Source: Candidatus Peregrinibacteria bacterium (GTDB taxonomy: Bacteria > Patescibacteriota > Gracilibacteria > UBA1369 > JABINC01). From it: 48,397 bases of DNA. The first letter of the stretch is position 1; every line of letters starts with the position of its first letter. Below are positions 1 through 48,397 of the stretch, one piece after another. A program made the translations under genes and the position numbers. Location of the stretch: contig JAUYJN010000018.1 in NCBI GenBank assembly GCA_030700255.1, positions 1 to 48,397 of the forward strand, read 5' to 3'. Under the pieces are notes generated by a model. That model was not told the DNA's origin, made no database searches, and worked only from the letters and a program-made list of their open reading frames with translations.

Positions 1-278
1 TATGAAGGTTTTTTGCTGCCAAAAGATGGTTTTTCGGCTTGACCCCAGCGGATTCCTTCTAGGTATTTTTACCCACTAGTCCGTTTGTTTTTTTATTGTT
101 CATATCTTTTATATTTATGGATTATTAGAAGAAAATATTAACAAAAATTCGTAAAAATTGCCAGACTAATATAGGCGAAAAACATGAGTAATAAGCATAA
201 TATCACCATTTCGAGTTGCGCGAGAATGGAAATGTTTTGTGGTACGCACGCGCTCACCTGCGTATGGGCGAGGGGGTA

Positions 279-356
279 GGGAAATGGTTGGAAAAGGTGA
301 GTTGGTGGGGAAAGATGAGTTTGGGGAAAAGGTGAGGCGGGGAAAAATGGCACGGC
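279..356. repeat. Degenerate GGGAAA-led tandem array
   Basis: About five imperfect units of 12-18 bp follow one another, each starting GGGAAA or GGAAAA and most continuing with GRTGAG or GGTGAG. The plus strand is strongly G-rich and C-poor here, unlike its surroundings. Loops between G-runs are long, so a G-quadruplex is possible but not compelling. Confidence 0.5.
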
Positions 357-379
357 TGGCGTGTTCTAAAGCGGAGCTA

Positions 380-420
380 CCCGCCTTTGGCGGGTTGATA
401 CCCCGTCCATAAGGAGGGGG
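380..420. repeat. Two adjacent GC-rich hairpins (REP-like)
   Basis: CCCGCC-TTT-GGCGGG (380-394) is a perfect 6-bp stem. It is followed after six bases by CCCCGTCC-ATAA-GGAGGGGG (401-420), an 8-bp stem with one mismatch. Paired hairpins in AT-rich DNA resemble REP or IS200-type end structures. Neither has a T-run that would make it a classic terminator. Confidence 0.55.
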
Positions 421-553
421 ATGAGCTTGTTCCAGAATCTTTGTGGTGTAGAATTGGAGTATGAAATTGAGAAGGCAAGCGCATACAGTATATAAAACGA
501 AGGAATATTCCCGAAAATTGGGCTGAAGGTTCCACCGTTGAGTAAGAAATTTA

Positions 554-605
554 GGAGGATATGACGTCTATCACTCATGGGAGGATATGCTGTCCATCAC
601 TCATC
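554..605. repeat. 26-bp tandem duplication
   Basis: Two adjacent 26-bp units (554-579 and 580-605), both starting GGAGGATATG and ending ATCACTCAT plus one base, match at 22 of 26 positions. They lie about 45 bp beyond the recG stop codon. Confidence 0.75.
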
Positions 606-650
606 ACTGAAATTTTTGCCCAAAGTGTTTAATGAGGTGGGATGGAGTTG

Positions 651-2708
651 TTACACTAAGTGGGCTTCGGTTCCGCTTTCTTTTATAGCGCGGTGCAGGC
701 GCGGATAATTTGTGAGGAGCGGGTCTTCGCTTATTAGTTTTTCTGCCTCAATCCTAGCTTTTTTGATTATTCTTCCATCTGAGAAAGTGGCCATGCGAAG
801 ATCCGGTACGCCACTTTGGCGTACACCATAAACCGCGCCTGGGCCACGGAGCTCTAAATCTATTTCTGAAAGCTTGAATCCACTTGAATGTTTTACCATA
901 GCGATAAGTCTTTGTTTGTTTTCATCTGTGAAATGATGCGGGAATAAGAAGCAATACGATTGATGAGCCCCTCTTCCGACGCGGCCACGAAATTGATGAA
1001 GCTGAGAAAGTCCAAAACGCTCCGCTCCTTCGATCATCATAATTGTCGAATTTGGTACGTCTATCCCTACTTCAACAACAGAAGTTGAAACTAGAATCTG
1101 TATTTCATTTGCTGAAAAGCTTTTCATGATACTGTCTTTTTCTTCAGACGTTAGACGTCCATGTAGTAGCCCAAGTTTGAAATTTGGAAAAATGTGAGCC
1201 TTAAGTCTTTCAAATTCTTCAGTGGCTGCTTTTACATTTTCTAATTTTTCCGACTCTTCAACTAGTGGGCAAATTACAAATGCCTGTTTCCCCTCCTCTA
1301 TCTGCTCAGCAATCCATGTGTAGGCATCACTTCTTTTATGTTCAGGCACTATTCTAGTCATTATTTCTTGTCTACCGGGTGGCAGCTCATCTATCACAGA
1401 GATATCCTGGTCTCCGTATATTGTCAGAGCGAGAGTTCGAGGAATTGGAGTTGCTGACATATTGAGTAAATGAGGATTGCCAAATTCTTTTAATTTCTCT
1501 CTTTGTTTAACGCCAAACCTATGTTGTTCATCCACTATTGCAAGACCTAGATTTTTGAATGTTATAGAATCTTGGATTATTGCATGTGTTCCAATTACTA
1601 TGTCTATCTCGCCATTTGCAAGCATAGTCGTACGTTCTTTTTTATCTTTTGCAGGTAGTGACCCAAGAATTAATTCAACTTTTATACCAAATTGCTCGAG
1701 CATTTTTTTGAATGAGCGGCAGTGTTGTTCGGTAAGTATGGATGTAGGTGCCATTACAGCAACTTGAAAGCCCGCTTTTACCGCTTGAAGCGCCGCTGCC
1801 GCCGCAACGACCGTTTTGCCTGAACCGACGTCTCCTTGAAGAAGTCTGAGCATAGGATAATCCATATCTAGATCTCCGCATATTTCTTTGAGTGAACGGT
1901 CTTGCGCACCAGTTAATTTGAATGGTAGTCCGTTTAAAAATTCTTTGTTTAGTTTTTTATCCAATTTAATTTTTTTTTCAAACCCCTCTACCCCTTTTCG
2001 CCAAGCCCATTTTTTTTGTAATGCTGATATTTGCAAAAAAAGTAATTCATCAAAGGCTAGCCTTTCTTTAGCTTTTTCTAATTTTTCTTCTGAAGTTGGG
2101 AAATGAACTTCTTTGATCGCCTCTTTCATTGGCAGGAGTTCGTTTCTTTCCCTTATTTCATTTGGATATGGATCTTCCAAATATTCCGTCATGTACATTA
2201 GCGGATGTAATTTTTCTCGTAGCCATTTTGAGCTTATTCTGCCATTTTGCCCCTCTATGTCTTTTTCACTGTATATAGGTATGATTTCTGCGCTGTGAAC
2301 CTGATCTTTGCCTTTTAATTCTACGCTTGGGTTTTGCATGGTTATTTTGCCAAAGTCGAATTTCACTTTACCGGCAAGTGTCACCGAATCGCCGGGAGCT
2401 AGTTTTTGCTTAAGATACGGCTGATTAAACCATACAACCTCTAGAGACCCTGTGTTATCAGTTACTAATGCTGACAATATGTCCATTCCCCTTATTTTTT
2501 TGCTGGAAAAATTACTTAGAACCCCTTTGATTACTTGCTTATCACCAGGTTTTAATTCTAAGATATTGGTTTCTGATTGATATTCATATCTTCTTGGGAA
2601 ATACATTAAAAAATCTCTGACAGTTCTTATTTCGAGCTCTGCCAATTTTTTTATGTGTCTAGAGGTCGTTCGAAGTACACTGCTAAGATTTTGATCAAGT
2701 ACGGTCAT
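651..2708 (-). CDS. recG: ATP-dependent DNA helicase RecG
   Basis: RecG is a superfamily 2 helicase that binds and reverses stalled replication forks and branch-migrates Holliday junctions. The 685-residue protein has the usual family length. An N-terminal wedge/OB domain (about residues 50-150) precedes the two helicase lobes. Walker A is GDVGSGKT (about 292-299), the DEXH box is the RecG-typical DEQHRFG (about 391-397), and motif VI is QFRGRVGRG (about 570-578). A TAA stop ends it. It is the last gene of the leftmost minus-strand run, preceded by a lipoprotein gene 28 bp away. The ATG start gives a normal N-terminus; no clear ribosome binding site is seen. Confidence 0.97.
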   Translation of the reverse strand: MTVLDQNLSSVLRTTSRHIKKLAELEIRTVRDFLMYFPRRYEYQSETNILELKPGDKQVIKGVLSNFSSKKIRGMDILSALVTDNTGSLEVVWFNQPYLKQKLAPGDSVTLAGKVKFDFGKITMQNPSVELKGKDQVHSAEIIPIYSEKDIEGQNGRISSKWLREKLHPLMYMTEYLEDPYPNEIRERNELLPMKEAIKEVHFPTSEEKLEKAKERLAFDELLFLQISALQKKWAWRKGVEGFEKKIKLDKKLNKEFLNGLPFKLTGAQDRSLKEICGDLDMDYPMLRLLQGDVGSGKTVVAAAAALQAVKAGFQVAVMAPTSILTEQHCRSFKKMLEQFGIKVELILGSLPAKDKKERTTMLANGEIDIVIGTHAIIQDSITFKNLGLAIVDEQHRFGVKQREKLKEFGNPHLLNMSATPIPRTLALTIYGDQDISVIDELPPGRQEIMTRIVPEHKRSDAYTWIAEQIEEGKQAFVICPLVEESEKLENVKAATEEFERLKAHIFPNFKLGLLHGRLTSEEKDSIMKSFSANEIQILVSTSVVEVGIDVPNSTIMMIEGAERFGLSQLHQFRGRVGRGAHQSYCFLFPHHFTDENKQRLIAMVKHSSGFKLSEIDLELRGPGAVYGVRQSGVPDLRMATFSDGRIIKKARIEAEKLISEDPLLTNYPRLHRAIKESGTEAHLV

Positions 2709-2736
2709 TTCAATTACGTCATGAATATTTTTGCCC

Positions 2737-3426
2737 TTAACTTACTTCAAGGGAGTAAAAGATTGTACTACCTGGAAATCTTTTAATCAATTCGATAGTA
2801 CTGTCCGTGCTCCACCAGTCAAGCATATATGTTGACTGCGGTGCTTCAACTATACATGCATTATGTTGGTTTTCATTTGATCTTACTTCTACGATCGTCA
2901 TTTCACTGCAACCGGAATCAGCTGATGGTTGAGTCAAAATTTCATCTGTTAGAGGAGATCCAAAATTATTTTCATCTACATTTATGATTATGAGTTTTGA
3001 CCATGAAGATTCGAATCCTTTTGTCAGATTCATAGCTATGAACTTACCATCAGGCGAATTTAGTACGCCGCCTATATAATTGTAAGTATCGTCAAATGGA
3101 GCGTAAAATATTTTTGTCTTACTTTTTTTGAAATCAATTAATCTTACTCCGGTTGTTGATTCCAGTTGTACTAAATATCTGTTTTTTTCGTAACCAGGTA
3201 CGTTTTTTATAATATAATCCTTAAGCTCTTTTGATAATGGCTCTGCTTTGAATTCTATTGGATTCCTTGGTATCTTATCTCCCATTTCGATAGTTATACC
3301 GAATGCCCCACCGTTTACATGACTACGTAAACTTCCTTCCGGCTCCGGATAAGTTTTGCTTCCACAGCTTATAAGAAAAAGAGATGAAATGAGAATTATT
3401 GATGTGAGAATGTATTTGTAATTCAT
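2737..3426 (-). CDS. Predicted lipoprotein of unknown function
   Basis: A 229-residue exported protein that I do not recognise. The N-terminus is a lipoprotein signal: a lysine, a hydrophobic stretch and a lipobox ending LISC near residues 18-21, followed by a Ser/Lys/Pro-rich linker. The rest is mixed and soluble, with phrases such as SPDGKFIAMNLTKG that recall beta-propeller blades of TolB or WD40 type, which is only a hint. It lies between tyrS and recG with short gaps on the same strand, so may be co-transcribed. Anchored on the outer face of the membrane is the likely location. Confidence 0.75.
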   Translation of the reverse strand: MNYKYILTSIILISSLFLISCGSKTYPEPEGSLRSHVNGGAFGITIEMGDKIPRNPIEFKAEPLSKELKDYIIKNVPGYEKNRYLVQLESTTGVRLIDFKKSKTKIFYAPFDDTYNYIGGVLNSPDGKFIAMNLTKGFESSWSKLIIINVDENNFGSPLTDEILTQPSADSGCSEMTIVEVRSNENQHNACIVEAPQSTYMLDWWSTDSTIELIKRFPGSTIFYSLEVS

Positions 3427-3435
3427 GATATTAAA

Positions 3436-4635
3436 TTATTTTTTTATATAAAGAAATTTTCGTTTTCCTACTTGGAGAAGTGTTTTTTCTGTCGAGAGAG
3501 AGAGTTCCATATGTGGATCATCGATTTTCTCTCCATTTACTTTTACTCCGCCCTGTTCCATAAGTCTTCGGCCTTCTGCCTTTGAAGGGATCATTTTTTG
3601 GTTGTACAATAAATCAAGTAAGTTGATAGTCTCATTTCCAATCGAGATTTCCTCTATATCATCCGGAAGTTCTTTGCGAGCAAATTGATTTACAAACGCC
3701 TCTTCCGCGTCATCGGCTGCTGCTTCATCATGGTAAAGAGTAACAATTTCTTTTGCGAGTTGTACTTTGAGATCTCGTGGATTTGTACCGGATTTAAGCT
3801 CTTTTTTGATTCCTTCAATTTCTTTTAGTGTGAGTTCTGTCGCAAGTGTGAAATATTGCGTGATAAGCTCATCTTTGATTGACATGATTTTCCCGAACAT
3901 ATCTCTTGGCTCATCTCCTATAGCGATATGATTATTATATGATTTACTCATCTTGCGTCCATCCGTCCCCTCGAGTAGATCGAAGGTCATACAATGCTTA
4001 GCACGTCCGTTGATTTTTTCCTGAAGGGTTCTTCCAGCCAAGATATTAAATAATTGATCGTTCCCTCCAAGCTCTAAGTCGACGTCCATTGCGACTGAGT
4101 CATATCCTTGCATAAGTGGGTATAAAAACTCATGTACACCTATTGGTTTACTGTTTTTAAATCGTTCTTGGAACATGTCTCGCTCCATCATTTGTTGTAC
4201 TGTAAAATTCCCTGCTAATTTTATTACGTCTGCAAAATTCATTTTTGAAAGCCAATCGTTGTTGTTTAGAATTTTCACAGGGTTCTCTCCTTCGAAATCA
4301 AGTATTGTTGCGGCTTGTTCTTTGTACGTTTCCGCATTTATCATCACTTGCTCATATGTGAGTGGTGGCCGTGTAATGTCTTTACCTGTAGGGTCTCCAA
4401 GTTGTGCGGTAAATCCGCCAAAGAGTAAAATTATTTCATGTCCAAGTTCTTGAAATCTACGTAGTTTTCTTAACGGTACGGCATGCCCTATGTGTAGCTC
4501 TGAGCCGGTTGGGTCTATACCTAGATAGAGTTTTATCTTTTTGCCGGAGAGTAATACTTTCTCTAATTCTTCCTTTACGATCACATTTGTAACGCCACGA
4601 GTTAAAATATCGTTTACTTGTTCTTTTAGTTCCAT
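3436..4635 (-). CDS. tyrS: Tyrosyl-tRNA synthetase
   Basis: Charges tRNA-Tyr with tyrosine in the cytoplasm. The 399-residue class Ic synthetase shows HIGH at residues 48-51 (LHIGHAVPL), KMSKS near 228-232 and a C-terminal S4 RNA-binding domain (about 335-399, with EGRRLMEQGGVKVNG). The length fits the shorter bacterial TyrRS type. It is divergent from rluD with only 41 bp between the two starts, so promoters must overlap there. The ATG at 4635 precedes the conserved N-terminus directly. Confidence 0.97.
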   Translation of the reverse strand: MELKEQVNDILTRGVTNVIVKEELEKVLLSGKKIKLYLGIDPTGSELHIGHAVPLRKLRRFQELGHEIILLFGGFTAQLGDPTGKDITRPPLTYEQVMINAETYKEQAATILDFEGENPVKILNNNDWLSKMNFADVIKLAGNFTVQQMMERDMFQERFKNSKPIGVHEFLYPLMQGYDSVAMDVDLELGGNDQLFNILAGRTLQEKINGRAKHCMTFDLLEGTDGRKMSKSYNNHIAIGDEPRDMFGKIMSIKDELITQYFTLATELTLKEIEGIKKELKSGTNPRDLKVQLAKEIVTLYHDEAAADDAEEAFVNQFARKELPDDIEEISIGNETINLLDLLYNQKMIPSKAEGRRLMEQGGVKVNGEKIDDPHMELSLSTEKTLLQVGKRKFLYIKK

Positions 4636-4676
4636 TATGGTTTTATTTTAGTTGAATTTAATTCTTATCATTTCTC

Positions 4677-5711
4677 ATGCCTGAAGACAAAGTTTCCAGA
4701 GAAGCCAATTACATTATAAGTGCTCCCATAGAATTTACAATAAAATCTCCGGAAGTTGCCGGAGAACGGCTGGACAAACACCTTGCAAAGCAATTCCCTG
4801 GTCATAGTCGTCGTTTTTTACAGGATCTTATTGATAATCAGAAAATACTCGTAAATGGAAAAAAGAAGTCTCCAAGCTACAAAACTAAGGTTGGAGATAG
4901 TATTTCTGTTGATTTGCCTGATCGTCCGGTAAAATTAAAAATTGAAGCACAGGATTTGAATCTGAATGTTGTTTATGAGGATCCTAATATTTTGGTTATA
5001 AATAAACCGGCAGGTATGGTTTGTCATCCTGCTGATAGATATAGACATCTTACCGGCACCGTCGTGAACGCAGTGCTCCACCATTGTGAAGGCCAACTTA
5101 GCGGTATAAATGGTGTTTTACGTCCAGGTATAGTTCATCGCTTGGACCGTGATACCTCGGGGCTTCTTATAGTTGGAAAAACAGATATAGGTCATCGACA
5201 TATGTCCAAAGTTATAAAAAACCGTTGGATTGAAAAATATTATTTGACCCTTGTGAGTGGTCATTTGAAGCCAAAAAAAGGAACTATTGAAGCACCAATA
5301 GGTCGTGACCCCAAACATCGCTTCAAAAAAGCCGTCGGGGGTATAGAATCAAAAGATGCCCTCACCCATTATGAGGTTTTGGAGTATTTGGGAGACGAAA
5401 CTGCGAAAAAAAGCCCCGATAGCGGGACTTTTGCTAAAGCAACTTTACTCAAAGTACGCATAATTACCGGTCGTACTCATCAGATCCGTGTGCACTTGTC
5501 TTCTATAGGCCATCCGGTCATTGGCGATAATATGTATGGAAATGATGATGTGAATGAATATTTCAAGGGGAAATATGGCTTAGAAAGGCAGTTTTTGCAC
5601 GCTTGGAGACTTAAATTCCGCATTCCGGGAGAAGAAAAAGATACTGAATTTATAGGCGAAATCCCTGCTGATTTACAAAAGGTGCTTGATGATAGTGGTG
5701 TTGAAGTTTAG
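4677..5711 (+). CDS. rluD: RluA/RluD-family 23S rRNA pseudouridine synthase
   Basis: Converts uridines to pseudouridine in large-subunit rRNA. An N-terminal S4 domain (about 27-83) leads to the catalytic domain; HRLDRDTSGL at about 154-163 carries the catalytic Asp (about 157), and GRTHQIRVHL is the later family motif. At 344 residues it is slightly long. About 14 extra residues (TAKKSPDSGTFAKA) sit just before the GRTHQIR strand and are encoded by a palindromic DNA element at 5409-5432, listed separately. It ends one base before the convergent rplU stop codon. The exact subfamily (RluA, RluC or RluD) is not settled. Confidence 0.93.
   Translation: MPEDKVSREANYIISAPIEFTIKSPEVAGERLDKHLAKQFPGHSRRFLQDLIDNQKILVNGKKKSPSYKTKVGDSISVDLPDRPVKLKIEAQDLNLNVVYEDPNILVINKPAGMVCHPADRYRHLTGTVVNAVLHHCEGQLSGINGVLRPGIVHRLDRDTSGLLIVGKTDIGHRHMSKVIKNRWIEKYYLTLVSGHLKPKKGTIEAPIGRDPKHRFKKAVGGIESKDALTHYEVLEYLGDETAKKSPDSGTFAKATLLKVRIITGRTHQIRVHLSSIGHPVIGDNMYGNDDVNEYFKGKYGLERQFLHAWRLKFRIPGEEKDTEFIGEIPADLQKVLDDSGVEV
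5409..5432. repeat. Palindromic element within rluD
   Basis: AAAAGCCCCG and CGGGACTTTT flank the loop ATAG: ten paired positions with one C-A mismatch. It is followed at once by TTGCTAAAGCAA, a second small palindrome. The encoded residues appear to be an insertion relative to ordinary RluA-family proteins, as with the palindromic elements that sit in-frame in Rickettsia genes. Confidence 0.6.
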
Positions 5712-5712
5712 A

Positions 5713-6153
5713 TTATTCAGCTTTCTTTGTTGCCGGCTTCTTTGCCGGAGCTTTTTTCTCCGCCTTTGCTTCAACTACTTTTTCTTCTTTTATAGGAGCT
5801 TCTTTTGCTTCGACTTTCTTTACCGGAGCCTTAGTACCTCCTGACAGAGCGACTTTAACAACTTCAACTTCAGTGTACATTTGTCTGTGACCTTGAGTTT
5901 TTCGGTATCTTTTCTTTGGTTTCATTTTGAAGATACGAAGTTTTTTATCTTTGAACTCTCCAAGTACTTTGACTTCAATGTAAGCTCCTGCGATGAATGG
6001 CATACCAAGTGTTACTTCTTTATCAGAAATAAGTAGAACTTCGTCGAATTTAACTTTATCTCCTTCTTTTGCTTCTTCCATGAAGCTAATCTGCACTTTG
6101 TCGCCCTCTGCGACTTTGTATTGATGACCTTTGATTTCTGCTATTGCAAACAT
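5713..6153 (-). CDS. rplU: 50S ribosomal protein L21 with long C-terminal tail
   Basis: L21 binds 23S rRNA in the large subunit. Residues 1 to about 105 match the family (MFAIAEIKGHQYKV start; KMKPKKRYRKTQGHRQMYTE RNA-binding segment). A tail of about 40 Lys/Ala/Glu residues follows; ordinary L21 is about 103 residues. The tail is low-complexity and probably disordered. The usual neighbour rpmA (L27) is absent, although obgE is close by. A hairpin at 6173-6191 lies in its leader. The stop codon is one base from the convergent rluD stop. Confidence 0.96.
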   Translation of the reverse strand: MFAIAEIKGHQYKVAEGDKVQISFMEEAKEGDKVKFDEVLLISDKEVTLGMPFIAGAYIEVKVLGEFKDKKLRIFKMKPKKRYRKTQGHRQMYTEVEVVKVALSGGTKAPVKKVEAKEAPIKEEKVVEAKAEKKAPAKKPATKKAE

Positions 6154-6172
6154 AGTTTTGAACTTTAAATAT

Positions 6173-6191
6173 GCTCTTAAGCTCTAAGAGC
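6173..6191 (-). promoter_or_regulatory. Hairpin in the rplU leader
   Basis: GCTCTTA and TAAGAGC form a perfect 7-bp stem around a 5-base loop, 20 bases before the rplU start. Leaders of ribosomal protein genes often fold to bind their product, so autoregulation is possible, but that is inference. Confidence 0.4.
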
Positions 6192-6243
6192 GGGGTGATT
6201 TTACATGCTGTATAAAAGCTTTGCAAGCAAAAATGCGATGATT

Positions 6244-6795
6244 TTACGTCTTTATTCTATCAAAGATTGTTTCGATCGATTCTGAAATTTTATTTTCGAT
6301 GATTTCCGTCTCATGTTTGGCGAATCCTCCGAGCACATAGTCACTTAAGTCGATTTTGGATTTCAGATCTTCCGGACGGTTTTCTATGCCAAATCTGAGA
6401 CGTGGAAAGTCTTCTCCTATGTGTTGAACGATTGATCTCATGCCGTTGTGAGTACCAGGTCCGCCGGAGCTTCGGAAGCGCAATTCGCCAAGTGGTAGGT
6501 CTATGTCGTCATAAACCACGATTAAATCTTCGCTTGAGAGTTTAAAGAAGCTTTTTATAGTAGCTACAGTTTCTCCGGATAAATTCATGAATGTCAGAGG
6601 TTTGACTAGGATAAGTTTATCGTTTTTATCGTTTGGATTATTCGTTTCAGTGATTAGCGCTTTGAATTTCTTGTTTTCTTTAAAATCGTCCGCCCCTACT
6701 CTAGCCTTGAGCTCATCTATTATCATCCAGCCGATATTGTGCCGGCTTTTTATATATTTACCTCCTGGATTTCCTAATCCTATTATTACTTTCAT
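6244..6795 (-). CDS. pth: Peptidyl-tRNA hydrolase
   Basis: Releases peptides from peptidyl-tRNA that drops off ribosomes. The 183-residue protein starts with the family signature GLGNPGGKY (6-14) and SRHNIGWM, where His19 is the expected catalytic base and Asn9 a substrate contact. The VYDDIDLPLG segment and GGPGTHNGMRS (tRNA contact loop) follow. Length is normal. Its start lies three bases after the obgE stop, so the two are very likely co-transcribed and translationally coupled. Confidence 0.96.
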   Translation of the reverse strand: MKVIIGLGNPGGKYIKSRHNIGWMIIDELKARVGADDFKENKKFKALITETNNPNDKNDKLILVKPLTFMNLSGETVATIKSFFKLSSEDLIVVYDDIDLPLGELRFRSSGGPGTHNGMRSIVQHIGEDFPRLRFGIENRPEDLKSKIDLSDYVLGGFAKHETEIIENKISESIETIFDRIKT

Positions 6796-6798
6796 AAT

Positions 6799-8292
6799 TT
6801 AGTTTCTGAAGTAAAATCTTTTTCCTGCGATCATTATTACATCACCGAGAGCAGCTCCTTTTGCTACGAGCTTTTTGTTGATGTCCATTTTTCTTATTAC
6901 ATCATGTACACGATCGACGGCTTCATCACTGTTAGTATCGGTCATTATTACTATTTGCTCAAGTCTTTTACCTTTGATTTCAAATATTTGGCGTGAGAAT
7001 TTTTTTATTCGATCCTCTTTTTTGAAACCATTTATCAATTCATATAACTGATCTTCGTACTCTTCTTCAGTGATTTCACCTTCTTTTAGCATGTCACGTA
7101 ATTCTTTTTTCTTTATACGTTCTTTGTGTGTCATACGTTTCTTACCCTCTTGTAGTTCACTTGTGACTTTTTCTGAGTCTATTAGCTCAACTTCAAACTG
7201 ATGATTGCTTGTGAGCAAATGTGGGCGGAATGTTTTGTGATCTTCGGTTTTGGCAAGTAGTTCAAGGACATCTTGGTCTTGGACTCTCATTTCTTTCACC
7301 TTACCCCACATAGAGAACATAAGATCTTTTAAACCATCTCCGGTTAATGCGGATATAAAAAATAATTTATTTTTTTTCTTGAATTCAGCGAACTCTTTTT
7401 CTATCTCAGGATAAAGTTCTTCTATAAGGATATCTGTCTTGTTTATCACAACTACTTGGTCTTTTTCAGCTAAGTCTTTGGAATATTTGGCCAGCTCTGC
7501 ATTTATAGTGTCGAAACTTTCACGAAGATTTCCCAGCGATCCATCGAGGAGATGAATAAGGAATTTTGCTCTTCCTACATGGCGTAAAAATTCGTGGCCA
7601 AGCCCTTTGCCTTCTGCGGCGCCCTCTATAAGACCCGGGATATCAACTACAGTGAAACTTTCCCCCATACTTCCTCCGAATGGTTTCATATCAACTACTC
7701 CTAAATTTGGCACTAATGTTGTGAAGTGATATTCTGCAATCTTTGGTTTTACGGCTGATATACGTGAGATTAGTGTGGATTTCCCGGCACTTGGTAGTCC
7801 TATGATTCCTATTTCCGCAACTAGTTTTAGCTCCATGTGAACTGTTAGCTCTTCGCCCGGTTCGCCGAGCTCTGCGAAGTTAGGAGCTTGTCTTGTACTA
7901 GATGCAAATTGAGCATTTCCTTTACCTCCCATACCACCTTTTGCAATTATTACTTCCTGATTTCTAAATTTTAAATCGGCAATTACGTTGCCATCTTCAT
8001 CTTTTACTATTGTTCCAAGTGGTACCTCAAGTATTAAGTCAGAACCGGTATGCCCATTTTGATTTCTTTTTGCTCCACTCCCTCCAGATGTCGCTTTAAA
8101 ACTTTTTTTCGTATTAAAATCAACTAATGTGTTGATATTTTCATTTGTTTTTAAAATTACATTTCCTCCGCTTCCCCCGTTCCCTCCATCAGGACCTCCC
8201 ATTGATATATATTTTTCACGTCTAAAACTGGCGCACCCGCCTCCTCCGTTTCCAGCTTTTAATGTTACAGTTGTCTCGTCGCAAAAATTCAC
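6799..8292 (-). CDS. obgE: GTPase Obg (CgtA)
   Basis: An essential GTPase that helps large-subunit maturation and links ribosome assembly with stress signals. The glycine-rich Obg fold occupies residues 1-157 (KAGNGGGGCASFRREK, GGPDGGNGG). The G domain follows, with G1 GLPSAGKST near 165-173, G3 DIPGLIEGAAEGKGLGHEF and NKTD. Between G domain and C-terminal OCT domain is a charged Lys/Glu-rich stretch (about 375-425), probably coiled coil, that makes the protein long at 497 residues. The start is GTG at 8292, directly before the conserved N-terminus; no better ATG is available. Confidence 0.96.
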   Translation of the reverse strand: MNFCDETTVTLKAGNGGGGCASFRREKYISMGGPDGGNGGSGGNVILKTNENINTLVDFNTKKSFKATSGGSGAKRNQNGHTGSDLILEVPLGTIVKDEDGNVIADLKFRNQEVIIAKGGMGGKGNAQFASSTRQAPNFAELGEPGEELTVHMELKLVAEIGIIGLPSAGKSTLISRISAVKPKIAEYHFTTLVPNLGVVDMKPFGGSMGESFTVVDIPGLIEGAAEGKGLGHEFLRHVGRAKFLIHLLDGSLGNLRESFDTINAELAKYSKDLAEKDQVVVINKTDILIEELYPEIEKEFAEFKKKNKLFFISALTGDGLKDLMFSMWGKVKEMRVQDQDVLELLAKTEDHKTFRPHLLTSNHQFEVELIDSEKVTSELQEGKKRMTHKERIKKKELRDMLKEGEITEEEYEDQLYELINGFKKEDRIKKFSRQIFEIKGKRLEQIVIMTDTNSDEAVDRVHDVIRKMDINKKLVAKGAALGDVIMIAGKRFYFRN

Positions 8293-8315
8293 GTGATACT
8301 TGGTTTAATGTTAAA

Positions 8316-9044
8316 TTATTTCAATTCAGCTTCTATCAATTCACTCATCTCTGTGAAATTTCTAAATCCTACCACCATTTTACCATTTATGAAAAATGTT
8401 GGAGTTCCATTTACTTTAAGTGATTTACCGGTATAAAAATCAAAACCTATTTTTTCGAGCGTAGAATCGGCATCGAAGCAAATTGCAAATTGTTCCGTAT
8501 TAATTCCAAGTTTACCTGCTGCATTGGTCAGGATAGTTTTTACATCAGCATTTTGCCATGAATATTGATTTTCAAATAGATAATTATGCATTTCCCAGAA
8601 TTTGCCTTGTTCGTATGCACATTCTCCAGCTTTAGCCGCACTAATTGCATATTCGTGAATGTTATATATTGGGAAATCCCTATATACTAATTTTACCTTA
8701 CCGGTATCTATATATTGTTCTTTGATTTTCTTTCCGGTCTCTCTATGGAATTGTTCACAAACCGGGCATTGAAAGTCTGAAAATTCAATTATTGTTACCG
8801 GAGCATTGAGATCTCCGAGAATTGGATTCTCATCAATATTTATCGCTATCCTTGATTCTTCTTCAAAAGTACTTTGAGCTTCTTCAGTTGGGACGTCTGT
8901 TTCAGACAATCCTTTTATAATATCTTGCATCTTCCCTCTGTCGGTTAGCGATTCCTCTGAAGTTGGAGCCTCTGTGCCTTGACTACAAGCGCTGAGTGCT
9001 AATACGCAAAGTAAACTTATAAGTATGAATTTTGTATTTCTCAT
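8316..9044 (-). CDS. DsbA-like thioredoxin-fold lipoprotein
   Basis: Probably a membrane-anchored disulfide oxidoreductase acting outside the cytoplasmic membrane. The 242-residue protein starts with a lipoprotein signal ending LSAC (Cys20), then a Ser/Thr/Glu-rich linker to about residue 65. The thioredoxin fold (DSBA/thioredoxin_4 type) has the active site CPVC (93-96, FQCPVCEQFH) and the cis-proline loop GTPTFFING near the C-terminus. Such exported proteins are common in Patescibacteria. No DsbB or VKOR partner is seen in this window. Confidence 0.93.
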   Translation of the reverse strand: MRNTKFILISLLCVLALSACSQGTEAPTSEESLTDRGKMQDIIKGLSETDVPTEEAQSTFEEESRIAINIDENPILGDLNAPVTIIEFSDFQCPVCEQFHRETGKKIKEQYIDTGKVKLVYRDFPIYNIHEYAISAAKAGECAYEQGKFWEMHNYLFENQYSWQNADVKTILTNAAGKLGINTEQFAICFDADSTLEKIGFDFYTGKSLKVNGTPTFFINGKMVVGFRNFTEMSELIEAELK

Positions 9045-9062
9045 GATTATTTAATAATGAAT

Positions 9063-9635
9063 TTAAATTGTATTAATTTTTAATAGTTTTGGTATTCTCG
9101 CAAAATCTTTATGTAGTATAGCTCTATAACTGCCATTGTATAGTGCAAATGCCGGATGATACATGGGCAGATATATTTGTTTTTCGGTTGCGATACCTTT
9201 GTGCTCTATCGGTTCTCCATGAACTTTTGATATCTGTAAGTCTCGCGGAAGAAATCTGTACATCGCATGCCTACCAAGAAGTACTATAAGTTTTGGCTTG
9301 ATTAAAGCTACTTGTCTTTCGAGATATGAATAACATGAGGCTACTTCATCCGGTTTTGGGTCGCGGTTTTCCGGTGGCCGGCACTTTACTATATTTGTGA
9401 TAAATACGTCTGATCTTTTTAGCTCTATTCCATTTAGGAGCTCATCCAAAAACTTGCCGGCCGCTCCAATAAATGGTTCGCCTTTCAGATCTTCGTTTTT
9501 ACCGGGCCCCTCCCCTATAAACATAATATCGGCATTTGGATTGCCACTTCCGGGGACTGCATTTGTTCTGGTTTTACAAAGTCCGCATTTTTCACATGAC
9601 TTTATTTGCTCACTGATTTCAGTAAGAATGCTCAT
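9063..9635 (-). CDS. Family 4 (Fe-S) uracil-DNA glycosylase
   Basis: Removes uracil from DNA to start base-excision repair. The 190-residue length fits. The N-terminal CEKCGLC (14-20) and two later Cys (in VKCRPP and ASCYSYL) supply ligands for the family's 4Fe-4S cluster. Motif GEGPGKNED (41-49) is the catalytic water-activating loop, and MYHPAFAL near 157-164 is the second active-site motif. Its start overlaps the end of the upstream membrane-protein gene by 17 bases, indicating co-transcription. Confidence 0.95.
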   Translation of the reverse strand: MSILTEISEQIKSCEKCGLCKTRTNAVPGSGNPNADIMFIGEGPGKNEDLKGEPFIGAAGKFLDELLNGIELKRSDVFITNIVKCRPPENRDPKPDEVASCYSYLERQVALIKPKLIVLLGRHAMYRFLPRDLQISKVHGEPIEHKGIATEKQIYLPMYHPAFALYNGSYRAILHKDFARIPKLLKINTI

Positions 9636-10527
9636 ATCTCTTTTGAAGTATTTTGCTTATAACATACATCATAATTCCTACTACAAGTGTAATAATCCCT
9701 GCGAGAGTAATTAAGTGAAGTATATCTCCAAAGGCGAAATCAAAGATTGAACTGACTTTCTCTTCTGAAAAGGTAACGCCGGAGGAGTCGAATGCATTTC
9801 GTACAGTTTCGCTTGTATATAATGATTTAACGATAAATCTGGAAAGGACTTCAACCGATGATGTCAAAAACCCAGCTACTGCTAATGAAGAGCTTACTTT
9901 TCTGACTCCTATATATAATGGATGTAAATTTAAAGCGAAAATCCCAGTAAGAGGTGAAAGCATAAGTGATATTATAATCATATTTACTGTGAATTTCCTC
10001 AGTAAAATAAATTGAAGTGTTTTGACGATATTATCTACTACTGAGTTTTCTGTCTCTATCTCTATTGTTGGTGGGATTCCAAAATTGATATTTTTCCGGA
10101 GATAAGTTTTCGCCTCTTTCTGCATTGATACTGTAGGAGTGGTTTCTTCTACTAATTTGTTGATGAAATCATTCTCTTTTTCCTTCAAAAAAGTAAGATC
10201 TATGACTATCATCTTGCCGTCATAGTTTTCGATTGAATCAAAAACAGTATTTGCAGTATTTAAAATATTTTCTTTTGTAAAAGTCTCTTCAAATATCATT
10301 CTTATATTTTCTTTGGATAGCGCGGATGGCATTAGTCCGGATTTATCCTCTATAATTCCCTCTATATGTTCAGATTGGATTTTGATGAACTCATTTGCAA
10401 AATGGTTTTCATAGTAATCTCTATCCAGGTATGTATTGAGTATGCTCAATATGAAAATGCCAAGTGTGAAAATGATAAAAAACATGAATTTCATAGAAAT
10501 AGTCAGTGTTGAGCTTAAAAATCGCAT
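9619..10527 (-). CDS. Membrane protein of unknown function
   Basis: A 302-residue integral membrane protein with no family I can name. Predicted membrane segments are at about 12-33, 178-200, 212-235 and 270-292. Between the first and second lies an extracytoplasmic domain of about 140 residues rich in Glu, Asp and Lys. The layout (one N-terminal anchor, outside domain, three C-terminal helices) suggests a sensor or an envelope-stress protein, but this is a guess. It lies between rbfA and the uracil glycosylase gene, overlapping the latter. It ends with TGA, one of only three genes here to do so. Confidence 0.8.
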   Translation of the reverse strand: MRFLSSTLTISMKFMFFIIFTLGIFILSILNTYLDRDYYENHFANEFIKIQSEHIEGIIEDKSGLMPSALSKENIRMIFEETFTKENILNTANTVFDSIENYDGKMIVIDLTFLKEKENDFINKLVEETTPTVSMQKEAKTYLRKNINFGIPPTIEIETENSVVDNIVKTLQFILLRKFTVNMIIISLMLSPLTGIFALNLHPLYIGVRKVSSSLAVAGFLTSSVEVLSRFIVKSLYTSETVRNAFDSSGVTFSEEKVSSIFDFAFGDILHLITLAGIITLVVGIMMYVISKILQKRYEHSY

Positions 10528-10560
10528 ATGAATTTAATATTTTATTTTATATTTTTATTA

Positions 10561-10893
10561 TTATTCTATTCCACTTTTTACTATTAATTCATTCATCTTA
10601 TTTAGGTAATCGCTCTCTACATCTAATTCAAATCTTAATTTTGGCGTTATTCGTAATTTTACTTTTTTCATTAGTTTCTTCTGAATTACCGGCGTGATTT
10701 TCGTTAGATATTTTATTAATTCTTCTTCGTTTTTCATAGCGCTTACGAAGATTTTCGCATGAGAAAGGTCTTTTGCTGTGTCCACTTTCATAACAGATAT
10801 TAGCTGAAAAGACGGGTGATTGTGTTCTAGCAAAATAATATCGCTAATTGCTCTATGTAGTAAACTGTTAACTTTTGATACTCTTTCACTCAT
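10561..10893 (-). CDS. rbfA: 30S ribosome-binding factor A
   Basis: A KH-fold assembly factor that helps 16S rRNA processing and cold adaptation of the small subunit. The 110-residue protein has the family start (RVSKVNSLLHRAISDII), the middle VDTAKDLSHAKIFVS and the helix-strand end KLRITPKLRFELDVESDY. Length is typical. It is divergent from fmt, with start codons about 71 bp apart. Confidence 0.92.
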   Translation of the reverse strand: MSERVSKVNSLLHRAISDIILLEHNHPSFQLISVMKVDTAKDLSHAKIFVSAMKNEEELIKYLTKITPVIQKKLMKKVKLRITPKLRFELDVESDYLNKMNELIVKSGIE

Positions 10894-10964
10894 CTCTTTT
10901 AAATTGTTTAACTGATATGATATTCTTCTTACAAATTACAAATCAACGAACGCACTCTATCAGA

Positions 10965-11945
10965 ATGAATCCAAAAATTAAACTTATTTTTTTCGGCACA
11001 CCGGAGATTGCTGTCAAATGCCTTGAGGCTCTCAAGTCAGATAGCTCTTTTGAGATTTTAGCTGTTATTACTCAAGAAGATAAACCTGTTGGCAGAAAGA
11101 AAGTGATGACGCCACCGGACGTAAAAGTATACGCAGAGTCTGTGGGTATCCCTGTTTATCAGCCGACAAATATAAGCGATGACGTGTCATTGTATGAGCA
11201 GCTCGCCTTGCTTCCGCCAGATTACAATGTCGTAGTGGCATATGGGCAGATAATGTCACAAAAGTGGTTAGATCTTCCCTGTCTTCGCTCCGTCAATTTG
11301 CACGTTTCTTTATTGCCGAAGTATCGAGGAGCTTCTCCTATGCAAGAAACTTTGAAGCATGGAGATACGACGACCGGAGTTTCTATTCAAGAAATGGCAT
11401 TTTTGATAGATACCGGAGGTATTTTATCTCAAGAAGAATTTGAAATTGAACCAAATGATACATTCTTGGAAATCTATGAAAAAGCAGGTTCTATAGGTGC
11501 CCGCCTTCTCGTTGAAACCTTGAAGTCCGATTTTGACGCAACTTCTGATCAAGGACGTCTTACAGGTACCATACAAGACAACTCGAAGGCTTCTTATTGC
11601 ACCAAGATCACCAAGGAAGATGGATTTGTCGATTTTGCAACTCTGACAGCTACAGAAATTTATAATAAATACCGAGCTTACAAATTATGGCCGGGAATAT
11701 GGACCATGATGGGTGGTAAGAGAATGAAGCTGACAGAGGTTATGACTTTACCGGATGCTGACTTTGAAAATCTTGCGAACTCCGGACAGATGGCCGGTTT
11801 AGATGACGACTCTACTCTTAAGAGTATGAGCAAGACAAAAGACCGTCTTTTTGCAAGATGCGAAGAGGGAATTCTCGAGATTCTAAGATGTCAGGTTGAA
11901 GGCGGCACAGAGATCAGTGCGGAAGAGTTTTTGCGTGGGAATTAG
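10965..11945 (+). CDS. fmt: Methionyl-tRNA formyltransferase
   Basis: Formylates initiator Met-tRNA using 10-formyl-tetrahydrofolate. The start at 10965 (MNPKIKLIFFGTPEIA) is chosen over an ATG 90 bases upstream because the family begins with the KIxFFGTPE strand, and the upstream ATG would overlap rbfA. HVSLLPKYRGASP carries the catalytic His and formyl-binding loop. A C-terminal OB-like domain ends with SAEEFLRG. The protein is 326 residues. A linker near its C-terminus (LDDDSTLKSMSKTKD) is encoded in part by the 14-bp palindrome at 11813-11826. Confidence 0.95.
   Translation: MNPKIKLIFFGTPEIAVKCLEALKSDSSFEILAVITQEDKPVGRKKVMTPPDVKVYAESVGIPVYQPTNISDDVSLYEQLALLPPDYNVVVAYGQIMSQKWLDLPCLRSVNLHVSLLPKYRGASPMQETLKHGDTTTGVSIQEMAFLIDTGGILSQEEFEIEPNDTFLEIYEKAGSIGARLLVETLKSDFDATSDQGRLTGTIQDNSKASYCTKITKEDGFVDFATLTATEIYNKYRAYKLWPGIWTMMGGKRMKLTEVMTLPDADFENLANSGQMAGLDDDSTLKSMSKTKDRLFARCEEGILEILRCQVEGGTEISAEEFLRGN
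11813..11826. repeat. Palindrome TACTCTTAAGAGTA inside fmt
   Basis: A perfect 14-bp palindrome sharing its core with the spacer elements at 19108 and 30025 and with the HNH gene copy at 16491. Here it encodes Thr-Leu-Lys-Ser in a C-terminal linker of Fmt. Confidence 0.75.
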
Positions 11946-11950
11946 ATTGT

Positions 11951-13363
11951 TTATTTTTCTATGCTTACTCCGCTTTCTTCTAAGTTGGCGAGGTAGTTTG
12001 TCATGACTCCGAGGATTACCATGAGGAATATTCCGGCTGAATAATTGGTGTAAAAATAATGGTCTAAATTTGCGAGTATGAATATATGAGTAATGAGTAT
12101 GATTGCGAAATATATCGGGAAGCATTTGTATTTGCCTTCGATTTTTGTGAGAAGTTTGAAGAGGTGGAGCAGGCCGATTGTGAGGCCTGCGATGATACTT
12201 GCCGCCGCTAGTATTCCAAGTTCTGTGCCGATAAGTAAAAACATATTGTGAACAGGCTCAAATTCCCATGGCATTAATTTTTTGGAACTAAAATCTGCCA
12301 CTGCATTTGTGTAGTTGCCAAGCCCTACTCCCATCGGGTGAGCGAGAAGCATTGAGAAGCTTGTTTTGATTTGGTCTATACGTTCAACCAGACTTGTATC
12401 TCCGACTAATTTCAAGCGAACTAATATTAGATTTAGAATTCCCGTAAAATATCCTATAAATATAAAAGTGAGAAATGTGAATGTGAAATTTCTAATTTTG
12501 GAATATGTTATTTTGAATTCTCTAAATGCTAAAAATATTATTAAGCTGACGATCGTTGCGAGCCAGGCTGCCCTAGAAAAACTTAGTAGAACTCCAAGGG
12601 ACAGTATGCCGATTAATATATTAGCTTTTTTCTTTGGCATTAGTTCTTGCATGCGTAGGTAGCCTGCAAGTAAAACTCCTATACTCAAAAGTCCGCCGAA
12701 TATGTTTGCATGTGTGAATGTGCCATAAGGGCGGATCACCTTTAGGCTGCCAATATCTATTTTTGCAACATTTAAAATCTCCGGCCCTATGTTTGATTCT
12801 CCAAGGAAGCTGAGCCCTACAGAAGATTGGAGGATGAATTGTAACAACCCTAGAAAAACTTGGAATACAAGACAGCTTAAAATTAAAATTATTAATCTCT
12901 TTTCAGAGATGAGTCTATTTATTACAAAAAGATAAACGATGAGTAATTTGAACAATTGAATTAGCCAGAAGAAAGTTATTGTTTCATTGATACTGAAAAA
13001 ATATGATAAAAGTGCGAAGAAAAATATTCCGGCGATTGCGAATCTTGCATGGTTATTACCAATGCTAAAAAAAATCCTTTTAGAATTAAGTGTCACATAC
13101 AATCCGTAAAAAAGTATTCCAATAGAGAACATTATATCACTCAAATAAAATTGAAATGTTGTGTATGGACTAAATTGGCCGCTCCATTGAGTTCCCTGCA
13201 GTGCGACGGTATTTATTTGAAAAAAACTTAATATAATACCAAGACAGAAGCAAAAGATAGCTATTCTTCTTGTTGTTAATTCCTTCTTTAAATGATACAT
13301 CGAATTATAAAGTTTGTGCCACATTTTTTTCAACTTGCTTAGCATTGTAGCTTCTTTTTTCAT
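11951..13363 (-). CDS. O-antigen ligase / Wzy-like polymerase membrane protein
   Basis: Likely joins or polymerises envelope polysaccharide. The 470-residue protein has about 10-12 membrane segments spread over its length and a larger extracytoplasmic loop with the Wzy_C/WaaL hallmark VHNMFLLIGTELGILAA near the C-terminus. IRPYGTFTHANIFGGLLS is the other typical pattern. It ends six bases from the convergent fmt stop. The next genes on the strand are a sugar-binding lipoprotein and a GT2 glycosyltransferase, supporting a polysaccharide role. A second Met at residue 7 is an alternative start. Confidence 0.85.
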   Translation of the reverse strand: MKKEATMLSKLKKMWHKLYNSMYHLKKELTTRRIAIFCFCLGIILSFFQINTVALQGTQWSGQFSPYTTFQFYLSDIMFSIGILFYGLYVTLNSKRIFFSIGNNHARFAIAGIFFFALLSYFFSINETITFFWLIQLFKLLIVYLFVINRLISEKRLIILILSCLVFQVFLGLLQFILQSSVGLSFLGESNIGPEILNVAKIDIGSLKVIRPYGTFTHANIFGGLLSIGVLLAGYLRMQELMPKKKANILIGILSLGVLLSFSRAAWLATIVSLIIFLAFREFKITYSKIRNFTFTFLTFIFIGYFTGILNLILVRLKLVGDTSLVERIDQIKTSFSMLLAHPMGVGLGNYTNAVADFSSKKLMPWEFEPVHNMFLLIGTELGILAAASIIAGLTIGLLHLFKLLTKIEGKYKCFPIYFAIILITHIFILANLDHYFYTNYSAGIFLMVILGVMTNYLANLEESGVSIEK

Positions 13364-13392
13364 GTGTTTACCGGCTTTTTGTACTTTAGTAA

Positions 13393-14817
13393 TTATTTTG
13401 TAACCTCTTTTACTTTAGGGAATACTCCATCCGTAGGTATCAATGCATTTATTTGGTCTTCACCTTCTTTTAATGCAGTCTTTACCGGAACTGTCGCTAT
13501 AACTTTGTTTATCATTTCTTCGAAAGCTTCGTTGTATTTTATTGGATTTGTCATAGGTATGCTTTGTGCGTAACCGACTTGTTTTGCGAAAACCCCATAG
13601 ATTGGGTCATTAACTTGTTCTTCTATTAGGTCCCTTCTTGCTGCAGGTCTTTTTGTTTTTTGATTGTAGTATCGAGAATTCTCTTGGTTTGTTATGAAGT
13701 TTATAAGTAGCCATGCTTCATTTGGGTGCTCGCTGGTTCTTGCTACCGCTGGAGAAAAATATGAGGCTAGAGTTGCCATATTGCCAACACTTTCTTCAGG
13801 ATTAAATACCTGTGGGATTTCTGCTACAGCTATATCAGTCACTTCAATTGCACTTGGATTTCTTTTTGCGATAGTGTTTATTTGGCGTGCTATATCTTCA
13901 TATAAATATGAATATCCGAGAATCATTGCAACTTTACCTCTGGCGAATGTGTCGACTTCTTGCTCGGCACTGTTTACATCACTTAAAAATAAATTCCATG
14001 TGTAATTCCTGCTCGTAGGTAGTCCGTAACCTGTATACATGCTGAGTGAATCAAGCCCCGGTGTGTTTGGTTTACCAAAACTATTTATCCCTTGAGCTTG
14101 TCCAAATATTGCTCGTCCGTATTTTTCATCATAAAATTTTGTACCACTTTGCAGTAGCAAAGTTAGGAATATTTCTTTTGCCCTCAATATATTGTCGGCC
14201 CGCCCCATTGCGATACCCGCTACTTTGAATCTTTCAAAGCTGTTATCTTCTTTTTTTAATTTAAAAATATCTTCTTCAAGTTCTGACCATGTTCGTGGTG
14301 GCTTACCTCTTTCAGGTATTTTTTCGTTGTAATATTTTTTGTTGTAATACAGTGCGAGTGTGTCGATATATAGAGGGAAGCTGTATATTTGATCTATACC
14401 TGTTTCATCTTTGATTATCAGGTCTTTCGTGGCTATATCTACGTAAGTTGCTTCAAAACTTTCACGGGTCACTGAAGTTGGTGCCGGCATTAATTTTTTG
14501 TGATCCATCAAAAACCAAGAATTGTGGAGGAAAAATACATCCGGCCCCTGCCCTTCGGCAAGTTCGTTCACGATTAAGTCTCTATATTCATCTACATCAT
14601 TGAACTTCCTGTAATTCACCTTGATCCCGGGGTTCGCGCTTTTGAATGCTTGGAGCATTGGCTCGAAGATATCCTCATTATCAAACATATTGTATACAGT
14701 CAGTTCTGTGAAATTCGCGCTACCTACCTTTTTACTTGGCTGTTCTTTTTTTTGACATCCGGAAATACTGAAAAGTAAGATCAGGATTGCTATTTGTGCG
14801 ATGATTTTTTTTAGCAT
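13393..14817 (-). CDS. Family 1 extracellular solute (sugar)-binding lipoprotein
   Basis: A 474-residue periplasmic-type binding protein. The lipoprotein signal ends SISGC near residue 21. The mature part resembles SBP_bac_1 proteins of carbohydrate ABC importers: ELTVYNMFDNEDIFEPMLQ, then EGQGPDVFFLHNSWF, later FARGKVAMILGYSY and EAWLLINFITN. No permease or ATPase gene is adjacent, so partners must lie elsewhere or the protein has another ligand-binding job. Neighbours are an O-antigen-ligase-like gene and a glycosyltransferase gene. Confidence 0.88.
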   Translation of the reverse strand: MLKKIIAQIAILILLFSISGCQKKEQPSKKVGSANFTELTVYNMFDNEDIFEPMLQAFKSANPGIKVNYRKFNDVDEYRDLIVNELAEGQGPDVFFLHNSWFLMDHKKLMPAPTSVTRESFEATYVDIATKDLIIKDETGIDQIYSFPLYIDTLALYYNKKYYNEKIPERGKPPRTWSELEEDIFKLKKEDNSFERFKVAGIAMGRADNILRAKEIFLTLLLQSGTKFYDEKYGRAIFGQAQGINSFGKPNTPGLDSLSMYTGYGLPTSRNYTWNLFLSDVNSAEQEVDTFARGKVAMILGYSYLYEDIARQINTIAKRNPSAIEVTDIAVAEIPQVFNPEESVGNMATLASYFSPAVARTSEHPNEAWLLINFITNQENSRYYNQKTKRPAARRDLIEEQVNDPIYGVFAKQVGYAQSIPMTNPIKYNEAFEEMINKVIATVPVKTALKEGEDQINALIPTDGVFPKVKEVTK

Positions 14818-14852
14818 TTTTTTATGTGTTTTAGATTTTATGGGTTTTGGTA

Positions 14853-15869
14853 TTATCTTTCTAAACCTTCTAAATAATATTTTTTAGAAAGTGCGTAATA
14901 ATAATAGTTCATCCATTTCTTATTCAGTTTACTCAATACTTTGAAAAGTTGCAAAGTTATTGGGTTTGATAGCATTTTGAATGCTAAGATTTTTGATTTC
15001 GAGGGTTTGATTTTTAATTCAGGATATTTTTTATCTATTATTGTGGCTGACTTTGCAATCATCCTCATGCGAGGAGCGATGCTTGCTTCCGTGATTACAT
15101 GGTGGTGCCAGCCTATTGCCTTTGGATTGTATAGGAGTTTGAAGTTATGTTTTTTTTCGAGTCGATATCCGAGCTCTATATCTTCCCAACCGTATTCACT
15201 AAAGCTTGGGTCAAATTGCTCTTTCTCGAGTATTGATTTTTTTAGTGAAATATTTGAAGTGTAAAAGAAATTGTAGTTTGCATGTTTTTTGTGGCCGTTG
15301 TTGTCATTTTTGTCACTATTATTGTTTGAATACCCTATGGCTTTTTTGCCGAATGCGTCTTTTCCGTCAGGGCAGCCACCTAGTTTTTCATATGCGAATT
15401 GATGCCCGCCATATTTACCAAATACGCATGACCCATTTGTAAGCCATTGCATGAAATAACTTAATCCCCCATTTTTAGCCAAATCCGGATGCCAGTCTGT
15501 GAATCCGAGGACTCCTTCGGTTTCTTTCGGGTATTTCTTGTGAAATTTCAGATGTTCTTCCAGGAAGTTTTTGTTCGCAGGAATGACGTCGTCTCCAAGG
15601 AATATTACGATATCTCCTTTTGCCTTTTTGATTCCGTTATTGCGTGCAATCCCTTGTTTTTGATTTTTTTGCCATACGTATTGGAAATTCGGATTTTTTT
15701 TATGAAATCCTTCTACTACTTTTTTTGTTGATCCTTCATCTTTTGATCCATCATCAATCACGATTACTTCATAATCTTTATTTGCCAAACTTTGCTCCAT
15801 GAGACTTCGCAAAGTCCGCTTCAAAATATCAGCTCTTTGATATGTAGGTATGACTATAGAAAGTTTCAT
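14853..15869 (-). CDS. Family 2 glycosyltransferase
   Basis: Transfers a sugar from a nucleotide-sugar donor to a growing glycan. The 338-residue GT-A protein begins with the typical LSIVIPTYQRADILKRTLRS; VIVIDDGS binds the nucleotide and FLGDDVIP carries the metal-binding acidic motif. A later GWEDIELGYRLEKK is the general-base/acceptor motif of GT2 proteins with a galactosyltransferase-type C-terminal part. The acceptor is unknown. It heads a three-gene envelope polysaccharide cluster. Confidence 0.92.
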   Translation of the reverse strand: MKLSIVIPTYQRADILKRTLRSLMEQSLANKDYEVIVIDDGSKDEGSTKKVVEGFHKKNPNFQYVWQKNQKQGIARNNGIKKAKGDIVIFLGDDVIPANKNFLEEHLKFHKKYPKETEGVLGFTDWHPDLAKNGGLSYFMQWLTNGSCVFGKYGGHQFAYEKLGGCPDGKDAFGKKAIGYSNNNSDKNDNNGHKKHANYNFFYTSNISLKKSILEKEQFDPSFSEYGWEDIELGYRLEKKHNFKLLYNPKAIGWHHHVITEASIAPRMRMIAKSATIIDKKYPELKIKPSKSKILAFKMLSNPITLQLFKVLSKLNKKWMNYYYYALSKKYYLEGLER

Positions 15870-15887
15870 ACATCAATCATACCGACT

Positions 15888-16967
15888 TCATTCTTTTCTG
15901 TACATATGTACCTTTGAGTCGATTGAGAGTTTGTTTTTGCCCTCAAGAGTTTTATTTAGTTCCTCTTTGTGTAATAGGTTTCCTGTTTGCCACATGTCGC
16001 TTTGGTTATCTTCATTTATAATTTCACCGGTGTGTGCAAGTAGCTCATGTTTTTTGCATATTGGGACTATTGATTCCGAATTATGATTCTTATTTAATGC
16101 AAACCGTTTTATATGATGTAAAATCATCCCTGCATTCCTACAGTTTGGGTAGGCGCAACGTCCTTCATGTTTTTCACGTATGGCTTTTTTTATTGCTTCG
16201 GGTATGTATCGAGAGGTTTCATCGGTTTTTTCTGATTTTTGTTTTTTTACTTCTTTTGAATTTGTATTTCTTGAAGTTTTGGTATTCGTTGTTTTACATT
16301 TTTTCACGACTTCTTCCATAAATTCATTCCACGTAAGCGTTATTTTCCTTTCTTTTTCAATCGCTTGTTTTAAATATCTAAGTTGGAATTCTGTCTCCGG
16401 ACTTACTGCAAATGATAAAGTGGTCCATTTGTTTTCATGGAAATGACCATAGCCTTCGTTTGCGATACTTTCTATTTGTTCTGCAGCTTTACTCTTAAGA
16501 GTTAGATCATTATTTATTCTTGGATTTTGTCCGGATTCTTGATTGTTTCTGAATTCTTGTACAAATACCTCAAGGGCTTGTTGTGGCATACTCTTAACTT
16601 TTTCCGCCCATTTCCCATCCGTTTCTTTCGTTGCTACCCATGCAACTTTTTCTATTTTACTCCAACCTTGATCTCCGGATATGAGTAGATTTTTCAGAGC
16701 AGGTTTATCTTCAACTTTTATGGCAATTCTTAGTATTTTACCGGTTGCTTCATGGCTCATTCCGGCAAGCTTGCCGGCGAATTCGTATATTGAGGAAAAT
16801 CCACGTTTTTTGTGGAGTTCTCTTTTTGCAACTTCCGGTAAGAGGCCTGCGAATTTACGTTTCCAGATTCTGGTTTGGAGTCCAAAGTCTTTGCACTTTT
16901 GATAAAGTTCGGAATCGGAAAGGGATTCTATTTCTAAACTTATACAGATACGGCCGGTTGTGTTCAT
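15888..16967 (-). CDS. HNH endonuclease domain protein (DUF222-like)
   Basis: A 359-residue protein with an N-terminal helical region (to about 150) of the type found in DUF222-like HNH proteins (KRELHKKRGFSSIYEFA), a middle variable linker, and a C-terminal HNH domain. The latter shows RCAYPNCRNAGMILHHIKRF with two Cys and the HH pair, and VPICKKHELLAHTGE with a further Cys and His; together they give a zinc-stabilised HNH nuclease site. Such genes occur in multiple copies in many Patescibacteria; their function (mobile element, defence or repair) is unsettled. It ends in TGA and has the palindrome core at 16491-16502. Confidence 0.85.
   Translation of the reverse strand: MNTTGRICISLEIESLSDSELYQKCKDFGLQTRIWKRKFAGLLPEVAKRELHKKRGFSSIYEFAGKLAGMSHEATGKILRIAIKVEDKPALKNLLISGDQGWSKIEKVAWVATKETDGKWAEKVKSMPQQALEVFVQEFRNNQESGQNPRINNDLTLKSKAAEQIESIANEGYGHFHENKWTTLSFAVSPETEFQLRYLKQAIEKERKITLTWNEFMEEVVKKCKTTNTKTSRNTNSKEVKKQKSEKTDETSRYIPEAIKKAIREKHEGRCAYPNCRNAGMILHHIKRFALNKNHNSESIVPICKKHELLAHTGEIINEDNQSDMWQTGNLLHKEELNKTLEGKNKLSIDSKVHMYRKE
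16491..16502. repeat. Palindrome core ACTCTTAAGAGT inside the HNH gene
   Basis: A perfect 12-bp palindrome equal to the core of the elements at 11813, 19108 and 30025. On the coding strand it encodes Thr-Leu-Lys-Ser, just as in fmt, in the linker before the HNH domain. Confidence 0.7.
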
Positions 16968-17031
16968 GTGTTTTCGTTAGCGAATTAATTTTCAAAAAGC
17001 CGATACCTAATTCATGTATAAATGTGGTAGG

Positions 17032-17120
17032 GTCGGCCTTTTGAGTTTTTATTGGCTTTGTAGGTCTTGGATGATTCGTTATGCATAGGGTTTTTATGCC
17101 CATAGGTGGTAAAGGCCGAC
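17032..17120. repeat. 10-bp inverted repeat after ssb
   Basis: GTCGGCCTTT (17032-17041) and AAAGGCCGAC (17111-17120) are perfect inverted copies 69 bp apart, the second ending two bases from the ssb stop codon. A smaller stem (GCATA/TATGC, about 17079-17096) lies between. It could be an ssb 3' structure or the ends of a tiny non-coding element. Confidence 0.5.
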
Positions 17121-17122
17121 TA

Positions 17123-17545
17123 TTAAGCTGCAACCAGCTCGCCGTCTTCAACTATTTCAACTTCCATGTTTTCTGTAGGTAGTTCGTCAGAAGTAGTTTC
17201 TTCATCTTCTTTTTTCCCATAGTCGAGTGGTTTTAAACCACTTACAACTACTTCGGTGACGTATTTCTTCTCACCCTTTTCGTTTTTGTAGTCGTGATTT
17301 ACAAGTTTACCCTCTATATACATGAGGCGTCCCTTGTTGCAGACTTTTGATGCGAAATCAGCTAGCCCATTCCAAGCCACAGCCTTGTGGAAATTGGCAT
17401 TGCGCATAACTTGCCCTTCCGGGTTTTTCCATTGCTCGTTTGTGGCAATAGTGAAGTTTGTAACTTTCTTTCCGCTCTTTGTCATTTTGAGCGTTGTATC
17501 GGCAGTTACGTTACCGATAAGTTGGACTTTGTTGATACTTGGCAT
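17123..17545 (-). CDS. ssb: Single-stranded DNA-binding protein
   Basis: Coats single-stranded DNA in replication and repair. The 140-residue protein has one OB fold (about 1-105) starting INKVQLIGNVTADTTLKMTKSG, with conserved aromatic residues in NEQWKNPEG and FHKAVAWNGLADF. A short acidic tail (EDEETTSDELPTENMEVEIVEDG) replaces the classic DDDIPF partner-binding tip, though it is equally acidic. It is divergent from ribE over a 285-bp AT-rich spacer. Confidence 0.95.
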   Translation of the reverse strand: MPSINKVQLIGNVTADTTLKMTKSGKKVTNFTIATNEQWKNPEGQVMRNANFHKAVAWNGLADFASKVCNKGRLMYIEGKLVNHDYKNEKGEKKYVTEVVVSGLKPLDYGKKEDEETTSDELPTENMEVEIVEDGELVAA

Positions 17546-17830
17546 GGTAGTTTTTGGTTAAGAAATACTTGCCAGTCATTTTTTGACGAGCAGAACATAG
17601 CAATTGAAATTAAAAATTCTTTAAAATATCGAATAAAAAAACATTAAATCGTTTTTAAAAAAAACATGAAAGAAATCTAAAATATTCTGAATTTGAAAAT
17701 GTAATTGAATTTTGTAAAACAGATCGTCGAGTTTCGTAAGTTTGTGAATTTGATGCGCTATTTTTCAATTCTGCCATTGCTTAAAACCTCCAAATATACT
17801 TAAATGTTGGTGCTTTTTTAGAATAAAAAT
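17546..17830. other. Divergent spacer between ssb and ribE
   Basis: No gene is seen in these 285 bp. It must hold promoters for both genes. For ribE, CTGCCA followed after 18 bases by TATACT (17772-17801) is a weak candidate. For ssb, an extended -10 TGCTATGTT reads on the minus strand near 17594-17602. None of the conserved blocks of an FMN riboswitch is visible, so riboflavin control here, if any, uses another mechanism. Confidence 0.4.
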
Positions 17831-18505
17831 ATGTTTACAGGAATCGTAAAAGAAATTGGAACTGTCAAGTCGGTTGTGAATAAAGACGATGGTATTTACT
17901 TCGTAATTGAAGCGGATATGTCGAATGTTGCCTTTCCTTCCACTCTTTTAAATGGGGATAGTATTTCTGTAAATGGTGCTTGTCAGACTGTGGTTGATTT
18001 TGAATTGTTTGACGATGGAAAATATGGATCTTTTACAATTCAGTCTATTCCAGAGACTATGCGTGTTACAAACTTCTCTGATTTTGAAGTTGGAACAAAA
18101 GTAAATTTGGAACCGGCTATGAAACTTCAGGATTCTATTGATGGGCATTTGGTACAGGGGCATATTGATTGCACCGGATTGGTGGACGCTTTGGAGCGCC
18201 AAGATAATGGCACTGCGCTTAGGATTATATTTTCGGAGGATATAGAGGAATTTATTGTTTACAAAGGTTCGATAACTGTAAATGGTGTAAGTCTTACTAT
18301 TTCAAAGGTTGGGTCAACAGAGTCTTCAGATGAAATCGATTCAAGAGTTAGTTGTAACTTTTTTGAGGTTTCATTGATCGCCCATAGTATCGAAAATACA
18401 AACCTTGGACTTTTAAAAAAAGGTGATAAAGTAAACCTAGAAGCTGATATGATGGCTAGGTATGCTGCAAAGATTATTGAATTTTCTAATCGAAGGAACT
18501 CTTAA
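17831..18505 (+). CDS. ribE: Riboflavin synthase, alpha chain
   Basis: Dismutates two 6,7-dimethyl-8-ribityllumazine molecules into riboflavin plus the pyrimidine substrate that returns to RibH. The 224-residue protein has the two lumazine-binding repeats, each with its own motif: MFTGIVKEIGTV plus NGDSISVNGACQTV, and DGHLVQGHIDCTG plus YKGSITVNGVSLTI. The length is normal, although an acidic loop (STESSDEIDS) sits in the second barrel. It starts ten bases upstream of ribH after its stop and is certainly co-transcribed with it. Confidence 0.96.
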   Translation: MFTGIVKEIGTVKSVVNKDDGIYFVIEADMSNVAFPSTLLNGDSISVNGACQTVVDFELFDDGKYGSFTIQSIPETMRVTNFSDFEVGTKVNLEPAMKLQDSIDGHLVQGHIDCTGLVDALERQDNGTALRIIFSEDIEEFIVYKGSITVNGVSLTISKVGSTESSDEIDSRVSCNFFEVSLIAHSIENTNLGLLKKGDKVNLEADMMARYAAKIIEFSNRRNS

Positions 18506-18514
18506 CTCTAAAAA

Positions 18515-19051
18515 ATGCTAGAAGGATCTATAAAATACAGTGGTGGAAAAATAGGAATTGTTGTGAGTAGATTTAATGACGATATTACCGGTAACTTACT
18601 CAAAGGGGCTATTCATGGTTTGAAAAAATATGGTGTACCCGATGTCGATAGTGATGGCGAAAATATGATAGAAATAGTACGGGTGCCCGGCGCATTTGAA
18701 ATCCCACTTACTGCTCAGAAACTGCTGCGAGGTGAAACCGGTGGAGAGGCGTGTGATGTTGTTATAACTCTTGGAGTTATTATTAAAGGAGATACCGAGC
18801 ACTATGAGTATGTATGCAAAGAGACGGCTGATGGAATTATGCGTGTACAGCTGGATGAAGGTAAACCTGTGATTTTTGAAGTGCTTATGGTCGATAACAT
18901 AGAAAAGGCTTATGCAAGATCAGTTGTGCCGGTGGATGAGAATGGTGAAGGCGAAGAAGACAAAGATGGTGGCTCAAACTGGATGAAAAACAAAGGATAC
19001 ATTGCGGCATTAAATGCTCTTGAAATGATTAATCTCTATGGCAAAATGTAG
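18515..19051 (+). CDS. ribH: Lumazine synthase
   Basis: Condenses the RibA/RibD product with 3,4-dihydroxy-2-butanone-4-phosphate to form dimethylribityllumazine. Family motifs: VVSRFNDDITGNLLKGA, RVPGAFEIPL, and TLGVIIKGDTEHYEYV, where His96 is the expected catalytic base. Ordinary RibH is about 155 residues; this one is 178 because of an acidic Gly/Asp/Glu-rich insertion at about 137-157 just before the final NKGYIAALNALEM helix. The insertion lies near the surface that pairs subunits, so it might affect cage assembly (inference). Confidence 0.95.
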   Translation: MLEGSIKYSGGKIGIVVSRFNDDITGNLLKGAIHGLKKYGVPDVDSDGENMIEIVRVPGAFEIPLTAQKLLRGETGGEACDVVITLGVIIKGDTEHYEYVCKETADGIMRVQLDEGKPVIFEVLMVDNIEKAYARSVVPVDENGEGEEDKDGGSNWMKNKGYIAALNALEMINLYGKM

Positions 19052-19107
19052 CCTGAAAGTTCAGCTGGGTTGGTAGGTTAAACATGCCCTGAGGATGGCT
19101 TGTGATG

Positions 19108-19123
19108 TTACTCTTAAGAGTAA
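19108..19123. repeat. 16-bp palindrome TTACTCTTAAGAGTAA before pgk
   Basis: A perfect palindrome in the ribH-pgk spacer, 52 bases before the pgk start. The surrounding bases 19099-19130 match those at 30016-30047 at 29 of 32 positions, so the two spacers share a true repeat and not only the palindrome. Possible roles are an operator, a small dispersed repeat or a protein-binding chromosome site. Confidence 0.8.
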
Positions 19124-19175
19124 AGTTGCTCAATAAACTGGAAATATCGCAAATTATATTCATAATAATTTAAAA

Positions 19176-20369
19176 ATGGCTCTCAAAACTCTCAAAGACG
19201 TGGATCTCAAGTTCAAACGTGTACTTTTGCGTGTGGATTTTAATGTTCCTCTGGATAAAGAAACCGGCGAAATTCAGGATAATACTAGGATAGTTGCCGC
19301 GATGAATACTATTTACGATATTCTGGATGGTGGAGTGACTGAGCTTGTTATCATGACTCATTTAGGGCGACCAAAAGGTGAGAAAGTCCCTACTCTATCT
19401 ACCAAGGTTCTTGCAGAAGAATTGAGTAATATTATGGGGGAAGAGGTCCTGCATGTGAGTGATTGTGTTGGGATTCCATGTAAAAGTCAGGATCATAGAG
19501 TTTTTATGCTTGAAAATGTGAGATTCCATCCGGAAGAGAAAAAAGGCGATGAAGGGTTCGCAAAGAAATTGGCAGAGCATGGAGATGTTTTTATTAATGA
19601 TGCATTTGCAGTGTGTCATAGAGATGAGGCGTCCGTTACTACTGTAGCCAAGGTGATGCAGGCTGAGGGTAAGGCTATAGCTGCTGGGCGTTTGGTAGAA
19701 AAAGAAGCCGAAATGCTTGGGAAGATTTTGGAAAATCCAAAAGCTCCTTTTGTGATGATAGTGAGTGGTGCAAAGGTTGATACGAAAATAGGAATGATTC
19801 AGAATTTTTATGACAAAGTGGATACTTTTATACTTGGTGGCGGAATTGCGAATACATTTTTGGCTGCAGAAGGATTTGATGTTGCAGACTCTTTATATGA
19901 AGAAGACAAAGTTGAACTTGCTCGTGAAATTTTGGTTGCTTGTAGCGAACATGTAAATGAAGTCGTGATCCCAACCGATGCGATGGTTGCCTCAGAGTTC
20001 AGTGCAACGGCAGAGGCGGCGCATGTACCGGTTGAAGATGTGATGGGTGATATGAGAATCCTTGATTTAGGTAGTAATACAATTGATCGATGTGTTGAAA
20101 TTTTATCAAATGCCGAAATGATTGTTTGGAATGGCCCTCTTGGAGTTTATGAATTCCCACAATTTATGGAAGGTACAAAGCGTATTGCGGAGGCTATCGC
20201 AGCAAACAAAAATGCAACTACCGTTATCGGCGGTGGAGATACTGTAGATGCTGTAAACAAACTTGGAATTTCATTCAAAGAATACACTCACGTGTCTACC
20301 GGAGGTGGAGCGATGGTTGAATTTTTGGAAGGTAAGGTTCTCCCTGGGATTGAGGTGCTGATGGACTAA
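19176..20369 (+). CDS. pgk: Phosphoglycerate kinase
   Basis: Makes ATP from 1,3-bisphosphoglycerate in glycolysis. The 397-residue, two-lobed enzyme is of normal length. Visible signatures are RVLLRVDFNVPLD (N-lobe substrate loop), MTHLGRPKG, LENVRFHPEEKKGD, INDAFAVCHRDEASV, SGAKVDTKI and, in the nucleotide lobe, VIGGGDTVDAV and VSTGGGAMVEFLEGK. It has its own 124-bp upstream spacer with the palindromic repeat and probably its own promoter. Confidence 0.97.
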   Translation: MALKTLKDVDLKFKRVLLRVDFNVPLDKETGEIQDNTRIVAAMNTIYDILDGGVTELVIMTHLGRPKGEKVPTLSTKVLAEELSNIMGEEVLHVSDCVGIPCKSQDHRVFMLENVRFHPEEKKGDEGFAKKLAEHGDVFINDAFAVCHRDEASVTTVAKVMQAEGKAIAAGRLVEKEAEMLGKILENPKAPFVMIVSGAKVDTKIGMIQNFYDKVDTFILGGGIANTFLAAEGFDVADSLYEEDKVELAREILVACSEHVNEVVIPTDAMVASEFSATAEAAHVPVEDVMGDMRILDLGSNTIDRCVEILSNAEMIVWNGPLGVYEFPQFMEGTKRIAEAIAANKNATTVIGGGDTVDAVNKLGISFKEYTHVSTGGGAMVEFLEGKVLPGIEVLMD

Positions 20370-20402
20370 AGTGTCCCACTTGGAGAGGTTATTACTTCAT
20401 CT

Positions 20403-20597
20403 TCACAACCCCTCCTCTTCAATAAAATCTCCATCTTCATCGATTGCGAGTATGTGTTCTAATGTTTTTCTCATATCTTTTTGAAATACAACTTCTTCAT
20501 ACGCCGCAGTTACTCCGGTTTTTGTCGCTTGCTCCCTCTCTACTCCCTTTGCTTTAGCTTCTAGCATTGCTGTATACCCAGCCATAATTCCTAACAT
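20403..20597 (-). CDS. Small conserved-looking protein of unknown function
   Basis: A 64-residue protein that I do not recognise. It begins with a short alanine/glycine-containing helix (MLGIMAGYTAMLEAKAKG), continues with charged helix-forming sequence and ends in an acidic tail (DEDGDFIEEEGL). Its codon use and position between convergent pgk and upstream ruvX on the same strand make it plausible as a gene. It ends in TGA, rare here, which weakens the case slightly. Confidence 0.5.
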   Translation of the reverse strand: MLGIMAGYTAMLEAKAKGVEREQATKTGVTAAYEEVVFQKDMRKTLEHILAIDEDGDFIEEEGL

Positions 20598-20637
20598 ACT
20601 TTCTTTTTTTTAATTACGAGACGTCAATCTTAACATT

Positions 20638-21105
20638 TTAGGTTTTTTTGTCAAGATACCCCTGGAGCATAATTCGTGCGGCTTCGGCGTCATCTTGTTG
20701 AGTGTCTATTTGAGATCGCTTTTTCCTCTTCATGGTTGATTTTACTTCACGTATGTTTTTTTGAGCATCGAAGCTGGAAAAATCTTCATTGGCGAACACG
20801 AGGGATATGTCGAGTTTTCGTTCTTGCAACGCATGTTTCAATTCCAATGCGAAAGCCTGGATTTTGTCTTTCCACTCCCCCGCTTGAGAAGGTAAGCCAA
20901 AAACTATTATTTGGAAAGGTTTGTCGTTACCTTGGTTTTGTTTCAAGCTTTGTTCTTGCAAAATCAGTGCTGTGAGCGTTTTGAGTTGTGAAGTTAGGTT
21001 TCCTTCTATGGTTTGCCATGTGAACGCCAAAGTGCCGCTCTCGTCACTACGTGCGAGACCGGTTTTCGTGGTTCCGAGATCAATTCCAATTAGTTTTCTT
21101 TGCAT
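20638..21105 (-). CDS. ruvX: RuvX/YqgF-family RNase H-like nuclease
   Basis: A putative pre-16S rRNA nuclease or Holliday-junction resolvase. The 155-residue protein shows the RNase H-like fold signature IGIDLGTTKTGLARSD (first catalytic Asp), then IIVFGLPSQAGEWKDKIQAFA, FANEDFSSFDA (second acidic site) and DDAEAARIMLQGYL (third). It is a little longer than the usual 140 residues. It begins one base after the rplI stop, so the two are translated together. Confidence 0.9.
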   Translation of the reverse strand: MQRKLIGIDLGTTKTGLARSDESGTLAFTWQTIEGNLTSQLKTLTALILQEQSLKQNQGNDKPFQIIVFGLPSQAGEWKDKIQAFALELKHALQERKLDISLVFANEDFSSFDAQKNIREVKSTMKRKKRSQIDTQQDDAEAARIMLQGYLDKKT

Positions 21106-21106
21106 A

Positions 21107-21559
21107 CTATTCAGTAGCTTCTACCACTATTTTAACCTCTGCCTTATGTTTTTCACTTAGTTTCACTGTTGCAGTAAATTCTCCAGCTTCTTTGATTGAA
21201 CCTCCATCAATTGAGACAACATCTTTTGTAAGCTCCATTTTTGCTTGAGTTTTTAGAGCTTCCAGTATGTCATCAATAGTTATTGAACCGTAGAGAGTTC
21301 CTTTTTCAGATACTTTTTCTTTGAATTTAAGTGTGATACCATTAAGTTTTGCCTTAGTCTCCTCAGCTTTTGCCATTAATTCTTCTTTTTCTTTTACCGT
21401 CTGTTCTTTCATGGTTTCATATTTCTTCAATGCATCTTTTGTTGCAAGCGCAGCAAGACCTTTTGGGAAAAGGTAGTTACGAAAATATCCAGGTTTTACG
21501 TTCTTAACATCACCTGTATAGCCTACTCCTGTTATATTGTGGGTCAAAATTACTTGCAT
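21107..21559 (-). CDS. rplI: 50S ribosomal protein L9
   Basis: L9 binds 23S rRNA at the base of the L1 stalk. The 150-residue, two-domain form is complete: the N-terminal domain MQVILTHNITGVGYTGDVKNVKPGYFRNYLFPKGLA is a near-perfect family match, joined by a long helix (about 45-75) to the C-terminal domain. Its presence matters for placement because several Patescibacteria groups, such as Microgenomates, are reported to lack L9. It has a good promoter at 21599-21626. Confidence 0.97.
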   Translation of the reverse strand: MQVILTHNITGVGYTGDVKNVKPGYFRNYLFPKGLAALATKDALKKYETMKEQTVKEKEELMAKAEETKAKLNGITLKFKEKVSEKGTLYGSITIDDILEALKTQAKMELTKDVVSIDGGSIKEAGEFTATVKLSEKHKAEVKIVVEATE

Positions 21560-21598
21560 GTTTTTGGATTTTACATTTTATATACCGTGTGCCCGAGA

Positions 21599-21626
21599 AT
21601 TCTAGTCAAAATAGTTGTAAAGTCAA
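21599..21626 (-). promoter_or_regulatory. Predicted sigma-70-type promoter for rplI
   Basis: On the minus strand TTGACT (-35, 21621-21626) and TAGAAT (-10, 21599-21604) lie 16 bases apart, each 5 of 6 to consensus. The start of transcription would be about 30 bases before the rplI ATG. The same -10 and spacing recur before rpsB. Confidence 0.65.
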
Positions 21627-21639
21627 GAAAAACTCATGT

Positions 21640-23289
21640 TTATTTAGCTTCCCATAGATGAAGGTTGTTCAATCTGTCCGTTGGAATAGCTAAATGGGGC
21701 GCTTTTACGCCTGAAAATTGCCTATCAACCAAATAATAATAACTTGGTGTATATAGGAAAACTGCCGGTGCATCTTCAGAAAAAAGACCTGCCAGTTCTG
21801 TTAATTTCTTTTCTTTTCCGGTTGGGTCAAAATCATGGCGGATCCTTTCAATCAATAAATCCGCTGTAGGATTTGTGTAATTTGATAAATTCAGGCCATT
21901 TTGATTTATCTGACTTGAATGCCAGAACGAATATACATCCATGTTGTAACCAAGGTTTTGTCCATATAATAGTAGGTCGTAGTCTCTTTTCATGATTGCA
22001 CCTTCCAGTTCTGCAAGTGGAAGTCGAATTATTTTTAATTTTATACCGATGGCTTTTAGTTGTTGTTCTATATTGCTTACAACTTTCTGTGTAATTTCTT
22101 CAGCTTTTGAATTTTCATCATAAAGACGTGCAAGAAGTCTTATGTGAAATATTTCCCCATCTTCATTTACTCGGAAACCTTTTTCTTGATTCAAACTCCA
22201 ACCTGCGTCAAACAAGGCTCCCATCGCTTCTTGTATGTTACTTTGATTCCTCCAATCGTCTTGCTTCAGTTCAAGTAGTGGAGTGTCGATACTTTTTTTG
22301 TAGCCCACCGCATCGAGTATAGACTGTTTCTCAATAGCTTTTTTTATTCCCAGCCTTGCTTTTTGCTTTTTCAAAAATGGCGAATTTGTATTCATAAATA
22401 GAGCTGTGTATTGCGGTAGCGTATATTCATTTAGTTTGAATCTACTGTCCTGGATTTCATCTTTGAAATAAATCGGAACTCTTGCCATGCCATGTACGTT
22501 GTATTGTCCACTAATCATTGAACCAAAATCCGGATATATATTGAAAATGACATTTGTTATATTCCCGCCTTTTTCGAAATAATCATTGAATTTTTTTAAT
22601 TTAACTTGTGTTATTTCTTTTTCAGCTATGTGTATAGAATCAAATTCAAATGGCCCACATCCAATAGGTTTAGAGTTGAATTCATGATTTGGCAGATTAG
22701 CTACTGTTATGTCTTTTAATATATGTGCAGGAAGTAATCCATTTACCGTACTTGTGAAGAAAAATGAATTAGGGGCATTTAATATGAATTCTACAGTTGA
22801 TTCATCTATCTTTTTTATTTCTACATTCGTGAAAGTTTCCTTTAGGATACGATTCCGGAATTTTTCATTTTGGATTACAGTTTGATATGTAAATATCACA
22901 TCATCAGCGGTCACGGGTGTGCCATCATGCCATTTGATATCCGGTTTGATTGTAAATGTGTATATAGTTTGTCCAGTGTCAAGTGTGTGAGTTGCTATAC
23001 TTTCTTCCACCTGACCTGTTTCCGGATTGTATTTGCTGAGACTGCAAAAAAGCAGACGTGAGATATCTTGATCCACGCTGTTGAAATCTGTGTATACCGG
23101 ATTTAATTTTTGTACTGAGCCGTAAACAGCTTCTGTATATGTCACTTGGTCACCTTTTTTACTCTTTAGTGCATCCGGTATTGCTTGATAATATATTGAT
23201 ATAAGAGAAACCAGAATAACTGCACATAGCAATATGCTAAAGGCCTTCTCAAAACGACTATAGCTTTTTATTACATTCTTAAATTTCAC
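21640..23289 (-). CDS. Family 5 peptide/nickel-type solute-binding protein, membrane-anchored
   Basis: A 549-residue SBP_bac_5 protein of oligopeptide ABC importers. The N-terminus has a single hydrophobic helix (about 17-37) with no lipobox Cys, so it is probably anchored by an uncleaved signal. Family traits: LNPVYTDFNSVDQDISRLLF, the hallmark TFTIKPDIKWHDGTPVTADDVIFTY and PIGCGPFEFD. No oligopeptide permease or ATPase genes follow; the next gene is secG. It starts with GTG at 23289. Confidence 0.9.
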   Translation of the reverse strand: MKFKNVIKSYSRFEKAFSILLCAVILVSLISIYYQAIPDALKSKKGDQVTYTEAVYGSVQKLNPVYTDFNSVDQDISRLLFCSLSKYNPETGQVEESIATHTLDTGQTIYTFTIKPDIKWHDGTPVTADDVIFTYQTVIQNEKFRNRILKETFTNVEIKKIDESTVEFILNAPNSFFFTSTVNGLLPAHILKDITVANLPNHEFNSKPIGCGPFEFDSIHIAEKEITQVKLKKFNDYFEKGGNITNVIFNIYPDFGSMISGQYNVHGMARVPIYFKDEIQDSRFKLNEYTLPQYTALFMNTNSPFLKKQKARLGIKKAIEKQSILDAVGYKKSIDTPLLELKQDDWRNQSNIQEAMGALFDAGWSLNQEKGFRVNEDGEIFHIRLLARLYDENSKAEEITQKVVSNIEQQLKAIGIKLKIIRLPLAELEGAIMKRDYDLLLYGQNLGYNMDVYSFWHSSQINQNGLNLSNYTNPTADLLIERIRHDFDPTGKEKKLTELAGLFSEDAPAVFLYTPSYYYLVDRQFSGVKAPHLAIPTDRLNNLHLWEAK

Positions 23290-23295
23290 GATTTT

Positions 23296-23514
23296 TTATT
23301 TAACTAGTGCGATTGCCACTGCTAAGAACACGAATAATCCGGTTAAGAGGATCGTTGAATTGTGTAAAAACTTTTCAGCACCTCTTTTTGTTGAATGGAA
23401 TTCACCTCCACCGCCGAATACGGCCCCTAGCCCACCACCTTTGTTTTGAATCAAAATAGCGAGGCATAGAAGTATTGATACTACTATGTGAATAATGATG
23501 AGTACGTTATGCAT
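23296..23514 (-). CDS. secG: Preprotein translocase subunit SecG
   Basis: Small accessory subunit of the SecYEG channel. The 72-residue protein has two membrane helices (about 3-23 and 51-70) joined by the cytoplasmic glycine-rich loop typical of the family (QNKGGGLGAVFGGGGEF). Its length and the motif LAILIQNKGGGLGA are diagnostic. It lies six bases upstream of the peptide-binding protein gene. Confidence 0.93.
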   Translation of the reverse strand: MHNVLIIIHIVVSILLCLAILIQNKGGGLGAVFGGGGEFHSTKRGAEKFLHNSTILLTGLFVFLAVAIALVK

Positions 23515-23536
23515 TTTATTTTAAATTAAAAATTAT

Positions 23537-23908
23537 TTATCTTTTAAAAAGCCAGTGTTCAAGCCAGTTTATCACTCCAAACACCGCTCCGGCGTATAAG
23601 TACGTCACTCCTCCTCCTGCCATTATTATGTTGAATTCATTTATTGCAAGAACATCGAATAAATTAACCAGAAGCCATAGAATTGCCGCATTTATCACAA
23701 CTAAAAAAAGTCCACCACTTAAAAATATTATAGGAAACGAAAATACTTTTATTACCGGTTTGATGAATGCATTTAAGAATCCAAGCAGAGCTCCGGTAAA
23801 TATGAGTAGACCCCACCCTCCTTCGTATGTAACCTGTGGCACTACTTTTGTCACCGCATAAAACGCTAATGTATTGAGTAGTATGCCGAGTATTAGTTTT
23901 CTAAGCAT
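23537..23908 (-). CDS. YvlD/DUF360-like four-helix membrane protein
   Basis: A protein of about 123 residues with four membrane helices, similar to the phage-holin-superfamily-4/YvlD group. Start chosen at the internal ATG at 23908 (MLRKLILGILLNTLAF), because the family begins with a helix; an ATG at 23959 would add a polar, Asn/Ser-rich 17-residue leader. Key signs are GALLGFLNAFIKPVIKVFSFPIIFLSGG (the conserved NxxxKP motif) and the GVINWL end. Members are linked with envelope stress in Bacillus; here the role is unknown. Confidence 0.8.
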   Translation of the reverse strand: MLRKLILGILLNTLAFYAVTKVVPQVTYEGGWGLLIFTGALLGFLNAFIKPVIKVFSFPIIFLSGGLFLVVINAAILWLLVNLFDVLAINEFNIIMAGGGVTYLYAGAVFGVINWLEHWLFKR

Positions 23909-23994
23909 GTTGCTTTGATTAGAATGTTTGTTTTCTGATTTGCAAAAATTCCCTGCCATTTTAGTCGGAGAGTTATCAATTGTAAAGGTGTGAG

Positions 23995-24543
23995 TTATGT
24001 ATCTAGATTAACTGACATTTCATTGAGTTGATAACCTCTTTTTATCAATTCAACAATGATTGGAAATGACATTAATCCATTTCTTTTTGCTTCCTCAAAG
24101 TCACGACCTACATTAATTTTTTCTGATAATGCTATGCCTAGAGCTTCCATTATTTCGTCTATCTCATCAAAGAATTGTTGCCACGTCTTTTCTTCTGCAT
24201 GGAATGTTTTTTCGGTTTCTACTAACTTATCTCTACTTGTGCCGAACATTTTTAATGTGACATCTCGATTGTCTATTCTTCCAAAGTAATTCGGGAAATT
24301 AGATACAAGGTTAAGAACTGCTGTTTCGTCAGGTTTTCCAGCTATTTCTACGCCGGCCTCTACAGCTTCTTGATACCACTTTGTTAATGCAGACTCCACT
24401 ACTTCAGGTAGCTCTGCAAATTGATCGAGATGTTCTTCATTTATAACTTCTGCTAAAACTGCTCTTAGCCATGTTGGTGCGGGAACTGTTATTATTTCTG
24501 AGTCCTCATCTTCTTCGGTTGCTAATGAATTTAATCTGAGCAT
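23995..24543 (-). CDS. Hypothetical protein
   Basis: A 182-residue acidic, soluble-looking protein without signal or membrane segment and with no family I recognise. It is mostly helical by composition, with aromatic clusters (APTWLRAVL, ESALTKWYQEAVE, EEKTWQQFFDEIDEIMEALG). It lies between ileS and the YvlD-like gene on the same strand. Codon use resembles its neighbours, so it is very likely a real gene. Confidence 0.75.
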   Translation of the reverse strand: MLRLNSLATEEDEDSEIITVPAPTWLRAVLAEVINEEHLDQFAELPEVVESALTKWYQEAVEAGVEIAGKPDETAVLNLVSNFPNYFGRIDNRDVTLKMFGTSRDKLVETEKTFHAEEKTWQQFFDEIDEIMEALGIALSEKINVGRDFEEAKRNGLMSFPIIVELIKRGYQLNEMSVNLDT

Positions 24544-24570
24544 TTTATTGTTTTTTAATTAGTAGTAATT

Positions 24571-27500
24571 TTATAATTTCTTCTTTATTCCAATTAATAG
24601 CATGTGTCCTTCGATTTCTTGCTCTTTCCATAGATCGAAGGCTGCTTTGTTTGATATTTCGTCTACAGTTGAGATAATCATAGATTCAGTAAGTGTTTCC
24701 TCCCGGATATAATCTCCATAAGCATCGAGAGCGGTTGAAAGATCTCCATCTGTAAAGATGTATACATCTATGCGGTCGGAAACTTTGTAATCTACTTCTT
24801 TTCGCATGTCTTGGATAAATCTTACCGTATCACGAGCAGCTCCTTCCATTAGAAGTTCTTCCGTTATCTCTGTATTTAGCCCAACTACTATTCCTTTTTC
24901 TGATGCAACATCGAGTCCGGCTTTACCTTCATAGTGAATTTCATATTCGTTTTCTTCGAGTATAAAATCCAAAACTTTTATTTGTCCATCTGCGAGTTTT
25001 TCAAAATTCCCAGCTTTCGCTTCTCTGATTATATTCTGTACTTCCCCACCATACTTTGGTCCGAGTAATTTTCCATCCGGTTTTATGACTATTTCTGCTA
25101 TATCAGTTGGATCCCTGAGTATTGCGAATGATTTCACATTTAGTTCTTCAAGAATTGTTTCTTGTTCCAGTTTTGAAGTATCAAAATCTCCAGCAACTGC
25201 AACTTGCACTTCCGATAGTGGTTGTCTGACTTTTATTTTTTTCTGAGAACGTATAGCATGCCCCAGAGCTACTATTTGTTGTGTTAGTGAAACTTCTTGG
25301 TTTAACTCAAGATCGATTTTTTTCTCATCAAATTCCGGCCAATCAGAAAGATGCACCGACTCTGTTCCGGTTAAATTTACATAAATTTCTTCCGCTATAA
25401 ACGGTGTAAATGGTGCGATTATCTGGCTGATTCGAACTAAGCAGTAATATAAAGTTGCATATGCTTGCTCTTTATCTGTGTCAGATTCTGATTTCCAGAA
25501 ACGTCTGCGAGAACGTCTTATATACCAATTTGTCATAGATTCTATGAAATTAACTATCGGAGTTGAAGCTTTTTGAAGATTGTAGTTGTCCATTTCTTCA
25601 GTTAGTTCTTGCAAAAGTGCTTCTAGTTCTGAAATTATCCAGCTGTCGAGTTTGTTATCGGTCTTCGGCGTGTGCTTACCTTCAAGCATCTCTTTGGTTG
25701 GTTCCCAACCATCTATATTTGCATAAGTTACGAAAAATGAATATGAATTCCAAAGCGGAAGTAATATTTTCCTTACAACGTCTTCGACTCCTTTTTCAGA
25801 GAATCTCAGAGGTTCTGCTCGAACTACCGGTGAATTCATAAGGTAAAACCTGAGTGCATCAGCTCCGTAGCTTTCAAATACTTCATTTGGGTCCGGGTAA
25901 TTTTGCAATCTTTTACTCATTTTTTTACCATCTTCTGCGAGTACGAGCCCATTTACTATTACGTTTTTGAATGGAGATCTTCCGAAGAGTCCGCAACCAA
26001 GCACCATTAATGTATAAAACCATCCTCGTGTTTGATCCAGCCCTTCCGCTATAAATTCTGCAGGGAAATTTTCTTCAAATTCCTTTTTATTTTCAAATGG
26101 ATAATGCTGCTCGGCATATGGCATAGATCCTGATTCAAACCAGCAATCTAGTACTTCCGGGATTCTTCTATACGTTTCTTTGTCGGTTTCCGCCTCAAAC
26201 GTTATGTCATCGACAAAATGTTTATGAAGGTCAGTGATTTTTTTCCCTGAGAGCTTTTCCAGTTCTTCTATAGAACCTATACACATAGCTTCTCCGGATT
26301 TTTCTCCTATCCATACAGGTAGAGGGGTTCCCCAATATCTACTTCGTGAGATACACCAGTCGCGTGCATTTTCAAGCCAGTCATTGAATCGACCTTGTCC
26401 GACATGATCCGGGACCCAGTTAACTTTTGAATTTTCCTTCACCATGTTTGCTTTGATCTTATCTATCGAAACAAACCATGCATCAGTCGCGTAATTGAGA
26501 AGTGGAGTGTCACATCTCCAACAATGTGGGTAGCTGTGCTTATAGTTAAATCCTTTGAACAATTTGCCGTTTTTGCTTAGCCACTCTCCTATTTTTCTAT
26601 CTGTTTTTGTGCAATCGTCTTTTGGCTTTGCCTCCATTCCTACAAAATCAGTGACCTGCGGAATAAATGTACCATCCATATTCACATGTAAAATAACATC
26701 AGATCCGTCTTTTTCACCATGTTTTTTAGCAAATTCCATATCGTCTTCACCATATCCACCTGCAATATGTACAACTCCGGTTCCATCTGTGTCAGCTACG
26801 AAATCACCAATAAGTATTCTGAATTTTTCATTTCCACTACCCTTCAAATTCGCAAAATATGGAAAAAGTGGTTCGTATGTTAGTCCTATCAAGTCTTTTG
26901 CCGAAATATCAGCGATATATTCACGTGGATCTTCTCCAAATACAGTTTCTTCAAGTGCTTTTGCAAGAATTAGAAATTCTCCAGCTTCATTTTTATACAC
27001 TCCATATTCGATTTTTTCACCAAGTGCTAAGTACATGTTTCCAGGAAGAGTCCATGGTGTTGTAGTCCATGCGAGCACGAAGTATTCACCTTCCATCCGG
27101 CCTTTTGGAGTTGTGTCGAGCTTGAATTTTGCAGTTACTGAATAATCAGTTATATCTTGGTATCCGAGAGTAACTTCAAAATTTGAAAGAGGCGTAACAC
27201 ATCTTGGACATACATGCATAGATTTCCGTCCTTTGTAAATTAGTTTCTTGTTCCACAATTCTTTAAATACCCACCAAATACTTTCCATGAAATTTGGATC
27301 CATGGTTTTGTAGTCGTTCTTAAAATCCACCCAGCGCCCCATGCGTTCGACCGTTGATTCCCATTCATTTGCGTACTTGAGTACACTTGCCCTACATGCT
27401 TCGTTGAATTTCCCGATTCCGAATTTTTCTTCGATATCTTTTTTAGTCTTTAGGTCCAGTTCTTTTTCGATCAAGTTTTCTATCGGGAGGCCATGACAAT

Positions 27501-27759
27501 CCCAGCCAAAAACACGTTCAACTCTGTGTCCACGCATAGTCTGGTACCTCGGTACGACATCTTTCATAGTTCCCGCTAAGATGTGTCCATAGTGAGGAAG
27601 CCCCGTTGCAAAAGGAGGTCCATCGTAAAATACGAATTCTTTATCCTTTGGGCGTTGCTCAATTGATTTTTCAAAAATTCTATGTTTTTTCCAATGAGCG
27701 ACTAGCCGCCTCTCCATTTCAGGGAAATTTTGTCTTGGATTTACTTCTTTGAATGTCAT
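24571..27759 (-). CDS. ileS: Isoleucyl-tRNA synthetase, eukaryote-like (IleRS2) type
   Basis: Charges tRNA-Ile. The 1062-residue class Ia enzyme has the first signature GPPFATGLPHYGHILAGT (HYGH at 56-59), KMSKR near 612-616, an editing domain with AWTTTPWTLPGN, and Cys pairs CPRC and HCWRC that probably bind zinc. FATGLPHYGH instead of the usual bacterial NGNIHIGH, and the length, indicate the IleRS2 class shared with eukaryotes and some bacteria, which is known for low sensitivity to mupirocin. It starts six bases after dcd. A long antisense frame inside it is only a shadow. Confidence 0.97.
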   Translation of the reverse strand: MTFKEVNPRQNFPEMERRLVAHWKKHRIFEKSIEQRPKDKEFVFYDGPPFATGLPHYGHILAGTMKDVVPRYQTMRGHRVERVFGWDCHGLPIENLIEKELDLKTKKDIEEKFGIGKFNEACRASVLKYANEWESTVERMGRWVDFKNDYKTMDPNFMESIWWVFKELWNKKLIYKGRKSMHVCPRCVTPLSNFEVTLGYQDITDYSVTAKFKLDTTPKGRMEGEYFVLAWTTTPWTLPGNMYLALGEKIEYGVYKNEAGEFLILAKALEETVFGEDPREYIADISAKDLIGLTYEPLFPYFANLKGSGNEKFRILIGDFVADTDGTGVVHIAGGYGEDDMEFAKKHGEKDGSDVILHVNMDGTFIPQVTDFVGMEAKPKDDCTKTDRKIGEWLSKNGKLFKGFNYKHSYPHCWRCDTPLLNYATDAWFVSIDKIKANMVKENSKVNWVPDHVGQGRFNDWLENARDWCISRSRYWGTPLPVWIGEKSGEAMCIGSIEELEKLSGKKITDLHKHFVDDITFEAETDKETYRRIPEVLDCWFESGSMPYAEQHYPFENKKEFEENFPAEFIAEGLDQTRGWFYTLMVLGCGLFGRSPFKNVIVNGLVLAEDGKKMSKRLQNYPDPNEVFESYGADALRFYLMNSPVVRAEPLRFSEKGVEDVVRKILLPLWNSYSFFVTYANIDGWEPTKEMLEGKHTPKTDNKLDSWIISELEALLQELTEEMDNYNLQKASTPIVNFIESMTNWYIRRSRRRFWKSESDTDKEQAYATLYYCLVRISQIIAPFTPFIAEEIYVNLTGTESVHLSDWPEFDEKKIDLELNQEVSLTQQIVALGHAIRSQKKIKVRQPLSEVQVAVAGDFDTSKLEQETILEELNVKSFAILRDPTDIAEIVIKPDGKLLGPKYGGEVQNIIREAKAGNFEKLADGQIKVLDFILEENEYEIHYEGKAGLDVASEKGIVVGLNTEITEELLMEGAARDTVRFIQDMRKEVDYKVSDRIDVYIFTDGDLSTALDAYGDYIREETLTESMIISTVDEISNKAAFDLWKEQEIEGHMLLIGIKKKL

Positions 27760-27764
27760 AAAAT

Positions 27765-28403
27765 TTATATTTCTATAATTATCTCTTCAGTCTTGTTTTC
27801 CTCAACGCCTGTTTTCACCCCTCTGCGAAACTCCGGATCCATCGTCACCCTACTCTCTTCCGGCATGTATTGATTCATATATTTCGAACAAGTTTTTTTG
27901 TTGTATGGAACTTCCGCCGCTGATGTCATTGTCTCAAATGCGAACTGACCAATACGCATACCCGGATACAGTGCTACCGGCATACGATTGATATTTGTGA
28001 TTTCAAGAGTGATTGTTCCTTCAAATCCCGGATCTATAAATCCAGCTGTTGAGTGAATTATTATACCAAGTCTACCAAGTGAGCTTCGTCCCTCTACTCT
28101 TGCTACTATATTGTCAGGAAGTTTCACTTTTTCCATAGTGACACCAAGTACAAATTCGCCCGGTTGCACTATAAATGGCTGTCCATCAACAATTTCAATA
28201 GTTTCAGTCACTCCTTCAAATGATTCTGATTTAACCGGGTCAAGCACTGCGAGATGTGCGTGTTTGTAAATTTTGAAAAATTTTCCAAGTCTAATATCAT
28301 AACTGGACGGGCCGATCACCTGTCCGTGTAGTCCGTCTTGGGAGGTAACTTCTATCGTGCCGGCTGCTATCGCGGCTCTTATGTCTTTGTCTGAGAGTAT
28401 CAT
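27765..28403 (-). CDS. dcd: dCTP deaminase
   Basis: Deaminates dCTP towards dUTP/dUMP for thymidylate synthesis. The 212-residue homotrimeric dUTPase-fold enzyme has MILSDKDI at the start, PSSYDIRLG, VEGRSSLGRLGIIIHSTAGFIDPGFEGTITLE (nucleotide and catalytic region) and a C-terminal arm. The GFIDPGFEG form also occurs in bifunctional dCTP deaminase/dUTPases, so it might make dUMP directly; sequence alone does not settle this. It is co-transcribed with ileS and has a promoter candidate at 28433-28459. Confidence 0.93.
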   Translation of the reverse strand: MILSDKDIRAAIAAGTIEVTSQDGLHGQVIGPSSYDIRLGKFFKIYKHAHLAVLDPVKSESFEGVTETIEIVDGQPFIVQPGEFVLGVTMEKVKLPDNIVARVEGRSSLGRLGIIIHSTAGFIDPGFEGTITLEITNINRMPVALYPGMRIGQFAFETMTSAAEVPYNKKTCSKYMNQYMPEESRVTMDPEFRRGVKTGVEENKTEEIIIEI

Positions 28404-28432
28404 TTGTGTTTCTTTATTAAGTACGTAAGCAA

Positions 28433-28459
28433 ATTATATAAACCTACTCCAAAAATCAA
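28433..28459 (-). promoter_or_regulatory. Predicted promoter for dcd-ileS
   Basis: On the minus strand TTGATT (28454-28459) and a perfect TATAAT (28433-28438) lie 15 bases apart, about 30 bases before the dcd start. The spacer is short, so the -35 assignment is uncertain; the -10 is good. Confidence 0.45.
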
Positions 28460-28483
28460 CCTGTAGTGCGGAGAAGTAACCAG

Positions 28484-29989
28484 CTAGGTATAGACATATG
28501 ACCCACCCCTCAGTGAGTGATTACCAGCATCACAACAGCAACCACCGCCACCACAGCCACTGCCATCTTCCATGCCTCCGCTTATGTACATATCTACGAG
28601 TTGTACAGCTTCGCCTATATAATTCATAGGTGACATTTTTTTAAGACGTGTGCGCTCAGATGCAGGAAGGTCTTTTAATCCATCGATGAATTTTTCAAAT
28701 GATTTTTGGTCTACTTTTTTGCCGCGAGTGAATTCTTTCAGTTTTTCATATGGTTTTTCTATGCCGTACCTGCGCATGACTGTTTGGATGGGTTCGGCCA
28801 AAACTTCCCAGTGCGAATCTAGATCGCGCGCAAGCGCACCTTTGTTGATTTCGAGTTTGCCGAGACCTTTGATGGTGCTTTCAAAAGCGATTAAGCTGTA
28901 GCCGAAGGCGACTCCCATATTGCGGAGTACTGTTGAGTCGGTCAGGTCTCGTTGCATGCGCGAGATTGGGAGTTTTTCGCTTAGGTGGCCGAGGACTGCG
29001 TTTGCGAGTCCGAGGTTGCCTTCACTATTTTCAAAATCTATTGGGTTTACTTTGTGTGGCATGGTGGATGATCCAACTTCTCCTTTTACCGATTTTTGTG
29101 TGAAATAACCTAGGCTGACATAATTCCATATATCACGATCAAGGTCGATAAGTATCGTATTAATTCTTCTTATATTATCGAAAATTTCAGCCATGTAGTC
29201 ATGATTTTCTATTTGAGTTGTAAATAAATTTGGTGTGAGATTTAAATGTTCGATAAACCCTTCTCCGATAGTTGCCCAATCCCAGTCGGGGTATGCGCTT
29301 AAATGTGCATTGTAGTTCCCTACAGCTCCATTGAACTTGCCAAGATAGCTTGAATTTAGAAGTTGTGATAGTTGGCGCTCAAGTCGTGCGACAAATACTA
29401 TTAATTCTTTACCAACCGTAGTCGGAGTCGCCGATTGTCCATGAGTTCTTGATAGCATTGGGACTGCTTTATGTTCAGCCGCAAGAGCTTTTAAGTTCAT
29501 ATTCAACATAAATAAAGTCGGAACGATCACTTCTTCGATAGAATCTCTGAGCATCATTGCGTGGCATAAATTATTGATATCCTCTGACGTGCATCCAAAA
29601 TGTATAAATTCTAAAACATCTTTTAGTGAGCTTTTCTTTAGCTTTTCTTTCATGAAATATTCTACGGCTTTTACATCGTGATTTGTAGTTTTTTCTATAT
29701 CTTTTATGTGTGCCGCTGCGGTTTCATCAAATTCAATATATAATTTTTGTAATAAATCTATTTCTTTTTCACTTAGCTCCCTAGTCCCTTCGAGCCTTTT
29801 TGGTTCACTTCCGGCATTTTCTACGTATTGAACTGAATTACACATAAAAATAAGCCACTCTACTTCGGTAATTATTCTATATCTTTGAAGAGCCGCTTCC
29901 GAAAAAAAACTCGTTAGTGAACGTGTTTTGTCGTTATATCTCCCATCTAGCGGTGAAAGATTGAAAAGTGAATGTAGGTTTTGATCCAT
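28484..29989 (-). CDS. purB: Adenylosuccinate lyase with Cys/Gly-rich C-terminal tail
   Basis: Cleaves SAICAR to AICAR and adenylosuccinate to AMP. The 501-residue fumarase-superfamily enzyme starts LFNLSPLDGRYNDKTRSLTSFF, as in the longer E. coli-type PurB, and has the mobile-loop signature SSTMPHKVNPIDFEN (about 305-319) and an active-site RTHGQSATPTT. After YIGEAVQLVDMYI the body ends; a tail of about 30 residues follows with GSGCGGGGCCCDAGN (four Cys), unlike normal PurB. It might bind a metal ion or be a lipid/redox tag (inference). Its 96-bp upstream spacer holds the 16-bp palindrome. Confidence 0.96.
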   Translation of the reverse strand: MDQNLHSLFNLSPLDGRYNDKTRSLTSFFSEAALQRYRIITEVEWLIFMCNSVQYVENAGSEPKRLEGTRELSEKEIDLLQKLYIEFDETAAAHIKDIEKTTNHDVKAVEYFMKEKLKKSSLKDVLEFIHFGCTSEDINNLCHAMMLRDSIEEVIVPTLFMLNMNLKALAAEHKAVPMLSRTHGQSATPTTVGKELIVFVARLERQLSQLLNSSYLGKFNGAVGNYNAHLSAYPDWDWATIGEGFIEHLNLTPNLFTTQIENHDYMAEIFDNIRRINTILIDLDRDIWNYVSLGYFTQKSVKGEVGSSTMPHKVNPIDFENSEGNLGLANAVLGHLSEKLPISRMQRDLTDSTVLRNMGVAFGYSLIAFESTIKGLGKLEINKGALARDLDSHWEVLAEPIQTVMRRYGIEKPYEKLKEFTRGKKVDQKSFEKFIDGLKDLPASERTRLKKMSPMNYIGEAVQLVDMYISGGMEDGSGCGGGGCCCDAGNHSLRGGSYVYT

Positions 29990-30024
29990 GAGAGGTTGTT
30001 AAATTGTTGACTTACCTTGTAATG

Positions 30025-30040
30025 TTACTCTTAAGAGTAA
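30025..30040. repeat. 16-bp palindrome TTACTCTTAAGAGTAA before purB
   Basis: Identical to the palindrome at 19108-19123, and within a 32-bp block of 29 matches to that site. It lies 35 bases before the purB start. The shared block is on the same DNA strand in both places while the downstream genes face opposite ways. Confidence 0.8.
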
Positions 30041-30085
30041 AGTTCTTTGCCTGTTAATTGAATACGTCAATTTTATTTGAGAATC

Positions 30086-30544
30086 TTAAGCTTCAGAGAA
30101 TTTCCCTTTGATTTCATTCATCCTTTGTTCAACTTTCGCCCTAATCTCTTCATTCTTCATTCCAAAAATTCTCATAACCGCCATAGCGCAGTTTTGTGGG
30201 TCACAAACAGTGAGAACCGGTGTGTCAGATGGCATCATCAAAGTCGAATTGATGTTTACTGTGAAATCGTCTTTATCTTGATGTGGTGGGCATGCAACTA
30301 CAGGGAAGCAAGAATTAGCTGCAGTCACTCCAGATAGTCCGTTTGAGCGTCCTGCGATTGTTATATAAACGATATCCTCACCGCAGTTATCGTATTTTTT
30401 AATATGTTGAAGAAGTTTTTCAGGTACTTTGTGCGCACTGCTCACAACGATTTCGTATGGAATTCCATAAGTATCGAAGTGCTGAGTGATTTTCCCTGCA
30501 AATTCTTTATCTGATTCTGATCCGAGTAATATTGGTACTAGCAT
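30086..30544 (-). CDS. purE: Phosphoribosylaminoimidazole carboxylase, class II PurE
   Basis: Makes CAIR from AIR in purine synthesis. The 152-residue flavodoxin-like protein has the PurE start LGSESDKEFA, then SSAHKVPEKL where class I enzymes show SAHRTP. ITIAGRSNGLSGVTAANS and VVACPPHQDKDD match the AIR carboxylase half of animal PAICS (AGRSNGL, SCPP), i.e. class II, which uses CO2 directly and needs no PurK. This agrees with no purK being visible. It lies between purC and purB. Confidence 0.92.
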   Translation of the reverse strand: MLVPILLGSESDKEFAGKITQHFDTYGIPYEIVVSSAHKVPEKLLQHIKKYDNCGEDIVYITIAGRSNGLSGVTAANSCFPVVACPPHQDKDDFTVNINSTLMMPSDTPVLTVCDPQNCAMAVMRIFGMKNEEIRAKVEQRMNEIKGKFSEA

Positions 30545-30557
30545 TTTTGATGGGTTT

Positions 30558-30592
30558 AAAGTCAGGCTATAGAATAGCTTTACTGAGACTTT
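30558..30592 (-). promoter_or_regulatory. Stem-loop in the purC-purE spacer
   Basis: AAAGTC (30558-30563) and GACTTT (30587-30592) pair, enclosing a second stem GCTAT-AGA-ATAGC. The fold lies about 14 bases before the purE start and could control purE translation or mRNA processing. It lacks a T-run and does not match a purine riboswitch. Confidence 0.35.
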
Positions 30593-30628
30593 ATTTCAAG
30601 CCTCATGAATTATTTCACGCTCCAATCA

Positions 30629-31594
30629 TTAGGCTCCATATTTTGCAAGATTTGACTTGATTCTCTCATACACATCTCCTACTTTCGCCATAAATGTTTC
30701 GCCGGTGATCATTTCATAGGCCTCGATATAGCGGCGAGCTGTTTCTACGATTACTTCTTCAGGAATCGTCGGCATCTCACCTTCACCGATATAACCTTGG
30801 TTCGCCATGTATAGGCGGAGATATTCTTTATTGATATTGTCCTGCTCTTCCCCGTTTGCCATTCGCTCTTCGTAAGTATCAGCGAGCCAAAATCTCGAAG
30901 AATCCGGTGTATGGATTTCGTCTATAAGTACGACATTTCCTTCAGGGTCGACTCCAAATTCGTATTTTGTATCAACGAGTATAACCCCTTGCTTCGCTGC
31001 GATTTCAACACCTCTTGCGAAGAGTTTGAGCGATATATCCGAGAGATGGTCGAATTGTTCCGCCGTTAAGTCGGTACGTCTCAAAATTTCTTCTCCGCTA
31101 ACTGATTCATCATGGTCTCCTTGAAGTGCCTTTGTAGATGGAGTGATTATTGGGTGTGCTAGTTTTTGATTTTTCTTCAAACCTTCCGGAAGTTCGTTTC
31201 CACAGAAGTTTCGAACTCCTTTTTCATAATTGTACCATGCTGAAGTTGTGGTTGATCCTGTGATGTATGCACGCACTACCATCTCAATAGGAAGCGGTTT
31301 ACATTCTTTAGCGAGTATAGCATTTGGATCTGGGAACTCTATCACGTGGTTACCAACTATATCTTTTGTCTTTTCAAACCAAAATTTCGCTAACTGATTG
31401 AGTACCTGCCCCTTGAATGGAATATTCGCGATAATTCTGTCGAATGCTGATAAACGATCCGTTACAACAAGTAGCCTTTTACCGTCAAACGTATAATTAT
31501 CTCGCACTTTTCCTTCATATTTAGTTCCGATATTGAAATCTGTTCCTTTGAGAACATATGGAATTTGGGCTTTGAGCTGTTCGTTTGTTAGCAT
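30629..31594 (-). CDS. purC: SAICAR synthetase
   Basis: Joins aspartate to CAIR using ATP. The 321-residue length matches the longer, yeast-type SAICAR synthetases. Motifs: GTKYEGKVRDNYTF (ATP-binding start), VVTDRLSAFDRII, VVRAYITGSTTTSAW (substrate loop), LVDTKYEFGVD and LIDEIHTPDSSRFW (metal-binding Asp/Glu). It precedes purE by 84 bp on the same strand; CAIR made by PurE is its substrate. Confidence 0.96.
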   Translation of the reverse strand: MLTNEQLKAQIPYVLKGTDFNIGTKYEGKVRDNYTFDGKRLLVVTDRLSAFDRIIANIPFKGQVLNQLAKFWFEKTKDIVGNHVIEFPDPNAILAKECKPLPIEMVVRAYITGSTTTSAWYNYEKGVRNFCGNELPEGLKKNQKLAHPIITPSTKALQGDHDESVSGEEILRRTDLTAEQFDHLSDISLKLFARGVEIAAKQGVILVDTKYEFGVDPEGNVVLIDEIHTPDSSRFWLADTYEERMANGEEQDNINKEYLRLYMANQGYIGEGEMPTIPEEVIVETARRYIEAYEMITGETFMAKVGDVYERIKSNLAKYGA

Positions 31595-31628
31595 TGATAG
31601 AGGGGTTAGTTTTGTATTCTTTTAAAAA

Positions 31629-31967
31629 CTACATTGAAGTGAGATTCATTTCAATGATTAATTCCCTTAGTTTTTCGATTTTATTCCCATAAAATTCTTT
31701 GATCACATCCCCTCCTTTTATATGCATGGTTACAGGAAAGCCTCTTAAATCAAATCCTAATATTTGTTTTATTTCACGAAGCAAACGATTTTGAGTGAAT
31801 AGAAGTTTTATTCTTAAAATCCCTCCTTCCAGGTCGAGGTCTGCTATCTCTTTTTCATAGTCTTTGCAATGATGGCAGTATTCTTTTGAAAGCCATAGTA
31901 TGAAGTCGGAATCATCATTATCAACTAACTTTTCTAGTTCTTCAGTTGTGATATCCCTTTGTTTCAT
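31629..31967 (-). CDS. Thioredoxin-like protein
   Basis: A small protein (112 residues from the ATG at 31967) with a thioredoxin-like pattern: ILWLSKEYCHHC (Cys31 and Cys34) followed by the conserved middle, then the cis-Pro loop GFPVTMHI and GGDVIKEFYG. The ATG at 32084 would add a 39-residue N-terminus across the divergent promoter region, which is unlikely. The two active-site His (CHHC) is unusual for thioredoxin and suggests a more oxidising enzyme (inference). It lies just downstream of the divergent purA promoter and ahead of purC, so may be part of the pur operon. Confidence 0.8.
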   Translation of the reverse strand: MKQRDITTEELEKLVDNDDSDFILWLSKEYCHHCKDYEKEIADLDLEGGILRIKLLFTQNRLLREIKQILGFDLRGFPVTMHIKGGDVIKEFYGNKIEKLRELIIEMNLTSM

Positions 31968-32021
31968 TGTGATTTGATATAATTTGCACCTATAATATAA
32001 ACTTAAAATGCTTTTTAGCAA
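31967..32021. promoter_or_regulatory. Overlapping divergent promoters, trx/purC and purA
   Basis: Plus strand for purA: TTGTGA (31967-31972), 18 bases, TATAAT (31991-31996). Minus strand for the thioredoxin gene: TTGCTA (32016-32021), 18 bases, TATTAT (31992-31997). The two -10 boxes share the near-palindromic TATAATATA, so polymerase can bind facing only one way at a time. Confidence 0.5.
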
Positions 32022-32102
32022 GTAGGTGTTGTGAAATTCAAAGTTGTAAAATAGTGAGTCTTCATTTAAATTTGGAGTGAACATTTTTTTAACATTCCTC
32101 TT

Positions 32103-33368
32103 ATGTCAAAAGTAACTGTAGTGCTTGGAGCCCAATGGGGTGACGAAGGTAAAGGTAAATTAGTAGATATTTTGGCAAAAGATTATCCCGTTATTGGTCG
32201 TGCGACAGGTGGGGCGAATGCGGGGCATACGGTCGTTGTGGGTGACAAGAAGCACGTGTTTCATCTTTTGCCATCAGGGTTACTTAATGAAGGAACTGTT
32301 TGTATGATTGGAAATGGCGTGGTGGTGCATTTGGAGACAATGTTTGAAGAACTTAGGAAGTTAGCTGAGGGTGGTATTACTTGGGAAGGACGCTTGACAT
32401 TATCGGATAGAGCGACGATACTTTTTGATTATCACAAAGTGATCGATGGAATGCAGGAGGCATCTAAGGGGTCGAAACAAGTTGGGACTACGAAGCGTGG
32501 GATTGGGCCTTGTTACAGCGAGAAAATTTCTCGTCATGCGATGAGAATGTGTGATTTTGAAGATATGAAAATGTTTGAGGAGAAATATCGTGAAAATGTG
32601 GCGAGAGCGGAAGAAATGTATGATTTCAAATATGAAGATGCGGATGATGAATTGGAGTGGCATATAAAAATGGCTCCTGAGATTTTAAAAATGCTTCGAC
32701 CAGTTTCTGTAGATATAAATAAAGCTATTAAAGATGGGCAAGATGTTTTGATTGAAGGTGCAAATGGATTTATGCTCGATATCGATCATGGAACTTACCC
32801 TTATGTAACTTCTTCTAATTCATCTATCGGAGGCATTTGTACCGGTCTTGGGATTCCGCCTCGTTCACTTTCTGAAGTTATAGGAATTGTAAAAGCTTAT
32901 ACTACTCGTGTAGGAGCTGGGCCTTTTGCAACAGAACTTCATGATGCACTTGGTGATCAAATTCGTAACAATGGTGGGGAGTTTGGTTCAACAACCGGGC
33001 GGCCTCGTCGTTGTGGATGGCTCGATCTAGTTCAAATGGAATATTCTGCGAGAGTAAATGGATTGGGTTCTATAAATATTACGAAGCTTGATGTACTTAC
33101 AGGAGTGCCTATCATTAAAGTTTGTACATCTTATAAGGTAGATGGCGTAAAAGTTGATTACTACCCTACTCGGCTTGCTGACCTTGAAAAAGTTGAACCG
33201 GTTTATCAAGAGTTCGCTGGTTGGACTGAAGATATTTCGCAGGCTCAGTCATTTCCTGATTTACCGGAAAACGCTCAAAACTACGTGAAGTTCATCGAAG
33301 ATACGCTTCAAGTAAAAGTTTCTTCTATTGGGGTTGGACCAAAAAGGGATCAGATGATAATGCTGTAG
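32103..33368 (+). CDS. purA: Adenylosuccinate synthetase
   Basis: Makes adenylosuccinate from IMP, Asp and GTP, the first step to AMP. The 421-residue enzyme is canonical: VVLGAQWGDEGKGKLVD (P-loop and catalytic Asp, residues about 5-20), GGANAGHTVV (catalytic His), GTTKRGIGPCYSEK, IEGANGFMLDIDHGTYPYVTSSN, and TTGRPRRCGWLDL (GTP and Asp binding). It is divergent from the purC-side genes. With PurB it completes the AMP branch. TAG stop. Confidence 0.98.
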   Translation: MSKVTVVLGAQWGDEGKGKLVDILAKDYPVIGRATGGANAGHTVVVGDKKHVFHLLPSGLLNEGTVCMIGNGVVVHLETMFEELRKLAEGGITWEGRLTLSDRATILFDYHKVIDGMQEASKGSKQVGTTKRGIGPCYSEKISRHAMRMCDFEDMKMFEEKYRENVARAEEMYDFKYEDADDELEWHIKMAPEILKMLRPVSVDINKAIKDGQDVLIEGANGFMLDIDHGTYPYVTSSNSSIGGICTGLGIPPRSLSEVIGIVKAYTTRVGAGPFATELHDALGDQIRNNGGEFGSTTGRPRRCGWLDLVQMEYSARVNGLGSINITKLDVLTGVPIIKVCTSYKVDGVKVDYYPTRLADLEKVEPVYQEFAGWTEDISQAQSFPDLPENAQNYVKFIEDTLQVKVSSIGVGPKRDQMIML

Positions 33369-33386
33369 GCTGATTATTCTACCAGA

Positions 33387-34319
33387 TTAAATCTTTACGA
33401 AGTTTTCAGGTGCTTCCAGGTATTGCTTATTGAGGTTTTTATTCTTTTCAATCATCATTTCTTTAATCTTGACGTTCATTTCTTTTTCATTGGATTTTCT
33501 TGCGCTAGAGTAGAATTTTTTTGCTTTGAGGTTTGATTCACCGGTAAGACTTAGAAGTTCTTCGCATACTTGCATACTTTCCTCGTATTTGCCTTGATTG
33601 TATAGCGAGTTTATAAAATCTAGAGAATCTTCTATAAAGACGCTTTTTTCATATTTTCTATTCTCAAGTATGAGATTTTCAGTTTGGTCGATGTATTTTT
33701 TGATCCTTGCTTCTGGGAAAATCTGATAAAGCTTCGTCAAAAATTTATACAATCTTTCATATTCCTGGTGCTCTAGCAGTTCTTTTCTCGATTTTAACTG
33801 TTCTATAACATAATCATGTTTGACCTTTTGCATGAGATCATCAGGCCAAGATTCACCTTCGAAATATGGTTTTATTTGTTCAATCGCATTTATTGTTTCC
33901 ATAAATTTACCATCTTTGTGCAGAGTTTTGATGTTTTTCTTAATTTCTTTTTTGTATTTACTTGAGGCTTTTTCTTTTTGTTCGCGACTCAAGGTCTTGA
34001 GTCGCGCTATCTGAAATAGCACCGGTGGATATTCCGGATAAAATTTATCCAAAGCTTCATATTCAGTTAACAGCTTATCATATTCTTTTAAATCCCAAAG
34101 TGACTGTAGGTCATTTATTCTTCTTTTGAGCTCCTTTTTACGTGCTTTTCTGATTTCTTTCGCCGCTTTCAAAATTGTTTTGTTCGCAAATTCATTTGTT
34201 GAATCGAGATTCAAAGCTTGCTGACACGCTCGGTATGCCGCTTCAAAATCTTTCGCATCAAAATAATCTCTCGCAGAACGCAGATATTCAAGCAGCTGAT
34301 TTTCGTCGATGTAGGTCAT
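33387..34319 (-). CDS. TPR/helical-repeat protein of unknown function
   Basis: A 310-residue soluble, highly charged, helical protein. The N-terminus (YLRSARDYFDAKDFEAAYRACQQALNLDSTNEFA) is a clear tetratricopeptide-type repeat, and later segments (YNQGKYEESMQVCEELLSLTG; FMETINAIEQIKPYFEG) look like further repeats, with Lys/Glu-rich helices between them. No enzyme domain, signal peptide or membrane helix is seen. It is likely an interaction scaffold. It is convergent with purA, 18 bp apart. Confidence 0.8.
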   Translation of the reverse strand: MTYIDENQLLEYLRSARDYFDAKDFEAAYRACQQALNLDSTNEFANKTILKAAKEIRKARKKELKRRINDLQSLWDLKEYDKLLTEYEALDKFYPEYPPVLFQIARLKTLSREQKEKASSKYKKEIKKNIKTLHKDGKFMETINAIEQIKPYFEGESWPDDLMQKVKHDYVIEQLKSRKELLEHQEYERLYKFLTKLYQIFPEARIKKYIDQTENLILENRKYEKSVFIEDSLDFINSLYNQGKYEESMQVCEELLSLTGESNLKAKKFYSSARKSNEKEMNVKIKEMMIEKNKNLNKQYLEAPENFVKI

Positions 34320-34463
34320 TTATTTGTTAGTATTTATATAAAATACTCATATTATTATATCATAAATACGTAATATTGACAAAAGGAACAGCGCTCACAG
34401 GGGTACTGTAAACCATAGCTGTGGGTGAAAATGTCAATTTTTGTTATACTCGAAAGATTTCTC

Positions 34464-34504
34464 CGCAGCTTGCTGCGATGGTATAGTGGTTCGCGTGAGC
34501 GAAC
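34464..34504. repeat. Two hairpins before the transposase remnant
   Basis: CGCAGC-TT-GCTGCG (34464-34477) and GTTCGC-GTGA-GCGAAC (34489-34504) are perfect 6-bp stems, the second with a GNRA-type loop. Subterminal hairpins like these are the recognition sites of IS200/IS605 transposases. Confidence 0.6.
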
Positions 34505-34716
34505 ATATCTACAAAAGCCATAACAAGAGCCCGCTGCTGTATCACTTGGTGTGTAAGTATCGGCGCAAGGTTTTTACGGATGAAGTTGAGGACACTTTGG
34601 GGAGGGGGATTTTGGACAAGTGGATATTATATAAACACGGTTGGGCAGTATGCGAACGAACAAGTGATACAGCGATACGTTAAAGATCAGGGGGCAATAT
34701 ACAAGCGTGTTCATTT
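34501..34716 (+). pseudogene. Decayed IS200/IS605-family transposase (TnpA) remnant
   Basis: Two pieces of a Y1 HUH transposase are fused. The first frame gives KSHNKSPLLYHLVCKYRRKVF, matching the N-terminus of IS200-type TnpA. The other frame, from about 34591, gives GGGFWTSGYYINTVGQYANE and then QRYVKDQG, matching its C-terminus with the likely nucleophile Tyr encoded at 34676-34678. The central part, including the HUH metal-binding motif, is missing and the halves are in different frames. Two to three residues are also lost after LVC. It therefore cannot be active. Hairpins flank it on both sides. Confidence 0.85.
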
Positions 34717-34720
34717 ATGC

Positions 34721-34769
34721 CCGCTTTGTAGCGGTTATTTTATTGCGCCGCCTAAGGCGAACGGCGTTC
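34721..34769. repeat. Three hairpins after the transposase remnant
   Basis: CCGCT-TTGT-AGCGG (34721-34734), CGCC-TAA-GGCG (34749-34759) and GAACG-G-CGTTC (34759-34769) follow closely. They resemble the right-end structures of an IS200-type element or REP-type clusters, and stand out against AT-rich flanks. Confidence 0.55.
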
Positions 34770-34809
34770 CCAACCAAAGCGATATTTCGCTTTTTTCACG
34801 AATCCATAC

Positions 34810-35310
34810 TTATTTCATCCATTTGAAACTTTTAAAGATTTCCTCTGAGATAGTGTGTGGTTGATTTTCACCTTCTAGCCCTGACATGCCATCGGGCATT
34901 ATTAAAAAATAGGGTTCACATAGTATCGCTGAACAGCCGTAATAGGTGTGGGTTTTATTTTGAGAAATAAGCATTATAGTTGCGCCTCCATTGATTTCAA
35001 AAGAGAAGGGTACACCATCTCTTTCCAGCCCCCCACTTATTTCACAAGGAATAGAGTAGTAACTTCTTGTTTTTTCCATCTCAGATATTTGGCGAGCATT
35101 GTTGAAAATTTCTTTCACGTCCTCTTTTGAGAGTTGCCAGTTCATGCAAGCTTCAAGCAAAGCGGAATTATTTATTTCCTCAGTGACTTGAACACGATCC
35201 ACGCTTAATATGTTGATGCCACGAGCTTCTGTTGACAAGCAAGAGGCAAGTAAGAAGATCGCTATACATATACCAACTAAGTATATTATTGCTTTTATAC
35301 TTTTCTTCAT
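34810..35310 (-). CDS. Predicted lipoprotein of unknown function
   Basis: A 166-residue exported protein. The start at 35310 (MKKSIKAIIYLVG) is preferred to one 21 bases upstream because it places a positively charged residue pair directly before the hydrophobic stretch. The lipobox ends LLASC. The mature part contains scattered Cys (LLEACMNW, SIPCEISGG, YGCSAILCEPY) that could form disulfides, which fits the DsbA-like protein elsewhere in the window. I do not recognise a family. It follows the next gene upstream by 29 bp. Confidence 0.75.
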   Translation of the reverse strand: MKKSIKAIIYLVGICIAIFLLASCLSTEARGINILSVDRVQVTEEINNSALLEACMNWQLSKEDVKEIFNNARQISEMEKTRSYYSIPCEISGGLERDGVPFSFEINGGATIMLISQNKTHTYYGCSAILCEPYFLIMPDGMSGLEGENQPHTISEEIFKSFKWMK

Positions 35311-35339
35311 GATAACTACGCTTTGAAACATAATTTTTA

Positions 35340-35951
35340 TTAAAAAGTAAAAATCACATCATCTACATCCGGGAATCTAAGTAAATTGACGTACAACAGC
35401 GGATCGTAATTATATATATCGCCACACAATATTTTTATATTTACAACCCTGTTTGTGAATTCATATTCTTTTCTGTATTTGAAAGCTAATATCTCATTTT
35501 CTTTCACCGTAGGATACTCCCATTTCACAATATCGCTGAAAGTCATTTCGTCGGTCGGATATTCAGAGTATATGCTAACGCTTATATCAGCTTCTGGAAT
35601 TGCTTCAAAATTAAACTGGAAAGGCTCAAGCTCATCGTACTCTAAAAATTGTTCTTTATTTGGGACATAAGTTCTGTCTTCATATAGAAAAACCGGAGTG
35701 CCTGACTGAAGCGAAAAAACAAACACTCTATAGTCTGTCTTATCGTTACCTTGAAGAAAAAGCTTATTTTTATGAACAACATAATGCGTATTTCCTAATG
35801 AAAGAGAATTATCACTTTTGAAATTCGCAATATCTATTGCCATTTGCACCATCAATAAATCCTCTGTTTTATTATCAGAGTTATCAATTCCCTGAATTCT
35901 TACATAAGAAAAAAGAAATATTATGCAAAGTAGTACTAAAGAGTATTTCAC
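35340..35951 (-). CDS. Exported protein of unknown function
   Basis: A 203-residue protein with an N-terminal signal-like hydrophobic segment (YSLVLLCIIFLFSYV) and a soluble remainder rich in acidic and aromatic residues. The start codon is GTG at 35951. I recognise no family; the strand-rich composition (VVHKNKLFLQG, YRVFVFSL, VFLYEDRTYV) suggests a beta fold. It is followed by the lipoprotein gene on the same strand, suggesting a two-gene envelope unit downstream of der. Confidence 0.7.
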   Translation of the reverse strand: MKYSLVLLCIIFLFSYVRIQGIDNSDNKTEDLLMVQMAIDIANFKSDNSLSLGNTHYVVHKNKLFLQGNDKTDYRVFVFSLQSGTPVFLYEDRTYVPNKEQFLEYDELEPFQFNFEAIPEADISVSIYSEYPTDEMTFSDIVKWEYPTVKENEILAFKYRKEYEFTNRVVNIKILCGDIYNYDPLLYVNLLRFPDVDDVIFTF

Positions 35952-35968
35952 TATTAAATTAAACTAAA

Positions 35969-37351
35969 TTAAGCCTCTTGCACCCTACTCCTAAAATCCA
36001 TCCTGATCACGGTACCGGTAAATCCATATTCAACGCGTAATTGATTTTCCATATAACGTTTATATGAGAAATGAAAAGAGTCTTCTTGATTCACAAAAAG
36101 TACGAAATGCGGTGGCTCAACATCAACTTGAGTCGCATAAAGTAATTTTGGCTTTATATTTTTCGTCCCATGTGGCCCACGTTTTGCAACAACTTTCTTG
36201 AAAAAAGCATTTAATTCAGCTGTTGGTATACGTTTTATGCGCTCAGCATGTATCTGATCCGCTAAAGCATAAATTTTATCGACATTTTTACCGGTTAAAG
36301 CGGAAGTAAAAAGCACAGGCGCAAAACTCAAGAATGCACACTTTTTTTGCAAATAATTTACAAATGACATCTTTGCTTCTTCACCTTTTGGCATAAGATC
36401 AGTTTTGTTTACAACTAATACAATCCCCTTACCGGCCTTCATCGCCTCCTCAACAACGTGCATATCCTGATTTGTAACTCCATCCTTATAATCTATAAGT
36501 AGAAATATAATATCCGACCTCTCGACAGCAGACAAACTACGCAGGACAGAGAGCCCTTCTATACCTTGTCCAACCTTACCTTTACGTCGAATACCTGCAG
36601 TATCAACAAGTCTGTATTGTACACCGTTTCGGACAACAAGAGTGTCCACTTCATCACGCGTAGTCCCGGGAATTTCTGAAACAATAGACCTTTTCTCACC
36701 TACTAAAGAATTAAAAAACGATGATTTTCCTACATTTGGCCTACCAATTAGACATAAACTCAATTCATTTGATTTTTTAGGGGAAGTGTCATTTGTAAAC
36801 CCCTCTGCACGCAATAATTTTGCGATTTGATTGGTTAAAACATCAAATCCACGCTTATGAACGGCCGACAATTGAATAGGCTCACCAAAACCAAGTTCAC
36901 ATAAATTGAAAGTTGTGTAATCAAGTTGTTTATTATCACATTTATTCGCTACCAAAATAGTAGGCTTCTTTGCTTCTCTCAAAATCTTCACAACAGAAAA
37001 GTCGGTTACCGTAAGCTCATCAGCAGCACTCATAACAAATAATATAACATCTGCTTCAGCTATAGCTATATAAGCCTGCATTTTTACATCATCCTCAAGA
37101 TCACCTTCATAATAAAGACCTGCCGTATCTATCAACTGGGCAGCCATACCATCAATACGAAACTTTTCAGTAACACGATCACGCGTAGTACCGGGTGTCT
37201 CCGACTCAATAGCTTTTCTTCTTTTAATTAACCTATTGAAAATAGTTGATTTACCTACGTTCGGCCTACCAACTATTGCAATTCGAGCAGATCTGGTTGG
37301 AGCATCTTTATTGGTAGATTTTTCGTTCACTTGTGAAATAACTGTTTCCAA
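35969..37351 (-). CDS. der: Double-GTPase ribosome assembly factor Der (EngA)
   Basis: Needed for large-subunit assembly. The 460-residue protein has two GTPase domains in tandem, each with GRPNVGKS (28-35 and about 203-210), switch motifs PGTTRD, DTAGL or DTAGI, and NKCD/NKTD, followed by the C-terminal KH-like domain. The open frame starts at a TTG (37351); the only other candidate before the first P-loop is a GTG at residue 8. A non-ATG start is therefore certain unless upstream sequence differs. Confidence 0.96.
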   Translation of the reverse strand: METVISQVNEKSTNKDAPTRSARIAIVGRPNVGKSTIFNRLIKRRKAIESETPGTTRDRVTEKFRIDGMAAQLIDTAGLYYEGDLEDDVKMQAYIAIAEADVILFVMSAADELTVTDFSVVKILREAKKPTILVANKCDNKQLDYTTFNLCELGFGEPIQLSAVHKRGFDVLTNQIAKLLRAEGFTNDTSPKKSNELSLCLIGRPNVGKSSFFNSLVGEKRSIVSEIPGTTRDEVDTLVVRNGVQYRLVDTAGIRRKGKVGQGIEGLSVLRSLSAVERSDIIFLLIDYKDGVTNQDMHVVEEAMKAGKGIVLVVNKTDLMPKGEEAKMSFVNYLQKKCAFLSFAPVLFTSALTGKNVDKIYALADQIHAERIKRIPTAELNAFFKKVVAKRGPHGTKNIKPKLLYATQVDVEPPHFVLFVNQEDSFHFSYKRYMENQLRVEYGFTGTVIRMDFRSRVQEA

Positions 37352-37420
37352 AAGGGGTGAAATATAGTAAAAGCGTAGAGGGATTCTACTGAAATTAATT
37401 CAAAAATACAAGTTATTAAA

Positions 37421-38167
37421 ATGAATCAAGACCCAACCAAAACAATCAAAAACATACTGCCTGAAATAAAAAATGCCACACTTGTCGTCGTGACAAAAAA
37501 TCAACCATTCAAAACAGTAGAGAAACTTATTTTTAGTGGAGCCACGAAAGATATAGGGGAATCACGCTGGCAAGAATTTCAGAACAGATTTTTAATAAAA
37601 ACACCTCCTTCTACAAAAACTCTATATGAAACATGTATCGAAAATAACATACGCTTACATTTTATAGGCCACCTTCAAACAAATAAGGCACGAGATATAG
37701 TAAAACATTTCGACCTCATACAAAGCGTAGATAGCATTAAATTATTAGAAAAAATCAACAAAGAGGCGAGCCTCACAGGGAAAATTCAAAAAGTATTACT
37801 CGAAGTAAACATATCCAAAGATCCAAAAAAACATGGGTTCAAAGCGGAAGAAGTTCAAATGGCACTATCCCTACCCCTTCAGAACATTCAAATTAATGGC
37901 CTTATGACAATACTCGCGGAAAATCTAACCGAAAAACAACAGCTCACCCAATTTGAACAACTAAAAGCTTTGACCACGATATATGAACTCAAAACGGTGT
38001 CCATGGGAATGTCAGGAGACTACAAACTTGCAATACAAGCGGGTGCGAACATGATAAGGCTCGGCAGTATTATCTTCAATAACTTTGACTTTAAGACTGT
38101 GTTATTGTTAAATAAGGAGGACTATAAAGTAAGTCAAAGCAAACAAAAACACACAAATGCGAACTAA
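37421..38167 (+). CDS. YggS/PLPBP-family pyridoxal-phosphate protein
   Basis: Homeostasis of pyridoxal phosphate. The 248-residue alanine-racemase-N fold protein shows VVVTKNQP with the PLP-binding Lys26, HFIGHLQTNKA, VLLEVNISKDPKKHGF and SMGMSGDYKLAIQAGANMIRLGS. The family motif is VSKTK or VTKxxP, so the Lys assignment is firm. The C-terminal 20 residues are a polar extension which overlaps the start of the next gene by 11 bases. It is divergent from der. Confidence 0.93.
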   Translation: MNQDPTKTIKNILPEIKNATLVVVTKNQPFKTVEKLIFSGATKDIGESRWQEFQNRFLIKTPPSTKTLYETCIENNIRLHFIGHLQTNKARDIVKHFDLIQSVDSIKLLEKINKEASLTGKIQKVLLEVNISKDPKKHGFKAEEVQMALSLPLQNIQINGLMTILAENLTEKQQLTQFEQLKALTTIYELKTVSMGMSGDYKLAIQAGANMIRLGSIIFNNFDFKTVLLLNKEDYKVSQSKQKHTNAN

Positions 38168-38723
38168 CAGAGCCTCAACATTAAGAAGTATCATCGGAAG
38201 ATCTATATTAACGCTTATTTTAAGTGTGCTTTTAGCGATCCGGATAGCTCCTGCTTTATCGAGTACTGCATTCGCAGTACCAACTAGAACGGCAATACCT
38301 ATAGCAAATCAAAAATGTTCTACTTTCTCTGAATACACAGATATTGTAAATGCATACAAAACCCAAGGAGTTGAAGCGGAGGCGAGAGAAACAGCAAAAA
38401 AAGATGCAAAAACACACTTCACAAATGAACTAAGTAGAGATGACCAATACGATGTAATCGCCTGTACATTAAAGTCAGGGCAATTCCATCTTTTTATGGT
38501 TCCATATATGATAAGATATTTTGTAGAAGTAATAATTCAACTGGCAGGACTTGTTTGCGTACTTTTCATAGTAATTGGAGCGTATCAATATCTAATAGGA
38601 TCTCTAACTGAAGATAAGCAAAAGGGTAAAGACACGATCAAAAACGCCCTAATAGGACTCGTTATCACCCTACTCTCATGGATCATAGTAAACGTCGTAC
38701 AAGTGGCGCTTACCGGTGCATAA
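38157..38723 (+). CDS. T4SS-pilin-like small membrane protein (TrbC/VirB2 type)
   Basis: A 188-residue protein with a long signal peptide (Arg-rich start, hydrophobic 18-40, AFA cleavage near 41), a soluble segment with two Cys (ANQKCSTF; VIACTL), and two C-terminal membrane helices (about 120-145 and 163-183) separated by the charged loop GSLTEDKQKGKDTIKNAL. This layout is that of the Patescibacteria T4SS_pilin/VirB2-TrbC group. No other secretion genes are close. It might serve in surface appendages or DNA uptake (inference). Its start overlaps the YggS-type gene. Confidence 0.8.
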   Translation: MRTNRASTLRSIIGRSILTLILSVLLAIRIAPALSSTAFAVPTRTAIPIANQKCSTFSEYTDIVNAYKTQGVEAEARETAKKDAKTHFTNELSRDDQYDVIACTLKSGQFHLFMVPYMIRYFVEVIIQLAGLVCVLFIVIGAYQYLIGSLTEDKQKGKDTIKNALIGLVITLLSWIIVNVVQVALTGA

Positions 38724-38750
38724 ATAAATTAAAATATAATTACAACTATC

Positions 38751-39956
38751 ATGGCAATGCAAACACATTTCGAGAAATTCATGAGTCACACAAAGAAACT
38801 AAAAAAACGTGTGGAGAAATTAACCAATAAGGCAAGGGATGAAAAACCAAAGAAAGCTGTTGCTTTACCAAAGAGTAAGAAAATAGAGAAAGTGGTTGTG
38901 GAATTGTCTATGGCTAGCGTTGCTAAAGCAACGCTCCTAATCATTTTGCTATATGTATTATCTCAATTTCTAGCATCAATTCAACAAATTCTAATACTTT
39001 TCTTCGTCGCTTTATTCCTATCAGCGGCACTTGACCCAACTGTAGACAAGTTACAAAGTAAAAAAATCCCACGTGCTATCGGAGTATTGCTCATATATTT
39101 CACCATCTTCATATTTTTATTCTTCTTTATATCTCAACTAATACCGCTAATTGGAAGACAAGTTGGGGATCTTGCAAACAAAGTGACAGAATTTATAACA
39201 AACATTACTTCAAATGGAAGGACAGACCTACCGTTCGAAAATCAATGGAGACCATTTGTCGATGATTTCTTTAAAACAGTTGATAAAGACACTCTTATAG
39301 GTAATTTACAAAAAGGTCTTGAATACGTCGCCTTACAATTAAAAGGTATAGCCGGTAATACATGGACAGCTCTAACTGTGGTATTTAACGGACTATTAAA
39401 TGCACTTATCGTACTCGTACTTGCCTTCTTCATGGTTCTGGAAGAGGACGACAGTGAACGCTTCCTAAGATCACTTTTTCCATCAAAATACAGCGATTAT
39501 ATAGTTACAAAAACAGGCGAAGTAAAAGACAAAGTTGGAGACTGGTTACGTGGACAAATAGTACTCTCAATAACTATGGGAGTGATTACCGGACTTGGGT
39601 TTTTCATTATGGGTGTAGAGTACGCGGCAACTCTTGGTATGATAGCCGCCATAGCCGAATTCTTACCAATGATAGGGCCTGCAATTACATTCTTAGCTGC
39701 CGCATTGATTGCTTCAAACCAATCACTATGGCTAGTATTGATAGTCGCTGCATGGTGCCTATTTATGCAAGTGCTGGAAGGTAACGTACTTATTCCACTA
39801 ATCATGAAAAAAGCTATTGGACTGAGCCCTGTTATCATAATATTGGCAATGCTTATAGGTTTCCAATTCCTGGGACTACTCGGAATTATAATCGCATTAC
39901 CGGTTGCAACCGTGATCAGTATATTTATCGAAGATTACACAAGAAAAAACAAATAG
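38751..39956 (+). CDS. AI-2E-family transporter (PerM-like)
   Basis: A 401-residue membrane protein of the AI-2E/PerM family. After a basic N-terminal region (Lys-rich, 1-50) there are about eight membrane helices with the family patterns ILILFFVALFLSAALDP, LRGQIVLSITMGVITGLGFFIMG, and QVLEGNVLIPLIMKKAIGLSPVIIILAMLIG. Reported family functions range from autoinducer export to Na+/H+ exchange, so the substrate cannot be named. The perfect 8-bp inverted repeat AGCGTTGC-TAAA-GCAACGCT at 38916-38935 lies within the gene. Confidence 0.92.
   Translation: MAMQTHFEKFMSHTKKLKKRVEKLTNKARDEKPKKAVALPKSKKIEKVVVELSMASVAKATLLIILLYVLSQFLASIQQILILFFVALFLSAALDPTVDKLQSKKIPRAIGVLLIYFTIFIFLFFFISQLIPLIGRQVGDLANKVTEFITNITSNGRTDLPFENQWRPFVDDFFKTVDKDTLIGNLQKGLEYVALQLKGIAGNTWTALTVVFNGLLNALIVLVLAFFMVLEEDDSERFLRSLFPSKYSDYIVTKTGEVKDKVGDWLRGQIVLSITMGVITGLGFFIMGVEYAATLGMIAAIAEFLPMIGPAITFLAAALIASNQSLWLVLIVAAWCLFMQVLEGNVLIPLIMKKAIGLSPVIIILAMLIGFQFLGLLGIIIALPVATVISIFIEDYTRKNK
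38916..38935. repeat. Perfect inverted repeat in the AI-2E gene
   Basis: AGCGTTGC, loop TAAA, GCAACGCT. The centre TTGCTAAAGCAAC is identical to the sequence directly after the palindromic element in rluD (5431-5443), and both encode Ala-Lys-Ala-Thr-Leu-Leu. Confidence 0.55.
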
Positions 39957-39976
39957 CCGCATTTACGATCAACTGA

Positions 39977-41002
39977 CTATAACTGCACCCAAGTAAGGTC
40001 ATCATAACCTTGTGTTATTTCATGAAACACCGGGATATCACTCAGTATCAGTGGTAATTTGAAGTTCATCGCATCCCTAATCGGTATTCCGTACCCTTCA
40101 TAATGAGAGAGGCACGCAAATCCGGAAGCGAGATTATAAAAAGCCAATTTCTCTTCCTCGGAAATAAAACCTGTGAAAATTATCGAAGGATGAGTCCTAT
40201 ATTTAATAGTGTCAAAAATTCGTTCATTTTTTTTGCCTGAGATTACCAAATATTCATATTTCGGGAAATCGCCATTCAAAAATTTCTTAATCAAAGTTTC
40301 TATATTTTTACGAGGCTCAAGAGTTGAGATTGTAAACAAAAAAGGCTGATTTGGAATTTTATATTTCTCTAAAATTTCCGTCAAAAATTCTTCAGACAAA
40401 TGCACACGACTATCATTGAGCAACGTAATCGGATATTGAACAGTGATCTTGTCTCTCAGAGAAGAATCAAGTCCTTTGATTTCAGATTCGGTAAATTGTG
40501 AAACAGCATATATTTTATATGCTTCCTTCAACTCTTTTCTAAGTCTTAAAAACAAAAACCATAATTTAGACTTAAGTGAAAAGAAATGTGGGAACTTTAT
40601 AGGGCTCAGATCATGTACAACTATAGTTTTTTTTACTTTATTTGAGACTGGAGCCGGCCGCGGATCAAGCACGATGAACTCTACATCATCATCAAAGCCA
40701 CGAAGTACATTCCTCAAGCCGCGCAACCTATCTATCCGCGGCCGGCGAAACAAACTACAGCAAACATTTAAAATTTTATTCGGAACCTTCGTATGAACCA
40801 AGCATACATTCGGCAAATGAATATAATCATCAATAAAATTTGGTAAAACGATGTCTTTAGCAGAATTAATCCAAAGTATGATCGGACTTTGTTCATTTTC
40901 TTTTTTTTCTATGAACAAATCGTATAAAAATCCTTCAATATAGACCGGAACCCCTGATCTCCCCGCCCCTTGAAGCGCCCGAATGTCAATTATTTTAACC
41001 AT
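39977..41002 (-). CDS. Family 4 glycosyltransferase, short C-terminus
   Basis: A 341-residue GT-B retaining glycosyltransferase. It begins IDIRALQGAGRSGVPVYIEGF, typical of the mannosyl/rhamnosyl GT4 type, and has PFLFTISTLEPRKNIETLI and SHYEGYGIPIRDAMNFKLPLILSDI (the donor-sugar EX7E-like motif: EGYGIPIRDA). After this motif only about 20 residues remain, whereas related proteins have 50 or more, so the C-terminus may be truncated. A 13-bp GC-rich inverted repeat lies inside it (40653-40746). It follows the second GT4 gene by three bases. Confidence 0.85.
   Translation of the reverse strand: MVKIIDIRALQGAGRSGVPVYIEGFLYDLFIEKKENEQSPIILWINSAKDIVLPNFIDDYIHLPNVCLVHTKVPNKILNVCCSLFRRPRIDRLRGLRNVLRGFDDDVEFIVLDPRPAPVSNKVKKTIVVHDLSPIKFPHFFSLKSKLWFLFLRLRKELKEAYKIYAVSQFTESEIKGLDSSLRDKITVQYPITLLNDSRVHLSEEFLTEILEKYKIPNQPFLFTISTLEPRKNIETLIKKFLNGDFPKYEYLVISGKKNERIFDTIKYRTHPSIIFTGFISEEEKLAFYNLASGFACLSHYEGYGIPIRDAMNFKLPLILSDIPVFHEITQGYDDLTWVQL
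40653..40746. repeat. 13-bp GC-rich inverted repeat inside the glycosyltransferase gene
   Basis: GCCGGCCGCGGAT (40653-40665) and ATCCGCGGCCGGC (40734-40746) are perfect inverted copies separated by 68 bp, in otherwise AT-rich coding DNA. Each copy also contains overlapping smaller palindromes (GCCGGC, CCGCGG). Confidence 0.75.
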
Positions 41003-41005
41003 ATT

Positions 41006-42175
41006 TTATAAAAGCTTTTCCAAAAATGCGATAATCTCACTCTGAAATCTCTCTTTAGAAAACTTTTCTGCCTGTTTCCTTATATTTACAGAATCCAATT
41101 TGCCCTCTTTATCAAGTTTTTCAAATCTCTTAACGGCCTTACTCAAACAACTTACAGATTGCTCTTCAAAAAGAACTCCCGTTTTTCCATCGATTATTGT
41201 CTCGATCGCCCCACCCTCTCCAAACGCAATCACCGGCTTGCCGCAAGACATAGCCTCTATAGCCGTAATACCAAAATCCTCTTTTTGCGGAAACAAAAAT
41301 GCCTTCGCATTAGCATAATAATTTTGGAGATCCTGATCCGGCACAAAACCAAGCAATTTCACATTGTCCAAAGCTTTTTCTTTTAAATTAGCAAATTCCT
41401 TACCATCTCCAATTATATAGAGAGGTAAACCAAGGCTATTGAAGGTGTCTACGAGCAAGTCGAAACGTTTATACGGAATAAGCCTGCCTACCGCAAGGTA
41501 GTACTGTCCCGGCTGCTCTGATCGTTCAAATTTATCTATATCCACAGGAGGATAAATAACTTCAGCCTCTTTTTCATAATATTTCTTAATACGCCTCGCA
41601 ACATACTTAGAATTAGCAATAAAATAATCAACTCGCTCAGCCGCAAGCCTATCCCATTTACGTAGGCCTGATAATTTACGATCAATCAACCATTTAAAAG
41701 GCCATCTATACCAACCATAAGAATTCACATATTCATGACACCCATCCCAAACATAACGCATTGGAGAATGACAATAACATACATGGATAGTATCTATAGA
41801 GGTAATCACACCTTTGGCGCAAGCATGGCTTGAAGAAATAACAAGGTCATATTCATCCAAATCCATTGCCTCAAAAATATATGGCATAAGAGTTATATAA
41901 AGTTGATGCTTTTCTTTTGCAAAAGGAAGATGCGAGAGAAATGACTGCTTCACGTTTCGCCCTTTAAATTCACGCATATTCCGCTCATTATATACACTTG
42001 TATATATAGGCGCTTCAGGAAATATCTCGGAAATCGCAGATATAACCCGCTCAGCACCCGCATAATTAGTAAGCCAATCGCATACTATAGCGACTTTTTT
42101 ACCTTCAAATTTTTTTGGTAATTTTGATTTCATATACAAAAAAGGAGTCAGAACACACTTTAACAAAGAGGTCAT
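41006..42175 (-). CDS. Family 4 glycosyltransferase (WbaZ-like)
   Basis: A 389-residue retaining glycosyltransferase. GKKVAIVCDWLTNYAGAERV marks the acceptor domain, HVCYCHSPMRYVWDG is typical of the WbaZ/RfaG-like GT4 group, and the donor domain has YYLAVGRLIPYKRFDLLVD and FPQKEDFGITAIEAMSCGKPVIAF with the EX7E pair (E-D-F-G-I-T-A-I-E). An internal ATG at 42133 is an alternative start, since the first 14 residues are not family-like. It pairs with the next GT4 gene, probably building one envelope glycan. Confidence 0.93.
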   Translation of the reverse strand: MTSLLKCVLTPFLYMKSKLPKKFEGKKVAIVCDWLTNYAGAERVISAISEIFPEAPIYTSVYNERNMREFKGRNVKQSFLSHLPFAKEKHQLYITLMPYIFEAMDLDEYDLVISSSHACAKGVITSIDTIHVCYCHSPMRYVWDGCHEYVNSYGWYRWPFKWLIDRKLSGLRKWDRLAAERVDYFIANSKYVARRIKKYYEKEAEVIYPPVDIDKFERSEQPGQYYLAVGRLIPYKRFDLLVDTFNSLGLPLYIIGDGKEFANLKEKALDNVKLLGFVPDQDLQNYYANAKAFLFPQKEDFGITAIEAMSCGKPVIAFGEGGAIETIIDGKTGVLFEEQSVSCLSKAVKRFEKLDKEGKLDSVNIRKQAEKFSKERFQSEIIAFLEKLL

Positions 42176-42200
42176 GACTCAGCAAATGAAATATCAATAA

Positions 42201-42563
42201 TTACACCTGTAATTTAGCTTCATCCACACTTCCAACACACGGGATAAGCTGTGTAAGGCCCACTACTTGAAGAATATCCACGATATTATCACGAGCGGCA
42301 GCAATAACTACTTTACCATTTATGGCATTTAATTTCCCGTACCAATCAGTAAGGTACCCAATTGATTTTGAATTCATGTATTCAAGTTCACTAAAATCAA
42401 ATACAAAACTAACACCATTAGGATTTGCATCTATAAGTTCATATATTTTCTTAGAATTCTCATCCACATTCGATTCATCCAACTGCCCTTTTATTTTGAT
42501 AAGTTTAGCAGGTTTGTCTGTTTGAGATACTAGGTCGCTTATTTGTAAATCTACGAATGTCAT
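42201..42563 (-). CDS. STAS-domain anti-sigma-factor antagonist
   Basis: A 120-residue STAS protein, SpoIIAA/RsbV type. The conserved region is FDFSELEYMNSKSIGYLTDWYG, where a Ser in the NSKS segment is the expected phosphorylation site, set in strands and helices of the usual order. It follows the HATPase gene by one base. In known systems an unphosphorylated antagonist binds the kinase and releases a target (sigma factor or other enzyme). No sigma factor gene is seen in the window. Confidence 0.88.
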   Translation of the reverse strand: MTFVDLQISDLVSQTDKPAKLIKIKGQLDESNVDENSKKIYELIDANPNGVSFVFDFSELEYMNSKSIGYLTDWYGKLNAINGKVVIAAARDNIVDILQVVGLTQLIPCVGSVDEAKLQV

Positions 42564-42564
42564 T

Positions 42565-43188
42565 TTATTGTAATTTTATTGTATTTTGATATGAATTATT
42601 ATTATCTTCAGATGAATCCAACTTCTTGATAACACACACTTTTAATCCACCTCCATCTATATTATCAAATTTTAACTCGTCAGTCCATTGAGAAACTATC
42701 TGAGCAAGGCCTCGACCACGAATACCGGAATAAGTATTTGAGGCAAGTTGCGCTTGCCTATCCTTCACAAGTACATACATTTCCTCAGCATTAACTTGTG
42801 ATGGCCCGGTACCGGTATCTTCCACACAAACAAATACACTCTCCCCCGCTCTACTTATAAAAGTCACTTTCACTTCTTTGCCGGGAGCTGATCCATGTTC
42901 AATCGCATTATTACAAAGCTCATCTACTATAGATTGAAATCTATACGCCCATTTCCCAGAAAATCCGGTCATATTTTGAACAATCGTCATAGTAAAATCA
43001 CGAACTCCGGACATAAAATAAGCTGTAGTTGGCAAAATAATAGAAATTCTAGTCTCTGCAGGACCGGTTGCTGCCGCCGCATGAGCTTCCAAATACGTCG
43101 CAACCGGCTGCTTTACCGCAACATCAGTAGCAAGACGACCGTCCATCGCTCTCTGCGCATCTTCATATATATTAGAGGAATCACTCAC
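42565..43188 (-). CDS. RsbW/SpoIIAB-like serine kinase (HATPase)
   Basis: A 207-residue GHKL ATPase domain protein. After a variable N-terminus (about 1-60) come the N-box DELCNNAIEHGSAPG, the G1 box VEDTGTGPS and the lid region GIRGRGLAQIVSQWTDEL. The order and the C-terminal strand KVCVIKKL match anti-sigma kinases. The start is GTG at 43188 with no good ATG alternative. It shares an operon with the STAS antagonist and has a promoter with a perfect extended -10. The residues after KKLDSSE are a short polar tail. Confidence 0.88.
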   Translation of the reverse strand: MSDSSNIYEDAQRAMDGRLATDVAVKQPVATYLEAHAAAATGPAETRISIILPTTAYFMSGVRDFTMTIVQNMTGFSGKWAYRFQSIVDELCNNAIEHGSAPGKEVKVTFISRAGESVFVCVEDTGTGPSQVNAEEMYVLVKDRQAQLASNTYSGIRGRGLAQIVSQWTDELKFDNIDGGGLKVCVIKKLDSSEDNNNSYQNTIKLQ

Positions 43189-43219
43189 AGATAAAGTGTT
43201 ATTTCAAATAATTCATAAA

Positions 43220-43248
43220 ATTATAGCAGAAAAAATAGGTTTAAACAA
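43220..43248 (-). promoter_or_regulatory. Predicted promoter for the HATPase/STAS operon
   Basis: On the minus strand a perfect extended -10 (TGCTATAAT, -10 at 43220-43225) lies 17 bases after a weak -35 TTGTTT (43243-43248). Transcription would begin about 25 bases before the GTG. Confidence 0.6.
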
Positions 43249-43278
43249 TACCCTAAATCAAAAATATCACACAAATAT

Positions 43279-43548
43279 CTATATCTCATCCTGGATCCTT
43301 CGAGCGTCCCAGAAAATTTCTTCAAAAAGATTTTGTACAAGCTCTTGATTTACACCAAGCTGCTCTGCAGTTTGAGTGTATTTCTCAAGCTTTTGGTTCT
43401 CCAATTCTTGGTTTCCAACGGGCACATCCATACTTTTTTTGACCTTACCGATCTGAGCTACTAACTCATTACGTTTTTTTAAGGTTTGAAGTATGCTCTG
43501 ATCAATAGCATCAATCTGAGAACGTAAATCTTGTAAATCTCCAGCCAT
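43279..43548 (-). CDS. Chorismate mutase type II (AroQ-like)
   Basis: An 89-residue all-helical protein. LRSQIDAIDQSILQTLKKRNELVAQIGKVKK is the hallmark first helix of AroQ chorismate mutases, with the catalytic-region Arg and Lys residues; QELENQKLEKYTQTAEQLGVNQ and NLFEEIFWDARRIQ complete the fold. It would convert chorismate to prephenate for Phe and Tyr, but no other aromatic pathway gene is near. It might also be a stand-alone domain with another role. It is divergent from rpsB. Confidence 0.8.
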   Translation of the reverse strand: MAGDLQDLRSQIDAIDQSILQTLKKRNELVAQIGKVKKSMDVPVGNQELENQKLEKYTQTAEQLGVNQELVQNLFEEIFWDARRIQDEI

Positions 43549-43607
43549 ATAAATTTATTAAAAATAATTTCACTACCAATCCTAGCGTAGTTAAGCCAAA
43601 ATTCAAC

Positions 43608-43635
43608 TTGATATCCAGAGAAAAAATGCTAGAAT
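43608..43635 (+). promoter_or_regulatory. Strong predicted promoter for rpsB-tsf
   Basis: TTGATA (43608-43613) and TAGAAT (43630-43635), each 5 of 6 to consensus, lie 16 bases apart with an extended TGC before the -10. Transcription would start near 43642, giving an untranslated leader of about 155 bases. Confidence 0.75.
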
Positions 43636-43642
43636 GCCGGCG

Positions 43643-43796
43643 CTTATATTTAAGCAAATTATATCAAAGTTATGTTTCCGATCCTGTATTCCTCCCCTAC
43701 GCAACTCGCACTATGTGCTTAAGTTGCGAGATAAGGATTAACCTTATTCTGGGCTATACCAGGAAATGAAGACACATAGCATTAACCCTAAGGAAT
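43643..43796 (+). ncRNA. Structured 5' leader of rpsB
   Basis: Four stems stand in a row. GCTTA/TAAGC lies at the expected 5' end. The main hairpin (43700-43728) pairs CGCAACT with AGTTGCG and inside it GCAC with GTGC around TAT. Next come ATAAGG/CCTTAT (43731-43747) and CTGG/CCAG (43749-43762). An AAGG ribosome binding site stands just before the start. By analogy with S2 leaders in other bacteria this may bind excess S2 to limit rpsB-tsf expression; that is inference. Confidence 0.6.
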
Positions 43797-44531
43797 ATGA
43801 CAGTTCAAGCGATGCTCAAAGAAATGCTCGAGAACGCAGTACATTTCGGGCACAAGACCTCTAAATGGAATCCACAGATGAAGAAATTCATCCACAGTTC
43901 AAGAGATGGTATCCATATCATTGATTTAACTCTGACTGCAAAAAAGCTAGAAGAAGCTATGCAGTTTTTGGCAAAAGCATCAAGCGAAGGAGCTAGTATA
44001 CTTTTCGTAGGTACAAAGCCACAAAGTTACGAAATCATTAAAGAAACTGCAAAAACATGTGGTGCGCATTATATAATCAAAAAATGGGTACCTGGTACTT
44101 TGACAAATTTTTCAACTATCAAAACACGTATCAAACGTCTAAAAGAATTGAAAAAAGAAAATGAAGAGAATGCTTTCAGCAAATACACTAAAAAGGAAAA
44201 AGGGGACATGATGAAAGAAATAGAAACTCTCGAAGATGCATTCGGAGGGGTTGAGGATTTAAAAGATCAACCAAAAGTGTTAATAGTTGCCGATGCGAAA
44301 AGGGATGTTATAGCCCTAACTGAAGCAAAAAAGCTTGGAATACCAACTGTGGCTATAGTAGACACAAATGCAGATCCAAAATTGGTTAAATATCCGGTGC
44401 CTGGAAATGACGATGCGATAAAATCACTAAAATATTTATTTTCAAAATTTGAGGAAGCTATTATGAAAGGAAAAAAGGGTAGCGCAAAGAAGGGTGAAGA
44501 TGATAAAAAGACTGAGGAAGTCGCAGCGTAA
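43797..44531 (+). CDS. rpsB: 30S ribosomal protein S2
   Basis: Small-subunit protein S2. The 244-residue protein carries the family signature MLKEMLENAVHFGHKTSKWNPQMKKFI, DLTLTAKKLEEAMQFL, WVPGTLTNFSTIKTRI and GIPTVAIVDTNADPKLVKYPVPGNDDAI. A Lys/Glu-rich tail after the core (KGKKGSAKKGEDDKK) resembles the L21 tail. The ATG at 43797 is preceded by AAGG, one of the few recognisable ribosome binding sites here. Confidence 0.98.
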   Translation: MTVQAMLKEMLENAVHFGHKTSKWNPQMKKFIHSSRDGIHIIDLTLTAKKLEEAMQFLAKASSEGASILFVGTKPQSYEIIKETAKTCGAHYIIKKWVPGTLTNFSTIKTRIKRLKELKKENEENAFSKYTKKEKGDMMKEIETLEDAFGGVEDLKDQPKVLIVADAKRDVIALTEAKKLGIPTVAIVDTNADPKLVKYPVPGNDDAIKSLKYLFSKFEEAIMKGKKGSAKKGEDDKKTEEVAA

Positions 44532-44555
44532 ATATATCATCTAACACCTTAAACA

Positions 44556-45125
44556 ATGGAAGAAAACGTAGCCATGCAGGTAACTGCTCCAAAATTACCA
44601 AGTGATGAGATCTTGTTCGGTACTCTTAGTTACTTCACTATTGCGGTACTTGCAACTATTGTTACAAAGCCAAATAGTGAATTCTGTAAATTCCATGCGA
44701 AGCAAGGAGTTGTCCTGGTAGGACTAGACCTTCTATTGCTAGTATTAATCTCTATATCACTTGCTATAGTACAATATCTTGCATTCATTTTATTTTTCGT
44801 AGGTATGATAACCATGTTTGGATTACACATACTCGGAATTGTTAATGCCGTACAAGGGAAGATGTATCAACTACCTGTTGTATACGGACTTGCTCAAAAA
44901 ATAGATGTTGCAAGTTTTCTCTCAAAAAACACTAAACCTGCAGACTCTATAACTCCCCCAACTGAACAAGCGGCAGAGGTAATGCCAACTGAGCCGGTAG
45001 CGGAGCCAATGCCAGCTTCAACTCAACCACACGTAACACCTGAGCCAAATAGAAATGTCGGGCATGGTCAAGACATGGTTGATAAAGCTGTAGAAGGTTT
45101 AAATGAAGAAAATCATTCACTTTAA
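44556..45125 (+). CDS. DUF4870/Tic20-like membrane protein
   Basis: A 189-residue protein between rpsB and tsf. The N-terminal half has three membrane helices in the DUF4870-like pattern (GTLSYFTIAVLATIV; EFCKFHAKQGVVLVGLDLLLLV; FILFFVGMITMFGLHILGIVNAVQGKMYQLP), where FCKFHAKQG is the family's FHAxQ motif. The C-terminal 75 residues are Pro/Thr/Glu-rich and probably disordered. Its position inside a translation operon is unusual; it may report membrane state or have no functional link. Confidence 0.85.
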   Translation: MEENVAMQVTAPKLPSDEILFGTLSYFTIAVLATIVTKPNSEFCKFHAKQGVVLVGLDLLLLVLISISLAIVQYLAFILFFVGMITMFGLHILGIVNAVQGKMYQLPVVYGLAQKIDVASFLSKNTKPADSITPPTEQAAEVMPTEPVAEPMPASTQPHVTPEPNRNVGHGQDMVDKAVEGLNEENHSL

Positions 45126-45156
45126 ATCAAATAATTAAATCTTAACTATTCGACTG

Positions 45157-45918
45157 ATGACTGTAACATTAGACCAAATCAAAGAACTCAGAGGGGCAAC
45201 CGGAATCTCTACAATGCAATGTAAAAAAGCACTCGAATCAAGCGGAGGAGACGTCGATGCTGCAATAGATGCATTACGCAAGAAAGGTGAATTAAAAAGT
45301 GCGGAACGTGCTGACCGTAAAACTTCTGAAGGTGTAATCGCCATAGCGGAAGCCGGTAACAAAGCTGCGATGATAATGCTTGCTTGTGAAACAGATTTCG
45401 TTGCAAGAAACGATGATTTCATTGCAATAGCGGAAGAGTTTGCAAATAAAGTACTTTCAGAAGGCGAAAGCGTTGATTTAAGTGCTGAAATGGGAGAACT
45501 TAACATAAAGATGGGAGAGAGAGTTGAGATCGCAGACATGAAAATAGTTGAAGCACCTGTGCTTGGAAGCTACATACATTCAAATAAGAAAATCGGAGTA
45601 ATTATCGGACTTTCCGGAGGAACGGAAGAACAAGCAAAAAATGTTGCAATGCATGCGGCTGCTAACAATCCAAAAGTTATATCTCCGGATGAAATATCTG
45701 AAGACGTCATTGCAAAAGAAAAAGAAATCTGGACAGAGCAACTAAAAAACGAAGGTAAACCTGAAAATATTATGGCTAATATCTTGATCGGAAAAGAAAA
45801 GAAATTCCGTGAAGAAGGAGCTATTTTAACACAGCCGTTTGTTATGAACCCGGAGCAAACTGTGAAGCAATACCTTGAAGATGCAACTGTCGAAATTATG
45901 TTGCGATTTGCTCTATAG
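45157..45918 (+). CDS. tsf: Elongation factor Ts
   Basis: Nucleotide exchange factor for EF-Tu. The 253-residue protein has the N-terminal UBA-like domain (IKELRGATGISTMQCKKALESSGGDVDAAIDALRKKG), then the core signature ACETDFVARNDDF, which inserts into EF-Tu. The C-terminal part is somewhat short but complete, ending with TVEIMLRFAL. It belongs to the rpsB operon and is followed by a 7-bp hairpin and ribBA. Confidence 0.97.
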   Translation: MTVTLDQIKELRGATGISTMQCKKALESSGGDVDAAIDALRKKGELKSAERADRKTSEGVIAIAEAGNKAAMIMLACETDFVARNDDFIAIAEEFANKVLSEGESVDLSAEMGELNIKMGERVEIADMKIVEAPVLGSYIHSNKKIGVIIGLSGGTEEQAKNVAMHAAANNPKVISPDEISEDVIAKEKEIWTEQLKNEGKPENIMANILIGKEKKFREEGAILTQPFVMNPEQTVKQYLEDATVEIMLRFAL

Positions 45919-45921
45919 TCA

Positions 45922-45939
45922 AAATGCATTAGTGCATTT
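45922..45939 (+). promoter_or_regulatory. Hairpin in the tsf-ribBA spacer
   Basis: AAATGCA-TTAG-TGCATTT is a perfect 7-bp stem four bases after the tsf stop codon. There is no T-run behind it, so it might reduce read-through or mark an mRNA processing site, not terminate fully. Confidence 0.4.
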
Positions 45940-45952
45940 ACCCCTCTAAAAA

Positions 45953-47155
45953 ATGCTAAATACAATAGAAGAAGCCTTGGACGATCTCAAAAACGGCAAT
46001 ATGGTAATTGTCGTTGACGATGAAGACCGTGAAAATGAAGGTGATCTTGTGATAGCTGCTGAATGTATCACACCTGAGGCCGTAAATTTTATGGCAACAC
46101 ATGCAAGAGGCTTGATTTGTGCACCAATAAGTCAAGAAATCGCAAACAGATTGGATCTACACTCTATGGTATCCGACAATACAGATAAAAAAGGAACCAA
46201 TTTTACTATCTCAATCGATTACAAAATCGATACAAACACTGGTATTTCAGCAAAAGACAGGGCCAAGACAATCCTTGCACTAACTTCAGAATCAAGTACA
46301 GCCTCAAACTTTGGACGACCAGGGCATATTTTTCCAATTGTAGCAAAAAAAGGTGGAGTATTAGTACGAGCCGGACATACGGAAGCGTCGGTTGACCTTG
46401 CAAGGCTTGCCGGCTTTCAAGAGGCCGGCGCAATCTGTGAAATCATAAAAGAAGATGGGGAAATGGCCAGACTCGCAGATCTAAAAGAATTTGCAAAAAA
46501 ACATCAGTTAAAAATAATAAGCATTCAAGATCTTATTGCTTATAGACATCAAAAAGAAAAATTAATTAATCGAGAAGTTGAAATACCATTTCCAACCCAT
46601 ACTTACGGCGAATTCAGACTAATAGGATATTCTAACCTTATAGATGATCGAGAACATATCGCTCTCATAAAAGGCAATGTCGAAAACGCCAAAGACGTAC
46701 TCGTTAGAGTTCATTCTGAATGTCTAACAGGAGATGTATTTCATTCGCTCAGATGTGATTGCAATGCCCAGCTCAACGCAGCTTTAAAACACATAACTGA
46801 TGAAGGCCAAGGAATACTTCTTTATATGAGACAAGAAGGACGTGGAATTGGGCTCCTCAACAAGCTAAAGGCTTACAAACTTCAAGATGAAGGCTACGAT
46901 ACTGTCGAAGCAAATCAAATGCTTGGTTTCAAAGGAGATCTACGGGAATACGGCCTCGGAGCACAAATTCTCAATGACCTCGGCCTCACCACAATCAAAC
47001 TAATGACAAATAATCCAAAAAAGATAGTTGGGATAGAGGGCTATAATCTAAAAGTTACTGAACGCATACCACTTGAAATAAAGCCAAACGAGAAAAACGC
47101 CAAATATCTAAAGAGCAAAAAAGACAAAATGGGTCATTTACTAGACTTGGTTTAA
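45953..47155 (+). CDS. ribBA: Bifunctional DHBP synthase / GTP cyclohydrolase II
   Basis: Provides both riboflavin precursors: RibB makes 3,4-dihydroxy-2-butanone-4-phosphate from ribulose-5-phosphate and RibA opens GTP. Residues 1 to about 200 show [18 protein letters not shown] (metal and catalytic site), [11 protein letters not shown] and [16 protein letters not shown]. The RibA half has the Zn ligands [33 protein letters not shown] and NPKKI. The full length of 400 residues implies both activities. It lies 34 bp behind tsf. Confidence 0.97.
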
Positions 47156-47183
47156 CAGACACATTAATTGACGAACGCTAAAT

Positions 47184-48194
47184 ATGCAAAATCATATTTC
47201 ATATTTACAAAGATGCCTAATACTAGCCAAGAAAGGTGAAGGACGGGCCACCCCAAACCCTATGGTCGGAGCTGTTTTGGTATACAAAAACACAGTCATA
47301 GCAGAGGGTTATCACAGAACTTTTGGTAAATCCCATGCAGAAGTGAAAGCAATCAAAAATGCCATAAGAAACGGCCACGCCTCCCTACTCGCCTCTTCAA
47401 CTTTGTATGTTAACTTAGAGCCATGTAGTCATTTTGGTAAAACTCCACCATGTATTGATGCAATTATAGAAAATAAAATCCCACATGTAATAATCGCCAT
47501 GCAAGACCCAAATCCACTAGTGGCAGGCAAAGGAATTGAAAAGCTCAAAGCGGCCAATATAAAAGTAGAATTTATTGAATTACCGGAAGCAAAAGAACTC
47601 AACAAAATTTTCATAAAAAACATAACTACAGGTCTCCCATATATTCATCTCAAATACGCATTAACAAAAGACAAGAAGCTAACATCAAAACCAGGCACTC
47701 GCACAAAGATCACTACAAAAGAACAAGATATGGAAGTGCACAGGCTTAGAGCTCAATATGACGCAATCTTAGTTGGCAAAAATACAATCATAATAGACAA
47801 TCCCAAACTCACATGTCGTCTAAAAGAACTCACGAACGGCAAAGAGGATGGTAAAAACCCAATCAGAATAATCCTAGGTACGCATGCAACTCTACTCACA
47901 GACCAACGATTCAAAGATTTTCACATTTTCAAAGAAGCGGGTACCACAATCATAGCAACAACAAATACTGAACTCTCAAAGACTGACCTACCGGAAAATA
48001 CACAAATTCTCATATGCGACTCCTCACCTTCAGGCATAGATCTAAAAGATTTACTCAAAAAGCTCTATTCAAACAACATTTTTTCCATACTTATAGAAGG
48101 CGGTGAAGAAGTCATAAATAGCTTCAATAAAGCAAATCTCACAGATGAACAAACTGTCTATACGCAAAAAGTCCAGCAGGCGACGGGGCTTTAA
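47184..48194 (+). CDS. ribD: Riboflavin deaminase/reductase RibD, altered C-terminus
   Basis: Deaminates then reduces the pyrimidine intermediate. The deaminase domain (1 to about 145) is complete with the Zn ligands HAE (51-53), Cys81 and Cys90 (PCSHFGKTPPC). The reductase domain starts with YIHLKYALTKDKKLTS and reaches the strand ILIEGGEEVINSFNKANLTDE. There the family would continue with an IAPK-like strand and about 30-40 residues; instead VYTQKVQQATGL and a TAA follow. A different frame is open from 48161 to 48313. Either a frameshift or replaced 3' end is likely. Confidence 0.92.
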   Translation: MQNHISYLQRCLILAKKGEGRATPNPMVGAVLVYKNTVIAEGYHRTFGKSHAEVKAIKNAIRNGHASLLASSTLYVNLEPCSHFGKTPPCIDAIIENKIPHVIIAMQDPNPLVAGKGIEKLKAANIKVEFIELPEAKELNKIFIKNITTGLPYIHLKYALTKDKKLTSKPGTRTKITTKEQDMEVHRLRAQYDAILVGKNTIIIDNPKLTCRLKELTNGKEDGKNPIRIILGTHATLLTDQRFKDFHIFKEAGTTIIATTNTELSKTDLPENTQILICDSSPSGIDLKDLLKKLYSNNIFSILIEGGEEVINSFNKANLTDEQTVYTQKVQQATGL

Positions 48195-48397
48195 ACAAAT
48201 TGGGCAATGCTATGCGCGAAGTTTGCCAGCTGAACGCCGTGTTTCAAAGGCTGTGCGCGCGCACACGTCTTGAACACCGTGCTTCAGATGTCATTCTTAA
48301 GAACAAGCCATGAAGTACGTATTTGATAGACTATTTTATGAGAGAAATGTGTCTGGGAGTGTTTTTTTTAGCAAGGCATAAAAACCAAATTGTACGG
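48195..48397. other. Gene-free right edge, GC-rich and repetitive
   Basis: No gene is supported. A frame shifted relative to ribD stays open to 48313 and may be the original ribD end. The stretch holds the 14-bp palindrome TGTGCGCGCGCACA (48252-48265), flanked by two direct copies (13 of 15 matching) of GAACGCCGTGTTTCA (48232-48246 and 48272-48286), and the 10-bp palindrome TTCTTAAGAA (48294-48303). It is richer in G and C than nearby genes. Confidence 0.5.

Follow-up and report, generated by a model that had tools for sequence, protein, structure and literature searches.

What kind of element is the perfect 16-bp palindrome, TTACTCTTAAGAGTAA, that stands in two intergenic spacers, ribH|pgk and purE|purB, on one contig of a Candidatus Peregrinibacteria bacterium? 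A preliminary description of the window (here, the whole stretch of 48,397 nucleotides that was analysed) had proposed a symmetric protein-binding site or a dispersed repeat. Both halves of that proposal appear to be true. The key is a copy to which that description gave little attention, at 16491 inside an HNH-nuclease gene, as most genes of this family carry a palindrome of their own.

The palindrome in the window and across the genome

The two 16-bp palindromes and four exact copies of their 12-bp core, ACTCTTAAGAGT (beginning at 11814, 16491, 19110, and 30027), were found exactly where the preliminary description had placed them. The 32-bp stretches around the pgk and purB sites (19099-19130 and 30016-30047) are identical at 29 of 32 positions, as had been reported. 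Upstream distances are 52 bp for pgk, which starts at 19176, and 35 bp for purB, which starts at 29989 on the minus strand, reproducing the spacing of 35-52 bases given earlier. The coordinates of all features are collected in Table 1.

The assertion that four cores could not have arisen by chance was borne out by the count over the whole genome against a Markov background. Models of orders 1-4 expect 0.001-0.003 copies of ACTCTTAAGAGT in the window, where there are 4, and 0.04-0.09 in the 1.37-Mb genome, where there are 11; these background statistics were taken from stretches totalling ~0.63 Mb, some picked because they bear a site. The reversed pattern, used as a control, gave 0 copies in the genome. 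Besides those before pgk and purB, sites were located 5' of argH and in the gatC|gatA and thyA|folA spacers; three other spacers have sites, and three genes (uvrC, fmt, and the HNH gene) contain one each.

A coincidental repeat, or a conventional promoter or terminator motif common to two spacers, would suit sites standing so close upstream of two genes. We give this reading a negligible probability: there are 11 copies where fewer than 0.1 are expected, the corresponding spacers of a congener (G001) are without the motif, and both the whole-genome count and the cross-genome predictions described below already refute it. The preliminary argument against a shared promoter also holds, since the orientation of the sites relative to the genes is inconsistent and copies exist within genes.

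Across the whole genome the 16-mer was found 7 times exactly, once with one mismatch, and 3 times with two. At up to three mismatches the count was 23 compared to 19 for the control, and there were almost no near-misses; the 11-copy set thus resembles neither a regulon nor a repeat that is old and decayed. A regulon with degenerate sites was therefore rejected, there being no clear excess beyond the exact and near-exact copies. A broadly conserved motif was rejected as well: an 18-bp form of the palindrome gave only 3 stray, unrelated matches in a public collection of 84,980 species genomes, and motif matches occurred in 4 of 40 genomes searched, its own included. The dispersed palindrome is neither a degenerate regulon motif nor a chance repeat.

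Table 1. Positions in the window of the palindromes, their surroundings, and the HNH gene
Feature	Position	Strand	Remark
In-frame palindrome inside fmt, dispersed site 3	11814..11825	no strand	Surrounding stretch ~14 aa longer than in the G001 orthologue
HNH-nuclease gene, 359 aa, proposed cognate protein	15888..16967	-	One of ~30 family copies in the genome
C-terminal zinc HNH nuclease domain, limits approximate	15978..16214	-	Weak IscB HNH similarity
ACTCTTAAGAGT in the interdomain linker of the HNH gene	16491..16502	no strand	16489-16504 with one mismatch; centred on a codon boundary (ACT CTT AAG AGT)
N-terminal domain of the HNH protein	16539..16925	-	ParB/Noc-like DNA-binding fold predicted
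Probable inserted stretch around the pgk site, ends approximate	19052..19153	+	ribH|pgk spacer ~35 bp or less in congener G001
Perfect 16-bp palindrome TTACTCTTAAGAGTAA, ribH|pgk spacer, dispersed site 1	19108..19123	no strand	
purE|purB spacer with site	29990..30085	-	96 bp here; ~20 bp and palindrome-free in G001
Perfect 16-bp palindrome, purE|purB spacer, dispersed site 2	30025..30040	no strand	

Palindromes in the linkers of HNH-family genes

With fragments of a single gene in some cases counted separately, the HNH family has 43 matches in the present genome; eight relatives have 4-19 each. Within a sample of 145 genomes of the phylum it was confined to members of the same order, and no relative was found among phage records. 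A perfect palindrome of at least 12 bp is present in the linker between the two domains in 33 of 47 non-redundant two-domain genes of the order, with 24 different cores. The other 14 genes lack a perfect linker palindrome, and several of these have one with a single mismatch. Palindrome density is 2.2 per kb in the linkers versus 0.48 in the N-domains and 0.11 in the C-domains, and 33 of 34 linker palindromes are centred on a codon boundary. Three held-out genomes, fetched later and with their 16 genes counted within the 47, had a linker palindrome in 12 of the 16; palindromes of at least 14 bp numbered 9 against 1.09 expected.

Inverted repeats in the linkers peak at a spacer of 0, with 34 compared to ~3.5 at any other spacer. 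This fits a symmetric double-stranded site, as a dimer needs symmetry through the centre and a folded RNA tolerates an unpaired loop; an RNA hairpin is disfavoured for the same reason. Many of the palindromes found have CACGTG or CCCGGG at their centres.

Several HNH copies in genome G010 (C67, C55, C27, C44, C38, and C3) have one in-frame TGA each, which could reflect shared decay or TGA read as sense in that genome. The ends of the contig (window 1-344 and 48189-48397) are multi-copy repeats common to other contig ends. Many contig ends fall in HNH-family genes or their palindromes, such as TGTGCGCGCGCACA at 48252-48265, and the family therefore seems to break assembly.

Gene and site switch together between genomes

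In 390-kb samples of G013 and G012, the palindromes of resident HNH genes occurred 5 times each outside those genes, where 0.26 and 0.07 were expected, respectively. The G001 orthologue of the window HNH gene, which occupies the same neighbourhood near fmt, carries ACTCCCGGGAGT. As predicted beforehand, ACTCCCGGGAGT is dispersed in this sister species (6 copies) and has 0 copies in the present genome. One of the six lies in the gatC|gatA spacer, ~30 bp after gatC, where the present genome has ACTCTTAAGAGT; the flanks are so diverged that an inherited site and a second insertion look alike there. Dispersal was likewise predicted for the palindrome of one HNH gene of G007, CAGTCCCGGGACTG, and 6 copies were found in that genome versus 0 in six others, none of the five copies outside the source gene lying in an HNH gene.

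The preliminary description had made its reading depend on conservation of either the pgk or the purB site in related genomes. Taken literally, that expectation failed, as neither site is kept; the reading itself survives because different palindromes, matched to the resident HNH genes, are present in the relatives. The genome sequences show that gene and site are paired, that the sites are symmetric and dispersed, and that the two switch together between species.

Insertion and copying of the sites

The ribH|pgk and purE|purB spacers of G001 are short and have no palindrome, and both spacer sites of the window therefore look inserted. Positions 19103-19153 of the pgk spacer match the HNH-gene linker at 16459-16509 with 80% identity over 51 bp, in inverted orientation. 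Elsewhere in the genome, 116 bp of uvrC centred on the palindrome were copied at 97% identity into a spacer (contig C9), and up to 126 bp from the region upstream of gatA, again palindrome-centred, are duplicated in two other spacers. Sites within genes were inserted in frame. At the palindrome, fmt exceeds its G001 orthologue in length, and the uvrC loop bearing the palindrome is longer than in relatives. In G001, ispDF has a 19-aa insertion with two palindromes that is absent from the present genome. The empty sites in the congener and the copied flanking arms support the dispersed-repeat half of the preliminary proposal.

In G000, G012, and G013 the copies outside HNH genes often have arms in common with the gene linker. 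In G007 most dispersed sites have the palindrome alone in common, a pattern as compatible with selection for binding as with the copying of elements. The dispersed sites may owe something to both processes. Decayed HNH pseudogenes were rejected as the source of all copies, the only remnants being two tiny HNH pieces beside sites (L009 and L011) and one at a contig end (L002).

Such in-frame insertions in fmt, uvrC, and ispDF, together with the insertions in spacers and the duplicated palindrome-centred segments, could come from passive repeats of the Rickettsia palindromic element type. A small hairpin element would then insert in spacers and permissive loops, HNH linkers would be no more than a frequent and tolerated home, and template-switch correction would keep the symmetry with no role for the HNH protein. 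However, the homologous linker of most HNH paralogues bears a palindrome at the same codon phase, with the 24 different cores noted above, and the dispersed copies in each genome match its resident HNH gene, which local correction at each site cannot yield. The fully paired centre is also unlike a looped hairpin. We consider this origin decidedly improbable.

Several further arrangements were observed. UvrC (L010 1-2436, G000:C23) has one or more GNAT-type domain insertions, as do its relatives, and the palindrome lies in its loop. Two or three different HNH-type palindromes stand side by side in spacers (L042 9260-9411, L086 2885-3268, L078 7358-7585, L248, and L249), those of L249 being in the ispDF insertion; such spots resemble repeated landing places. 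One HNH sub-family of G000 (L044, L078, L083, and L086) has a second conserved inverted repeat, GGCTTATTTGAGCC, encoding the peptide NGLFEP, ~20 bp before the palindrome and retained in spacer copies too. A cluster of locally repeated segments at L043 3300-6600 (G000:C43) holds the palindromes CCTCCGCGCGGAGG and TTTCGGCGCCGAAA, which were tied to no HNH gene seen in the G000 sample.

The HNH protein

The protein encoded in the window consists of a helical N-domain, a linker with two helices, and the HNH domain, and nothing more. Most of the linker is predicted to be disordered, and it can thus carry an arbitrary DNA site. The C-domain matched the HNH domain of IscB with an E-value of 2.4e-5, a weak similarity, and residues C271, C276, H284, H285, C304, and H312 are invariant among 30 members.

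Searches of Pfam and NCBIfam gave no useful match naming the N-domain, and a search of its sequence profile against the PDB returned mostly designed proteins and was uninformative. Its structural model, with a pLDDT of 96.5, had as its top 11 PDB matches only chains of ParB, Noc, or Spo0J (probability 0.57-0.96, weak E-values of 0.5-1.6), the best being Noc bound to its site (TM 0.67). Given these weak E-values and the lack of any match in the present genome to the Pfam ParB HTH model (HTH_ParB, PF17762), the ParB/Noc-like DNA-binding fold is a prediction and a fold-level lead. When residue columns of the N-domain were compared to the half-sites, the correlation was dominated by the relatedness of the sequences. 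A dimer-binding site, the other half of the preliminary proposal, is favoured by zero-spacer symmetry, the predicted domain, and the co-variation of the gene with the dispersed sites.

The predicted domain would also suit a protein that acts mainly by binding DNA, repressing its own gene from the linker site and acting at spacer sites, either as a small regulon or at Noc/ParB-like nucleoid sites. The nuclease would be weak, conditional, or silent, and selection, not copying, would keep the sites identical. Sites 5' of pgk, purB, and gatA, the palindrome alone common to most G007 sites, and the orthologous gatC|gatA position with its co-switched sequence are all in keeping with such a regulatory or chromosome-organising function. 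Yet gatC|gatA is the sole spacer to keep a site among the orthologous spacers compared, some sites are within coding regions (fmt, uvrC, and ispDF), several copies have long copied arms, and a graded set of degenerate sites is missing. The Cys and His residues of the HNH domain, moreover, are invariant across the 30 members. On this evidence we regard a mainly regulatory function as unlikely.

Discussion

The above considerations make it probable, in our judgement, that the HNH protein encoded in the window, whose own gene carries a copy of the palindrome, recognises this sequence as its site, and that the palindrome has spread genome-wide by a repair-driven process. In the protein, a ParB/Noc-like DNA-binding domain, acting as a dimer on symmetric sites, would be joined to a zinc HNH nuclease domain; the palindrome in the linker between both would be the protein's own recognition site. 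Most likely, the protein would bind the palindrome and nick or cut there, and repair would then copy palindrome-centred segments elsewhere. The site with arms of ~15-120 bp would in this way enter spacers and, in frame, permissive loops of other genes. Enzyme and site would diversify together, and every genome would come to have its own matched families of genes and sites. We infer that a ParB-like dimer binds, that the HNH domain nicks or cuts, and that repair drives the spread. A counter-point is that the nuclease would be expected to cut the intact copy in its own gene, and the model explains no protection.

The family fails at least one defining test of each of four known systems, namely homing enzymes, Rickettsia palindromic elements, ParB, and REP/RAYT. 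It has the HNH zinc motif of HNH endonucleases with the invariant Cys and His residues, and it resembles free-standing HNH homing endonucleases and the HNH/13E12 (DUF222) repeats of mycobacteria in having multi-copy, probably mobile HNH genes. Homing enzymes normally have no intact site in their own gene, whose insertion disrupts it, whereas 33 of the 47 genes here carry an intact palindrome, if the palindrome is the target. Pfam scans of 30 members (E up to 1) matched 48 families, and DUF222 is missing from the 25 most frequent, a distinction from the 13E12 repeats. Rickettsia palindromic elements are palindromic insertions in spacers and in frame within genes, and both kinds of insertion are seen here. 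Such elements are not known to depend on a particular enzyme gene; the present palindromes differ in being linked to one protein family with many different palindromes and in following the resident HNH gene.

ParB binds parS and Noc binds NBS, palindromes of the forms TGTTTCAC-GTGAAACA and TATTTCCC-GGGAAATA (PMC7383237). The perfect palindromes with CACGTG or CCCGGG centres are similar, and the DNA-binding fold is predicted, with weak E-values, to be so, but the HNH proteins have an HNH nuclease with no N-terminal CTPase domain seen, many specificities, a site inside the gene, and no match to HTH_ParB. The closest logic is that of REP/RAYT systems (TnpA-REP transposases and REPINs), in which short palindromes occur mainly between genes and every palindrome type has its own partner enzyme gene in the genome that bears it (PMC3116915). 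The present genomes likewise have scattered palindromes outside genes that correspond to a resident enzyme gene, although the enzymes are unrelated: RAYT is an HUH Y1 tyrosine transposase, whereas the HNH protein combines a zinc HNH nuclease domain with a predicted ParB/Noc-like one. Moreover, REP palindromes flank the enzyme gene, in contrast to a site inside the coding region, in the linker, and the palindromes here are perfect to the centre.

The pairing of gene and site was matched to no described system. The search covered the open-access literature, where no description of such pairing was found, and the novelty is provisional. We are evenly divided on whether these are a new class of selfish or self-regulating nuclease genes that carry their own recognition palindrome in coding sequence, seed matched palindromes genome-wide, and switch specificity and sites together between species. 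Dozens of enzyme-site pairs would then form a natural library.

The family seems to explain part of the repeat content at which this assembly breaks. If the proposed reading is true, each gene displays the target of its own product, so that the DNA specificity of dozens of uncharacterised proteins would be readable from sequence, and testable. Questions about the origin of dispersed palindromes in bacterial genomes would then extend to a non-HUH enzyme family, which would also provide a natural series for studying how the specificity of a protein and its site change jointly.
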